Of a DNA stretch of 55,179 nt, positions 1-55,179 are shown in pieces. The DNA is from Porphyromonadaceae bacterium (GTDB taxonomy: Bacteria; Bacteroidota; Bacteroidia; Bacteroidales; Porphyromonadaceae). The position numbers and the translations under genes are program-made. The stretch's first letter is position 1. Every line of letters begins with the position of its first letter. The stretch is taken from assembly GCA_030528555.1 (NCBI GenBank), contig JAUMYQ010000003.1, positions 108,717 to 163,895 on the forward strand. The letters are read 5' to 3'. Below the pieces are notes generated by a model that worked only from the letters and a program-made list of their open reading frames with translations, ran no database searches and had not been told where the DNA came from.

Positions 1-3000
1 TATATTGAGGTCTATCGAAGCCCTACGCAAGCGATAGCCATTAGTCAGCTCTCGTGCCGTAAGGTTCTTATTGATATTAACCACCATATCTATCTTGCGC
101 TCGTGTAGCAGCTCGAGTGCTTGAGGCATTTTGCCCTCGTCACTAGGCCAATAGACTAGTGTGCTGGCGATGCCATTCTCACGAAGCATGTCGTGCGTCC
201 CCTGCGTTGCGTAGAGCTGATAGCCCTTCTCGCTCAGCAGCCTAGCAGCGTCGAGCATATCGACCTTTTGTTTGTAGCCGCCAGTAGAGAGTAGGACGCT
301 CTTCTCTGGGATGCGGTAGCCTACCGAGAGCATACTTTTGAGGACAGCCTCGTGCGTGTCATCGGCAATACAACCTACCTCGCCCGTACTCATCATATCT
401 ACACCAAGCACAGGATCTGCCTTTTGCAGGCGAGCGAATGAGAATTGCGAAGCCTTAATACCTACATAATCTAGGTCAAAAGCATTTTTCTCTGGCTTCG
501 ACACAGGTAAGCCGAGCATCACACGGGTAGCCAATTCGATGAAGTTAATCTTCAAGATTTTGCTGACGAAGGGGAAGCTACGCGAAGCACGCAAGTTACA
601 TTCGATGACTTTGATCTCATTGCCCTTGGCCAAGAACTGGATGTTGAATGGACCAGATATCTGCAATGCCTCAGCAATCTGGCGGCTTATGCGCTTAATG
701 CGGCGCACAGTCTCGACATACAGCTTCTGTGCAGGGAACTGGATCGTAGCATCTCCCGAGTGTACTCCAGCAAATTCGATGTGTTCGCTAATGGCGTAGG
801 CAATAATCTCCCCATCTTTTGCCACAGCATCTAGCTCAACCTCCTTGGCATGCTCGATGAATTGGCTCACCACGACAGGATGCTCCTTCGATACATTGGC
901 TGCAAGCTCCAAGAAACGCTTAAGCTCGTCAGCATTGGAGCAAACATTCATCGCTGCTCCCGAAAGGACATAGCTAGGACGCACCAGCACTGGGAAGCCC
1001 ACTTCACCTACAAAGCCCTCAATATCTTCTAGTGAAGACAGCTCTTTCCAGCGAGGTTGGTCGATGCCCAGCCTATCGAGCATGGCACTAAACTTGTGTC
1101 TATCCTCTGCGTTGTCGATACTATGTGCCTGTGTTCCTAGTATGGGTACACGCTGCGCATCTAGCTTCATCGCCAAATTGTTGGGGATCTGCCCCCCAGT
1201 AGAGACGATTACGCCACGAGGATTTTCCAGATCAAGAATATCCATCACACGCTCGAAGCTCAGCTCATCGAAGTAGAGCCTATCGGTAATGTCGTAGTCT
1301 GTGCTGACCGTTTCGGGGTTATAGTTAATCATAACTGACCTAAAGCCCTCCTTGCGAATGGTATCAAGTGCGTTCACACCGCACCAGTCGAACTCGACCG
1401 AGCTACCAATGCGGTAAGCGCCAGAGCCAAGCACCACGACAGAACGCTTGTCGTCTTCGTAAGCAATGTCGTTGGTCATTGCCCCATAAGTGAGGTATAG
1501 GTAATTGGTTTCGGCTGGATATTCGGCCGCCAAGGTGTCTATTTGCTTCACAACTGGCACGATGCCTCGTGATTTGCGGTGCGTGCGTACCTCCAAAGCC
1601 TTAGCGTCCATCGATTTCTGCTCGCCACTTAGGACAAAACGAGCTACCTGAAAGTCGGAAAAGCCCTGACGCTTAGCGTGGCGAAGTAGGGCATCGGGTA
1701 GGGTAGTGAGGCTATTGTGTGCCCCCAGCTCCTTAGAGGTCTGCACAATGTTCTCCAGTTTACTGAGAAACCAGTGGTCAATCTTGGTCAGCTGATAGAT
1801 CTGATCGACCATATAGCCAGCTTCAAAGGCCTCATAAATGGCGAAGATGCGCGTGTCTGTCGGCTGAGATAGGGCTTTGTCTATATTGTCGCTCTTGGGC
1901 AACCTATTGCCGACAAAGCCGTGCATCCCCTGCCCAATCATACGAAGTCCCTTTTGGATAGCCTCCTCGAAGTTACGACCAATAGCCATTACTTCGCCGA
2001 CACTCTTCATACTACTACCCAGCTCACGAGATACGCCGTGGAACTTACCCAAGTCCCAGCGAGGTATCTTGCAGACCACATAGTCCAAAGCAGGCTCAAA
2101 GAAGGCAGGTGTAGAGCGTGTGACGGAGTTATTTAGTTCATACAGTCCATAGCCCAAACCGAGCTTGGCGGCAACAAAGGCTAGGGGATAGCCCGTTGCC
2201 TTCGAGGCTAGAGCAGAGGAGCGAGAGAGACGTGCATTAACTTCGATAACTCGATAGTCTTCGCTGTGAGGATCGAGGGCATACTGCACATTACACTCTC
2301 CAACGATACCGATATGACGTACGATGCGGATAGCGATCTCTCGTAACTTGTGATACTCTGCATTAGTCAGCGTTTGCGAGGGTGCTATGACTATACTCTC
2401 CCCAGTGTGGATACCAAGGGGATCGAAGTTCTCCATATTACACACCGTAATACAATTGTCGTAGCGGTCACGCACCACTTCATACTCCACCTCTTTCCAT
2501 CCCTTGAGGCTCTTCTCCACCAATACCTGTGGACTAAAGGAGAAAGCTTTGGCGCATAGCTCCTCAAGCTCGGCTTCGTTGTCACAAAATCCGCTACCCA
2601 AACCGCCAAGAGCATAAGCCGCACGGATGATAACGGGGAAGCCCAACTCCTTGGCTGCCTTGCGAGCATCCTCAAGGTTCTCCACCGCTTCGCTCTGGAT
2701 CGTCTTTACATCAATCTCATTGAGCTTGCCCACGAATAGTTCGCGGTCTTCGGTATTCATAATAGCCTCCACAGGCGTACCCAGTACACGCACATTGTAC
2801 TTCTCGAGTACACCTGACTGATGCAGGGCTACACCACAGTTGAGGGCTGTTTGTCCGCCAAAGGCAAGCAGGATGGCCTCAGGACGCTCCTTTTCGATTA
2901 CTTTCTCAATGAAGAAAGGAGTTACAGGCAAGAAATAAATCTCGTCTGCAATACCCTCGCTAGTTTGCACTGTGGCAATGTTTGGGTTTACGAGTATCGT

Positions 3001-3132
3001 CTTGATACCTTCTTCCCTCATCGCCTTGAGGGCCTGAGATCCAGAGTAGTCGAACTCTCCAGCTTCGCCTATCTTCAAAGCTCCCGAGCCGAGGAGCAGC
3101 ACTTTGTTAGGCTTATTGTCAATCATCATCAT
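1..3132 (-). CDS. carB: Carbamoyl-phosphate synthase large subunit (partial, C-terminus off the left edge)
   Basis: CarB makes carbamoyl phosphate from bicarbonate, ammonia and two ATP for pyrimidine and arginine synthesis. It takes ammonia from the CarA subunit. The frame is open for 1,044 codons from base 3132 to the window edge. It begins with three Met codons followed by IDNKPNKVLLLGSGALKIGE, the typical first ATP-grasp start; the first of the three Met codons is used here. The last visible residues, GYRLRRASIDLNI, resemble the allosteric-domain end of CarB, so about 30 residues are probably missing compared with the usual ~1,075. It starts 26 bases after the carA stop and is probably co-transcribed with it. 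Very confident identity; only the 3' end is unseen. Confidence 0.96.
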   Translation of the reverse strand, partial: MMMIDNKPNKVLLLGSGALKIGEAGEFDYSGSQALKAMREEGIKTILVNPNIATVQTSEGIADEIYFLPVTPFFIEKVIEKERPEAILLAFGGQTALNCGVALHQSGVLEKYNVRVLGTPVEAIMNTEDRELFVGKLNEIDVKTIQSEAVENLEDARKAAKELGFPVIIRAAYALGGLGSGFCDNEAELEELCAKAFSFSPQVLVEKSLKGWKEVEYEVVRDRYDNCITVCNMENFDPLGIHTGESIVIAPSQTLTNAEYHKLREIAIRIVRHIGIVGECNVQYALDPHSEDYRVIEVNARLSRSSALASKATGYPLAFVAAKLGLGYGLYELNNSVTRSTPAFFEPALDYVVCKIPRWDLGKFHGVSRELGSSMKSVGEVMAIGRNFEEAIQKGLRMIGQGMHGFVGNRLPKSDNIDKALSQPTDTRIFAIYEAFEAGYMVDQIYQLTKIDHWFLSKLENIVQTSKELGAHNSLTTLPDALLRHAKRQGFSDFQVARFVLSGEQKSMDAKALEVRTHRKSRGIVPVVKQIDTLAAEYPAETNYLYLTYGAMTNDIAYEDDKRSVVVLGSGAYRIGSSVEFDWCGVNALDTIRKEGFRSVMINYNPETVSTDYDITDRLYFDELSFERVMDILDLENPRGVIVSTGGQIPNNLAMKLDAQRVPILGTQAHSIDNAEDRHKFSAMLDRLGIDQPRWKELSSLEDIEGFVGEVGFPVLVRPSYVLSGAAMNVCSNADELKRFLELAANVSKEHPVVVSQFIEHAKEVELDAVAKDGEIIAYAISEHIEFAGVHSGDATIQFPAQKLYVETVRRIKRISRQIAEALQISGPFNIQFLAKGNEIKVIECNLRASRSFPFVSKILKINFIELATRVMLGLPVSKPEKNAFDLDYVGIKASQFSFARLQKADPVLGVDMMSTGEVGCIADDTHEAVLKSMLSVGYRIPEKSVLLSTGGYKQKVDMLDAARLLSEKGYQLYATQGTHDMLRENGIASTLVYWPSDEGKMPQALELLHERKIDMVVNINKNLTARELTNGYRLRRASIDLNI

Positions 3133-3158
3133 AGTGTATTACAATGTAAGTGTGAACC

Positions 3159-4232
3159 TTATAGCTTACTTAAGAACTCATCGAAGATAAACATCGTGTC
3201 CGTTGGACCGCTACAAGCCTCTGGGTGAAATTGAGCGGAGAAGTAGGGGAGTGTCTTGTGGCAAATACCCTCGTTCGTCCCATCATTGAGGTTGATATAC
3301 TTCTCTTGCCAGCCCTCGGCAAGCGTTGATATATCTACAGCGTAGCCATGGTTTTGGCTCGTAATGAAGCATCTAGGCGTACCCACCTCACGTACGGGTT
3401 GATTGTGACTGCGATGTCCATACTTCATCTTGCTCACTGTAGCCCCTGCAGCCGTGGCAAGGAGCTGATTGCCCATACAGATACCACAGATGGGCTTTCC
3501 TCGCTCAATAGCCTTTCGAATATGCTCCACCGTCTTGGCGCACATATTGGGGTCGCCAGGTCCGTTGGAGAGGAATAGCCCGTCATAGTCTATTTGATTA
3601 AAGTCATAATCCCAAGGCACGCGATAGAGCGTAATTTCTGGGCGAATGAGCTGACGCACGATGTTGTTCTTCGCTCCGCAGTCCACAAGAACAACCTTTT
3701 TAGGACCGTTGCCATAGACCTTAACCTCCTTAGGAGACACCTCAGCGACAAGATTGCGTAGGCTGTGATCCTCGAAGGGTATATCTGCTTCGCCCTCTAG
3801 GACGATCTTACCCTTCATTGAGCCTTTCTCTCGAAGCGACTTGGCTAGCTCTCGTGTGTCGATGCCTGTTAGCCCGAAGACCTTCTCCCGAATAAGCCAA
3901 TCGGATAAGGTTTCTTGTCCATTCCAGTGGCTGTACTCCTCGGAGTAGTCCGAAACAATCAACCCCAGAGGATGGATCCTATCGCTCTCCATATACAGCT
4001 CGATGCCATACCCATCCACATCATTCGTAGGCACACCATAGTTACCCACGAGCGGATAGGTCATCACAAGGATTTGACCACGATAGCTGGGATCTGTAAG
4101 GCTCTCGGTGTAGCCAGTCATTGCAGTATTGAATACGACTTCGCCAGAGATGGCTGCTTCATAGCCAAAGGCATAGCCTGTATAACGGCTACCATCATCG
4201 AGGATTAGGGTTGCAGTTTTACGCTGTTTCAT
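3159..4232 (-). CDS. carA: Carbamoyl-phosphate synthase small subunit (glutaminase)
   Basis: A 357-residue class I glutamine amidotransferase that hydrolyses glutamine and passes ammonia to CarB. The N-terminal CarA domain covers about residues 5-140 and contains GEVVFNTAMTGYTESLTDPS. The GATase domain runs from about 178 to 357. Visible catalytic residues are the Cys252 nucleophile in GICMGNQ and His336/Glu338 in QFHPEA. Asn255 stands where many homologues have His (GICLGHQ), a tolerated variation in this family. The length is typical. It precedes carB on the same strand, and the purF-like gene lies upstream, so the three probably form a glutamine-dependent nucleotide-precursor cluster. The ATG at 4232 fits the conserved N-terminus. 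Confidence 0.97.
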   Translation of the reverse strand: MKQRKTATLILDDGSRYTGYAFGYEAAISGEVVFNTAMTGYTESLTDPSYRGQILVMTYPLVGNYGVPTNDVDGYGIELYMESDRIHPLGLIVSDYSEEYSHWNGQETLSDWLIREKVFGLTGIDTRELAKSLREKGSMKGKIVLEGEADIPFEDHSLRNLVAEVSPKEVKVYGNGPKKVVLVDCGAKNNIVRQLIRPEITLYRVPWDYDFNQIDYDGLFLSNGPGDPNMCAKTVEHIRKAIERGKPICGICMGNQLLATAAGATVSKMKYGHRSHNQPVREVGTPRCFITSQNHGYAVDISTLAEGWQEKYINLNDGTNEGICHKTLPYFSAQFHPEACSGPTDTMFIFDEFLSKL

Positions 4233-4300
4233 TATGTTTGATTGTAATAGATAGGTATTATATAAAACGAAGATAAGCCTTATTCTTGTAACAAATTATT

Positions 4301-4330
4301 AGGAGATGTAGCACAAAGACCACATCTCCT
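4301..4330 (-). terminator. Hairpin between purF-like gene and carA
   Basis: A perfect 9-base inverted repeat (AGGAGATGT / ACATCTCCT) separated by 12 bases lies just after the purF-like stop codon. On the minus strand the sequence after it is A/T rich (AATAATTTGTT), without a clean T run. It may be a weak or partial terminator between purF and carA. Confidence 0.4.
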
Positions 4331-4342
4331 ATAATTCAAAAA

Positions 4343-6229
4343 TTATCTCTTCTTATAATCAAGCTCTATATAATCAATAAAGGCTTGATTAACAAGGTGG
4401 CTACCGCCTGAGGTCGGGTAGTCTCCACTAAAGTACCAGTCTCCAGGATGGTTTGGTACAGAGCGATGCAGATCCTCGATGCTTGGGTAAACTAGCTCAA
4501 CCTCAGCCTTTAGGTCACTCGGTCTGAGTAGCTTGACAATCTTCTGCGATATTTCTTCTATGCTGAACGGCTCATAAATGGCTTGAACCACGTTCTCAAC
4601 TGGAGTAGACCAGCTCACACTCTTGAGCTTAATAGCCTTGGCATACTGCTCATCAAGGATATGCGTCATATTGCGCTCCTCCAAGAGAGCGATTGCAGCA
4701 CGGAATGCGATGAACTCCTTCATCTTGCTCATATCGATACCATAGTAGTCGGGGTAGCGTACCTGTGGCGAACTAGATACCACAACGATCTTCTTTGGAG
4801 CGAGGCGATCCAGAATACTGAGTATGCTTTGGCGCAGTGTCGTACCACGTACGATACTGTCGTCAATAACTACGAGATTGTCGATACCACGATTGACCGT
4901 GCCGTAGGTAATGTCATAGACGTGTGTCGCCAGATCATTGCGGCTCTTCGCCTCCGATATAAAGGTGCGCAGCTTAATGTCCTTGATGGCCACCTTCTCA
5001 GTACGAACTTTGCGAGCGAGCAACTTCTTGAGGGATTCGTCCGACATCGCTGGATTTGCCTTGAGTGCTTTGAACTTCTCTTCATTGAGGTACTCATTGA
5101 ATCCCTCTACCATGCCATAGTAAGCCACCTCGGCAGTGTTGGGGATAAAAGAGAAGACCGTATTGTCTATGTCGTACCCAATGGACTTGAGGATCGGAGC
5201 GGTTAGGTTGAAGCCAAGTGCCTTACGTTCCTTATAAATATCTCGGTCGCTACCACGAGAGAAGTAGATGCGCTCAAATGAGCAGGCTTTAAACTCCTTC
5301 GCATCAAGTATCTGTTCTAGCCTTGGCTCGCAATCGCGATTGACGAAAAGGGCTTCACCAGGTTGTAGCTCAATGATCTTGTCTGCCGTCACATTCATCA
5401 CCGTCTGGATAACAGGACGTTCAGAGGCTACCACCACAATTTCGTCATCTATATAATAGAATGCTGGACGAATACCCCAAGGGTCACGCATCGTATAACT
5501 CTCGCCACTACCTGTAAGTCCACACATCACATAGCCGCCATCCCATAGGGGGGAGCACTCGCGAAGCATATTTGCAAGATTGATACGTTCTTCAATAAAG
5601 TGCGTTACGTCCATTTCTCGCAAACCTTCTTTTTGACTTAGGGTAAATAAACGCTCGACCTCTCGATCTAAGCGATGCCCCAACTGCTCAAGGAGGATAT
5701 GCATATCAGAAACGTGACGCGGATGCTGCCCAACAGAAGTGATATTTTTAAAAATCCCTTCCACGTTGGTCAGGTTGAAGTTACCGCAAATAGATAGACA
5801 CTTAGCACGCCAATTGCTTCGGCGAAGCATTGGATGAACATAGGTCACCCCCTGCTTGCCCGTGGTGCTATAACGTAGATGCCCCATAAAGCATTCACCA
5901 GCGAAGGGTAGATGGCTGGCTGCATATTGAGCATCAAGTAGCAAGTTCGCTGGAATATCTTGAAAATTTTGATGAATCACATCGAATATCTCTTTAATAG
6001 CTGATGCCCCTAGGGCTCGCTCTCTGTAGAGATACTCATCGCCTGCTTGGCTGTTCAGCTTGACTACAGCCAAGCCTGCGCCATCTTGCCCTCGATTATG
6101 CTGCTTCTCCATCAGAAGGTACAATTTATTTAGACCGTACATCCAAGAACCATACCTCTCTTGGTAATAGTTAAGAGGCTTTCTTAGTCTGATTGAGGCT
6201 ATCCCGCACTCATGCTTTAGAGGCTCCAT
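4343..6229 (-). CDS. purF: PurF-type amidophosphoribosyltransferase, long Bacteroidota form
   Basis: This 628-residue protein combines an N-terminal Ntn-type glutaminase with a phosphoribosyltransferase domain. Family role: transfer of glutamine amide nitrogen to PRPP, the first step of purine synthesis. The presumed nucleophile is Cys8 in HECGIAS, so a short propeptide of seven residues would be removed. RGQDGAG (46-52) and GNFN (149-152) are further glutaminase-site motifs. The PRPP loop VVIDDSIVRGTT is at 453-464. It is about 120-150 residues longer than the E. coli-type enzyme, with a C-terminal extension after about residue 540 (GDWYFSGDYPTSGG at 596-609). A strong promoter lies about 75 bases upstream. 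The exact substrate preference of this long subfamily is an inference. Confidence 0.85.
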   Translation of the reverse strand: MEPLKHECGIASIRLRKPLNYYQERYGSWMYGLNKLYLLMEKQHNRGQDGAGLAVVKLNSQAGDEYLYRERALGASAIKEIFDVIHQNFQDIPANLLLDAQYAASHLPFAGECFMGHLRYSTTGKQGVTYVHPMLRRSNWRAKCLSICGNFNLTNVEGIFKNITSVGQHPRHVSDMHILLEQLGHRLDREVERLFTLSQKEGLREMDVTHFIEERINLANMLRECSPLWDGGYVMCGLTGSGESYTMRDPWGIRPAFYYIDDEIVVVASERPVIQTVMNVTADKIIELQPGEALFVNRDCEPRLEQILDAKEFKACSFERIYFSRGSDRDIYKERKALGFNLTAPILKSIGYDIDNTVFSFIPNTAEVAYYGMVEGFNEYLNEEKFKALKANPAMSDESLKKLLARKVRTEKVAIKDIKLRTFISEAKSRNDLATHVYDITYGTVNRGIDNLVVIDDSIVRGTTLRQSILSILDRLAPKKIVVVSSSPQVRYPDYYGIDMSKMKEFIAFRAAIALLEERNMTHILDEQYAKAIKLKSVSWSTPVENVVQAIYEPFSIEEISQKIVKLLRPSDLKAEVELVYPSIEDLHRSVPNHPGDWYFSGDYPTSGGSHLVNQAFIDYIELDYKKR

Positions 6230-6307
6230 TGATCAAGCTTAATTTCTTGTCGTCTCGTTATTGATATTCTTATTATACTATACACCACATAAATGACGCA
6301 GTCAACG

Positions 6308-6337
6308 CAAAAGTACAGATTATTCTCATCTCTACAA
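6308..6337 (-). promoter_or_regulatory. Promoter of the purF-like gene
   Basis: On the minus strand TTG (6337-6335), a 19-base spacer and TACTTTTG (6315-6308) match the Bacteroidota consensus (TTTG, N19-21, TAnnTTTG). The predicted start would leave a leader of about 70 bases. Confidence 0.65.
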
Positions 6338-6859
6338 TCATAAGTTTACCCCCACACACAACACACCTATTGAATATAATACATATTATAGAATAATCGA
6401 GGGGACGGATAGAGAGCAGATGAGTACATAGTCCACAAGCTTTCACCAATTGTTTGTAGATCAAAATCAAGACACACCGGGAATGCAAATTGTATCACAA
6501 GAAAGAAGTGCTCGATCAGTACATTTATCACTGCTATAAACGGATATTCACGATCATGATTTATTCAGAAGTCTTCCTAAAAAGATAATTTATATAAGCA
6601 GCTGATTTCTTGATTTATGGATGGAGATTTATAGAGAAAATCTATCGATGCGTCTCCATTTTTTAGGAGGTTGTATTACTAACTGTTCAGGTATTGATCA
6701 CAAAGTGTTGTTTTCTATTGTTTTATGTCGATTTCGTGTAGTGAAACATCTTATGTGAACAGAAGTTTCATTGTTTGCTCTGCAACAGAAAAACCTATAA
6801 ACCTAGCGAGCTAAATACCTTTATTCTCAAATCGAAATCGCAAATCCAAATTGAATTTG

Positions 6860-6867
6860 TAATTTTG
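6860..6867 (+). promoter_or_regulatory. -7 element upstream of XRE regulator
   Basis: TAATTTTG matches TAnnTTTG exactly, 41 bases before the ATG at 6908. No -33 TTG lies at the right distance, so the call rests on one box. Confidence 0.4.
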
Positions 6868-6907
6868 TTCTCAAGGGAAATTTGATGGGAATTTAGAGCA
6901 TTTCAAG

Positions 6908-7336
6908 ATGAAAGACTTTATAGATCGCGAAGCTATTTCGGCTCGACTTAGACAGATATTGGATGAGAGCGAGATGAACGCAAAAGAATTCGCTACACGG
7001 ATGGAGATTGCCCAGGCAACGCTTTCCCAAATCGTGACGGGTAAGACGCTCATCAATCTCGAAACAATCAACAAGGTTATTAGGTATGCGCCTAGATCTT
7101 TGTCAGAGTTTAATACCTTGTGGTTTCTCTTTGGGGAAGTCTCGCCCATCGCCAGTGATGATCTCCTAGGCAAAACCAATATGTCAGACACGGCCAGGAT
7201 CGATATACTTGTTAAACAAGCCGAAGAGTTAGGCAAGCTTAGGGCGGAACTAGAGCAAACGAAGCCTAAAGAGATCGATCGAATCGTAGTATTCTACACC
7301 GACAATAGCATTGCTACCTATACGCTTACAGACTAA
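6908..7336 (+). CDS. XRE-family helix-turn-helix protein
   Basis: A 142-residue protein with an N-terminal Cro/C1-type helix-turn-helix at about residues 10-65 (LRQILDESEMNAKEFATRM, then AQATLSQIVTGK). The C-terminal half is not recognised: it includes a short charged stretch that may be helical (about 108-126) and a final RIVVFYTDNSIATYTLTD. It stands alone between a long non-coding gap and a very strong terminator, so it is probably a single-gene transcription unit. It is presumably a DNA-binding regulator of unknown target. Similar stand-alone HTH proteins occur in other Bacteroidota. No prophage or toxin partner is visible beside it. Confidence 0.8.
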   Translation: MKDFIDREAISARLRQILDESEMNAKEFATRMEIAQATLSQIVTGKTLINLETINKVIRYAPRSLSEFNTLWFLFGEVSPIASDDLLGKTNMSDTARIDILVKQAEELGKLRAELEQTKPKEIDRIVVFYTDNSIATYTLTD

Positions 7337-7383
7337 ATGCAAGAAGCCCAGTGAACGATGTTCACTGGGCTTCTTGCATTTTT
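7337..7383. terminator. Strong intrinsic terminator between XRE gene and dcp
   Basis: A perfect 20-base inverted repeat (7337-7356 and 7360-7379) with a 3-base loop follows directly after the XRE stop codon and ends in TTTT. It lies between convergent genes and may also stop transcripts of dcp from the other side. Confidence 0.9.
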
Positions 7384-7406
7384 AACGATACGCCTAAAAC
7401 ATTTCT

Positions 7407-9467
7407 CTATCTAGAAACGCCATCTCGAGCTAGTAGAGCATCTATGGTTGGCTCGCAGCCCTTGAACGCCTTATACAGGTCCATAGGCTCTCGCTTGTCA
7501 CCTTGAGATAAAATATGCGCTCTGAAGCGTCCTGCCACCTCTCGACTAAAGATACCGTGCTTCTTGAACTCAGCAAAAGCATCTGCATCCAGCACCTCGG
7601 ACCACTTATATCCATAATAACCTGCGCTATATCCGCCCGAGAATATATGAGCAAAGCTACAGCTCATCGCGTGCTTGCGTGGCTCAACCGAGGGAATAAC
7701 GAGTGCCTTGCTCCATGCTCGGTCTTCAAACTCTGCCACGTTGATCTCCGCCTCCAATGGTTCTGTGATGCTATGCCAAGCCATATCGAGATAAGCAAAG
7801 CTCAACTGTCTGCAAGTAGCATAGCCCGTAAGGAAGTGCTTGGCACGCTGCATACGCTCTATTAGTTCTTCGGGTAACTCCTCGTTCGTTTGATAATGAC
7901 GAGCAAAACTCTTGAGCCACTCTGGCTCCGAGAGCCAGTTTTCCATAATCTGACTAGGTAGCTCCACAAAGTCACGAGATACGCCTGTGCCACTAAGCGA
8001 AGAAAAACGACACTTGGAGAACATACCATGTAACGCATGCCCAAACTCATGCAGGAAGGTATTAACCTCCCCTGCGGTTAGCAACGATATGCCATCGGTC
8101 GTTGGTGGTGTGAAATTCATCACAAGCAGGATGTGTGGGCGGTGGTCACGCCCATCCTGCTCGCGGTATTGATCTTGTAGCTCACTCATCCACGCACCAC
8201 TACGCTTGCTATCTCGAGGATAGAAGTCGGTATAGAGTAATCCTAGGTAGCTGCCATTCTCGTCCAAGGTTTCGTAGACACGCACGTCAGGGTGATACAC
8301 GGGGATGTCTGTACGCTCTTTGAAGCTAATGCCATATAGCCTTGTGGCTAGAGTGAACACGGCATCGATAACCCGACTTAATTCGAAGTATGGGCGAAGC
8401 GTCTCGTCATCTAAGTCATAGTACTTCTGCTTGTATTTCTCTGCCCAATAGCTCCAGTCCCAAGGTTTGAGGCGATAATCCCCACCGAGGGTCTCTTGGG
8501 CAAACTGCTCTATCTCCAAAACCTCTCGCTCTGCGGTAGGCTTATATGCTCTGAGCAAATGATCTAGCAGCTCGTAAACCTTGTCTGGAGACTTCGCCAT
8601 ACGCCTATGTAGCGCGTAATGAGCAAAGGTGGGATAGCCTAGCAGCTTGGCCTCCTCGAGTCGCCCATTGACGAGCGTCAAGATATGCGCCTTATTGTCG
8701 AACTCATCTCCTGCCGAGCCTACCTTTGCCTTGGCTCGATACATCTCCTCTCTCCACTCCGAGCTTTCGCAGTACTGCATAAAGGGGAAGTAGCTTGGCG
8801 CACTTAGGTTAAAGAGCCAACCTCCATCGTAGCCCTCCTTTTCGGCTGCTTCACGCGCCAATCTTAGGATACTCTCGGGCAAACCTCGCACATCGTCCTC
8901 TCGTGTAAGGTGGAGTTTGTATCGCTTTTGATCTTTAAGGTTATTTTGCCCAAAGACTAGGCTCGCTTGGCTTAGCTTTTGGCTTAGTTCTCTCAGGCGT
9001 GACTTACTAGCCTCATCGAGCAATGCACCATTCTCTGCAAAACCCTCATAGCAATTTACCAGTAGGCGCATCTCTTCCTCTTCCAAATCCAATTCGTGGC
9101 GCATGTCATATACGATAGCAATACGCCTAAACAGCGTCTCAGATAGTAGTATATAGGTAGATAGTTCCGATAGCTGTGGTACGATCTCCTCAGAGATAGC
9201 TATCAAGGTATCGGAGCTATGGGCATGCAGTAGATTGAAAAATATGCCACTTACTTGCTCCAGCTTTTTGCCACATAGCTCGAGAGCCAATATAGTATTG
9301 GCAAAGGTTGGCTCTTCGGTTGAATGAATAATCTGTTCTATTTCTGCTCGCTTCTCGGCAATAGCTACGGCAAATGCCTCTCGATAATGCTCTTCCTTGA
9401 TAAGATCGAAGTGATATGCACCATAGGGGGTAGCGTATGTACCGAATATAGGATTGTTACTTATCAT
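7407..9467 (-). CDS. dcp: Peptidyl-dipeptidase Dcp (M3 metallopeptidase)
   Basis: A 686-residue zinc metallopeptidase of the M3 (thimet oligopeptidase-like) family, which removes dipeptides from the C-termini of short peptides. The zinc-site motif HEFGH is at residues 473-477. No signal peptide is visible (MISNNPIFGTYATPYGAYHF), so it is predicted to be cytoplasmic, but some Bacteroidota Dcp proteins are exported. Length is typical of the family. It is the last gene of the ricT-gldH-dcp cluster, 17 bases after the gldH stop. Its role would be use of peptides as nutrients, which fits a peptide-fermenting lifestyle (inference). Confidence 0.92.
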   Translation of the reverse strand: MISNNPIFGTYATPYGAYHFDLIKEEHYREAFAVAIAEKRAEIEQIIHSTEEPTFANTILALELCGKKLEQVSGIFFNLLHAHSSDTLIAISEEIVPQLSELSTYILLSETLFRRIAIVYDMRHELDLEEEEMRLLVNCYEGFAENGALLDEASKSRLRELSQKLSQASLVFGQNNLKDQKRYKLHLTREDDVRGLPESILRLAREAAEKEGYDGGWLFNLSAPSYFPFMQYCESSEWREEMYRAKAKVGSAGDEFDNKAHILTLVNGRLEEAKLLGYPTFAHYALHRRMAKSPDKVYELLDHLLRAYKPTAEREVLEIEQFAQETLGGDYRLKPWDWSYWAEKYKQKYYDLDDETLRPYFELSRVIDAVFTLATRLYGISFKERTDIPVYHPDVRVYETLDENGSYLGLLYTDFYPRDSKRSGAWMSELQDQYREQDGRDHRPHILLVMNFTPPTTDGISLLTAGEVNTFLHEFGHALHGMFSKCRFSSLSGTGVSRDFVELPSQIMENWLSEPEWLKSFARHYQTNEELPEELIERMQRAKHFLTGYATCRQLSFAYLDMAWHSITEPLEAEINVAEFEDRAWSKALVIPSVEPRKHAMSCSFAHIFSGGYSAGYYGYKWSEVLDADAFAEFKKHGIFSREVAGRFRAHILSQGDKREPMDLYKAFKGCEPTIDALLARDGVSR

Positions 9468-9484
9468 TGTAATAGCTGTTCTTC

Positions 9485-10003
9485 TTAATAGGTAGTACTA
9501 CGATGTTGCTTAAAATCTAATAGGCCCAAAGCTAGTACCCCGACTGGGCGCTCTGGCATAAGTGGGCGAGTTTCTATTTGATAGACGCCAGCTATCGGTG
9601 GAGTAAACTGCCATAGATCGCTCCCTTCTGCTTCGTAGACCATAGGTCTACGCCCCTTATTTCCATCAAAGTATTCGTTCATACTCAATGTGATGGTATC
9701 GGCTGCCCATACCAGCCCCCAACGATGTAGCTTCAGCTCTAGGGTAAGATCGCGCTGCTGTATCCTGTGGTCGTAGCGAGCGTAGACCGCCACCGAAATC
9801 GGCTCCCTACCCTTACGGACACAGATCGAAGTGCGGACTGGCGTCGTGGCACTCCACTCATTTTCGCTATCGATGGGGATGTACTTGACAGGTGCCACTT
9901 GCTCTGCTCTCGAGCAAGAGAGCAACATGCCTAGCCATAGAAGCAAAAGGCTGTACCAACTCCTATTCGATACGAAACTGTAAATGGAGCGTAGTATAAG
10001 CAT
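9485..10003 (-). CDS. gldH: GldH-like lipoprotein
   Basis: A 172-residue protein resembling GldH, a lipoprotein first linked to gliding motility but kept in non-gliding Bacteroidota. The N-terminus has a hydrophobic segment and a lipobox LLSC with Cys30 as the probable lipid anchor. I chose the ATG at 10003 because the frame upstream (to 10165) overlaps ricT and has no signal-peptide character. It lies 19 bases after the ricT stop, and ricT-gldH adjacency is common in the phylum. The identification depends on length, lipobox and gene order as well as the sequence; function in this organism is unknown. Confidence 0.75.
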   Translation of the reverse strand: MLILRSIYSFVSNRSWYSLLLLWLGMLLSCSRAEQVAPVKYIPIDSENEWSATTPVRTSICVRKGREPISVAVYARYDHRIQQRDLTLELKLHRWGLVWAADTITLSMNEYFDGNKGRRPMVYEAEGSDLWQFTPPIAGVYQIETRPLMPERPVGVLALGLLDFKQHRSTTY

Positions 10004-10022
10004 CGTACGAATCTCTATCCTG

Positions 10023-11249
10023 CTAATCTCTTGATTTTGATGATGCAGCACCTTTGCCTTGACCTTGTGAGGGACGTGGTAGCCGTTGGGGCGACGTACC
10101 TCTTCCGCCCTGTTGTTGGTCTCTGGGCTTCGACCGCCTTCGCTGATTAGATCGCCCACCCTCACCTTTCTTCTTGTCGAAGCGTGTAAGACTGTTGTCC
10201 GACAGAATATCGAGTGGCTTGCTCTTAGGCTTCTCCTTGTCGCTATTAAACATAATTGAGTCTGGCTTTTGTCCCTGCTTATTCAGCATAATGATCTCAA
10301 AAGCCCTCTGCACTGATATAGTTATTAGCCCCTCAGGATAACGCTCTGCTGTGCTGTACGTAATCATCTTTTGTAAAACATCGGCCTTGAAGAAGTGATA
10401 GAGAGCCTCCTTGGTTTCGAGCTTTACATCTCTTCGAGGTAGAGCCTTTTGTGCCTCGGCATAGGCATTGACCTCATAGTTCATGCAGCATTTAAGTTTG
10501 CCACACTGTCCTGTCAATTTTTGAGGGTTGGGAGATAGATCCTGAACGCGTGCTGCACTTGTATTGACAGAAACAAATGTACTCATCCAACTAGAACAAC
10601 AAAGCTCTCTTCCGCACGACCCAATCCCCCCAATGCGTCCAGCCTCCTGTCTAGCACCAATCTGGCGCATCTCAATGCGTATCCGGAATGTATCCGCAAG
10701 TACGCGAATAAGCTGACGAAAGTCTACACGTCCATCCGCGATATAGTAAAAAATTGCCTTGTTACCATCTCCTTGATACTCTACATCACCGATCTTCATA
10801 TCTAGTCCAAGATCGGCACTAATCTGTCGAGCCTGTATCATGGTTTGCTCCTCTTTGGCCTTGGCGATCCGTGCTTGCTCATGGTCACAATCTGTCGCTA
10901 GGCGCAAGACTGTGAGCATCTCTCCCTTTTCGGGACGAAAACGATGCTTTTTCATAGCAAACTCCACAAGAGGTCCTGTAAGTGTCACTTCTCCAAGATC
11001 GTACCCTACAGCTGCTTCTACTACAACAAAGTCACCCTTGCTAAGTTCCAGCTGATGAGGGTTGATGAAATAGCTCTTACGTGTATTCTTAAACTGTACC
11101 TCAACCGCAGGATATCCTCTCATTACTTCTGGAATAGGGATATCACTCAGCCAGTCGTAGCTACTTTGTTTACTGTTACCGCATCTATTGCAGCCCTTAC
11201 CACTCATACGACAGCAGCCTCTATTTGCAGTAGTTGTTTTATATATCAT
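10023..11249 (-). CDS. ricT: PSP1-domain protein, RicT/YaaT-like
   Basis: A 408-residue protein with a PSP1 C-terminal domain. In Bacillus the homologue (YaaT/RicT) forms a complex that binds iron-sulfur clusters and affects RNA processing by RNase Y; its Bacteroidota role is not established. Cysteine pairs typical of the family are visible in SCGRELCCSSW and QCGKLKCCMNYE, and a second Cys group is at the N-terminus (GCCRMSGKGCNRCG). The C-terminal ~70 residues are basic, Arg/Gln/Gly/Pro rich and probably disordered. The frame stays open to 11423, but I chose ATG 11249 because the extra upstream residues are hydrophobic and unlike the family. Confidence 0.88.
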   Translation of the reverse strand: MIYKTTTANRGCCRMSGKGCNRCGNSKQSSYDWLSDIPIPEVMRGYPAVEVQFKNTRKSYFINPHQLELSKGDFVVVEAAVGYDLGEVTLTGPLVEFAMKKHRFRPEKGEMLTVLRLATDCDHEQARIAKAKEEQTMIQARQISADLGLDMKIGDVEYQGDGNKAIFYYIADGRVDFRQLIRVLADTFRIRIEMRQIGARQEAGRIGGIGSCGRELCCSSWMSTFVSVNTSAARVQDLSPNPQKLTGQCGKLKCCMNYEVNAYAEAQKALPRRDVKLETKEALYHFFKADVLQKMITYSTAERYPEGLITISVQRAFEIIMLNKQGQKPDSIMFNSDKEKPKSKPLDILSDNSLTRFDKKKGEGGRSNQRRRSKPRDQQQGGRGTSPQRLPRPSQGQGKGAASSKSRD

Positions 11250-11341
11250 TGATTTTATACTACTTTGTTTTCGTTGTGTCTTACTTAGGATAAGGCTTAT
11301 CAGTATCAACAAGCACAGCCCTGACGATGGCACAAATCGTA

Positions 11342-11349
11342 CAAATATA
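11342..11349 (-). promoter_or_regulatory. -7 element upstream of ricT
   Basis: TATATTTG on the minus strand matches TAnnTTTG about 93 bases before the chosen ricT start. A TTTTG lies upstream but only 13 bases away, shorter than consensus spacing. Its position also supports a start downstream of 11423. Confidence 0.4.
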
Positions 11350-11523
11350 AACAAAAGTCCCACAAAACATAAGCATCTATTTCTAGGTAATTTCAACGGC
11401 CATGGTCTCTTCTGTATAAGCACATCTATTGACTTAATGAACTCTGAATTTTAGCTACAAAAGGCTACATCCACTCCTAAGGCAAATTGAGTTAACTTTA
11501 CACATCGATAGAATGAAACTAAT

Positions 11524-13395
11524 ATGCTACAAGTAGAGACGTTAAGTAAGAGTTTTGGGGATCGAATCATCTTTGACAGTATCAGTTTTTCGATAGATCG
11601 TGGGCAGAAAGTCGGCCTTATTGCTACCAACGGTAGCGGTAAGACAACGCTTATGAATATACTTACAGGCGTTGAGCCGTACGATGGAGGTAAAGTTATC
11701 TTTGAACGTGATGTTCGCTTTTCTTACCTTAGTCAAATACCTTCCCTATTGAATCAACAAACAATTCTCAAGGCTTGTCTAGCTTCTCAAGACTCTGTCG
11801 CTCAGCTTGTACTGAGTTGGCAGACTGCTCTAGAAACAGGAGACAACAAGCTAATGGAAAGCCTGCTGCCTGAAATGGAGGCACGAGATGGTTGGGCCTA
11901 TGAACAGAGAGCCAAAGAAATACTTGGAGCGTTAGGCCTACATGATATCCATAAAAGCGTAGCTCATAGTTCTGGCGGAGAGGTCAAGCGTATCGCTCTA
12001 GCCTCGGTACTTGTTAGTGAGCCAGAGTTGCTATTTCTAGACGAGCCCACGAATCATCTAGATCTTGATGCTATTGAATGGTTGGAGGATTACCTAAGCC
12101 GAAGTACAATGAGCCTTCTATTAGTTACACACGATCGATACTTCCTTGATAGGGTCTGCGATCAAATTATCGAATTGGACAATACACAACTGTACAGATA
12201 CAAAGGCAACTACAATTATTACCTCACAAAACGAGACGAAATGCTAACAGCGCAAGCAGCACAAGCGAGCAAAGCGCAAAATCTGATGCGTCGTGAGTTG
12301 GAATGGATGCGTCGTCAGCCCCAAGCTCGTGCTACAAAAGCTCAGTATCGTATAGATGCTTTTCATACCCTCAAGAAGCAAATAGAGGGCAAACGCAGCA
12401 AGAGCCAGAGCATCAAACTAACAGCAGAGGCTGGATATATTGGTAAGAAAATTATCGAAGCACATGGAGTGTCAAAGGCCTATGGAGACAAGGTTATCCT
12501 CAGAAATTTTGACTATACTTTCAGTCGTTATGACAAAATTGGTATTGTTGGTGCAAACGGTGTAGGCAAAACTACTTTTATAAAGATGTTACTGGGACTA
12601 GAACTTACCGATAGTGGACACTTTGATGTGGGTCAGACCGTACGTTTTGGTTACTATAGTCAATCCAGACCAGAGTTTGATCCCAATAAAGTTGTTATAG
12701 ATGTACTCAAAGACATAGCTGAAACATTTGTCCTGAGAGAGGGACAAAGTCTGTCGGCCAGTCAGATCCTTACACAATTTCTTTTCCCTCCAGAGAGACA
12801 GCACATTCAAGTAGGTAAGCTTAGTGGAGGAGAGCTACGTAGACTCTATCTATGTACCGTACTAGTGCGTCAGCCCAACTTTCTCATCTTGGACGAACCA
12901 ACTAATGACCTTGACATTGCCACACTACAGGTACTTGAGGAATACCTCTTGAACTTTTCTGGCTGCGTCCTTATCGTATCGCATGACCGTTTCTTTATGG
13001 ATAAAATTACCGAACACCTACTTTGCTTTGAGGGCGATGGCCAAGTCAGGGACTTTCCTGGGAATTATAGTCAGTATCGAGCTCACTCTCAAATGCAGAG
13101 AGCTGAGGGCACACCGACACGTTCTGCTCTCCCCTCCTCCAACAAGACAAATAGCTTTAGGCCAGAACGTCGCTCCACTAAAAAGCTTACTTATATAGAG
13201 AAGAAGGAGTTAGAAAATATTATAGAAGAACTAAAAAAGCTAGAGGAGGAGCAAAAAGAGCTGGAGATCACTCTCAATTCTGGCTCACTCTCAAGCGAGA
13301 ACTTGCTAGAAGCTTCTCAACGTATTAGTATAGTTATTGAACGGTTGGACGAACTCACCCTGCGCCAACTAGAGTTGGAGGATAAGGAAGCTTAA
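11524..13395 (+). CDS. uup: ABC-F ATPase, Uup-like
   Basis: A 623-residue soluble protein with two ABC ATPase domains and no membrane segments, as in the ABC-F family that acts on ribosomes. Domain 1 has Walker A around residues 34-42 (ATNGSGKTT), the signature SSGGEVKR and Walker B LLFLDEPTNHLD. Domain 2 has GANGVGKTT, LSGGELRR and [12 protein letters not shown]. Both catalytic Glu residues are kept. A C-terminal coiled coil (about residues 555-620, KKELENIIEELKKLEEEQ) is the feature that points to Uup, linked in E. coli to ribosome function and transposon excision. tamL follows 4 bases downstream, suggesting an operon. Confidence 0.9.
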   Translation: MLQVETLSKSFGDRIIFDSISFSIDRGQKVGLIATNGSGKTTLMNILTGVEPYDGGKVIFERDVRFSYLSQIPSLLNQQTILKACLASQDSVAQLVLSWQTALETGDNKLMESLLPEMEARDGWAYEQRAKEILGALGLHDIHKSVAHSSGGEVKRIALASVLVSEPELLFLDEPTNHLDLDAIEWLEDYLSRSTMSLLLVTHDRYFLDRVCDQIIELDNTQLYRYKGNYNYYLTKRDEMLTAQAAQASKAQNLMRRELEWMRRQPQARATKAQYRIDAFHTLKKQIEGKRSKSQSIKLTAEAGYIGKKIIEAHGVSKAYGDKVILRNFDYTFSRYDKIGIVGANGVGKTTFIKMLLGLELTDSGHFDVGQTVRFGYYSQSRPEFDPNKVVIDVLKDIAETFVLREGQSLSASQILTQFLFPPERQHIQVGKLSGGELRRLYLCTVLVRQPNFLILDEPTNDLDIATLQVLEEYLLNFSGCVLIVSHDRFFMDKITEHLLCFEGDGQVRDFPGNYSQYRAHSQMQRAEGTPTRSALPSSNKTNSFRPERRSTKKLTYIEKKELENIIEELKKLEEEQKELEITLNSGSLSSENLLEASQRISIVIERLDELTLRQLELEDKEA

Positions 13396-13399
13396 ATTC

Positions 13400-15646
13400 A
13401 TGAATACAACTATACGCCTTGGGTATCCTCAAATACTTCTTCTCCTGGCTACAATCTTTGTAGCTCTCGGGTCTGGGTGTGCTTCAACGAGATACGTCAA
13501 TGAGGGAGAAATGCTTCTGAGTGAAGTTTACATTACACAAGATACAACAGAGAGCTCCACGCCAGTTAAGAACAAACAACTAATCAATCACATTGCTCAA
13601 CGTCCAAATAAAAAGCTATTCGGCATATTTAATTGGTCTCTTGGGATTTACAATCTCAGCAATCTCCACAGTCGAAGCTGGCTCAACAAACGACTAAGAC
13701 GATGGGGTGATCCCCCTGTCATCTTTAGTGAGCAGGAAGCAAACGCCTCTACAGCTAGTCTCTCCTCCATACTCTATAACAAAGGCTATCTACAGGCCAA
13801 TACGACTTATACTATAGACACGATATCAGATAAGAAGGTAGCCCTTCATTATCACATAAAGCGAGGTGAACGATATTATATAGAACGCTATGATGAGCAT
13901 ATAGAACAGAAAGAGGTAGACAGCTTACTTCATCCTTCCGATACTCTTAAACTGAACAAACGTTATCCACGAGAGACCTATACCCCTCTCATAAAGGAAG
14001 GTAGCCCTCTATCAACCGAACTAATGCAAGAGGAGCGAAAGCGACTGATACAAATCTTGCGTAATCGGGGTTATTGGAATATTGCAGAACAATCGATTTA
14101 CTTCAATGTAGATACTCTGGCTGGGAATCTTTCTAAACGCGCTTGGGTACAGCTACGCATAGATTCCTTGCATCACCCTTATAGTATTGGTCGCGTATTG
14201 CTTTCTCAATCAAACGGCAAGATGATCAAGCCTGGTATTCTGGAGCGACGTATTTGGCTCAAGCCAGATCATCTCTATAGCGATGAAGACGGCCGACGCA
14301 CTTATAGTGCACTCTCGGACCTTGGATCTGTGGCCAATGTTGCTATTCGTTACGAAGTAGATAGTACAACAAAGACTCCTACTTTAAACTGCGAAATAGC
14401 TACAACCATGAATCCCAATAAAGAGCTTATTCTAGATTTAACTGGCACCCACTCGTCTGGCAACCTTGGAGCCAATGCTTCGATGGCACTCGTACACAAT
14501 AACCTTTTTGGTGGGGCGGAATACATCAAACTTCTAGCGCGAGTGGGCTACGAACGGCTACGCAATGCAAGTAAAGATCATCTCCACTCAGGCTTTGAAG
14601 CGAGCCTTAGCCTACCAAAAATGTTACTACCCTTAGCCTATAGAGGAGAAAATTCCATCAACGGTTCTACAAACTTCAGTCTAAGCTACGATTTTCAGAC
14701 ACGGCCAGAGTTCAATCGAGACATATTTTCTGCTTCCTGGGGATACTCCTGGTCACGCTATAGTTATCCAGCCATCAGATACTCACTAAAAGCTCTAGAG
14801 ATAGACTTTATGCATTTTGGATTCATCAATCCTATCTTCAAAGACAATTTGCCAAGCATCACACGTGCTCTCAACTATCGTGATCAGTTCGTTGTGAGCA
14901 CTTCTCTTATGGCGAACTATCTCTCTACGCAAGACTATCGTTTTCGTTATAGACCTTTCGTACATAACTTACGTTTATTCTTACAATCAGCAGGTAACCT
15001 CCTCTATGGATTATCCTCCCTGATACAAGCCAAGCGTGATCAATTCAACAGCTATACACTTCTAAACATTAGCTATGCTCAGTTTGTCAAGGCCGAGGCC
15101 GACTACAGCGGATTATATCGGCTACAGGGAAAGAACGTATTCGCCTACCATGCCTCCCTTGCTGTTGTTTATCCATACGGCAATAGCAAGGCTTTACCTA
15201 TAGATCTTCGTTACTTCTCAGGGGGAGGGAACAGTATTAGGGGATGGAATGCCCGTGAACTAGGGCCAGGGGCTATGCCACATGAGCATGGGCAAAGCAT
15301 ATTTCAGCAGTTGGGAGACATCAAGCTAGACCTGAGTGCCGAGCTACGTACACGCATCTCTCCAAGTTGGGAATTGGCCCTCTTCGTAGATGCAGGCAAT
15401 ATTTGGACGATCCATCCTTATGATAGCCAACCTCAGGGAGCATTTCTCTGGGATAGCTTCTACAAACAAATAGCTATATCTAGTGGAATGGGCTTTCGGT
15501 GGGACTTAGATCTGTTTCTTCTACGTTTGGATCTTGGGATGAAGTTGTATGATCCTCAGGCTTCCTCAGGTAGGCGATGGGTAATAGGTCACTACACGCC
15601 ACGAGAGCTATTTACTCTACACTTTGCTCTCGGATATCCGTTTTAG
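13400..15646 (+). CDS. tamL: Omp85-family outer-membrane lipoprotein (TamL-like)
   Basis: A 748-residue protein of the BamA/TamA (Omp85) family. In Bacteroidota the lipidated TamA homologue TamL works with TamB in assembling the outer membrane. It has a hydrophobic signal and a probable lipid-anchor Cys27 in ALGSGCAST. POTRA-like sequence is present (about 80-330, including ILYNKGYLQANTTY and ILRNRGYWNI), followed by a C-terminal beta-barrel with FSGGGNSIRGWNARELGPG and a final Phe (FALGYPF), typical of barrel proteins. The ATG at 13400 is 4 bases after the uup stop. No tamB is visible next to it. Confidence 0.88.
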   Translation: MNTTIRLGYPQILLLLATIFVALGSGCASTRYVNEGEMLLSEVYITQDTTESSTPVKNKQLINHIAQRPNKKLFGIFNWSLGIYNLSNLHSRSWLNKRLRRWGDPPVIFSEQEANASTASLSSILYNKGYLQANTTYTIDTISDKKVALHYHIKRGERYYIERYDEHIEQKEVDSLLHPSDTLKLNKRYPRETYTPLIKEGSPLSTELMQEERKRLIQILRNRGYWNIAEQSIYFNVDTLAGNLSKRAWVQLRIDSLHHPYSIGRVLLSQSNGKMIKPGILERRIWLKPDHLYSDEDGRRTYSALSDLGSVANVAIRYEVDSTTKTPTLNCEIATTMNPNKELILDLTGTHSSGNLGANASMALVHNNLFGGAEYIKLLARVGYERLRNASKDHLHSGFEASLSLPKMLLPLAYRGENSINGSTNFSLSYDFQTRPEFNRDIFSASWGYSWSRYSYPAIRYSLKALEIDFMHFGFINPIFKDNLPSITRALNYRDQFVVSTSLMANYLSTQDYRFRYRPFVHNLRLFLQSAGNLLYGLSSLIQAKRDQFNSYTLLNISYAQFVKAEADYSGLYRLQGKNVFAYHASLAVVYPYGNSKALPIDLRYFSGGGNSIRGWNARELGPGAMPHEHGQSIFQQLGDIKLDLSAELRTRISPSWELALFVDAGNIWTIHPYDSQPQGAFLWDSFYKQIAISSGMGFRWDLDLFLLRLDLGMKLYDPQASSGRRWVIGHYTPRELFTLHFALGYPF

Positions 15647-15770
15647 AGATGAATGCTCCCAATAAGATTAAAATTAAGGTTACCTGCTGCCAACTTAGTT
15701 TCTCTTTGTTATGGGGCGATAATCCTCTTATCTTAAAACAGTTAGGAATATACCCCATTTTTGTGTAAAA

Positions 15771-15854
15771 TGTTCCCGATCTTTTTTCTCGGAGTTCCCG
15801 ATCTTTTTGAAAAAAGATCGGGAAGTTTTTTTTGAAAGTTCCCGAAGATTTTTT
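15771..15854 (+). repeat. Dispersed intergenic repeat, copy A
   Basis: An 84-base element built of alternating TTCCCGATCTTTTT-like units in both orientations (15773, 15795, inverted 15811-15824, 15839). Its first 83 bases match copy B (32825-32907, opposite strand) without gaps at 78 of 83 positions by hand alignment. Confidence 0.9.
15795..15833 (+). terminator. Terminator-like hairpin inside repeat copy A
   Basis: Perfect 14-base arms (15795-15808 and 15811-15824) are followed by G and eight T residues. It could end the uup-tamL transcript. The same hairpin in copy B does not follow a gene, so termination may be a side effect of the repeat. Confidence 0.5.
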
Positions 15855-15953
15855 GCATAAACCTTCAAGAAATCTAATTATCTAGGAACTAATTAAATAT
15901 CAACACACCACCGATGCGAGTGACGAATCACTGAAATATCCTGATTTAGCTAC

Positions 15954-16009
15954 ATTAGCGAGAAAAGCCCAAGTAGGCTACATGCACTACCCGAGCTTTC
16001 CTCGCTAAT
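15954..16009. terminator. Inverted repeat downstream of pyk
   Basis: ATTAGCGAGAAAAGC and GCTTTCCTCGCTAAT pair at 14 of 15 positions around a 26-base loop, just beyond the pyk stop on the minus strand. No T run follows, so it may be a 3'-end stabilising hairpin rather than a classical terminator. Confidence 0.4.
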
Positions 16010-16030
16010 AGTAAGTTGGAGGGCTCTCTC

Positions 16031-17488
16031 TTACTTATATTTATTTAGTATACAATCTACCGTATCGATCTCCAGTACATGAGCAGCTCCAGTAGTACCA
16101 ACTGTACCACTCATATAGGCAACTTGTGTCTTATTTGTCAAAACACCCGCTTTGATAAAGTGACTGATACCAGCAGAAAGACGCTCCTTTTCACAAGCCC
16201 CCTCGCCTTCATAGTGAGCTGTGATACCATAGTTGAGTGCGAGCTGACGTGCAACTGTTTGATCATAGCAAACAGCACATACGGGCACCGTAGCACGGAA
16301 TGAAGACAGATAGCGAGCCGTACGTCCAGTGAAGCTATCGGTCACAATTGCCTCCGTATTTATCTTGTCTACACTTTTCACTGCAGCTTTGGCCAAATAT
16401 GCCGTTGTCGTACTTACCTCCTTAGAGTGTGGTACCTCTTCGTCATAGCGATGTAGCATATCGCTCTCAGCCTCCCTGATAACCCGTACCATTGTCTCCA
16501 CAGCTTCTAGAGGATAATCACCGTTGGCTGTCTCACCAGAAAGCATTACAGCATCTGTACGATAGTATACAGCATTGGCAATATCGCTCACTTCGGCACG
16601 AGTTGGCAGAGGATTCTCCATCATACTATGTAGCATTTGAGTGGCAACAATCACAGGCTTCTTGGCCTCTACGCACTTCTTGATGATCATGCGTTGGATA
16701 TTTGGTACCTTTTCTGCTGGGACTTCGATAGCAAGGTCTCCACGAGCAATCATGATACCAGCACAAGCGTCTATGATTTCATCAATATTGTCTACGCCTT
16801 CTTGGTTCTCAATCTTGGCAATAATCTTGATATCACTGTTGTGGGCATCTAGGATTTCTTGTATCTCTTCGATATCCTTACGGTTACGAACGAAGGAGTG
16901 AGCGATAAACTCAATCTTTTGTGGGATGACATGTAGTATGTTACGACGATCCTTCTCAGTTAGTGATGGAAGATCAATACGTACACCAGGAACATTCACA
17001 CTCTTGCGACTGCCAAGCTTACCACTATTTTGGCAAGTTGTAAGGAGCTTATCCCCTTCCTTAGCTTCTACAAGGAAATCTAGTGCGCCATCATCAAGCA
17101 AGATGTGAGAACCTACCGTTACATCGTGAACGAAGTTGATATAGTTCACGTTGATCACTGAGGTATTGCTCTCTGCATCAGGGTTTGCCATGAAGGTTAC
17201 CTTGTCTCCAGGCTTGAACTCAATCTTCAGGTCCTTGCCATGTTGAGCTTTATACTCTGCATTTCCTTCCAATACTGTAGTGCGCACTTCGGGGCCCTTT
17301 GTGTCGAGCAATACAGCCACATCATTACTAACGGCACGTGTGTTTTGAATAACGTTGGTAATACCCTCTGGAGTCATGTGAGCTGTGTTCATACGAACAA
17401 CGTTAATTCCAGCCTCTACCAGAGGGCGTAGAAACTCAACACTACAACGGAGATCCGAGATAGTTGCTACAATTTTCGTCTTTTTCAT
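16031..17488 (-). CDS. pyk: Pyruvate kinase
   Basis: A 485-residue glycolytic enzyme that converts phosphoenolpyruvate and ADP to pyruvate and ATP in the cytoplasm. Visible family motifs include the N-terminal TKIVATISD, the nucleotide/substrate region VVRMNTAH and DTKGPEVRT, the metal/active-site stretch IMIARGDLAIEVPAEKVP and the SGETANGDYP loop. The C-terminal allosteric domain is complete. The frame continues upstream to 17533, but the conserved MKKTKIVATISD start at 17488 fits best. It is apparently a single-gene unit; a small 7-base hairpin lies in the upstream gap. Confidence 0.96.
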   Translation of the reverse strand: MKKTKIVATISDLRCSVEFLRPLVEAGINVVRMNTAHMTPEGITNVIQNTRAVSNDVAVLLDTKGPEVRTTVLEGNAEYKAQHGKDLKIEFKPGDKVTFMANPDAESNTSVINVNYINFVHDVTVGSHILLDDGALDFLVEAKEGDKLLTTCQNSGKLGSRKSVNVPGVRIDLPSLTEKDRRNILHVIPQKIEFIAHSFVRNRKDIEEIQEILDAHNSDIKIIAKIENQEGVDNIDEIIDACAGIMIARGDLAIEVPAEKVPNIQRMIIKKCVEAKKPVIVATQMLHSMMENPLPTRAEVSDIANAVYYRTDAVMLSGETANGDYPLEAVETMVRVIREAESDMLHRYDEEVPHSKEVSTTTAYLAKAAVKSVDKINTEAIVTDSFTGRTARYLSSFRATVPVCAVCYDQTVARQLALNYGITAHYEGEGACEKERLSAGISHFIKAGVLTNKTQVAYMSGTVGTTGAAHVLEIDTVDCILNKYK

Positions 17489-17659
17489 TCTCTTTAAAAT
17501 GCTTAGTGAGCCCCAGACTATTTCTTGTATCACAGATGTTCATCGTTGAACCCTAATTGTGTTCAACCATGCCGATATAGATACAAGATCTTAACCCAAA
17601 ACTCTGTTTATGAAAATTTAATTTAATTACCCACATCGTCGAGGCCTTACTCACCCCAT

Positions 17660-18085
17660 TTAATTTATCTTGGCAAGCAAGGCTGACACTGCCAAACGGT
17701 AGCTATCCAAACCAAACCCAGCTATCACGCCTACGCAAGCTGATGCTATCATTGAGTGATGCCGAAAAGGCTCCCTGGCATAAATATTACTCAGATGCAC
17801 CTCCACAACGGGCTGAGCAATGGCACGAATGGCATCCAAGAGGGCGATGGATGTATGGGTATAAGCCCCTGCATTGAGCACAATGCCATCGACAGCCCGC
17901 GCCTGATCATGTAGAAAGTCTAAGAGCTCCCCCTCATGATTACTTTGGTAATAGCTAAATTGAACCATCGAGAAATCGGACTGCAAACCCTTCAGCAGTT
18001 CGTCCATCAACTGAGAACCGTATATTTCAGGCTCACGCTTGCCAATATTAGCCAAGTTTGGTCCATTAATAATAGCTATGTGCAT
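17660..18085 (-). CDS. aroQ: Type II 3-dehydroquinate dehydratase
   Basis: A 141-residue enzyme of the shikimate pathway that removes water from 3-dehydroquinate. The small dodecameric type II family is recognised by INGPNLANIGKREPEIYG at the N-terminus (with the catalytic Tyr in EIYG), QSNHEGELLDFLH, LNAGAYTHTSIALLDAI and EVHLSNIYAREPFRHHS. The usual NLNLLG of the family is NLANIG here. ATG 18085 (MHIAIINGPN) was preferred to the frame start at 18106. It is transcribed divergently from xerD through a palindromic promoter region. Confidence 0.95.
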   Translation of the reverse strand: MHIAIINGPNLANIGKREPEIYGSQLMDELLKGLQSDFSMVQFSYYQSNHEGELLDFLHDQARAVDGIVLNAGAYTHTSIALLDAIRAIAQPVVEVHLSNIYAREPFRHHSMIASACVGVIAGFGLDSYRLAVSALLAKIN

Positions 18086-18114
18086 ACTATACAGCTGATA
18101 TTTCACTCATTCAT

Positions 18115-18130
18115 TACCTTTGCAAAGGTA
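18115..18130. promoter_or_regulatory. Palindromic divergent promoter between aroQ and xerD
   Basis: The 16-base perfect palindrome TACCTTTGCAAAGGTA contains a TAnnTTTG -7 element on each strand, back to back. For aroQ (minus) a TTG lies 18 bases upstream (18149-18151). For xerD no clear -33 TTG is seen. Confidence 0.6.
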
Positions 18131-18169
18131 ACAATAATCTCTATTAGCCAATTAAGCTTTTTAAATAAT

Positions 18170-19051
18170 ATGCTAGATAAATATCTGTCCTATTTACGTT
18201 TCGAGCAGGGATTATCTCCTCACAGCTGTAAAGCTTATATAGATGATGCTCGCAGGCTCTACAATTGGCTAGATAAAGAGGGTCTTAGTTGGGAGCAAAT
18301 AACCTATATTCATCTTCAAACCTTCATTGCTTCATTGTTCGATCAAGGTATCCAAGCTCGCTCAGTGGCACGTATCATTTCGGGTATACGCAACTTATTT
18401 CGCTATTTGCTTTTAGAAGAGCATATACAAAGTGACCCAAGTGCACTGTTGGAGAGCCCTAAAATAGGTCGCCATCTCCCCGAAGTACTTACCAGTCAAG
18501 AGATAGATCTGATGATAGAAGTAGCAGGTAATAAAGGAGGTATAGAAGGAGTTCGCAATAGGGCTATTATCGAAGTCCTTTTCAGTTGTGGACTACGTGT
18601 AAGTGAGCTATGTCATCTTAAGATGAGGGATATCAATCTACAAGAGCAATATCTCAGAGTCTATGGTAAGGGGCGTAAGTATAGACTCGTACCTATGAGC
18701 CCATCATCGATCTCTGAACTAAACTGCTATCTTATGTCAGAACGTCCCACACCGACTAGAGGACATGAAGATGTTGTCTTTCTCAGTCGACGAGGTAGAG
18801 CTATCTCAAGAAATATGGTTTTCGTCATTGTACAAGAGGCTGCCTTAGCCGCTGGGATAAAGAAGAAAATAAGTCCTCATACCCTACGTCATAGCTTTGC
18901 TACTGCACTCCTCGAGGGTGGAGCAAATCTACAAGCAATTCAAATGATGCTAGGGCATGAAGATATTGCTACAACTGAAATTTATACCCACATAGATAGA
19001 ACGACACTTCGTGAGCAGATAGAGCGTTATCATCCTCGCAATCAGAAATAG
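18170..19051 (+). CDS. xerD: Tyrosine recombinase XerD
   Basis: A 293-residue site-specific recombinase that, with XerC, resolves chromosome dimers at dif. The N-terminal SAM-like core-binding domain covers residues 1-90 and the catalytic domain about 105-290. The expected active-site residues are visible: Arg143 (CGLRVSEL), Lys167 in the YGKGRK beta-hairpin, His237 and Arg240 (PHTLRHSFAT), His263 (MLGHEDI) and Tyr272 (TEIYTHID). The ATG at 18170 was chosen because the long upstream extension (to 17936) only reads antisense through aroQ. Its location among housekeeping genes argues for chromosomal XerD rather than a transposon integrase. Confidence 0.92.
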   Translation: MLDKYLSYLRFEQGLSPHSCKAYIDDARRLYNWLDKEGLSWEQITYIHLQTFIASLFDQGIQARSVARIISGIRNLFRYLLLEEHIQSDPSALLESPKIGRHLPEVLTSQEIDLMIEVAGNKGGIEGVRNRAIIEVLFSCGLRVSELCHLKMRDINLQEQYLRVYGKGRKYRLVPMSPSSISELNCYLMSERPTPTRGHEDVVFLSRRGRAISRNMVFVIVQEAALAAGIKKKISPHTLRHSFATALLEGGANLQAIQMMLGHEDIATTEIYTHIDRTTLREQIERYHPRNQK

Positions 19052-19191
19052 GATCTTACCATCGCCAAAAACTCATTTTGAGGGCGGTATGGTCTCGAAG
19101 TCGGGTTGGCCTACCAGTTGGAATAAGGAAAGAACATAAGATTATCAATATTGTAGAGATATATCAAAGTATATATACTAGGAACTTAACC

Positions 19192-19243
19192 TCTCTGAGC
19201 AATCAAGGAGCGCCTAATTAGGCACTCCTTGATTGCTCAGAGA
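19192..19243. terminator. Near-perfect 52-base palindrome between xerD and mutL
   Basis: The two halves pair except for a single C/A mismatch (19-base outer arms and a self-complementary GCCTAATTAGGC centre). It sits between the convergent ends of xerD and mutL. It lacks a T run on either side, so a bidirectional terminator is likely but not proven. Confidence 0.6.
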
Positions 19244-19257
19244 ACAAATTTAGGATA

Positions 19258-21120
19258 CTAACTCAAATGAAACATACGCTCAAGCTCTGACTCGGCAAGT
19301 GTAATCATAATCTTCTTACCATTGGGCGTCAGGGTTGCATCGGAAGAGGCGAACAGCTCAGAGAGAAAATCTGTTGGACAAATCTCCGTAATGCGCTTAC
19401 TCTCTGCTCGAGCATTAAATTCTGCTATTAAAAAAGCTAAATGCTTTTGTACCCCCTCCGCAACAGAGATACTCTCCTCAACATAATCGACAAGTAATGT
19501 TTGGATAAGTTCTATAGCATTATCTCCAACTACGAGAGGAGCTACTATTATCCTCATATACTTACTCTCGTCTATCTCAATCTCAAATCCCCAAGTCTTG
19601 AGCTGAGGTAGTACCTCTTTCAATGCATCCAACTCACGGGAGGAAAGCATAGTACTATCCGGATAGAGAAGCTCTCGACACTCCAGAGTGGCCTCATCCA
19701 CAACATGAAGATATCTATCATAGAGGATGCGCACCATAGCTCGATAGTAGTCAATCAGTGTTAGGCCTCCTTTTAGAGATGTGACGATGTACTTCTGCTT
19801 ATAAATTAGATATTGTGTAGCAGTATTATGAGTAGAATTCCGCTCCATCTCTCTAAGCGAAAAAAGTGAGGTAGGCTCTTCTATACATTTGTCTTGGGTA
19901 TCTACTACGACAAAGCTTTCAGCAAACTTCTCCCAATCCATATTATATGAAGAGGCTTCATCATCTTGAGGAGGTTTTTGTAATAGTGGTATGGGTAAAT
20001 TTCCCCCCATGAACACGCGCCTGCCATACGTAACCTCTCTCGTAGTAGACGGTTCATCCTTTACAGTTGTACGTCCTGTATAAGCAGGTATCTCCGTAAC
20101 TCGTTCGCTAAAATCTATGACGGGCACAGCAGCATAAGCACTCAGAGCCTCACGTACGAGCGATTGAAGGATTTGAAAAATAATCGTTTCGTCTACGAAA
20201 CGTACCTCCGTCTTCGTAGGATTGATATTGACATCTATATTCTCAGGAGGTAGAGTAAAATAGACATAGAAGTTTGGTTGCTGTTTCGCCCCGATAATAG
20301 GTTCGTAGACCTTCATGATAGCGCTGCGAAACAGACGATGTTCCATATAACGATTATTAACAAAGAGAAATTGTTGAGCCCCTTTGGGACGAGCCCCCTC
20401 AGGCTTACCGATGTAGCCAGCGATGCGTATGCGATCACTTTCATATTGGATGGGGAGCAAGTCCTTTTCTAGACGGCTGCTGCCAAGCTGAAGGATACGT
20501 TGTTTTAGACTAGAGGCTGGTAGGTCAATATCCAGAGTATTATCTTTGTAGATGGACATTGCTACTGTAGGATTGACGAGCGCGACTCGCTCAAACTCTC
20601 GTAAGATGGAGCGATACTCTGTACTAGATGCCTTTAGGAAACGCCTACGAGCAGGTGTATTGAAGAAAATATCTTTGACCTGAAGAGATGTCCCTGCAGG
20701 GCACGTGATAACCTCAACTGCATTCACTTCGGATCCGGCGATCAGGATACGCGTTCCTAAGTCGCTCTCATGGGGGCGTGTGTTTAGTTCTACTCGAGCA
20801 ACAGCTGCAACAGCGGCCAATGCTTCGCCTCGAAATCCCATTGTAGACAGTCTATAGAGGTCTTCAGAGCTACAGATTTTGGAAGTCGCATGTTTCTCGA
20901 AGGCCATCCGAGCATCAGCGGGAGTCATCCCCTTACCGTTGTCAATAACGTGAATACACGCCTTTCCTCCATCTGTTATCTCAAGTTTGATATTCGTAGC
21001 TCCTGCATCAATAGAGTTCTCTAACAGTTCTTTGACTATATAGGATGGTCCTGGAACAACCTCTCCAGCCGCAATCTGATTAGCTATACTTTCTGGGAGC
21101 AACCTAATAACATCTTTCAT
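19258..21120 (-). CDS. mutL: DNA mismatch repair protein MutL
   Basis: A 620-residue mismatch-repair ATPase that links MutS recognition to excision. The GHKL ATPase N-terminus shows ELLENSIDAGA (Glu34, Asn35), VIDNGKGM (59-65) and STMGFRGEAL (92-101). The linker is about 335-435 and the dimerisation domain about 436-620. The C-terminal position that holds DQHA(X)2E(X)4E in endonuclease-type MutL reads D457-Y-Y-R-A here, and a CPHGRP-like zinc motif is absent (TPNGKK), so it probably lacks nicking activity. It is the last gene of the clpP-to-mutL run, 8 bases after the preceding small gene. Confidence 0.96.
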   Translation of the reverse strand: MKDVIRLLPESIANQIAAGEVVPGPSYIVKELLENSIDAGATNIKLEITDGGKACIHVIDNGKGMTPADARMAFEKHATSKICSSEDLYRLSTMGFRGEALAAVAAVARVELNTRPHESDLGTRILIAGSEVNAVEVITCPAGTSLQVKDIFFNTPARRRFLKASSTEYRSILREFERVALVNPTVAMSIYKDNTLDIDLPASSLKQRILQLGSSRLEKDLLPIQYESDRIRIAGYIGKPEGARPKGAQQFLFVNNRYMEHRLFRSAIMKVYEPIIGAKQQPNFYVYFTLPPENIDVNINPTKTEVRFVDETIIFQILQSLVREALSAYAAVPVIDFSERVTEIPAYTGRTTVKDEPSTTREVTYGRRVFMGGNLPIPLLQKPPQDDEASSYNMDWEKFAESFVVVDTQDKCIEEPTSLFSLREMERNSTHNTATQYLIYKQKYIVTSLKGGLTLIDYYRAMVRILYDRYLHVVDEATLECRELLYPDSTMLSSRELDALKEVLPQLKTWGFEIEIDESKYMRIIVAPLVVGDNAIELIQTLLVDYVEESISVAEGVQKHLAFLIAEFNARAESKRITEICPTDFLSELFASSDATLTPNGKKIMITLAESELERMFHLS

Positions 21121-21128
21121 AGATATAG

Positions 21129-21515
21129 CTAAATGAGAAAATCCAATGAGCCTCTATACATCAACCATAAAACAGTTATAAGAGCAAGAAGCATAAGTAT
21201 AAGACGAACTATACGTTGAGCTCTGCTATAGGCTGTTAAACCACGATCGTGCTGCTTTTGGAGATGTTCTGCTCCTTGACGCAAGCCCTCACGAATACGA
21301 TCCTTCATATCGCTATCTGTCTTCTCTAAAGAGATAAAAGAATCGTTCTCATATTCCGATTGCTCAATCTCATCCTCTAGTTCTCCAGCAGCGATGAGTT
21401 CGATTCGAATGCGCTCGACTCGCTTATCGAGTGCTTCCTTACGGGCATCCCAATAGATAGGCTTGTGATTGAATTGCCTTGGCTTTCTTTGCTTAAAAAA
21501 GGATTGTATACCCAT
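21129..21515 (-). CDS. Small conserved membrane protein of unknown function
   Basis: A 128-residue protein with a basic, Tyr/Trp-containing N-terminus (FNHKPIYWDARKEALDKR), an acidic middle and one C-terminal membrane segment (about 106-122, RLILMLLALITVLWLMY). I believe similar proteins sit beside mutL and the OstA-like gene in other Bacteroidota, but I know no function. The start at 21515 lies inside the 3' end of the OstA-like gene, giving a 139-base same-strand overlap. The next Met (in SDMKDR) would cut away the conserved-looking N-terminus, so the long overlap is probably real. Confidence 0.75.
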   Translation of the reverse strand: MGIQSFFKQRKPRQFNHKPIYWDARKEALDKRVERIRIELIAAGELEDEIEQSEYENDSFISLEKTDSDMKDRIREGLRQGAEHLQKQHDRGLTAYSRAQRIVRLILMLLALITVLWLMYRGSLDFLI

Positions 21516-23395
21516 GTCGTATCTATATCATTGTTAGTTGGTTGGTTCTCAAGGGAGTTCTTGGGAGAGGGACGTAGTACATAAATGTAATTTGAGTCCA
21601 TACCTACTGAAGCGCTTATCTCATCTTTGGGTGTAATTGATGGTTCTGCAACGCTATCCACCAAAAGTATAGGCTCATAAAGCTCATAGGCCCGCAGAGC
21701 TGCTCTCATACCACTAAATTTTTTAAGCTTTGAGAGGAGTAACATGCCTCCATCCATCAGTGTTGTGTCCACGGCAGAGACAACATCCTCGGGAGTTTTA
21801 GGACGTTTATCTTGTTCCCAAATAAAGGTAGGAAGGCGATTGACATCTGATACTTGTCCCATAGTCATCGGATAGAGCTTACCATGAGCTTCTCCCTGCC
21901 AATGAATTTTCTTCAGTACCCCAGAGTCTATTTCCACAGTCATATCACGACTTTTAAGACGATTGATTCCTTTGTAGACTTTCGTAGCCTCATCTTGCAT
22001 GTAGAAAATGGACTCGACTTCACCAAAAACTTCAAGTTTACGAAGCGTTGAGTCTTCGATATGCGCGCGCATTCTCTCACCCATAATCTGATTATAATAC
22101 TCTAAAGTGTCAGTAGGTCTCTCCACCGAGAACATATTACCTAAAACATCAGCATATTTCAGTTGACCATATTCAAGTAACAGCTTTACAGTATCTCCGC
22201 TAGATTGCCTTTGATCAGCCCACATAATGGGACTACCATAGAGACAGAGGGTAGAGTCTTGAGAGCGATATACCATGGAATCTGCAATAGCTTGCCCATC
22301 TTTTCGGTATATACGTACCGTTCGGTAGGCTCGAAGCTCTCGAAACATACTATCTGTACCCACCTGGTATAGGCTATCAGGTAAACGTAAACTAATCAGC
22401 TCTAGAGTATCGGCACCTATATATAAGGTATCTTTCTGCGAATAGTCTATAACTCTAGCTCTAGAGGTAGCAAAAGCATAATTACGCTTGCTTTCAAAAT
22501 AACCGTAGTCTCCATAAAGGTTAGCTTTCTGCAACGTATCTATTAGCTCCATCTCCCCAAATGCTTCACCATGCTGGGCGACTCCATCATAATAGATCGA
22601 GTCACCTATGAGCACTCTATGCCCCGAATGCACTTCGGAGCGATCAAGTAGGATACCGACATCATTACTTAAGTCATAGACTCCTCTTTTAGAATTAATT
22701 ATACTAGAATCTGAAGCAATGAGAGTAGGCCCTTCAAAACGAGCTACACGATGATTAGTATTATAAAAAAGAGTTTCGGTACTCATTTCCGTACTATCAT
22801 TGACGAGCCTGACATTATATCGGAAAATAGCCTCATTGACCTTGGGAAAATATTCACCGTAGTCCGAAGTAAGTGTATTTTGCTCATCAACTACGCTCCC
22901 TCCCTCGAAATAATAGCCAACATCCTCCACTCTGTCGTAATTCAAACTATCGGTGTAGAGGGTATTGGAAGGGCTTTCGAGCCGAACATTGTGACGTAGT
23001 TTGGCTAGCTTTGTAATCCCATCGTAATGAAGATATTCAGCGTAAATATTGATAGTATCCGCCTGAACCATATGCACTCGTCCAAATGCTTCTAGACTCT
23101 GATCAGCATCATTCAAATAGGCACTGTCACAATACATCGTAGCATTGTCATGCTTAAACACGACATCCCCAATAAGTCGTTGGATTCCTCTATGCGTTAC
23201 AGCATCATAGATAAGTAAATCTGCATGATCTAGAATAATCTTTTTGCTCTTATCTCTCCCAACTTGGGATATAATCTCAGATGAGTTCCTGAGTGAAAGA
23301 GGATTAAGTCTCTCGTTGGCTATCAGTGTAAAATAGCCACCACAGAGCAGAAGCACAGCGGTGGCTAGATTTATATATGAGGATTTATTTTTCAT
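21377..23395 (-). CDS. OstA/LptA-like outer-membrane biogenesis protein
   Basis: A 672-residue secreted protein with a signal anchor (about residues 8-27, INLATAVLLLCGGYF) and repeated OstA/LptA-like beta-jellyroll sequence, in which lines such as DHADLLIYDAVTHRGIQRLIGDVVFKHDNATMYCDSA recur. In Bacteroidota such proteins are annotated OstA-like and thought to serve LPS transport across the periplasm. The upstream SurA-like chaperone gene supports an envelope role. The frame extends to a TTG at 23416, but ATG 23395 gives a normal signal peptide. The last ~45 residues overlap the next gene and look low in complexity. Confidence 0.85.
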   Translation of the reverse strand: MKNKSSYINLATAVLLLCGGYFTLIANERLNPLSLRNSSEIISQVGRDKSKKIILDHADLLIYDAVTHRGIQRLIGDVVFKHDNATMYCDSAYLNDADQSLEAFGRVHMVQADTINIYAEYLHYDGITKLAKLRHNVRLESPSNTLYTDSLNYDRVEDVGYYFEGGSVVDEQNTLTSDYGEYFPKVNEAIFRYNVRLVNDSTEMSTETLFYNTNHRVARFEGPTLIASDSSIINSKRGVYDLSNDVGILLDRSEVHSGHRVLIGDSIYYDGVAQHGEAFGEMELIDTLQKANLYGDYGYFESKRNYAFATSRARVIDYSQKDTLYIGADTLELISLRLPDSLYQVGTDSMFRELRAYRTVRIYRKDGQAIADSMVYRSQDSTLCLYGSPIMWADQRQSSGDTVKLLLEYGQLKYADVLGNMFSVERPTDTLEYYNQIMGERMRAHIEDSTLRKLEVFGEVESIFYMQDEATKVYKGINRLKSRDMTVEIDSGVLKKIHWQGEAHGKLYPMTMGQVSDVNRLPTFIWEQDKRPKTPEDVVSAVDTTLMDGGMLLLSKLKKFSGMRAALRAYELYEPILLVDSVAEPSITPKDEISASVGMDSNYIYVLRPSPKNSLENQPTNNDIDTTWVYNPFLSKESQGNSITSLSIGMPVRKHSISESSAFESNSSLLEN

Positions 23396-23419
23396 CGTCA
23401 ACCGGGGAGCAGACAACAG

Positions 23420-24802
23420 CTACAAGTCCTGTACCCAGCCTGGGTAACGGAATGAACAGTCGGAGTAACGCTTCCTTATGACAATAGGCGTTTCTTTCTG
23501 CTTACGCCTAATCCAATCCTCTATAATCTGCTCACGTTTACGAGCCAAAGCCATAGTTTTGATGGTCCGATAGTCTGTCGATAAGCTAGCTAGGTGCTCT
23601 TTATGTACAGCCTTCAATTTAAGTACTACAACCTCTTCTTGTCCATTCGGCAGCTTCTGTACAAAGGGGCTTGAAAGTTCTCCAACAGATAGAGAATGAG
23701 CTACGCGTGCAAGGTCTTGAGGCAAGTCTTCGTATCTAAAGTTAGCCGATCCTTCAAACTCACTTTCCTGATTCCGATTCGTCATAAGACCTCCATTGCT
23801 GCGAGTATCCTTGTCTTGAGAATAATACTCAGCAGCTTGTTCAAATGTCAGCCTTTCATCTCTAATCAATGCCACAATAGAATCTAGATGGGCAATGGCC
23901 TGTGTTATGGCCTGTTCGCCAATTTGAGGACGCATAAGTACATGGCGAAAGTTGACCATGTCTCCTCTTTTCTCAATAAGCTGAACGATATGATAGCCAT
24001 CATCCGTTTTTACGATTTGTGAAGAACGCTTAGTATCCGTTAGGTTAAATACAACATTAGCAAAATCAACATCAAGAGAAGATCGGCTAACAAAACCATA
24101 CTCACCACCCTGAAATGCTGTACGCTTGTCTTCCGAATATAAACGAGCTATAGTGGAGAACTCTCTTTTTCCAGAGTTCACCTCCTCCGTATATCCTCTC
24201 AGAAGTTCTTTAATATGATCAATCTCCGCCATATCAACATTCGGACGAATACTTATCTTTTGCACCTCAATCATAAGAGGGATAAAGGGTAGGCTATCTT
24301 GAGGAATACTAGAGAAAAACTGACGTATCTCTGAGGGAGAGACTTGAACATTTCGAGTTATGTTTTGCTGCATAGAACGTACCGCCTCATTATTTCGGAT
24401 TTGAATTCGTTCATCCTCTCGGATTTGACTTAGCTTTTTATTGAAATACTCTTCTAATTTCTCTTTCGAGCCCACTTGGGCAATAGCGTTATCTATCCAA
24501 GCATCTACATAACGGCTAACTTGATGGTCACTCACCTCTATACTGTCAATTTTTGCTTGATTAAGAAATAATTTCTGTACAGCTATTTGCTCTGGAATAA
24601 AGCAATCAGGATTCCTTTCAAACCTTACGCCCTCACTACGCATCCTCAACTTCTGAAATTCAATATCGGAAAGTAGAATCGGTTCATCACCAACCATCCA
24701 TACTACTTCATCAACTACGTTTTGTTGGGCATAGGCAACCATTGTTGTACTCAATAGAGCACAAATAACCATAGTCAAACCTAGTAAGTTTCTTTTTTCC
24801 AT
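23420..24802 (-). CDS. Periplasmic peptidyl-prolyl isomerase, SurA-like
   Basis: A 460-residue protein with a signal peptide (cleavage probably after AYAQ near residue 26), a SurA N-like chaperone region (about 27-175, beginning DEVVWMVGDEPILLSDIEFQ) and two parvulin/PpiC-type domains (about 175-290 and 290-400). The first shows FSTIARLYSEDKRTAFQGGEYGFVS and the second FEQAAEYYSQDKDTRSNGG. Role: folding and escort of outer-membrane proteins. ATG 24802 was chosen over a TTG one codon upstream. It lies between recQ and the OstA-like gene, in a run devoted partly to outer-membrane assembly. Confidence 0.88.
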   Translation of the reverse strand: MEKRNLLGLTMVICALLSTTMVAYAQQNVVDEVVWMVGDEPILLSDIEFQKLRMRSEGVRFERNPDCFIPEQIAVQKLFLNQAKIDSIEVSDHQVSRYVDAWIDNAIAQVGSKEKLEEYFNKKLSQIREDERIQIRNNEAVRSMQQNITRNVQVSPSEIRQFFSSIPQDSLPFIPLMIEVQKISIRPNVDMAEIDHIKELLRGYTEEVNSGKREFSTIARLYSEDKRTAFQGGEYGFVSRSSLDVDFANVVFNLTDTKRSSQIVKTDDGYHIVQLIEKRGDMVNFRHVLMRPQIGEQAITQAIAHLDSIVALIRDERLTFEQAAEYYSQDKDTRSNGGLMTNRNQESEFEGSANFRYEDLPQDLARVAHSLSVGELSSPFVQKLPNGQEEVVVLKLKAVHKEHLASLSTDYRTIKTMALARKREQIIEDWIRRKQKETPIVIRKRYSDCSFRYPGWVQDL

Positions 24803-24877
24803 CAAATATCCGTTCTAAAAGTCTATCTCTACCATAAATTATCAACATCGAAGAGAAACTTTCATTTTGTCTCCTCT

Positions 24878-27070
24878 CTAGTTTGCCAGATCTGAGAGGA
24901 ACTTTATACGCACCAGGCGCACCTCCTCTTCCGTGTAGTCATCGCCCAACTCTTCAAGAGCAACTTTAAGATCATCCGTTGTAGATTCTTTAAAGTACTG
25001 GTAGATATCTTTCATGTGATCATCATCCATCAGTTCTTGTATGAAATAAGAGATATTAATTCTTGTACCAGAGTAAACAATTGCTTCTATCTCATTAAGT
25101 AGAGTGTCAAATTCCAATCCATGACTGATAGCTATATCATCAAGGGCTACCTTACGATCTATCTGCTGAATAATCGTCACTTTCATCTTACTCTTATTAG
25201 GCAGAGTACGTACGCGCAAATCTTCGGGACGTTCTATATCATTCTCCTCCACATGACGCTTGATTACCTCCAAGAACTCTTGCCCATAACGAGCAGCCTT
25301 GCCAGCTCCTACTCCTGGAATATTTTGCAACTCCTCCATCGTGATCGGATAGAAAGTTGCCATGGCCTCAAGCGAAAAATCCTGAAAAATCACGTACGGG
25401 GGCACATCATTTTGCTGCCCCATTTTTTTACGTAAATCCTTCATTATAGAAAATAGGATAGGATCAGCAATACCTGCACCATCGCCTGATTGCACATTAA
25501 GCTCATCATTATCTTCAGCATCCTCACTCCCTTCATCTGCTATCAAAAAACTAATAGGCTTTTTGATATATTTTCTACCTGCAGACGTTATCTTAAGCAC
25601 CCCGTAGGTTTCGACATCTTTTTCAATATATCCATTCACTATGGCTTGACGAATGACATTAGACCAAATGGTCTCGCTATACTCCTGACCGATGCCAAAG
25701 CACTCCAAATCTTCGTGCCTAAAGGACTTTACGTCACTATTGGTTTCACCTCGCAAGATTTTGTTAACGTACTCTGCACCAAATTTTTCTTTAAGAGTAC
25801 TGACTACCTCTAATAGGTTTAATAGTAATTCTCGAGCTTCCACTTTCTTTTTGGGTGACAAACAATTATCACAACACGCACAGTTTTCTTGATCGTACTT
25901 CTCTCCAAAATAATTGAGTAGTAATACACGCCTGCAAATACTAGACTTTGCATAGTCCGCCGTCTCAGTTAAAAGCTGACGAGATATTTCTTGATCTGCA
26001 ATGGACTTGCCCTTCATGAGCTTCTCCATTTTTTCAAGGTCCTCACGACTATAATAAGCTATACATCGCCCCTCTCCACCATCTCTACCTGCTCGTCCCG
26101 TTTCTTGATAGTACCCTTCTAAGCTTTTAGGCATATCATAATGAATCACATAACGCACATCAGGCTTATCAATCCCCATACCGAAAGCAATAGTAGCGAC
26201 TATCACATGGATCTCCTCGCTTAGAAAAGCATCCTGGTTCCACGACCTCTCTTTGGCATCAAGCCCCGCGTGATAAGGACGAGCTTTAATTCCATTGGCC
26301 TGAAGGACCTGCGCAAAGGTAGCAACCTTATTTCTACTCATGCAATAGACAATACCACTTTTTTGAGGCTGAGAGAGGATGAAACGTACAATATCTTTGT
26401 CGACATCTTGTCCTTTCTGCTTAATCTGATAGAATAAATTGCTACGATTGAAAGAACTCTGAAATACTGTAGCTGTCTCGATACCAAGATTTTTGAGAAT
26501 ATCATGTCTCACTTTGGGAGTAGCAGTAGCCGTCAGTGCAATAATAGGACGAAGGCAAATATCTTCTACAATGCTACGAATACGTCTATATTCAGGGCGA
26601 AAGTCGTGTCCCCACTCCGAAATACAATGAGCTTCGTCAACGGCATAGAACGATACAGTCACATCTTTGAGAAACCCCACAGTGTCATCTTTGGTTAGTG
26701 ACTCTGGAGCGACATAGAGTAGTTTGGTGTATCCACTGCGCACATCTTGCTTGACCTCTTCTAATCGTCCCTTTGTCAATGATGAGTTAAGGAAATGTGC
26801 CACTCGATCATCACCACAAAAACCTCGTACAGCATCTACTTGGTTTTTCATCAGTGCAATGAGCGGAGAGATTACTATGGCTGTACCCTCTAGTAGTAGT
26901 GCGGGGAGTTGATAACAAAGGCTCTTCCCTCCTCCTGTAGGCATAAGTACAAATGTATCTCTACCAGCCAAGACGTTCTCTATGATGTCTTGCTGATTTC
27001 CCTTGAATACGGAAAAGCCGAAGTACTGCTTCAAAGCCTTTAAGAGCTTCTCATTTCGGTTCATATTCAT
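24878..27070 (-). CDS. recQ: ATP-dependent DNA helicase RecQ
   Basis: A 730-residue 3'-5' DNA helicase for recombination and repair. It shows Walker A (PTGGGKSLCYQLPALL), the DEAH box with RecQ extension (VDEAHCISEWGHDFRPEYRR), motif VI QETGRAGRDG, a Cys zinc site (CRRVLLLNYFGE, CACCDNCLSP), a winged-helix region and an HRDC domain (about 520-600). The ~130 residues after HRDC are typical of the longer Bacteroidota RecQ. The frame extends to a GTG at 27118, but MNMNRNEKLLKALKQYFGF at 27070 fits known starts. It follows clpX closely. Confidence 0.95.
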   Translation of the reverse strand: MNMNRNEKLLKALKQYFGFSVFKGNQQDIIENVLAGRDTFVLMPTGGGKSLCYQLPALLLEGTAIVISPLIALMKNQVDAVRGFCGDDRVAHFLNSSLTKGRLEEVKQDVRSGYTKLLYVAPESLTKDDTVGFLKDVTVSFYAVDEAHCISEWGHDFRPEYRRIRSIVEDICLRPIIALTATATPKVRHDILKNLGIETATVFQSSFNRSNLFYQIKQKGQDVDKDIVRFILSQPQKSGIVYCMSRNKVATFAQVLQANGIKARPYHAGLDAKERSWNQDAFLSEEIHVIVATIAFGMGIDKPDVRYVIHYDMPKSLEGYYQETGRAGRDGGEGRCIAYYSREDLEKMEKLMKGKSIADQEISRQLLTETADYAKSSICRRVLLLNYFGEKYDQENCACCDNCLSPKKKVEARELLLNLLEVVSTLKEKFGAEYVNKILRGETNSDVKSFRHEDLECFGIGQEYSETIWSNVIRQAIVNGYIEKDVETYGVLKITSAGRKYIKKPISFLIADEGSEDAEDNDELNVQSGDGAGIADPILFSIMKDLRKKMGQQNDVPPYVIFQDFSLEAMATFYPITMEELQNIPGVGAGKAARYGQEFLEVIKRHVEENDIERPEDLRVRTLPNKSKMKVTIIQQIDRKVALDDIAISHGLEFDTLLNEIEAIVYSGTRINISYFIQELMDDDHMKDIYQYFKESTTDDLKVALEELGDDYTEEEVRLVRIKFLSDLAN

Positions 27071-27118
27071 AGCAACACATGTCGATTTAGCAAGATTGTT
27101 ATATCGTGTTTTGGTCAC

Positions 27119-28354
27119 CTAAAGTTCGGACCTATTCCTCTCATATTTCATCTGGGCATAAGTCCTATCTATACAAAGCTCCTCAGGTTTGAGGCTAGGT
27201 ACTTCAAACATTGCATCTATCATAATAGCTTCTACAATAGAACGCAGCCCTCTCGCCCCTAGTTGCTGCTCCAAGCTACAATCTACGATGTAGTCCAGAG
27301 TATCATCAGTAAAAGTGAGCTTTACACCATCCATCTCAAATATCTTCTGATACTGTTTGATAATTGCATTCTTAGGTTCTGTAAGTATCATTTTTAGAGT
27401 GCCTCTTTCCAATGGATGGAGATAAGTGATAATAGGTAACCGTCCAATAATCTCAGGTATGAGTCCAAAGCTCTTCAGGTCTCTAGCATCGACATATTTA
27501 AGAAGGTTATTGCCCTCTACTTGTCTATCTCGCTCAATAATGTTGTAGCCGATAGCACGAGTATTGAGCCTTTGTGCAATCTTTCGTTCTATCCCATCAA
27601 AGGCTCCTCCACAAATGAAGAGTATTTGTGATGTATCGACCTCTATCATACGTTGCTCAGGATGTTTACGCCCCCCATTGGGTGGCACATTCACCAATGT
27701 ACCTTCTAGCAACTTAAGCATTCCCTGCTGTACCCCTTCACCACTCACATCTCTCGTGATAGATGGGTTATCTCCCTTACGAGCTATTTTATCGATTTCG
27801 TCAATAAAAACAATGCCTCGCTCAGCTCTCTCTACGTCATAGTCAGCCGCCTGTAAAAGGCGTGTGAGAATGTTCTCTATATCATCCCCGACATAGCCAG
27901 CCTGCGTTAGCGTAGTCGCATCTACCATTGCAAATGGAACGTCTAACATCTTTGCAATAGTCTTAGCGAGCAGGGTTTTACCTGTGCCAGTTGGACCAAG
28001 AAGGAGAATATTGCTTTTTTCTAATTCTACTTCTGATCCATCAACAATATCTCTACTAAGTAGACGCTTATAGTGGTTATAGACAGCAACGGAAAGGTAC
28101 TTTTTAGCATCCTCTTGACCTATTACATACTTATCAAGATGAGCTTTTATTTCCTGTGGACGAGGAATGACATCCATGGACAGAGTTGAGGCTGGCGCAA
28201 GCTCTTCTTCCTTAAGTTCCTCAATCATATTACCAGCTAGAGTTATACAATTGATACAAACGAAAGTGTGTGCGCCTTTTAGAAGTCTAGCAGCATCTTT
28301 CTCTTCCCCACATAGACCACAGGTGGGGACTTCGCCATTAGTTTTCTTTGACAT
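27119..28354 (-). CDS. clpX: ATP-dependent Clp protease ATP-binding subunit ClpX
   Basis: A 411-residue AAA+ unfoldase that feeds proteins into ClpP. The N-terminal zinc-binding domain has the paired cysteines CGLCGEE and CINC. The AAA+ core has Walker A ([13 protein letters not shown]), Walker B (IVFIDEIDK) and the [15 protein letters not shown] pore region. The ClpP-docking IGF-like loop cannot be placed with certainty by eye: RSELSR-like text is absent and [14 protein letters not shown] follows the sensor region. The gene starts 5 bases after the clpP stop, which is the conserved operon order. Confidence 0.97.
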
Positions 28355-28359
28355 CTTGA

Positions 28360-29025
28360 CTACTTAGCTTTTTCCAATACTCGATCTATCATCCCATAGT
28401 CTAAAGCTTCTTGGGCCGTCATCCAATAATCCCTATCACTGTCACGCTCTATATCCTCAAATGAACGTCCCGAATGCTGAGCTATCGTCGTATATAACTC
28501 TTTCTTTACTTTAAGGATCTCTTTAGCAGCAATCTCTATATCACTGGCTTGCCCCTGCATACCACCTAGAGGCTGATGTATCATTACTCGAGAATGTGGC
28601 AGGGCTGATCGCTTTCCTTTAGAACCAGCAACGAGTAGAACAGACGCCATAGATGCTGCCACACCTGCACAGATAGTACTTACATCTGAATCGATGAACT
28701 GCATCGTATCGTAAATGCCATAGCCAGCATATACGGAACCACCAGGCGAATTGATATAAATAGATATATCTTTATGAGGGTCATTGGCATCTAAGAATAG
28801 GAGTTGTGCCTGTATTACATTAGCCGTATAGTCATTGATCTGTGTCCCGAGGAAAATGATTCGGTCCATCATCAAGCGAGAAAAAACATCCATCTGAGCT
28901 ACATTAAGATGCCGCTCTTCAATGATAGTCGGTGATATATAACTGCTCTGCACATTCATATAGTCCTCTAAAGCTAGACTATTAAGCCCAAGGTGCTTGA
29001 CAGCATATTGTCGAAATTCCTTCAT
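28360..29025 (-). CDS. clpP: ATP-dependent Clp protease proteolytic subunit
   Basis: A 221-residue serine protease that forms the barrel of ClpXP. Ser125 in GVAASMAS and His150 in MIHQPLGG are the visible catalytic residues, with the Asp in the IERDSDRD region. The frame is open to a GTG at 29109. The ATG at 29025 was chosen because it gives a family-like N-terminus ([13 protein letters not shown]) and because the -7 promoter element at 29089-29096 would lie inside a longer gene. Trigger factor, which often precedes clpP, is not here: the neighbour is a tRNA gene. Confidence 0.96.
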
Positions 29026-29088
29026 ATGTCCATTAATCTTCAATTTAAGTTCTATAGCTGTAACCCAGCCTAAGAAGTTAGCTCTTAA

Positions 29089-29096
29089 CAAAGATA
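29089..29096 (-). promoter_or_regulatory. -7 element upstream of clpP
   Basis: TATCTTTG on the minus strand matches TAnnTTTG, giving a leader of about 57 bases before the clpP ATG. No -33 TTG is found at the usual distance. Confidence 0.45.
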
Positions 29097-29221
29097 ATAA
29101 ATAATACACGCTCTAAGAGGAAGTATTACTAGATATCTTGTCATATATCCATTGATGAGGCGCGCTACCAATAGCTAATAGGAAGCAATCATGATATCAG
29201 TAAATACTCAAGAGGATATAC

Positions 29222-29260
29222 AAAAACTAAGCCGCACATCCTTGAGTAAGGATACACGGC
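29222..29260 (-). terminator. Terminator after tRNA-Thr
   Basis: A 13-base-pair stem (three G-U pairs) with a 4-base loop at 29231-29260 is followed on the minus strand by TTAGTTTTTG. It lies about 40 bases beyond the tRNA 3' end. Confidence 0.75.
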
Positions 29261-29300
29261 CTAGCCAACACACATTAACAACAATCTGATCTCTTCTTAG

Positions 29301-29373
29301 AGCCGAAAACCGGACTCGAACCGGTGACCTATTCATTACGAATGAATTGCTCTACCAACTGAGCTATTTCGGC
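29301..29373 (-). tRNA. tRNA-Thr (anticodon CGT)
   Basis: The minus strand folds into a full cloverleaf: acceptor GCCGAAA/TTTCGGC, D-stem GCTC/GAGC, anticodon stem ATTCA/TGAAT with loop TTCGTAA, and T-stem ACCGG/CCGGT with TTCGAGT. Anticodon CGT reads ACG (Thr). CCA is not encoded. A good promoter lies about 45-75 bases upstream and a terminator downstream. Confidence 0.95.
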
Positions 29374-29418
29374 AAAATGAAGTTACCAATCAACTACTGG
29401 GGAGCCTAATTGCGAGCG

Positions 29419-29449
29419 CAAAAGTAGACAATTATTTTAAATCGCCCAA
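29419..29449 (-). promoter_or_regulatory. Promoter of tRNA-Thr
   Basis: On the minus strand TTG (29449-29447), a 20-base spacer and TACTTTTG (29426-29419) fit the Bacteroidota consensus. It overlaps the 3' end of the upstream small gene. Confidence 0.6.
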
Positions 29450-29884
29450 TAGCTCTCGAATAAATTCGTCAAGCTCTCGATGAAGTCCCTCTAATAGAGG
29501 CCTTGTCACTTGAACTGTATCTTCATCCAGATACAATAAATTCTCCAGAGGAGCGAACATTTGATCTACAAGTACAACAGAAAAAGGTTGTTCGAACAAA
29601 GGATGAGACCAATAATCTTGCTGGTGGAGATCTCCTACTACCTCTCTCAGCACAGCACAGATATCCTCAGTTGGCAGCTCTCTGTCTGGGATAATCCAGG
29701 AAAAGACAATGCAAGAAGCCAGGACTTCTTCATCCTCGCCAAGAAGGACCACCTCACCCCGATCCAAATCTATACGAACAAACAGGTCGTTGAGACCAGA
29801 GGTTAATCGATTAGTCTCCTTCTCATCCAGAAGAGAGAGGAACAACTGAGTAACCAGCTGGGTTGCTTTTTCTTTCGCTACCAT
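29432..29884 (-). CDS. Conserved-looking hypothetical protein downstream of valS
   Basis: A 150-residue acidic protein without signal peptide, membrane segment or motif that I recognise. The mid-region (LDRGEVVLLGEDEEVLASCIVFSW) is predicted beta strand and both ends look helical (ATQLVTQLFLSLLDEKE and LHRELDEFIRELLGDL). It starts 29 bases after the valS stop and is probably co-transcribed with it. It is probably a cytoplasmic protein; function unknown. Confidence 0.65.
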   Translation of the reverse strand: MVAKEKATQLVTQLFLSLLDEKETNRLTSGLNDLFVRIDLDRGEVVLLGEDEEVLASCIVFSWIIPDRELPTEDICAVLREVVGDLHQQDYWSHPLFEQPFSVVLVDQMFAPLENLLYLDEDTVQVTRPLLEGLHRELDEFIRELLGDLK

Positions 29885-29913
29885 GATCCTTTTGTCTTAA
29901 ATGTATGCATTTT

Positions 29914-32535
29914 CTAGAGGCTCGCATGAAATTGCTCTAGCTTCTGCTCAATGGTCGAGATACGACTTTCCGTATCACTTTTCTTCTTTCGCTCGAGGCT
30001 AATAACCTGTTCTGGAGCACGAGTAACGAAACTCTCATTGGCAAGCTTTTTCTCTACCGAGGCGAGAAACTTCCGCTGATACTCTAGCTCAGCCTCTAGT
30101 TTCTTGATTTCCTCCACCACATTTAATAGCCCAGCCATGGGTACAGAAAATTCATCCGTACCGACAACGAAGCTAACAGCTCCCTCGCTACGAATATTCT
30201 GCCGGCGAATCTCGGTCAAACCACCAAGCTTCACAAGTACAGCGTCTAAACTATCGTCATAGCCTGGCGCTACTTCAAGAACGAGCGATTCTCGGGGAGA
30301 AATATTTTTGCTGGTACGTACATTGCGCAATGCTGTTACTACCTCTAATGTCTGGGCAAAACGACCTAAGAAGGCCTCATCAAACACACCACGCTCCGAA
30401 AGCTTCGTCACCATCAGACTCTCCCCTACTCCACGCTTCGCAAGAGCCTGCCATAGCTCTTCGGTAATAAACGGCATGAATGGATGTAGCTCTGTAAGCA
30501 GCGCCTCAAAGAAGCACTCAGCCTCACGGAGTGTGGTGGCATCAATAGGGTCTCCATAACTTGGCTTGACAAGTTCCAAGTATATCGCAGAGAAATCATC
30601 CCGTATGAGCTTATAGATCGCCATAAGGGCTTCGCTCAAGCGATACTTACTCATAAGGTCATCGATCTCTATGGCTACCTGACTCATTCGCTGAGAAAAC
30701 CATTCGGCAGAGATACGAGCTACCTCGGGTCGTCTGACAGCTTCGTCCACACGCCAGCCCTTGAGCAACCTAAAGGCATTCCACACTTTGTTGCAGAAGT
30801 TACGGCCTTGCTCACAAAGTGCCTCATCGAAAAGGATGTCGTTGCCAGCAGGAGCAGCCATCATCATACCCATACGTACACCATCTGCCCCAAATCTGTC
30901 TATTAGGTCTAGTGGATCGGGAGAGTTACCTAAGCTCTTGGACATCTTTCGTCCAATCTTGTCACGCACAATGCCTGTGAGGTACACATTCTCAAAAGGC
31001 TTCTTATCCTTGAATTCGTAGCCCGCGATAATCATACGCGCAACCCAAAAGAAGAGGATATCTGGCCCCGTCACAAGATCAGTTGTAGGATAGTAATAAT
31101 CGAGGTCGGCATTACTCTCTCCGATGACTGGAGCAAAAACACTTATAGGCCAAAGCCACGAAGAGAACCACGTATCTAGACAATCTTCGTCTTGGCGCAA
31201 ATCCTCGAAAGTCAGCGTAGCATCCTGCTCCTTAGCTAGTGCCAAAGCCTCCGCTGCCGTTGAGGCTACAACATAGCCCCCCCCAGGCAAGTAGTAGGCT
31301 GGAATGCGATGTCCCCACCAGAGCTGGCGACTCACGCACCAGTCTTTGACGTTCTCCATCCAGTGGCGGTAGGTATTTTTGAACTTAGCTGGATGCAGTT
31401 TGATGTCGTCATTCATCACCGCATCTAGAGCTGGTCGAGCCAGCTCCGTCATCTTAAGAAACCACTGCATCGACAGCTTAGGTTCAATCACGGCATTCGT
31501 GCGCTCGCTGTGCCCTACCTTATTAGTATAATCTTCTGTGCGTTCCAGGAGACCAGCAGCCTCGAGGTCAAAAACAATTTGCTTGCGCACTTCAAAGCGA
31601 TCCATCCCAACGTAACGACCACCGTATTCATTGAGCGTAGCATCATCATTGAATATATCGATCGTTTCGAGTTGATGCTTCTCTCCGAGCATGTAGTCAT
31701 TGATGTCGTGGGCAGGTGTTACCTTAAGGCAGCCAGTACCAAAGGCAATGTCGACATATTCATCTAGTATAACTGGCACACTACGCCCGACAATAGGAAC
31801 AATGAGCCTCTTGCCGTGAAGACCACTATACCGCTCGTCATTAGGGTTAATGCACACGGCCGTATCCCCCATAATAGTTTCGGGACGGGTTGTCGCCACC
31901 ACCACGTAGCCATCCTCACCCTCTATCTGATAGCGCAAATAGTAGAGCTTTGCCTGCTGCTCCTTATAAATCACCTCCTCATCGCTGAGTGCAGTCTTAG
32001 CCTCTGGGTCCCAGTTCACCACACGAACCCCACGATAGATCAGCCCCTTGCGATAAAGATTCACGAAGACATCCAGCACACTTTGGCTGCGCTCCTCATC
32101 CATGGTAAAGGCCGTACGCTCCCAGTCACAACTCGCCCCTAGACGCTTGAGCTGCTCAAGGATAATACCACCATGCTCATTCGTCCAAGTCCAAGCATGC
32201 TTGAGGAACTCTTGACGCGTCAGTTCAGTCTTTTTAATGCCTTGTCCTGCAAGGCGAGCTACCACCTTGGCCTCGGTAGCGATCGAGGCATGGTCTGTAC
32301 CTGGTACCCAGCAAGCATTTAGCCCCTTCATCCTGGCACGGCGTACGAGAATATCTTGGATAGTATTGTTGAGCATATGCCCCATATGCAGCACCCCAGT
32401 CACATTGGGAGGAGGAATGACCACTGTATAGGGCTTACGGTTATCAGGGACAGAATGAAAGAAGCCCTGATCCATCCAATACTGATACCACTTACCCTCA
32501 ACTGAGGTGGGGTTATATTTAGCGTCTAGTTTCAC
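29914..32535 (-). CDS. valS: Valyl-tRNA synthetase
   Basis: An 873-residue class I aminoacyl-tRNA synthetase that charges tRNA-Val. The HIGH motif appears as HMGH in [14 protein letters not shown] and the KMSKS motif in [16 protein letters not shown]. The editing domain lies between ([18 protein letters not shown]), the anticodon-binding domain after about residue 590, and the C-terminal coiled-coil arm at about 805-873 ([18 protein letters not shown]). Length matches the family. A consensus promoter lies 47-77 bases upstream. It is followed by a small unknown gene and then tRNA-Thr. Confidence 0.97.
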
Positions 32536-32581
32536 TTTATGATCTGCCTAACTGATGAATTCTACATTATTGCTGATGACG

Positions 32582-32612
32582 CAAAGGTAATACCGATACT
32601 GTGACTAACAAA
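32582..32612 (-). promoter_or_regulatory. Promoter of valS
   Basis: On the minus strand TTTG (32612-32609), a 19-base spacer and TACCTTTG (32589-32582) match the Bacteroidota promoter consensus fully. The predicted leader is about 40 bases. Confidence 0.75.
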
Positions 32613-32824
32613 CAATCGACCTAAAGATACATACCCATTAGAAGTTTTTCGAATTATCAAACTCACTCCACGAGACAATAGAGAAACAAATAAACAAAGA
32701 CATCAATATACTTGAAACCAGGTGGGGTATTGGTTTAGTAGGCTATTCAGGTATTACTCCATCTCAAGGGTGATTTCATAATAGTCTTATATATAGATGA
32801 TTATACTCGTTCTCGATTTGTCTG

Positions 32825-32907
32825 AAAAATCTTCGGGAACTTTTGAAAAAAACTTCCCGAACTTTTTCCAAAAAGATCGGGAACTCCGAGAAAAAAGTTC
32901 GGGAACA
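32825..32907 (-). repeat. Dispersed intergenic repeat, copy B
   Basis: The reverse complement of this stretch aligns gap-free with the first 83 bases of copy A (15771-15854), with five differences. One more related unit (GGGAACATTTTTTCGAGTAT, then TCCCGAGCATTTTTT) continues to about 32936. It lies upstream of both flanking genes, so it does not act as a gene terminator here. Confidence 0.9.
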
Positions 32908-33076
32908 TTTTTTCGAGTATTCCCGAGCATTTTTTAGGACAAGAATGAAACTCTTTTTGAGAGTATCTTGGGAGGACTTGATGGATCTCACATACGCGGA
33001 TATTCAGAGCATAAAGCTCTGGATACGCTTGCTTAGAAACCCTATAGATCATACTAAGACTGGGAGGATAATTTTA

Positions 33077-33084
33077 TATCTTTG
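33077..33084 (+). promoter_or_regulatory. -7 element upstream of the LptD-like gene
   Basis: TATCTTTG matches TAnnTTTG, 54 bases before the ATG at 33138. No -33 TTG is seen at 19-21 bases. It supports the ATG at 33138 over a TTG start at 33111. Confidence 0.45.
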
Positions 33085-33137
33085 TTCCTCACAATTTGGG
33101 GTAATGGATATTGGTTCAGCAGCAAGATAGCCAGAAT

Positions 33138-36101
33138 ATGTATCGAAACAAACAACGATATAGGCAGTACATAGCTCCCTTAATCTTAGGGATGATGATA
33201 CTATACTCAGCCTGCGCTACACGCTATACTTTCCTCAAAACACAAAGAGCGGATAGCCTGCCCTTCACATCCTCCATTGATACACTTCCTCTTCTTTCAA
33301 CTACAAATGTGGAGAGCCCCAATGCCCTAAGCCCATCGGAGGATAGCACTGCCTTCAATAAGGACAGTCTTGATAGGAATATTCTCGAAGGGAGCGATAG
33401 TTTGAGAGTAGAAGATCTTAAACCGAGTCCTCTTGATAATCTTCAAGATCAAACCTCTCATGATACCATTCCTCCCCCCCCTACTCCACCTCTAGATGGC
33501 TTTGATGATATTGTTGAGTACAAAGCCCAAGATTCTATCGTGATGCTAGGTAGCAATCTCGCCTACCTCTTTGGCCCTAGTACAGTAGATTACAAAGACA
33601 AAGGGTTAGAGGCAAATTTTATGCGCATGAACGTGGACAGCAACCTCATCTACGCACACTATGTGCTTGATAGCTTAGGCAAGCCAACGGCACACCCTAA
33701 GTTTAAAGATGGAGATCAGACATATGAGGCCAAAAGCATGAACTACAACTTCAAAACGAGCAAAGGCTTCATCACAGGAGTGGTAACACAGCAGGGAGAG
33801 GGCTTCGTTGTCGCAGAAAAAACCAAGAAGATGAGTGACAACTGCCTGTATATGCAAAATGGTCGCTATAGTACTTGCAGTAATCACGAGCATCCACACT
33901 TTTATCTTAGTCTAACTCAGGCCAAGGCTCGTACAGGAAAAAATATTGTGGCTGGACCCTCTTACCTTGTCGTCCTAGGTGTACCATTGCCCATTGGTCT
34001 TCCTTTTGGTTTCTTCCCTTTTACCAAGTCTTACTCATCTGGTATCATCATGCCTAAATATGGGGAAGAGACCAATCGAGGCCTTTACCTACGTGAGGGA
34101 GGGTACTATTGGGCTATCAATGATTACGTAGACCTCGCCATAACTGGAGATTGGTATAGCCGTGGCTCTTGGGGATTGAATGCCAACTCGAAGTACAACA
34201 AACGATACAAATTTAACGGAGGAATAAGCCTAAGTTACATCGTCACCAAAACGGGTGACGAAGATGTTCAGGGCGACTACAGCTCCAGCTCCGACTTCCG
34301 CATCAGCTGGAACCATAGCCAAGACAGCAAAGCAAATCCCAATCAATCATTCTCTGCAAGTGTCAACTTCTCCACAAGCAGTTACAATCACAATTCGCTT
34401 AACACACTTTATAACCCTCTTGTTTCTGGACAAAATACCAAAAGTTCGTCTATCAACTATAGTCGAAACTTTGTCGGCACTCCATTTCGCCTATCGGCAT
34501 CAATCGATGCCACACAAACCTCCTCCAATAAACAGGTAACACTTACCTCACCTAACCTGTCTGTAAGTATGGGACGTATATTTCCATTCAAACGCAAAAA
34601 ACGCGTAGGTGCAGAGCGCTGGTATGAAAAAATTAGCATGAGCTATTCGGGACAGCTACGTAACACTATTAGTACAGATGAAGACAAGGTATTCAAGAGT
34701 AACCTCATCAAGGATTGGAAAAACGGTATCAGCCACAACGTCCCTATATCTGCCTCCTATAAGCTATTCGACTACATAGATCTAACTTTAAGTGCCAACT
34801 ATACGGAGCGTTGGTATAGCTTCAAGAGTATACGTACTTACGATGCTGTTGGCGACAGCATCGCGCGACATCGAGAGTATGGTTTCAACCGAGCTTCAGA
34901 CTTTAACACCTCGGCTAGCCTCAATACCACCCTCTATGGCTTTTTCAAACCATGGAGTATCTTCGGAGACCGAGTACAAATGATTCGCCATCGCCTTACA
35001 CCCAACGTGGGCATCAGCTATCGGCCCGACTTCGGTGAAGAGTTTTGGGGCATATATCGAACTCTCCGTTATACCAATAAGCGAGGTAACCCTATTGAGC
35101 AAACCTACTCAGTGTATGAGGAAGGTATATTCGGATCACCAGGGCGAGGGAAGAGTGCATCTATTAACTTTAGCTTGGATAACAACATCGAGGCGAAGGT
35201 CAAGAGTAAAAAAGATAGTGTAGAGACTTTTAAGAAAGTCAGCCTAATCGACAACTTCTCTATCAGTTCAAGCTACAATATGGCTGCAGATTCATTTCAG
35301 TTGAGCGATATTTACGCACGTATCAATCTTAAACTCTCACGAAGTTTCAATCTTAACCTGAGTGGTGCATTTGACCCATATATGTACGGTCATAGAGTAT
35401 CGCCTAATGGTTCGGTACATCCCTATCGTATCAATAAGCTACGCATCTTCAACGGAAAGGGCTTCGGTTCACTCAGGGGAACGGGTACCTCCTTTAGCTA
35501 TACTTTCAATAACTCTACTTTCGAGAAGATTGCAAAGCTATTTGACCGACAGAAGAGCAAAAGCAGCGAAGAAACCAGCTCAGAGAACGATGCATCGTCC
35601 GGGAAATCTCCCATTATCGACTCTCAAGGAGACAACTCTTCCTTGGGAGATATTGCGGCTCAAACAGCGAAAAATGGGGCAAGTGGCGGATTGTATGGCT
35701 CAAATGATGACATAGAATATGATCAAGACGGCTATGCTCGCTTCTCCATTCCTTGGAATATATCCATTAGTTACGGGGTGAACCTCAACCGTACAACTTT
35801 CGATCCTAAACGAAATGAGTATAATTATGGTCTAACGCATAACCTAATGTTTTCTGGAAGCATTCAACCAACGAAAAACTGGTCGTTCAACTTCAACGCC
35901 AGCTATGACTTTGAGAATAAACGTATCGTCAATATGACTGTAGGCATTAACCGAGACCTGCACTGCTGGAGTCTTACAGCTAGTGCTATACCTTTCGGGC
36001 CATACAAGAGCTACAACCTCACTATTGGAGTCAAAAGCTCTCTACTGCGTGACCTCAAGTACGACAAACACAGTTATCCCTCGACCTCTACGTGGTACTA
36101 A
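33138..36101 (+). CDS. LptD-like outer-membrane LPS assembly protein
   Basis: A 987-residue outer-membrane protein that I assign to the Bacteroidota LptD-like family, which places LPS in the outer leaflet. The N-terminus has a hydrophobic export segment (about 10-24) ending in YSACAT, possibly a lipobox with Cys26 although Tyr at -3 is unusual. A long Ser/Asp/Pro-rich linker (about 40-125) follows. An OstA-like part (about 125-270, DSIVMLGSNLAYLFGPSTVDYKDKG) precedes a long beta-barrel of alternating strands. It contains an Asp/Ser-rich loop (about 805-870). It is the first gene of a plus-strand run; the OstA-like gene elsewhere in the window could be its partner. Confidence 0.82.
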   Translation: MYRNKQRYRQYIAPLILGMMILYSACATRYTFLKTQRADSLPFTSSIDTLPLLSTTNVESPNALSPSEDSTAFNKDSLDRNILEGSDSLRVEDLKPSPLDNLQDQTSHDTIPPPPTPPLDGFDDIVEYKAQDSIVMLGSNLAYLFGPSTVDYKDKGLEANFMRMNVDSNLIYAHYVLDSLGKPTAHPKFKDGDQTYEAKSMNYNFKTSKGFITGVVTQQGEGFVVAEKTKKMSDNCLYMQNGRYSTCSNHEHPHFYLSLTQAKARTGKNIVAGPSYLVVLGVPLPIGLPFGFFPFTKSYSSGIIMPKYGEETNRGLYLREGGYYWAINDYVDLAITGDWYSRGSWGLNANSKYNKRYKFNGGISLSYIVTKTGDEDVQGDYSSSSDFRISWNHSQDSKANPNQSFSASVNFSTSSYNHNSLNTLYNPLVSGQNTKSSSINYSRNFVGTPFRLSASIDATQTSSNKQVTLTSPNLSVSMGRIFPFKRKKRVGAERWYEKISMSYSGQLRNTISTDEDKVFKSNLIKDWKNGISHNVPISASYKLFDYIDLTLSANYTERWYSFKSIRTYDAVGDSIARHREYGFNRASDFNTSASLNTTLYGFFKPWSIFGDRVQMIRHRLTPNVGISYRPDFGEEFWGIYRTLRYTNKRGNPIEQTYSVYEEGIFGSPGRGKSASINFSLDNNIEAKVKSKKDSVETFKKVSLIDNFSISSSYNMAADSFQLSDIYARINLKLSRSFNLNLSGAFDPYMYGHRVSPNGSVHPYRINKLRIFNGKGFGSLRGTGTSFSYTFNNSTFEKIAKLFDRQKSKSSEETSSENDASSGKSPIIDSQGDNSSLGDIAAQTAKNGASGGLYGSNDDIEYDQDGYARFSIPWNISISYGVNLNRTTFDPKRNEYNYGLTHNLMFSGSIQPTKNWSFNFNASYDFENKRIVNMTVGINRDLHCWSLTASAIPFGPYKSYNLTIGVKSSLLRDLKYDKHSYPSTSTWY

Positions 36102-36132
36102 TGGGTGGTATATCTGTCGTAATATTTTATGC

Positions 36133-36140
36133 TATCTTTG
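36133..36140 (+). promoter_or_regulatory. -7 element upstream of the HU/SPOR gene
   Basis: TATCTTTG matches TAnnTTTG, 60 bases before the ATG at 36200. No clear -33 box is present. Confidence 0.4.
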
Positions 36141-36199
36141 AAGCAAATAGTTAGGTAATAGTCTCCCCCAATTGGGGCCTGACAAATAGAACATAGCTT

Positions 36200-37126
36200 A
36201 TGAAATCTAGGCTAACAAAACATATCAATCAGCTGCTCTCCCTCCATCCTTGTGTGTCTGTCCCTGGACTCGGGAGCTTCCTACTCGAAACGCAGCCAGC
36301 ATACCTTGATCATGGGACCTGTCTCATATATCCTACTACCTCGGAGCTATGCTTCAATGAGCTACTGCAACATCAAGATGGCTTACTAGCCCAGAGTTAT
36401 GCCGATGCCTACGCTATATCACACCGCAGAGCAAGGCTAATGGTAGATGAAGATGTACGCAGTTTACGTAATCATCTCATCCGTCGCTGTCGCATTACCC
36501 TTGATGGCCTTGGGACATTGTCACTCAACGAGAGTGGCAACATCGTTTTTGAGCCTCAAAACATACAAACCTTACAGAGCACATCCTATGGGCTCCCTCC
36601 TGTAGCTTTGCCCACATATCTGGATAAAGAATCCGATGTACCCCATCTAGATAGTCAATCTGCCTATCTGCATCTGCGCATCTCCAAGCGTGGTATAAGT
36701 TGGGTATCCGCCGTTGCTATCCTTATCCTTGCTGCACTCCCTTGGGGTAAACAAGTAGAACGTGAACCTCTTTATCAAGCAAGCATCGCCCCAACAGAAC
36801 TTAGGCAAGAGGGTAAAATTGCTCCCCAAATGGGAGAAGTAAAAGCTCAAGATGTAGCTGTCGAAGAGTATCACCGAACCTCTCCCACAACAGGAATGTA
36901 TCACGTCATCATCGCAGTGGAGCTGAGTTTCGAGCGAGCTGAGCTTCATTACACAGAGGCCCTAAGCTCTCTCCCCAAAGAACTACACGAGACACTAGAC
37001 ATCTTACAGGATAAGAAGAGATACTTAGTATCAGCAGCACAATTTACCGATGCAAGCCAAGCTTATGCATACATCAAAGAGATGAGTAAACTAGGTAAAG
37101 AGGCGTGGGTATATCGAGCGAAGTAA
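36200..37126 (+). CDS. HU-CCDC81-like and SPOR domain protein
   Basis: A 308-residue inner-membrane protein. Residues 1-65 and about 66-135 resemble the two HU-like (CCDC81-type) domains of Bacteroidota (LSLHPCVSVPGLGSFLLE, then ISHRRARLMVDEDVRSLRNHL and ITLDGLGTLSL). A single membrane segment is at about 170-186 (ISWVSAVAILILAALPW). A SPOR-type peptidoglycan-binding domain ends the protein (about 233-308, MYHVIIAVELSFERAE and KKRYLVSAAQFTDASQAYAYI). Such proteins are thought to act at the division septum, but this is inference. The queG gene begins about 40 bases downstream. Confidence 0.8.
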   Translation: MKSRLTKHINQLLSLHPCVSVPGLGSFLLETQPAYLDHGTCLIYPTTSELCFNELLQHQDGLLAQSYADAYAISHRRARLMVDEDVRSLRNHLIRRCRITLDGLGTLSLNESGNIVFEPQNIQTLQSTSYGLPPVALPTYLDKESDVPHLDSQSAYLHLRISKRGISWVSAVAILILAALPWGKQVEREPLYQASIAPTELRQEGKIAPQMGEVKAQDVAVEEYHRTSPTTGMYHVIIAVELSFERAELHYTEALSSLPKELHETLDILQDKKRYLVSAAQFTDASQAYAYIKEMSKLGKEAWVYRAK

Positions 37127-37167
37127 TCGGAACAAACAGATCTTGCTCCGTATAAGCAACAGCAAAT

Positions 37168-38112
37168 TTGGTACACATACAGGAGGAAAGGATCAAAGCC
37201 GAGGCACGACGTCTCGGCTTTGCAGCGTGTGGTATAGCAAAAGCTAACGAAGTGCCCAACGAAATATACGGCGCCTATCTCGAAGCTCTAAAAAAAGGTT
37301 ATCATGGAAAAATGAGCTATCTAGAGCGCAACGAGTATCTACGTAGAGACCCTCGTCACCTGATAGCAAACTGTCGTTCCATTATCATGGTCGTGATGAA
37401 CTACTATCCCAAATCTTTTCAAGATGAGCGTCAGCCTCAGTTCGCCTATTATGCCTATGGGCGCGATTATCATCGAGTAGTTAAGAAACGGCTAGAGATG
37501 TTGCTGCATTTCATCAGACGAGAGATAGATCCCAAGGTCGAAGGACGAGCCTTTTCAGACTCTGCTCCTATTCTTGAGCGATACTGGGCAGAGCAAGCAG
37601 GACTAGGTTGGATTGGCAAGAATGGACTACTCATCGTGCCGAAAGCTGGCAGTTACTTTTTTATCGGTAGCCTACTCGTAAGTCTGTCACTTAATGCTGA
37701 TACTCCTCTCCCTAATCGCTGTGGCTCTTGCACTCGCTGTCTTGAGGCTTGCCCCACTGGTGCTCTCATCGCCCCTAAGCTTATGGATGCCCGTCGCTGC
37801 ATCAGTTACCTAACCATCGAGAGCCCTGAAGATATTCCCTATGATCTTGCTCCGCATATTGGGAATAGAGTCTATGGCTGTGATGACTGTCAAAAAGCGT
37901 GCCCTTGGAACCGTTTCTCCAAAGGCACACTCATCGAAGACTTTGCTTTACGTCCAGGACTAAGCGAGCTTAGTTATCAAACGATAGAAGAGATGACGCA
38001 AAGAGACTTTGACACGCTTTTCGCTGGTAGTGCCATCAGACGTATCAGTCTCTTTAAACTCCAAGCCAACAGTAGGGTAGCTCGTTCTAATGACCCCACC
38101 TCTTCGGAATGA
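37168..38112 (+). CDS. queG: Epoxyqueuosine reductase
   Basis: A 314-residue cobalamin- and iron-sulfur-dependent enzyme that reduces epoxyqueuosine to queuosine in tRNA. Both cluster motifs are present: CGSCTRCLEACPTG and, further on, CDDCQKACPW. The active-site Asp lies in FSDSAPILER. Start problem: the frame contains no ATG before Met49 (an in-frame TAA lies at 37153-37155), and family starts lie just before IKAEARRLGF. TTG at 37168 is therefore given as the start, and it needs experimental proof. An AGGAGG sits at 37181-37186, inside this reading. The 3' end overlaps the convergent deaminase gene by 26 bases. Confidence 0.9.
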   Translation: MVHIQEERIKAEARRLGFAACGIAKANEVPNEIYGAYLEALKKGYHGKMSYLERNEYLRRDPRHLIANCRSIIMVVMNYYPKSFQDERQPQFAYYAYGRDYHRVVKKRLEMLLHFIRREIDPKVEGRAFSDSAPILERYWAEQAGLGWIGKNGLLIVPKAGSYFFIGSLLVSLSLNADTPLPNRCGSCTRCLEACPTGALIAPKLMDARRCISYLTIESPEDIPYDLAPHIGNRVYGCDDCQKACPWNRFSKGTLIEDFALRPGLSELSYQTIEEMTQRDFDTLFAGSAIRRISLFKLQANSRVARSNDPTSSE

Positions 38113-39361
38113 TGCGCTGAGCAACTGCCCTTGCCTCCCTCATAATCTCCTCTTCTCCCTCAACATGCCCACCACGCATCAGGATACGTCCATCTACAAT
38201 AACTGTATCAACACTACTACCCGAAGCAGAGTAAACCAAGTTAGAAACAAGGTCATTGAGTGGGGTCATCTCTGGACGATTAAGTGAAACGAGACACAGG
38301 TCCGCCAGTCTACCCTCCTCGATACGCCCAATGTCCAGCCCCAATATATCTGCTCCTACTGATGTTGCAGAGGCAAATATATCACGTGCCGATACGGCTG
38401 TACTGTCAAACCGCCATACCTTACCAAGGAGCGATGCCAAGCGCATGGCATGAAACATATCAAGGTTATTAGAAGAGCTACAGCCATCCGTTCCTAAGCC
38501 CACCTTAATACGCTTATCCTTCATTCGCTCATACTCGAAAGCATAACCAGAAGCAAGCTTCATATTAGATGCAGGATTGTGAACGACACTTACTCCATAT
38601 TTAGCCAACAGTTCCATCTCTTCTTCATCTACCCATACCACATGAGCCAAAATAAGGTTAGGACCGAGTATCCCTAACCTTTCCAGATAGCGCACGGGGG
38701 TGGTACCATGTAAGCGTACGCACTCATCTACCTCACCCTTCGTCTCGGATAAATGCAGATGTATCTTGACATTGTGTTCCGTAGCGAACTGGTGACAGAA
38801 TTGTAGCTGCTTGCCACTCACTGTGTAGATAGCATGCGGTCCGAGGTTGAAGTTAATACGATTGCTAAGCGTAGAAAAATAGTTTAAATACTCATGGCTC
38901 CGCTTACGGTCAAGTTTGGCACGCTCAGAGTTGCCTTGATCAAAGAGCGTGTAAGAAATCATAGCCCTAAGCCCCATCTCTTCGGCTGCTCGAGCCGTCT
39001 CTTTGGGGTGCATGTACATATCCAGAAAACAAGTAGTCCCTGTTTTAATCATTTCCAAACAAGCGAGCCTTGCTCCCACGTAAACATCATGAGCGGTCAT
39101 ATTACTCTCTACAGGCCAAATATAATCCTGTAACCATGTCATCAGAGGCAAATCATCGCCATAGCCACGATGCAGGGTCATCGCCGCATGAGTATGTGTA
39201 TTGATGAGGCCAGGGATTACTGCCATATCGGTAGCATCTATGAGCGTTGCTCCCATAGATAGATCAATATGCTCTGCAATGCGGTCTATTCTACTACCTG
39301 TAATAAGGAGGTCTATCTGCCTACCTTCATGATAAGCATTCTTAATAAGTATCTGCTCCAT
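38087..39361 (-). CDS. mtaD: Amidohydrolase, MtaD-type (5'-methylthioadenosine/S-adenosylhomocysteine deaminase)
   Basis: A 424-residue metal-dependent amidohydrolase. The metal ligands HTH lie at about 56-58 (LINTHTHAAM). Further ligands are in HLHLSETKGEVDEC and in the Asp of GLGTDGCSSSNNLD. The closest recognisable family is the deaminases acting on 5'-methylthioadenosine and S-adenosylhomocysteine, although related chlorohydrolase/guanine-deaminase subfamilies share the motifs, so the substrate is moderately certain. Stop codons of this gene and queG overlap by 26 bases, so their transcripts are convergent. It is probably a single-gene unit. Confidence 0.82.
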   Translation of the reverse strand: MEQILIKNAYHEGRQIDLLITGSRIDRIAEHIDLSMGATLIDATDMAVIPGLINTHTHAAMTLHRGYGDDLPLMTWLQDYIWPVESNMTAHDVYVGARLACLEMIKTGTTCFLDMYMHPKETARAAEEMGLRAMISYTLFDQGNSERAKLDRKRSHEYLNYFSTLSNRINFNLGPHAIYTVSGKQLQFCHQFATEHNVKIHLHLSETKGEVDECVRLHGTTPVRYLERLGILGPNLILAHVVWVDEEEMELLAKYGVSVVHNPASNMKLASGYAFEYERMKDKRIKVGLGTDGCSSSNNLDMFHAMRLASLLGKVWRFDSTAVSARDIFASATSVGADILGLDIGRIEEGRLADLCLVSLNRPEMTPLNDLVSNLVYSASGSSVDTVIVDGRILMRGGHVEGEEEIMREARAVAQRIIPKRWGH

Positions 39362-39473
39362 TGTTATTGTTTATTAAATCACCTAAATGTACATCTTCTA
39401 CGTCAAACAAGAACATGTCATAGCATTGCTGCATCAATCTCTCGATAGGTTCATCAAACAACTGATTTTGCCA

Positions 39474-41774
39474 CTATACGCAAGTGATCGTATAGGTCAC
39501 ACCTCGCTCAGTATTAAAAAGGATACTGCCCGAGTAGAGGTGGGATAATTTCACTCGCTTACCTGTACTACTCTTGATGCTCGCAACTTGTCTCCCCTCG
39601 GGCAAACGTATCCGACAAGGCTTCCCAGAGTCAGATCGGATGTTTATCGAATCGAGCTTGCCCTCATCCCAGCTAAAGTCTAGAGTAAAGTTGCCTTCAG
39701 CACGGAGGCCAGAAATACTTCCCGAAGCCCAAGCCTTGGGCAGTGCTGGCAAGAGGACTATATCACCTGTGTAGCTCTGCAATAGCATCTCAGCAATACC
39801 AGCCGTTGCTCCGAAGTTACCATCAATCTGAAATGGAGGGTGAGCATCGAAGAGGTTCTCATACACACCGCCATCACGCACATTCATACTTACTCCTGTA
39901 TAGGTAGTATAGTTAAGGGCTTGCTTGAGCAAACTCCTAGCACGCTCACCATCCCAAAGCCTTGCCCAGAGCGCAATCTTCCACGCTCTGCTCCAGCCTG
40001 TGCCATTCTCTCCTCTTGCTACGAGGCTCGTACGAGCAGCATCGAGCATCTTGCCTGGATCTGTCATCGAGAGCTGTGTGCCAGGATAGAGTGCAATGAG
40101 GTGTGAGAGATGGCGATGCTCGTCTTTAGGGTCATCTTCCGTCTGTAGCCATTCCCGTAGCTGTCCCCAAGAGCCGATGTGTAGCCCACGGTCTAACCCC
40201 ATCAGCCTATCATTCAGATTACGGCTTAACTTGGTTGGGAGCTTCACGACCTTACCAGCCTTATAGGTCGCCAAGAATAGCTCGTAGATGAGCTGCTGCG
40301 CATAAGGCACAGCATCCTCCCAAGGACCATGCTCGGGCGACCACTCTTCGGGAGCAATCCATAGACCTCGCTCGTCTTTTTTCATTCTATCCAACCAATA
40401 CTCCACGGCGGATATCATTGTGGGCAGGGCTACTCGGCGCAGATACTCCTTATCTTGCGTGTAGAGATAGTGCTGCCACAAGTGCATCGAGTACCAAGCA
40501 TTGGCAGGACGGTTAATGTTCCAGTCCGTATGCCCAAAGATATTACTCTGCGTGTGTACGCTCCAGCCTCTCAACCCCTCGTTCTTAGCCGTACACCTCA
40601 TTCCCCCATCGAGCTTGGCTGCCTCGATAGCCAAATAATTGAGGAAGGGCAGGTGGCACTCCGAGAGGTTCGTCACCTCGCTAGGCCAATAGTTCATCTG
40701 GATATTGATGTTGGTATGAATATCACTTTCCCAGGGGGGGGTGTTGCTATCGTTCCAAATGCCTTGCAGATTGTTGGGCAGGCTCATACCACGGCTAGAG
40801 GCGATCATTAGGTAGCGACCATACTGGAAGTATAGCTCATCAAGATAGTTTTGCTCTCGCTCTATGCGTACTAGTTCGTCTGTTGTGAGCGTCAGCGGAT
40901 CAGTCGTACTATTATCCCCAAGGTTTAGCTTGACCCGATCATAAAGATGCTTGTAGTCCTTGATATGCTGACGCTTGATGGCTACGTAGCCCTGCTCTCT
41001 GGCCTTATCCAATCGCTCTGCCATCCGCTGGCGTACATCACCGAGCGTCCCCGAAATATAGGAGGCTTGGGTGATATCGTAGTTAGTGCCAGCTGCAAGG
41101 TATAGGATTAACTCATCCGTCTCATCTATATGTAGGAGGTCCTTATCCTCCTCATCGAGGCTCAACGCTCCCCCTCTCACCACGACCTCTAGCGCAGCGG
41201 CATAGCTAATGAGTTCGAAACTACCCGAAAATCCTAGGCGAGCCGAGAGGCCATCCGATCCAAGCACGATCTGCGCAGCCTCTGACTTAGGCTGAGCAGA
41301 GCTCAAACGTAGGTCCATGGTCAGTGTTGCTCCCTTGCTCGCCGTGCAACGCACAGCAATAATCTTGTGAGGGAAGCTAGCGAGTAGCTCACGCTCGTAG
41401 CGCACATCCCCATCGGTATAGAACACTCGCCCGAGAGCCTCATCTAAGCTAAGCGTACGGCTATAGTCCGAATAGCTGGTCGTGGGTGTTGTAAGCGTGA
41501 TGTAACCAAAGTTTTGGTACGCACCTCTTATCTCGGGGCTACCTGTCCAAAGCGTTTTTTCATTGAACTGGATAACCTCCTGTCGAGGGTCGCCCATAAA
41601 CATAGCACCAAGCTCACCATTACCAATGGGTAGCCCTTGACTCATCCACGTATAGGCTGGACGATCGTAGCGTAGGATCATCGGTCGCTGAGTAGTAGTC
41701 GCCTCTGCTCTCGTTGCCGACACGGCTAACGAGAGAGCAAATGAGGCGCAAAGCGCACGCAGTGTTGCAATCAT
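39474..41774 (-). CDS. Glycoside hydrolase family 95 (alpha-fucosidase-like), exported
   Basis: A 766-residue exported glycosidase. The N-terminus is a typical signal peptide (about 1-25, [25 protein letters not shown]). GH95 hallmarks are visible: [20 protein letters not shown] and [12 protein letters not shown] near the start, [15 protein letters not shown] and [22 protein letters not shown] in the catalytic (alpha/alpha)6 barrel. Family members release alpha-1,2-linked fucose or related L-sugars from glycans such as mucin. No SusC/SusD pair, sulfatase or other glycosidase is nearby, so it is not part of a visible polysaccharide locus. Final substrate is an inference. Confidence 0.9.
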
Positions 41775-41829
41775 AATCTGATGTTTTTGTGTTATTGACT
41801 ATCTGAAAATCGTTGGTTCATCTAATCGC

Positions 41830-41871
41830 ATGGGGCATAGCAAGACGATATATGCGCTTGCTATGCCCCAT
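41830..41871. terminator. Hairpin downstream of the YbiT-like ABC-F gene
   Basis: Perfect 15-base arms (41830-41844 and 41857-41871) with a 12-base loop lie 28 bases beyond the ABC-F stop and before the GH95 gene on the same strand. No T run follows. Confidence 0.6.
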
Positions 41872-41898
41872 CGAACCGTTGAATTTGAATGTAATTCC

Positions 41899-43533
<1,635 letters not shown>

Positions 43534-43553
43534 TTATTCTTGATTGTGTGGCA

Positions 43554-43585
43554 CAAAGATACGACAATTAGAGCCTGCCCCCAAA
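43554..43585 (-). promoter_or_regulatory. Promoter of the YbiT-like ABC-F gene
   Basis: On the minus strand TTTG (43585-43582), a 20-base spacer and TATCTTTG (43561-43554) fit the Bacteroidota consensus. Leader about 35 bases. Confidence 0.7.
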
Positions 43586-43985
43586 GCGTAGCCCTAGCCA
43601 TGCTTTTACCCCTCCTACTTATGAACATGCCGCTCCAAGCAACATCCCCTCTATATAGAACATGCCCCTATTGCTCCTCAATTAGTCTAATGTACCATGA
43701 AAGACATAACAGCTTCACCGATTCAAGGGTAACCGCATAAAATCGGGTTGATGAGAGCTAATAGCTTGATATTGAGTAGAGAGTGCGGTTTCTACTCGGC
43801 TAAGGGGAACGGATAAGAAACGAGCGAGGTGCTTCCTGCTTCTTGATTTTGCAACATTACAAATATCCCTTACTTCTTACCAGCAAAGGTACTCATTTCC
43901 CGATGAAAAACACTTGAAACAGAAGAATTTCATTGCTTTTGATAAATAACTCTCTAAATCTTTCGTTATTACCCTATTGATGTTG

Positions 43986-43993
43986 TACCTTTG
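43986..43993 (+). promoter_or_regulatory. -7 element of the type I R-M operon
   Basis: TACCTTTG matches TAnnTTTG, 42 bases before the regulator ATG at 44036. The upstream TTTCG at 43961-43965 is only a near match to a -33 box (20-base spacing). Confidence 0.5.
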
Positions 43994-44035
43994 TAGATGA
44001 GTACTAACATCATTAGTATATAAAATCATCGTATT

Positions 44036-44245
44036 ATGGCAATGAACAGGATAAAGGCAGTATTAGCCGAGAAGCAACTAACGAGTAAATGGCTTGCCCA
44101 AGAGTTGGGAAAGGCGGAAAATACTGTTTCTCGTTGGTGCTCCAATAGAGTACAGCCCTCTTTGGAAAATCTTGTAGAGATTGCCAAAGTGCTCGACATA
44201 GAGGTGAGAATGCTCATCACCCCCACAAAAGACAAGTCGATATAA
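44036..44245 (+). CDS. Small XRE-family regulator leading the R-M operon
   Basis: A 69-residue helix-turn-helix protein (HTH at about residues 5-62, LTSKWLAQELGKAENTVSRW). There is almost nothing outside the DNA-binding domain. It ends 10 bases before hsdM and is the first gene of the operon. By position and size it resembles the small controller proteins that time restriction gene expression in some R-M systems, so autoregulation and delayed hsdR expression are plausible inferences. No operator repeats are certain by eye. Confidence 0.85.
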   Translation: MAMNRIKAVLAEKQLTSKWLAQELGKAENTVSRWCSNRVQPSLENLVEIAKVLDIEVRMLITPTKDKSI

Positions 44246-44255
44246 ACAACAGACT

Positions 44256-45854
44256 ATGGCTAAGAAAAAGAAGATAGAAGAGGCGGCTATGCCCAGCCTC
44301 GAAACCATACTATTCAACTGCCGAGAGTATCTCCGCAGTAATGCTTCGCTCAACGATAAGCGAGACCTACTTCTGACGCTCGTCTTCCTACGCTTCATTG
44401 GCGAGAAGTTTGAGGACGAACAGCAGGCACTCCGCCAGCAATGCCACGATAATGGCATGACAGACGAGGCGGAGATACAAGACTTCCTCGACCAGCCTGG
44501 TATGTATAGCGGTGTAGCCTTCGTACCACCTGTGGCTCGCTGGAGCGAACTGACCCTTCTCCCCCCAACGAAGCTCAATGCCGCCCTCGACGATGCCTTG
44601 ATGGCTCTCGAGGATAGTGGCGATACCTTCAAAGGCTGTGTGCGTCTGGGGCTTTTCACGAGTATCCACCTCGAGGCGAATGTCATCAAGAAGGTAATGG
44701 ACGAGGTGAGCAAGATTTCGCACAAGACCTTCGGCACGGAGCGAGACCTCATCGGGCGAGTGTACGAATACTTCCTCAAGAGCTTTGCCATCAATGCCAC
44801 CAAGGAGGAGGGCGAGTTCTATACGCCCCATGATATCGTGGAGCTGATTGCCGCCTTTATCGAGCCTTTCGATGGCACGCTCTACGACCCTTGTTGTGGC
44901 TCGGGCGGTATGTTTGTGCAGTGTGCCAAGTATGTCGAGGCGAAGCAGGGCGACATCATGCAGGTCAATGTCTATGGGCAGGAGGCAGACCCTGCCACTT
45001 ACCGCTTGGCAAAGATGAACCTCGCCATGCGTGGCATCTCGCACCACCTCGGCGAACGCAATGCCTCCACCTTCTCCAATGATATGCACCGAGGCTTGAC
45101 CTTCGACTACATCATGGCGAACCCACCCTTCAACCTCAAGAAATGGTATGACCCTTCGCTGAGCCACGATGCTCGCTGGGCAGACTATGGGCTACCGCCC
45201 GAGGGCAATGCCAACTATGCTTGGATACTGCACATGCTCTCCAAACTCCGTCCCCAGCGTGGTGTGGCAGGCTTCCTCTTGGCGAATGGGGCTTTGGGCG
45301 ACGGCGATGCGGTGGCTATTCGTCAAAAACTCATCGAGGCGGACAAGATAGAGGCGATTATCGTCCTACCCCGAGAACTCTTCTACACGACCGACATCTC
45401 CGTTACGCTGTGGATACTCAACCAAAACAAGCGTGGCGGACGCTGGCACGACCGCAAGCTCCGCTCTCGTGTGGGCGAAGTGCTGTTTATGGACTTGCGT
45501 AGCTGGACGGACAATCCTGTCAAGGGGGAGCAGAAGAAGAAAGTCCTCCTCACAGCAGAGCAAACCCAGCGAGCCGTCGGCATCTATCATGCTTGGCAGG
45601 CGGAGGGGACGGACGGTGCGAACTATGCCGAACCTGAGCTTTATCGCTCTGTCAGCATTGAGGAATTGAGGGCGAATGCCTTCTCCCTTGTCCCCAGTCG
45701 CTACATCGAGTTTGTAGACCGTGATAGCTCGATTAAGTATGACGAGGTCTTGCAGGGTACTACCCAAAGGGTGCAAGACCTACTACGTCGCCAACAAGAC
45801 AATAGCGAAGCCCTACGCAACGCCCTCAAACACCTTGGTTATGACTGCGAATAA
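44256..45854 (+). CDS. hsdM: Type I restriction-modification DNA methyltransferase subunit
   Basis: A 532-residue N6-adenine methyltransferase, the modification subunit of a type I system. The N-terminal HsdM helical domain covers about 12-150 (ETILFNCREYLRSNASLNDKRD), the catalytic domain about 165-430. The SAM site DPCCGSGG is at 211-218 and the catalytic NPPF at 289-292. It would work with HsdS (target recognition) and, with HsdR, form the restriction complex. Its 3' end overlaps hsdS by 14 bases. Codon use and G/C content look higher than in the downstream CBASS genes. Confidence 0.96.
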   Translation: MAKKKKIEEAAMPSLETILFNCREYLRSNASLNDKRDLLLTLVFLRFIGEKFEDEQQALRQQCHDNGMTDEAEIQDFLDQPGMYSGVAFVPPVARWSELTLLPPTKLNAALDDALMALEDSGDTFKGCVRLGLFTSIHLEANVIKKVMDEVSKISHKTFGTERDLIGRVYEYFLKSFAINATKEEGEFYTPHDIVELIAAFIEPFDGTLYDPCCGSGGMFVQCAKYVEAKQGDIMQVNVYGQEADPATYRLAKMNLAMRGISHHLGERNASTFSNDMHRGLTFDYIMANPPFNLKKWYDPSLSHDARWADYGLPPEGNANYAWILHMLSKLRPQRGVAGFLLANGALGDGDAVAIRQKLIEADKIEAIIVLPRELFYTTDISVTLWILNQNKRGGRWHDRKLRSRVGEVLFMDLRSWTDNPVKGEQKKKVLLTAEQTQRAVGIYHAWQAEGTDGANYAEPELYRSVSIEELRANAFSLVPSRYIEFVDRDSSIKYDEVLQGTTQRVQDLLRRQQDNSEALRNALKHLGYDCE

Positions 45855-46941
45855 GACGAAGTGGGTACGCCTCGGGGATTATATCGAGCAAAGGCGAGAA
45901 AAGAATACATACTCGGACTTGCCGATTAGAGGTGTCGCTCGGGAGGGCTTTATTCCTCCTAAGCAGTTAGATGCTGACACCTCGATATACAATGTATTCT
46001 ACAAAAATGACTTTGTATTTAACCCAGCGAGAATGGAACTAAACTCTATCGCTCTAAATACAGAGTATGATAAGGCTATTTGCTCCTCGTTGTATGAGAT
46101 ATTTTATGTCAGCAACCCAGAAAAGTTACTACCAGAGTACCTAAATCTGTACCTTAAAAGGGACGAATTTGCGAGATATTGTAGCTATGATGCTATTGGT
46201 TCTGCTCGTAATTACTTTCGAGTTGCCAATATGCAGGACATCCGCATCCCCCTACCGAGCATGGAGGTGCAGCGAGATTTGGTGGTGACTTACGAGGGCT
46301 TGAAGCGTCTTGACGAAGACAACGAAGCCTTGATTGCTCCGCTGACCGAGGCTTGCGGAGCCTTTATCGTAAACTGCAAAAGCAAATACCCCTCCGCCCC
46401 CCTCGGAGACTACATCGAGGGGGTGGACGAACGCAACAGCGAGGGGAAATACTTGGTAGAGGATGTGAGAGGGATAAGCATAGAAAAGAAGTTTATTGAC
46501 ACCAAAGCCAATATGGAGGGGGTAGGGCTAAACCCGTACAAAGTTGTTTGCCCTCAAACCTTCGCCTTTGTATCTGTTACCTCACGCAATGGGGGTAAAA
46601 TATCTCTTGCCATCAATAACACGGAGCAAACCTATATAGTATCATCTTCGTACGATGTTTTTAGGTGTAAAGAGGAGCTTCTTCCCGAGTATCTCTATAT
46701 GCTATTAAGTCGGGAGGACTTTGACCGCTATGCTCGCTTTAATTCGTGGGGCAGTGCCAGAGAAACATTCGATTGGACGGAACTTTGCCGAGTCCAAATC
46801 CCCCTGCCCCCGATAGAGATACAGCAGTCTATTGTACACCTTTACCAGTGTATCGAGGAGGCGAAGTGTATAGCCAGCGAAGCCCGCGAGCAGCTCCGTG
46901 AGCTTTGCCCAGCCCTTATCCAGCGAGCCATTCACAGCTAA
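45841..46941 (+). CDS. hsdS: Type I restriction-modification specificity subunit
   Basis: A 366-residue protein with two similar halves, each a target-recognition domain followed by a conserved helix. Half 1 begins TKWVRLGDYIEQRREKN and contains GSARNYFRVANMQDIRIPLP. Half 2 begins SAPLGDYIEGVDERN and contains GSARETFDWTELCRVQIPLP. The ATG at 45841 was chosen since it opens this repeat structure and overlaps the end of hsdM by 14 bases, as expected for translational coupling. The recognised DNA sequence cannot be read from the protein. Only one hsdS is present, without a visible recombinase or second partial hsdS for shuffling. Confidence 0.93.
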   Translation: MTANKTKWVRLGDYIEQRREKNTYSDLPIRGVAREGFIPPKQLDADTSIYNVFYKNDFVFNPARMELNSIALNTEYDKAICSSLYEIFYVSNPEKLLPEYLNLYLKRDEFARYCSYDAIGSARNYFRVANMQDIRIPLPSMEVQRDLVVTYEGLKRLDEDNEALIAPLTEACGAFIVNCKSKYPSAPLGDYIEGVDERNSEGKYLVEDVRGISIEKKFIDTKANMEGVGLNPYKVVCPQTFAFVSVTSRNGGKISLAINNTEQTYIVSSSYDVFRCKEELLPEYLYMLLSREDFDRYARFNSWGSARETFDWTELCRVQIPLPPIEIQQSIVHLYQCIEEAKCIASEAREQLRELCPALIQRAIHS

Positions 46942-46959
46942 GAGATATACAGACGAAGT

Positions 46960-47835
46960 ATGAGCAAGATTTCGATACGATTTTTCAACGACCGAGAGGT
47001 GCGAGCCGTTTGGGACGAGGCGGAGTCTAAATGGTGGTTCTCTGTGTTGGACATCATAGGCGTGCTGAATGACCAAGACGATTACAACAAAAATAGAAAC
47101 TACTGGAAGTATCTCAAGACGAAGCTCAAACGAGAGGGTAACGAAGTGGTTAGTGCCACTAACCAGTTGCGCCTGCTTGCTCCCGATGGCAAAAAGCGTC
47201 TGACAGATACGCTCGATGACAAAGGCGTGGTTGCATTGGCTCAGAGCTTCCCCAACGCACGAGCCATGCGCTTCGTGGAGTGGTTTGTAGGCGGAGAAGA
47301 AACGGTTGACGGGCGTAGTCGATCCAAGGCGTATGCCCTCTTTGAGAGCGAGCTACTGGAGGGGATTGAGGTTGGTACGGTGCGGGGGTTGCAACAGATA
47401 CATGCCTACCTCTTTGGCGGACTTTACGACTTCGCAGGGCAAATCCGCCAAGTCAATATCGCCAAGGGTGGCTTTCAGTTTGCGATGGCTCAGTATCTAC
47501 CTACCACCCTTAGCCATATCGAGCAAATGCCAGAGCAATCTTGGGAACAGATAGTGGACAAGTATGTAGAGATGAATATCGCCCACCCCTTCAGAGAAGG
47601 CAATGGGCGTGCCACACGTATTTGGCTCGACCTGATGCTCAAGAAGCAACTTGGGCTGTGTGTAGACTGGAGTCGAGTGGATAAGTATGCCTATCTCGAA
47701 GCCATGAGAGCCAGTGTGGCAGATGCCTCTGGCTTGAAACGCCTGCTACACCCAGCTATGACCGATAAAATCAATGATAGAGAAACCTTTATGAAGGGGA
47801 TTGACTACTCGTATTACTACGAGCAGGAAGACTGA
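46960..47835 (+). CDS. Bro-N domain fused to a class III-type Fic protein
   Basis: A 291-residue fusion. Residues ~5-110 resemble a Bro-N domain (IRFFNDREVRAVWDEAESKW, WFSVLDIIGVL), a probable DNA-binding module seen in phage antirepressors. Residues ~125-265 form a Fic core with IHAYLFGGLYDFAGQIR and the AMP-transferase motif HPFREGNGR (209-217), all key residues present. The C-terminus has SYYYEQ (284-289), matching the C-terminal inhibitory [ST]xxxE[GN] motif of class III Fic enzymes except for Gln at the last position. A similar text SELLEG occurs at 130-135. It lies 18 bases after hsdS and 27 before hsdR, so it belongs to the operon. Target and purpose are unknown. Confidence 0.88.
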   Translation: MSKISIRFFNDREVRAVWDEAESKWWFSVLDIIGVLNDQDDYNKNRNYWKYLKTKLKREGNEVVSATNQLRLLAPDGKKRLTDTLDDKGVVALAQSFPNARAMRFVEWFVGGEETVDGRSRSKAYALFESELLEGIEVGTVRGLQQIHAYLFGGLYDFAGQIRQVNIAKGGFQFAMAQYLPTTLSHIEQMPEQSWEQIVDKYVEMNIAHPFREGNGRATRIWLDLMLKKQLGLCVDWSRVDKYAYLEAMRASVADASGLKRLLHPAMTDKINDRETFMKGIDYSYYYEQED

Positions 47836-47862
47836 ATACCCCCTCAATAAATCACGAAGCCT

Positions 47863-50800
47863 ATGAAGTTTTACGAAAGCGAGTACGAACAGGCTCTCAT
47901 CGACCTCCTCTGTGAGGTAGGCTGGGACTATACACACGGCAGTAAGCTACATCGCACGAATAGGGATATGCTCCTCACGGACGACCTCCGTAGCTTCCTC
48001 GAGGAGCAACACCTCGAGCTGGAGAGCGAAGATGTAGAGAGCATCATCGACCACCTCCGCCACACTGGAGGGCAGACGCACTTTGCCCAGCTACGCTCCA
48101 CCTATCGCCTCCTTATAGAGGGCTACCGATATACGAGGCAGAGCGATGGACAGGCTTTCGACATCGCTTACATAGACTTCGATGAGGTGGGGCGTAACCG
48201 CTTCCGAGTAGTCAACCAGTTTGAGGTGGGCTATGGGCAGGGCAGTGATATTCGCATCCCCGATGTGCTCCTCTTTGTCAATGGCATACCGCTCTGCATC
48301 ATGGAGCTGAAAAATCCTACCGATGCCACGGCGACGATAGCCGATGCCTACGAGCAAATCCACACCCGCTACAAGAGAGACATTCCTCACCTGCTGAGGT
48401 ATTGCTCCCTATCCTGCATCAGCGATGCCACACGCAACAACACCAAGCTCGGCACGACCTACACGCCCTACGAGCATTACTATGCTTGGAAGAAGGTTCA
48501 CAACGAAGACCCAGCCGCCCAAAGTGGCATCGACCAAGTGCGTACCCTTGTGAACGGTGTCTATGCCCCCGAGCGTTTCTTAGAAATTCTGCGAGACTAT
48601 GTCTATTTCCCCGATGCCAAGAGCGATAGAGAGGAAGAGGTGGTGTGTCGCTATCCGCAATTCTTCGCCACACGTATGCTCAGAGACAATGTCCTCAGAG
48701 CTTATGCCGAGGGCGACCACCGTGGAGGAACTTACTTCGGGGCTACGGGCTGTGGCAAGACCTATACGATGATGTTTCTGGCACGGCAACTCTCGCTCCG
48801 CTCGCCCGAATTGGGGTCGCCTACCATCGTGATGATTGTAGACCGTGAGGATTTGCAGTCGCAGGCTGGCAAGCTCTTTCTCCGCTCCGAAGGGTTTCTC
48901 TCGCTCGGTGCGACCAAGGTCATCGATAGCCGTGCCGACCTCAAAACAGAGATGAGTCTACGCACTTCGGGAGGCTTTTTCATCTGTACGATACAGAAGT
49001 TTTGCGAGGAGACGGGGCTGCTCAACGAGCGATGCAACATTGTTTGCTTCTCGGACGAAGCCCACCGCACGCAAGTGAGGCTCAATACCCAGCTCAAAGT
49101 AAAAGACAAGACACCCGAGGGCAAAGAGGGAAAAGGCGATGCGCTGGGAGCTTTCGTTACTAAGCCCTATGCCGAGCTACTGCGTACAGCTTTCCCCAAT
49201 GCCACCTTCGTGGGCTTTACGGGTACGCCTATTGATGATACAATTCAGGTCTTCGGACAGATTGTCGATAGCTATACGATGCAGCAGGCTGTGGCAGACG
49301 GCATCACTCGAGATATTAAGTATATCCCACGCATAGCAAAGGTTACTCTCGAAGCCGAAAAAGTGCAGCAGATAGATGCCTACTACCAGCAGTGTGGCGA
49401 GGAGGGAGCTACCGAAGCCGATATTGCGACAAGTAAGAAGGCTATGAGTGCGATGGAGGTTATCCTGGGCGATGACGAGCGTTTGGAACGCTTAGCAGCT
49501 GACATTGTAGCACACTACACTGAGGCTTGCGATAATCGGGCTGATGTGGTGCAGAAAGCGATGATTGTGTGTAGCAAACGGCACATCGCCTACCGCCTCC
49601 TCAAGAAGTTTGAGCAGCTTCGCCCCGACTGGTTCGAGGAGCGTAAGTCGCCCGACGACAGCCGTCTGACCAAAGAGACGCTACAACGGCTCAGCCCTAT
49701 GCCTACGATTGCTATGGTAGCAACACGCAGTGCCAACGACCCTGCCGATATGTATCATTATCTTGGCGACAAGAAGCGTATCAAAGAGCTGGACGAGGCG
49801 TTCAAAGCCCCCGAGAGCAACTTCCGTGTAGTCATCGTGGTAGATATGTGGATTATGGGCTTCGATGTGCCTTGTCTCACCTATCTCTACAACGACAAAC
49901 CGCTGCAAAAGCAAACTTTGATACAGACCATCAGCCGTGTGAATCGCAACTACCCAGGCAAAGACTTTGGTTATGTGATTGACTACATCGGTATTCACAA
50001 AAACATGATGGAGGCGATGCGTCGCTTCGGGGGCGAGGATTTCGGACCCAGCGAGGACGATGTGGCTCAAGCCCACGAAGCCTTACGCATCGAGTTGGAG
50101 ATTATCCAGCAGGTCTTTGCAGGCTTTGACCTCTCTCCCTTTACGGACAAAGAGGCGACACCCTTGGCACGCCTCGACTGCCTCTCTCGGGCTGCGGAAT
50201 ATATCATTACGATGAGCCAGATGCTCCATGTAGATGGCGGTAAGGGTGTGCCTCAAAAGGTAGATGCCAAGACTTTCTTCCTTGCCCATGTGAAGCGACT
50301 TAGGGCAGCTTACGATATTTGCCAGCCCTCGAATGTTCTCTCGCACGACGAACTCACCCTCTCGCAGTGCTACATGGCTGTGGCATCGTATGTGCGTAAG
50401 ACCTCGGGCGAGAAGCACGATGTAGAGAGCATGAACAAGGCGGTCGAACGCATGGTATCGGAGGCACTGCGTTGCAACTCGGTCGTAAGCATCTTGGACA
50501 CCGATGTAGAAGAGCAAATCTTTAGCCCTGAGTTTACCGAGCAGCTCAAAGACATTAAGCTCCCTGCCACAAGGCTCGAGCTCCTCATCAAGATGCTGCG
50601 CAAGACCATCCGAGAGTACAAAAACACCAATAAAGTCGCTGCCGAGCGGTACGAAGAACTGCTCCGTAAGACATTGGAGGCGTATCACGAGCGTAGGGCG
50701 GCACTCTCTGCAGCAGAAGCCTCTGCCACACAGAGCGAAGCCGTTACCGCCATCATTGACGAAGCCACAAGGCAGGCGATGGATCTGCTCCGTCAGCTGG

Positions 50801-51153
50801 GCGAGGACAAAGAGAGCTTCCGTGGTCTGGGTTTGACCTTCGAGGAGAAAGCCTTCTACGACATCTTGATACACCTGAGGGATAAATACAACTTCGTCTA
50901 TGGTGAGGATAAACGTGTGGGCTCTCTCATTATCAATGATAAGTGTAAGGCTTTGGCTAAGAAGATTAAGGAACTTATCGATGTGCAGTCGTCCTTTACC
51001 GACTGGCTCAACAATCAGAAAATACGTGCCGACCTGAACCAAAAGATATTCTTCTGCCTTCGTGCTGGTGGCTATCCCCCTCAATACAACAAAGAGGTCT
51101 TTGACCAAGTGATGGAGCAGGTCGAGCATTTCAAGACCTACGCAGGAGATTAG
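47863..51153 (+). CDS. hsdR: Type I restriction endonuclease subunit
   Basis: A 1,096-residue motor-nuclease that translocates unmodified DNA and cuts it. The PD-(D/E)XK nuclease site is at 133-150 (RIPDVLLFVNG with Asp134, then MELKN with Glu148 and Lys150). The SF2 motor has Walker A GATGCGKT (293-300) and a DEAH box (398-401, FSDEAHRTQ), followed by FVGFTGTPI and QTISRVNRNYPGKDFGYVIDY. The C-terminal helical region after about 770 probably binds the methylase core. It appears full length. It closes the hsdM-hsdS-fic-hsdR operon, 46 bases before the CD-NTase gene. Confidence 0.96.
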   Translation: MKFYESEYEQALIDLLCEVGWDYTHGSKLHRTNRDMLLTDDLRSFLEEQHLELESEDVESIIDHLRHTGGQTHFAQLRSTYRLLIEGYRYTRQSDGQAFDIAYIDFDEVGRNRFRVVNQFEVGYGQGSDIRIPDVLLFVNGIPLCIMELKNPTDATATIADAYEQIHTRYKRDIPHLLRYCSLSCISDATRNNTKLGTTYTPYEHYYAWKKVHNEDPAAQSGIDQVRTLVNGVYAPERFLEILRDYVYFPDAKSDREEEVVCRYPQFFATRMLRDNVLRAYAEGDHRGGTYFGATGCGKTYTMMFLARQLSLRSPELGSPTIVMIVDREDLQSQAGKLFLRSEGFLSLGATKVIDSRADLKTEMSLRTSGGFFICTIQKFCEETGLLNERCNIVCFSDEAHRTQVRLNTQLKVKDKTPEGKEGKGDALGAFVTKPYAELLRTAFPNATFVGFTGTPIDDTIQVFGQIVDSYTMQQAVADGITRDIKYIPRIAKVTLEAEKVQQIDAYYQQCGEEGATEADIATSKKAMSAMEVILGDDERLERLAADIVAHYTEACDNRADVVQKAMIVCSKRHIAYRLLKKFEQLRPDWFEERKSPDDSRLTKETLQRLSPMPTIAMVATRSANDPADMYHYLGDKKRIKELDEAFKAPESNFRVVIVVDMWIMGFDVPCLTYLYNDKPLQKQTLIQTISRVNRNYPGKDFGYVIDYIGIHKNMMEAMRRFGGEDFGPSEDDVAQAHEALRIELEIIQQVFAGFDLSPFTDKEATPLARLDCLSRAAEYIITMSQMLHVDGGKGVPQKVDAKTFFLAHVKRLRAAYDICQPSNVLSHDELTLSQCYMAVASYVRKTSGEKHDVESMNKAVERMVSEALRCNSVVSILDTDVEEQIFSPEFTEQLKDIKLPATRLELLIKMLRKTIREYKNTNKVAAERYEELLRKTLEAYHERRAALSAAEASATQSEAVTAIIDEATRQAMDLLRQLGEDKESFRGLGLTFEEKAFYDILIHLRDKYNFVYGEDKRVGSLIINDKCKALAKKIKELIDVQSSFTDWLNNQKIRADLNQKIFFCLRAGGYPPQYNKEVFDQVMEQVEHFKTYAGD

Positions 51154-51199
51154 AAAAGATATAGCAGAAGTTAAAAATAAACAATAAAATAACCTCTTT

Positions 51200-52246
51200 A
51201 TGGATTACAAAAGTAAAATCACGGCTCTTTCAGATAGATATAACCCCGAGAGAACCCAAGTAGTAGAAACTTGGCAGTTCAGCAATAGTGACCTACGCTT
51301 AACAGACAACGACGTTATTCGGTATGTCAAAAGAGCAATGTGTGCAGTAGATGAAGAGTATACCAGAAAGACAAAACAAGCTGGAGAAAGTGCTAAGCGT
51401 CATCTGAGCAATGCACTAACCGATGTCTCATTTGAGTATCAAGGATCTATTATGACCGATACGCATATTAGAGGGGCTAGTGATATTGACCTTTTGGTAC
51501 TTTGTGACAAATTCCACAGCACTGAAATAACTAAAGTTAGAAATGAGATAAGCAGTCCTTCTCGATACTACACACTAGAAGAACGACACCTACTGGAGAG
51601 ATATAATCAGACCTTTTCTGCATATCAAGGGAATAGCTTCAGTGATTTGGCTAATCTTAGGGCTGATATTGAAAGAATAATGAGACAAACCTACGATGAG
51701 TGTGACACATCACACGCTAAAGCTGTAAAAATAAGGAATAAGCATCTACATAGGGATGTCGATATTGTTACTGCATCTTGGTTTCAATCCTTGGATTATG
51801 TTTTACATGATATGCGCAAAGAGAGGCTGGGGATCAAGATATTCAATAAAAATAAGGGGTATGCAGAAGGCCCAGATTATCCATTCTTGAGTATCTCAAG
51901 AATAAACTTGAGAAGTGCTGAAACTTTTGGCCGTTTGAAAAGAATGATCCGTTTTCTCAAAAATGTGAGAACAGACTCTAGTCTAAACATTCCTTTAAGT
52001 AGTTTCGATATCAATGCGATATGCTATTCAATTCCTATACGAGATTATGCAAATTGTGACTACAAGCAATTGGTTCATGTTTTGTGGCACACAATGTTTT
52101 ATCTTTGGTATGATAAGAAAGAAGGTCAGCTAAAATCTGTTATTGGAGATGAGTATGTATTCCAAGGAAAGCCTGAAAAAGTAGAAGCATTAAAGATGTT
52201 AGAGAATGAGGTGTATAAGATCAAAACTGATTTAGAGAAAGCATGA
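51200..52246 (+). CDS. CD-NTase-like nucleotidyltransferase (CBASS nucleotide synthase)
   Basis: A 348-residue protein with the active site of the cGAS/DncV-like nucleotidyltransferases: GS at 82-83 in EYQGSIMTDTHI, the metal-binding pair Asp95/Asp97 in ASDIDLLVL, and a third acid in HRDVDIV (Asp186/Asp188). In CBASS such enzymes make a cyclic dinucleotide when phage infects. The gene directly downstream encodes a TIR-STING receptor; STING-linked enzymes of this type are known to favour 3',3'-cyclic di-GMP, so that product is inferred. It is AT rich compared with hsdR. The 3' end overlaps the next start (ATGA). It could also be another DNA-polymerase-beta-like transferase, but the pairing argues for CBASS. 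Confidence 0.85.
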   Translation: MDYKSKITALSDRYNPERTQVVETWQFSNSDLRLTDNDVIRYVKRAMCAVDEEYTRKTKQAGESAKRHLSNALTDVSFEYQGSIMTDTHIRGASDIDLLVLCDKFHSTEITKVRNEISSPSRYYTLEERHLLERYNQTFSAYQGNSFSDLANLRADIERIMRQTYDECDTSHAKAVKIRNKHLHRDVDIVTASWFQSLDYVLHDMRKERLGIKIFNKNKGYAEGPDYPFLSISRINLRSAETFGRLKRMIRFLKNVRTDSSLNIPLSSFDINAICYSIPIRDYANCDYKQLVHVLWHTMFYLWYDKKEGQLKSVIGDEYVFQGKPEKVEALKMLENEVYKIKTDLEKA

Positions 52247-53184
52247 AACCAAGGATATTTATAGGCTCTTCTTCGGAAGCATTAAACGTAGCCCAACGTA
52301 TAAAAGATTTTTTCTCCCCAGATTATGAGTGCTTTTTATGGACGGATGATGTGTTCAAAAACAATGAATCTTTCTTAGAAACGCTGGTCAAATCTGCGAG
52401 TTTATTTGATTTCGGGTTTATGGTTTTCTCCGCTGACGATAAGGGAACCATACGAAATGAGCTTTTTGAAACACCACGAGATAATATTTTATTTGAATAT
52501 GGTCTATTCCTTGGCAGGGTTGGTTTAGACCGAGCCTTTATCATAGCAGAGGAAACGGTAAAAATCCCAACCGACATGCTAGGAATTACTCACACTCGAT
52601 ATATAGTAAAGACTGGCGAGCAAGGGAAAAAAGAAGCAACAGATTCTCTAGAAAAGGGACTTGAGAAATTAAAAAAGCAGATTGATGAGAATCTCAATTT
52701 AGGTCACCTAGGGCTTCTCCCCTCAACTGTAATTGCGATTTCTTACTTTGAGGGATTTGTTAAACTCGCAGCAGAGTGGATTATGAATAGTATCCCTAAC
52801 ATAGAGTTAGAAGGCAAGAGTTATAAGAAATGCATTCTTTACATCAAAATACCAGAAACTCTTGATGCAGATATAAAGAAAAGCGCGAAACTGTTCTATA
52901 AAAAACAAGGACTTCATGAAACTGAAATAACAACAGGTCATCGGAATTATCCTATACATTTTGAAGCAAAGGGTAATAGTAATGATACATTAGAAATCTA
53001 TGATATGCCTACAATACTTAGCGGTATCGACAAAGCTATCGACATGTATTTTAAGGTAGGGCATATTGGGAAAACTAATCAACAGCAATTGGCTGAGGAT
53101 AATGAGATGAATAATTTCAAACGGGTTCTTCAGCTGTTGATTAACGAGGATGCATTTTGTCGTGAATGCGTGAAGATTATTTGA
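52243..53184 (+). CDS. TIR-STING effector of a CBASS system
   Basis: A 313-residue protein in two parts. Residues 1-~150 form a TIR-like NAD-hydrolase domain (MKPRIFIGSSSEALNVAQRI, WTDDVF, PRDNILFEYGLFLGR), with Glu85 the candidate catalytic residue. Residues ~155-313 resemble bacterial STING (GLLPSTVIAISYFEGFVK, KKCILYIKIPETLD, TLEIYDMPTIL). By family knowledge, cyclic-dinucleotide binding to the STING part causes filament assembly, and the TIR part then destroys NAD+ and stops growth. Start ATG overlaps the upstream stop by 4 bases. No type II/III CBASS ancillary genes are seen, so the system is of the minimal two-gene form. The call is made from motif and layout, not from database search. 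Confidence 0.82.
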   Translation: MKPRIFIGSSSEALNVAQRIKDFFSPDYECFLWTDDVFKNNESFLETLVKSASLFDFGFMVFSADDKGTIRNELFETPRDNILFEYGLFLGRVGLDRAFIIAEETVKIPTDMLGITHTRYIVKTGEQGKKEATDSLEKGLEKLKKQIDENLNLGHLGLLPSTVIAISYFEGFVKLAAEWIMNSIPNIELEGKSYKKCILYIKIPETLDADIKKSAKLFYKKQGLHETEITTGHRNYPIHFEAKGNSNDTLEIYDMPTILSGIDKAIDMYFKVGHIGKTNQQQLAEDNEMNNFKRVLQLLINEDAFCRECVKII

Positions 53185-53216
53185 AATGTTATCCTTTTTT
53201 TCGATAATCAATGGTC

Positions 53217-53250
53217 AACTCCACGGCTTGCAAAAGCAAGCTGTGGAGTT
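53217..53250. terminator. Terminator between the TIR-STING and mobilization genes
   Basis: A 15-base-pair stem (one mismatch/G-U pair) with an AAAA loop lies between convergent genes and ends 2 bases before the mobilization gene stop codon. It probably stops transcription from both sides. Confidence 0.75.
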
Positions 53251-53251
53251 C

Positions 53252-53674
53252 TTATTTCCTCTCTCGATTGTCAAATGCCATCGTCAGCTGTATCGCCTGC
53301 ACCTGTAGCTTGATGATTGCAGCTGAGTACATTTCGAGCTGGCGTATCATTCTCTGGGCTGTTTTAACCGAGTGGTAGCTATTGAGCGTTTTGACGGCTT
53401 CGTTGTAATTCACACCGATTACGCTCAATTTGGTGATGATGCTGCCCAGCTCTCGGAGATACGGCTCTGCGGATTTATCGTGTGTGATGACCTTAAAGGG
53501 CTGGTTCAATAGTCGTGCTCTGACGTAATGGCTCTTGGTCTTTGCTCCCGACTTTCGGTATAGTTCGATGAGCTTTTGCTGGTCTTCGGGATTAGGTATC
53601 CTGATGTGCCACCTGTCCCATCGTGGGCAGGTGGCACACCTGCCGTCAGGCTTGTCTGTACTCTTTCTTTTCAT
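53252..53674 (-). CDS. MobA/MobC-like mobilization (relaxosome) protein
   Basis: A 140-residue protein resembling the small mobilization proteins of Bacteroides conjugative and mobilizable elements (called MobA in CTnDOT-like elements, MobC in others). Features: a ribbon-helix-helix-like stretch (IRIPNPEDQQKLIELYRKSG, TKSHYVRARLL) and the family text VIGVNYNEAVKTLNSYHS, with a C-terminal helix. In such elements this gene precedes a relaxase and helps it at oriT. Here no relaxase gene follows downstream: the reading ends at a terminator facing the TIR-STING gene. It may therefore be a remnant or act with a relaxase in trans. Confidence 0.8.
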   Translation of the reverse strand: MKRKSTDKPDGRCATCPRWDRWHIRIPNPEDQQKLIELYRKSGAKTKSHYVRARLLNQPFKVITHDKSAEPYLRELGSIITKLSVIGVNYNEAVKTLNSYHSVKTAQRMIRQLEMYSAAIIKLQVQAIQLTMAFDNRERK

Positions 53675-53699
53675 TGGTTTCGTTGTCCTTTAATCACGA

Positions 53700-53850
53700 C
53701 TTTGGAGTGATTGATACCCCTATCGGGGCAAGGGTCTTTGTGCGACAAATGGCAATTTGTCCGACAAAGACACACCTTGCCAATATGAAGATGGGGGTAT
53801 ATCCCTTATCTGAACACCTGCACCCATTGAGTGCAGGTATTCAGATGGGC
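53700..53850. other. Candidate oriT: cluster of inverted repeats
   Basis: Between the mobilization gene and the DUF3408-like gene are three inverted repeats: CCCCTATCGGGG near 53717-53728; 17-base arms at 53734-53750 and 53755-53771 (15 of 17 paired); and 16-base arms at 53808-53823 and 53831-53846 (15 of 16). Position just upstream of a mobilization gene is that expected of a transfer origin, but no nic site is identified. Confidence 0.5.
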
Positions 53851-53874
53851 TTTGAGTGCTATGCACGCAAGGCA

Positions 53875-54363
53875 TCAGAGTTTTCTCCACACTTCTACAT
53901 CCTCTTTGTACTGCTCGAGATGCTCTCTGAGTACTCGCTCCACATAACCCGAGATTGTCGCTCCTCGTTCGCCTATTCTGCGAACGACCAAGTCTAAGCT
54001 CCTGAGCGTTTCTTCGGAGACATAGACCGCCTTGCGGTGGCTGATGCGTTGGGGCTGGAGGTACTTCTCTTGGAATTGGGCGAGTCGCTCCCTTTTTTGA
54101 GCTAAGCCTTGCTTGACGGCAGGCTCTTCAACTTTGGGGGGTGTCGGGGCTTTACTCGGCTGGGGTTGGTGCTGGGGCTTAGGCTTCGATGGTGGATTTT
54201 GAGGTAGTGGAGCAAACTTCTTGCTGAAGTTGGGCATACCAATACTTCCGTCGTCTTCCTCATCATAGTCAAAGGCGAGTTTAGACCTATTCGGGTTAAT
54301 CCCATAGTTCCCAAGCCGTTTCAAGCCCTCGTCGAGAATTTTATCTTTCTCTTCTTGTATCAT
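53875..54363 (-). CDS. DUF3408-like mobile-element protein
   Basis: A 162-residue protein resembling the DUF3408 family found in Bacteroidota conjugative and mobilizable elements. The N-terminus is acidic, a Pro/Gln/Lys-rich linker (about 54-83) is probably disordered, and the C-terminal part (about 105-150, VYVSEETLRSLDLVVRRIG) fits a ribbon-helix-helix fold. Start ATG 54363 lies 1 base after the upstream gene's stop, so translational coupling is likely. Exact function unknown; partition/transfer accessory roles have been suggested for the family. Confidence 0.75.
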   Translation of the reverse strand: MIQEEKDKILDEGLKRLGNYGINPNRSKLAFDYDEEDDGSIGMPNFSKKFAPLPQNPPSKPKPQHQPQPSKAPTPPKVEEPAVKQGLAQKRERLAQFQEKYLQPQRISHRKAVYVSEETLRSLDLVVRRIGERGATISGYVERVLREHLEQYKEDVEVWRKL

Positions 54364-54364
54364 A

Positions 54365-54670
54365 CTATCTCTTTGTTAGAATGGGGTTATAATGCCTTTC
54401 GAGCATCGCTTGGATGTCGCTCTGTTTATAGAGTATCTTACCTCCTATCTTGTAATAGGCTAATGTGCCGTTGCTACGGTACTCTTGGAGCGTTCGTGTG
54501 CTGATTTTGAGTAGTTCGCAGACCTCTTCTCCAGTAAGGAATACCTCTCCTCCTAACATCGGGCGAGCCGAGGCACAATAACGCTCCAGCTTGGCTAATA
54601 CACCCTCCATCATTTGAGTAAACATCAGTATTTGAGGGTTTTCGCCTGTAATGATTTCATTCTCTGCCAT
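54365..54670 (-). CDS. HTH_17 excisionase-like protein
   Basis: A 101-residue MerR-like helix-turn-helix protein (HTH_17 type, about 43-92: FLTGEEVCELLKISTRTLQE, YYKIGGKILYKQSDI). Such proteins in Bacteroides mobile elements serve as excision factors or regulators. It is followed by the DUF3408-like gene with a single-base gap. The preceding gene encodes a second protein of the same type. Confidence 0.8.
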   Translation of the reverse strand: MAENEIITGENPQILMFTQMMEGVLAKLERYCASARPMLGGEVFLTGEEVCELLKISTRTLQEYRSNGTLAYYKIGGKILYKQSDIQAMLERHYNPILTKR

Positions 54671-54677
54671 AGTGGGT

Positions 54678-54947
54678 TCATTCAGTTTTTGAGTTCAATG
54701 CTTGTGTGATGTCGCTCTCTTTGTAGTAACACTTGTGTCCGACCATTGAAAAGGGAATTTTGCCTGTATCACGGAGCATCTGCAAGGTTCGCTTGCTGAT
54801 GCTCAGCCTACGGCAGACGGCTTCGTTGTCGAGCCACTTCTCTGTTTGGGGTGGATTGCCAATGAGTTGCTCCACTCGGTGAATAAAGTCGGCAAAGGAG
54901 GAACGGAGCATCTCCCACGCTTTGCCTTCTACGATGATAATTTTCAT
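54678..54947 (-). CDS. HTH_17 excisionase-like protein (second copy type)
   Basis: An 89-residue protein with the same fold type as its neighbour (about 38-86: EAVCRRLSISKRTLQMLRD, CYYKESDI). ATG 54947 was chosen because the longer frame opens with TTG at 54992. It is the first gene visible of the minus-strand module; an integrase might lie beyond the right edge. Two adjacent HTH_17 proteins of related but different sequence are common at the start of Bacteroides mobile elements. Confidence 0.8.
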   Translation of the reverse strand: MKIIIVEGKAWEMLRSSFADFIHRVEQLIGNPPQTEKWLDNEAVCRRLSISKRTLQMLRDTGKIPFSMVGHKCYYKESDITQALNSKTE

Positions 54948-55027
54948 TGCTTCGGTTGGTTTTAGGTTGTGTTCTTGATTAAGTGCAAGCAAGGGCTATC
55001 GCTCTCACCGGCTTTGTTATTTAATGG

Positions 55028-55035
55028 CAAAATTA
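55028..55035 (-). promoter_or_regulatory. -7 element of the mobile module
   Basis: TAATTTTG on the minus strand matches TAnnTTTG, about 80 bases upstream of the first HTH_17 gene. No -33 box is seen. Confidence 0.35.
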
Positions 55036-55179
55036 GGCGGAGAAATGCAGTCCTTAATGGGCTGTAGATGAAGGCAGAAAATCAAGGAAATGACAAGAAA
55101 CGAAGCCTCTCCAATAGGCTTGTATTGCGGTAATGAGATGAGGAGTTGGCTCGTTCCTATGGACGTAAATTACAGGTTT

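Follow-up and report, generated by a model that had tools for sequence, protein, structure and literature searches.

One of the described systems closest to the locus analysed here is ElCdnE/ElSTING of Epilithonimonas lactis (PDB 9lmq), for which it was reported that ElCdnE makes c-di-GMP only, that c-di-GMP is the only cyclic dinucleotide among those tested that activates NAD+ cleavage by ElSTING in vitro, and that E86 is the catalytic residue of the effector, in which W34 is also named (PMC12421889). PcSTING of Prevotella corporis is called a class I STING, and PDB 7ebd is its complex with c-di-GMP, in which the ligand is contacted by F171, R233, Y235, H238 and D252 (PMC8748872). SfSTING is a further TIR-STING NADase, whose NADase residues are given as S10, R78, N80, the catalytic E84 and its mate D110 (PMC9402430). 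Type I restriction-modification operons that contain embedded defence genes were described as well, i.e., with DarTG2 (PMC12255303) and with TgvAB (PMC11411939), and both papers cite further work on such embedding.

The window, by which we mean the whole analysed stretch of 55,179 nucleotides, comes from a Porphyromonadaceae bacterium and ends where its contig, C20, ends. It very probably carries a complete CdnE/TIR-STING CBASS that would act through c-di-GMP, filament assembly and NAD+ loss, and that forms swappable cargo downstream of hsdR in a type I operon that is itself mobile. Gene content and gene order are those of ElCdnE/ElSTING, whose effector is matched over the full length (9.5e-88), with about 47% identity in the effector and 35% in the cyclase. 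The 9lmq chain and the Epilithonimonas lactis effector at locus L065 have identical sequences. At L065, genes of hsdM, hsdS and hsdR type lie directly upstream, as in the window; however, the type I hsd family is a different one, since hsdR of L065 carries EcoEI_R_C. PcSTING matches over the STING domain (residues 157-313 of the window effector against 7ebd, 1.9e-78) with its ligand contacts kept, but the PDB entry holds the STING domain only and comes from a different host, whereas the window pair is known from sequence. SfSTING has the equivalent catalytic Glu and mate Asp (PMC9402430). DarTG2 and TgvAB resemble the window in that an hsd operon holds a second defence module, internally or at its edge, yet they are placed inside the operon, while the module of the window is a CBASS behind hsdR.

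The first gene of the pair, cdnE (51200..52246, + strand), encodes a CD-NTase of 348 aa and predicted 3'3'-c-di-GMP synthase, and the second, cap12 (52243..53184, + strand), a predicted TIR-STING NADase effector of 313 aa; both frames are open and co-directional, and the 4-base overlap noticed in the sequence-only reading is correct to the coordinate. The family and PDB matches of both proteins are far above chance level. CdnE matches the PADLOC oligonucleotide cyclase PDLC00784 at 7e-137, PDB 6wt9 at 2e-77 and PDB 6wt8, titled 'STING-associated CdnE c-di-GMP synthase', at 1.5e-50; a Pfam scan gave nucleotidyltransferase matches below threshold only. The proposed GS...DxD...acid arrangement is present as G82-S83, D95-x-D97 and the third acid D188, of which G82, S83, D95 and D97 do not vary in the CdnE alignment, while D188 is conserved in at least 90% (n=29, window included). 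The ancillary E1, E2 and HORMA genes are absent beside the pair, whose neighbours are hsdR upstream and mobC, on the opposite strand, downstream. Judged from its sequence, the pair is a complete and intact CdnE/TIR-STING CBASS, a known kind of anti-phage system, so that its first description as CBASS-like, a CD-NTase with a TIR-STING partner, is borne out by homology and residue conservation. We take its subtype label to be I-D.

The effector was expected to join a TIR to a STING part, and it does: residues 4-120 of Cap12 match TIR (PF10137, 1.8e-28) and residues 160-297 prok_STING (PF20300, 3.5e-32), both above the curated cut-offs, and the beginning of the STING domain is overlapped by the stretch GLLPSTVIAISYFEGFVK, in which STING resemblance had been seen. 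The protein scores 515 bits on the Cap12 equivalog NF050172 of NCBIfam (cut-off 450). A more distant match than 9lmq and 7ebd is PDB 7un8 (6.5e-52), which we take to be SfSTING. The TIR NADase residues of Cap12 are S10, W33, R79, N81, E85 and D111, and they match the residues named for SfSTING and ElSTING (PMC9402430; PMC12421889); S10 is kept in 68 of the 69 rows of the Cap12 alignment and each of the others in all 69 (window included). Glu85, put forward earlier as a catalytic candidate, aligns with E86 of the 9lmq chain, the catalytic residue of ElSTING according to PMC12421889.

The c-di-GMP contact positions of PcSTING correspond to F172, R234, Y236, H239 and D254 of Cap12, and the residues are kept. 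Within the family, R234 is found in 63/69 rows and D254 in 69/69 (window included), Y stands at position 236 in 34/69 and H at position 239 in 18/69. Since the latter two positions vary, R234 and D254 carry most of the weight in the call on ligand specificity; their equivalents in PcSTING were reported to set guanine specificity (PMC8748872). The same variation at Y236 and H239 might suggest a different signal nucleotide for the pair, such as 3'3'-cGAMP. We consider this very unlikely, because both guanine-specificity positions are kept in Cap12, PcSTING binds c-di-GMP in 7ebd, 6wt8 bears the title of a c-di-GMP synthase, and ElCdnE makes and ElSTING answers c-di-GMP (PMC12421889). A GGDEF match is lacking in the own genome, an absence that is not firm alone because this genome is 85.6% complete, and in all 38 family genomes, own included, with matches in 8 of 14 control genomes; c-di-GMP is therefore plausibly free to act as an alarm. 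Among the 393 genomes of the order sample GGDEF occurs in 17, STING in 3 and both in none, counts too small for a test of exclusion.

From homology, conserved residues and the ElCdnE/ElSTING data together, the chain to be expected runs from synthesis of c-di-GMP through assembly of filaments to the loss of NAD+; in this chain the ligand, filament and NADase steps are taken by analogy from the studied relatives. On phage infection CdnE would make 3'3'-c-di-GMP, which would bind the STING domain of Cap12 dimers; the ligand-bound dimers would then stack into filaments, thus bringing together the TIR domains, which, once assembled, would hydrolyse NAD+, and the loss of NAD+ would lead to growth arrest or death of the infected cell before phage release. 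The route from c-di-GMP to NAD+ loss, as given in the sequence-only reading, is thus well supported as a prediction by homology and residue conservation.

The suggestion that the pair could be a new lineage did not hold. Maximum-likelihood trees were built from 69 rows for Cap12 and 55 rows for CdnE, the latter being the phylogeny that had been proposed as a check. In these trees the window proteins and those of a second copy in the same genome (described below) fall inside supported, mainly Bacteroidales sets of 11 rows (Cap12 tree) and 10 rows (CdnE tree). Both sets hold Xylanibacter muris, Parabacteroides faecalis, Muribaculaceae and other Bacteroidales, with Prevotella brunnea in the Cap12 set, and each contains two rows from MAGs labelled Bacillota that have the appearance of binning errors. 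The nearest other relatives are 76% (Cap12) and 62% (CdnE) identical. Judged by these trees, the window and second-copy proteins are normal members that form a distinct twig within the Bacteroidales group; the new-lineage reading was dropped, both trees and the curated equivalog match standing against it.

The system is sparsely distributed: STING was found in 1/38 family genomes, 3/393 genomes of the order sample and 16/395 of the phylum sample. No relatives were found in viral contigs (searched with the Cap12 alignment) or in phage records (searched with Cap12), and the plasmid records, queried with CdnE only, gave 50 records, all below 60% identity. A scan of genome contigs, from which near genomes may have been left out, found none with CdnE alone. 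Identical Cap12 proteins occur across families at L038, L039 and L040 (Parabacteroides faecalis, Prevotella brunnea), which points to recent transfer; in L033, L035 and L045, MAGs labelled Bacillota carry Cap12 identical or nearly identical to Bacteroidales ones, probably through binning errors rather than transfer. At L054, L058, L059, L070, L093, L096 and L101 the partner of TIR-STING is a DncV-like CD-NTase and not CdnE. In L058 and L093, the two of these loci whose CD-NTase and E2 genes were profile-scanned, an E2 gene is present; in L054, L059, L070, L096 and L101 the cyclase was identified by tblastn only. The STING of L093, L096 and L101 has G aligned to the guanine-recognition position R234, which hints at another ligand.

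The sequence-only reading was silent on the type I restriction-modification operon upstream of the pair, on the mobilisation genes and on the second copy, the last of which lies outside the window. The operon runs in the order hsdM-hsdS-fic-hsdR-cdnE-cap12, all co-directional on the + strand: hsdM methylase (44256..45854; PF02384, 2e-86), the specificity subunit hsdS (45721..46941; PF01420, 1e-11), a Fic/Bro-N protein (46960..47835; PF02661, 6.9e-13; PF02498, 5.1e-5, just under the cut-off) and the restriction subunit hsdR (47863..51153), beyond which cdnE starts after 46 bp. The name hsdR was given on the strength of gene position and of homology to ORFs that carry HSDR_N/type I R domains, e.g., an ORF of L086 with 26% identity over 943 aa, the Pfam domains being those of L086. 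A Fic-family protein also stands at the corresponding place, between hsdS and hsdR, in L043. Just after cap12 there is an intrinsic-terminator-like hairpin of 15 pairs (53217..53250, + strand), followed on the opposite strand by a MobC-like mobilisation protein (53252..53674; PF19514, 1.3e-45) and by a DUF3408 protein (PF11888, 6.9e-24) and two HTH_17, excisionase-like proteins (PF12728, 1.7e-14 and 8.8e-9) of a mobile element (53875..54992).

In 50900-53400 the terminator scan gave 3 sites against 1.4 expected; on the + strand the hairpin at 53217-53250 is the only one, with no terminator-like site in 50900-53216. From this layout, cdnE and cap12 are probably transcribed by read-through from the hsd operon, with termination at the hairpin. 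The promoter scan used a sigma-70 consensus, which is ill-suited to Bacteroidota, and for this reason cdnE may have a promoter of its own.

The same genome holds a second hsdM-hsdS-fic-hsdR-cdnE-cap12 cassette on contig C34 (L003:1470-10421), full length and with both CBASS frames open, near two tyrosine integrases. A hairpin is found at the same place after its cap12, where, by eye, the substitutions preserve all 15 pairs, G-T included. With gaps scored as differences, the two copies are 88.5% identical in hsdM, 58.2% in hsdS, 92.1% in fic, 87.9% in hsdR, 78.3% in the gap between hsdR and cdnE, 96.7% in cdnE, 97.3% in cap12, 83.6% in the gap after cap12 and 85.1% in mobC. The low value for hsdS likely means a different DNA specificity, and the block of high identity coincides with the borders of the CBASS. 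Inside this block 824 bases in a row are identical (51639-52462), a length that was reached neither in 5000 permutations of the differing sites over 46960-53184 (longest identical tract 163) nor in 20000 permutations within the CBASS (longest 421). Because independence of sites is assumed in this procedure, it serves as a guide and not as an exact test. These patterns are read as exchange of the CBASS module followed by later conversion between the copies. A mixed-strain assembly is a caveat on the two copies, although the contamination reported for the genome is 0.29% and the neighbours outside the shared cassette look different.

Two copies in one genome, together with STING in a single one of the 38 family genomes, indicate a patchy and probably recent arrival, and could also be expected of a decaying remnant carried along by a mobile element. 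Decay is highly improbable, given that both copies are full length with every checked active-site residue present, and that synonymous codon changes between them outnumber non-synonymous ones (20 to 3 in Cap12, 22 to 10 in CdnE).

Full-length relatives of hsdR at 75-88% were found in six family genomes (a 76% fragment occurs also in G021), and the region behind hsdR was compared in all six, together with three genomes that are more distant. SIR2-HerA follows hsdR in G003, an Avs2-type gene in G007 (L175), and in G018 (L176) an ORF comparable in length and start. G037 and G016 have opposite-strand genes unlike any gene of the window, and G036 about 960 bp without an ORF above 70 aa, then two ORFs and ordinary-looking genes. 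Among the more distant genomes, SIR2-HerA is again present behind hsdR in G149 (hsdR 51%; the two SIR2-HerA loci are L174 and L179), and ORFs are present in G302 (hsdR 73%) and G118 (hsdR 54%). Since the cargo differs behind related hsdR genes, the position looks like a turnover site for defence modules. Our tentative reading, to which we give somewhat less than even chances, is that the 3' end of the hsd operon may be a slot for defence modules exchanged by recombination (CBASS, SIR2-HerA, Avs2), that the CBASS units of the two hsd copies, whose specificities probably differ, may have been homogenised with each other, and that one cell may thereby hold two specificities with the same abortive-infection backup. 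The defence system is already known at atomic resolution, and the pair itself extends it by a single genome. More can be learned from the setting: related hsdR ends with different defence cargo form a natural series, in which one may ask whether restriction-modification with an abortive backup protects better than either alone, and how defence modules get exchanged.

The position of cdnE, 46 bp behind hsdR and co-directional with it, also allows the CBASS to be viewed as a guard of restriction-modification, set off by disturbance of HsdR/HsdM, whether from an anti-restriction protein of a phage or from DNA damage that the nuclease causes. A role of this kind has been proposed for PrrC in its type Ic operon. 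In favour of a guard, genes like hsdM or hsdR stand in the co-directional run at 9/43 TIR-STING loci with enough flank, among them L065, the Epilithonimonas lactis system that has been studied. The counterpart for other CD-NTases is 9/36 loci, or 9/43 against 6/36 without the control loci L182, L189 and L200, whose matches are weak (best E 1e-17 to 4e-51, limit 1e-10) and may not be type I. Anywhere in the sampled flank the counts are 14/43 and 9/36, a weak lean to STING. Counted over all loci in the co-directional run, the linkage is no higher for TIR-STING than for other CD-NTases, other cargo types occupy the same slot behind related hsdR, and L032 and L038, which are among the nearest relatives (Cap12 76% and 74% identical), gave no BLAST match to hsdM, hsdS or hsdR at 1e-5 within 10 kb on each side. 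The guard role is therefore unlikely, and cargo carried behind hsdR is the reading that we retain. Embedding in type I operons as a feature specific to STING was likewise rejected, the PF18144 CD-NTase control showing it at about an equal rate; the association is accordingly one of CBASS, or of defence islands, in general. Across the sampled loci, mostly from Bacteroidota, about one-sixth to one-fourth of the CD-NTase loci have type I hsd-like genes in the co-directional run.

These counts were obtained as follows. For the TIR-STING set 104 loci were found and 80 kept, of which 12 were left out: L036, which seems to duplicate L035; L081 and L095, in which the match is interrupted or incomplete; and L099, L100, L104-L106 and L108-L111, in which it covers the TIR part or little beyond. 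L096 was lost to the length filter, so that 67 loci, 60 of them distinct, remained besides the window. At least 4 kb on both sides was available for 43 loci, among which both members of near pairs such as L043/L084 or L054/L070 were counted, and the window was excluded for its short right flank. The control comprised 40 loci of PF18144 CD-NTases from 54 match rows, 36 of them with flank, and these were taken as CD-NTase matches, whether part of a complete CBASS or not. The hsd profiles derive from the window and from the STING set, and any bias would favour the latter.

The placement of the module relative to the hsd genes varies. A TIR-STING CBASS lies behind hsdR in L043, L084 and L065 and ahead of hsdM in L073, CdnE-Cap12 separates hsdM from hsdS in the type I operon of L086 (7413-16834), and TIR-STING with a DncV-like CD-NTase lies between hsdS and hsdR in L054, L070, L093 and L096. 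CBASS inside type I operons was not found in the literature searched, which was mainly openly accessible, and we do not claim that it is unreported; the word 'restriction' is absent from the main text of the ElCdnE/ElSTING report (PMC12421889). Locus L081, dropped from the count, has hsd-like genes upstream. Directly 3' of cap12 in L043 there is a RhuM-family gene (L043:10987-12018), and an ORF of like size stands there in L084.
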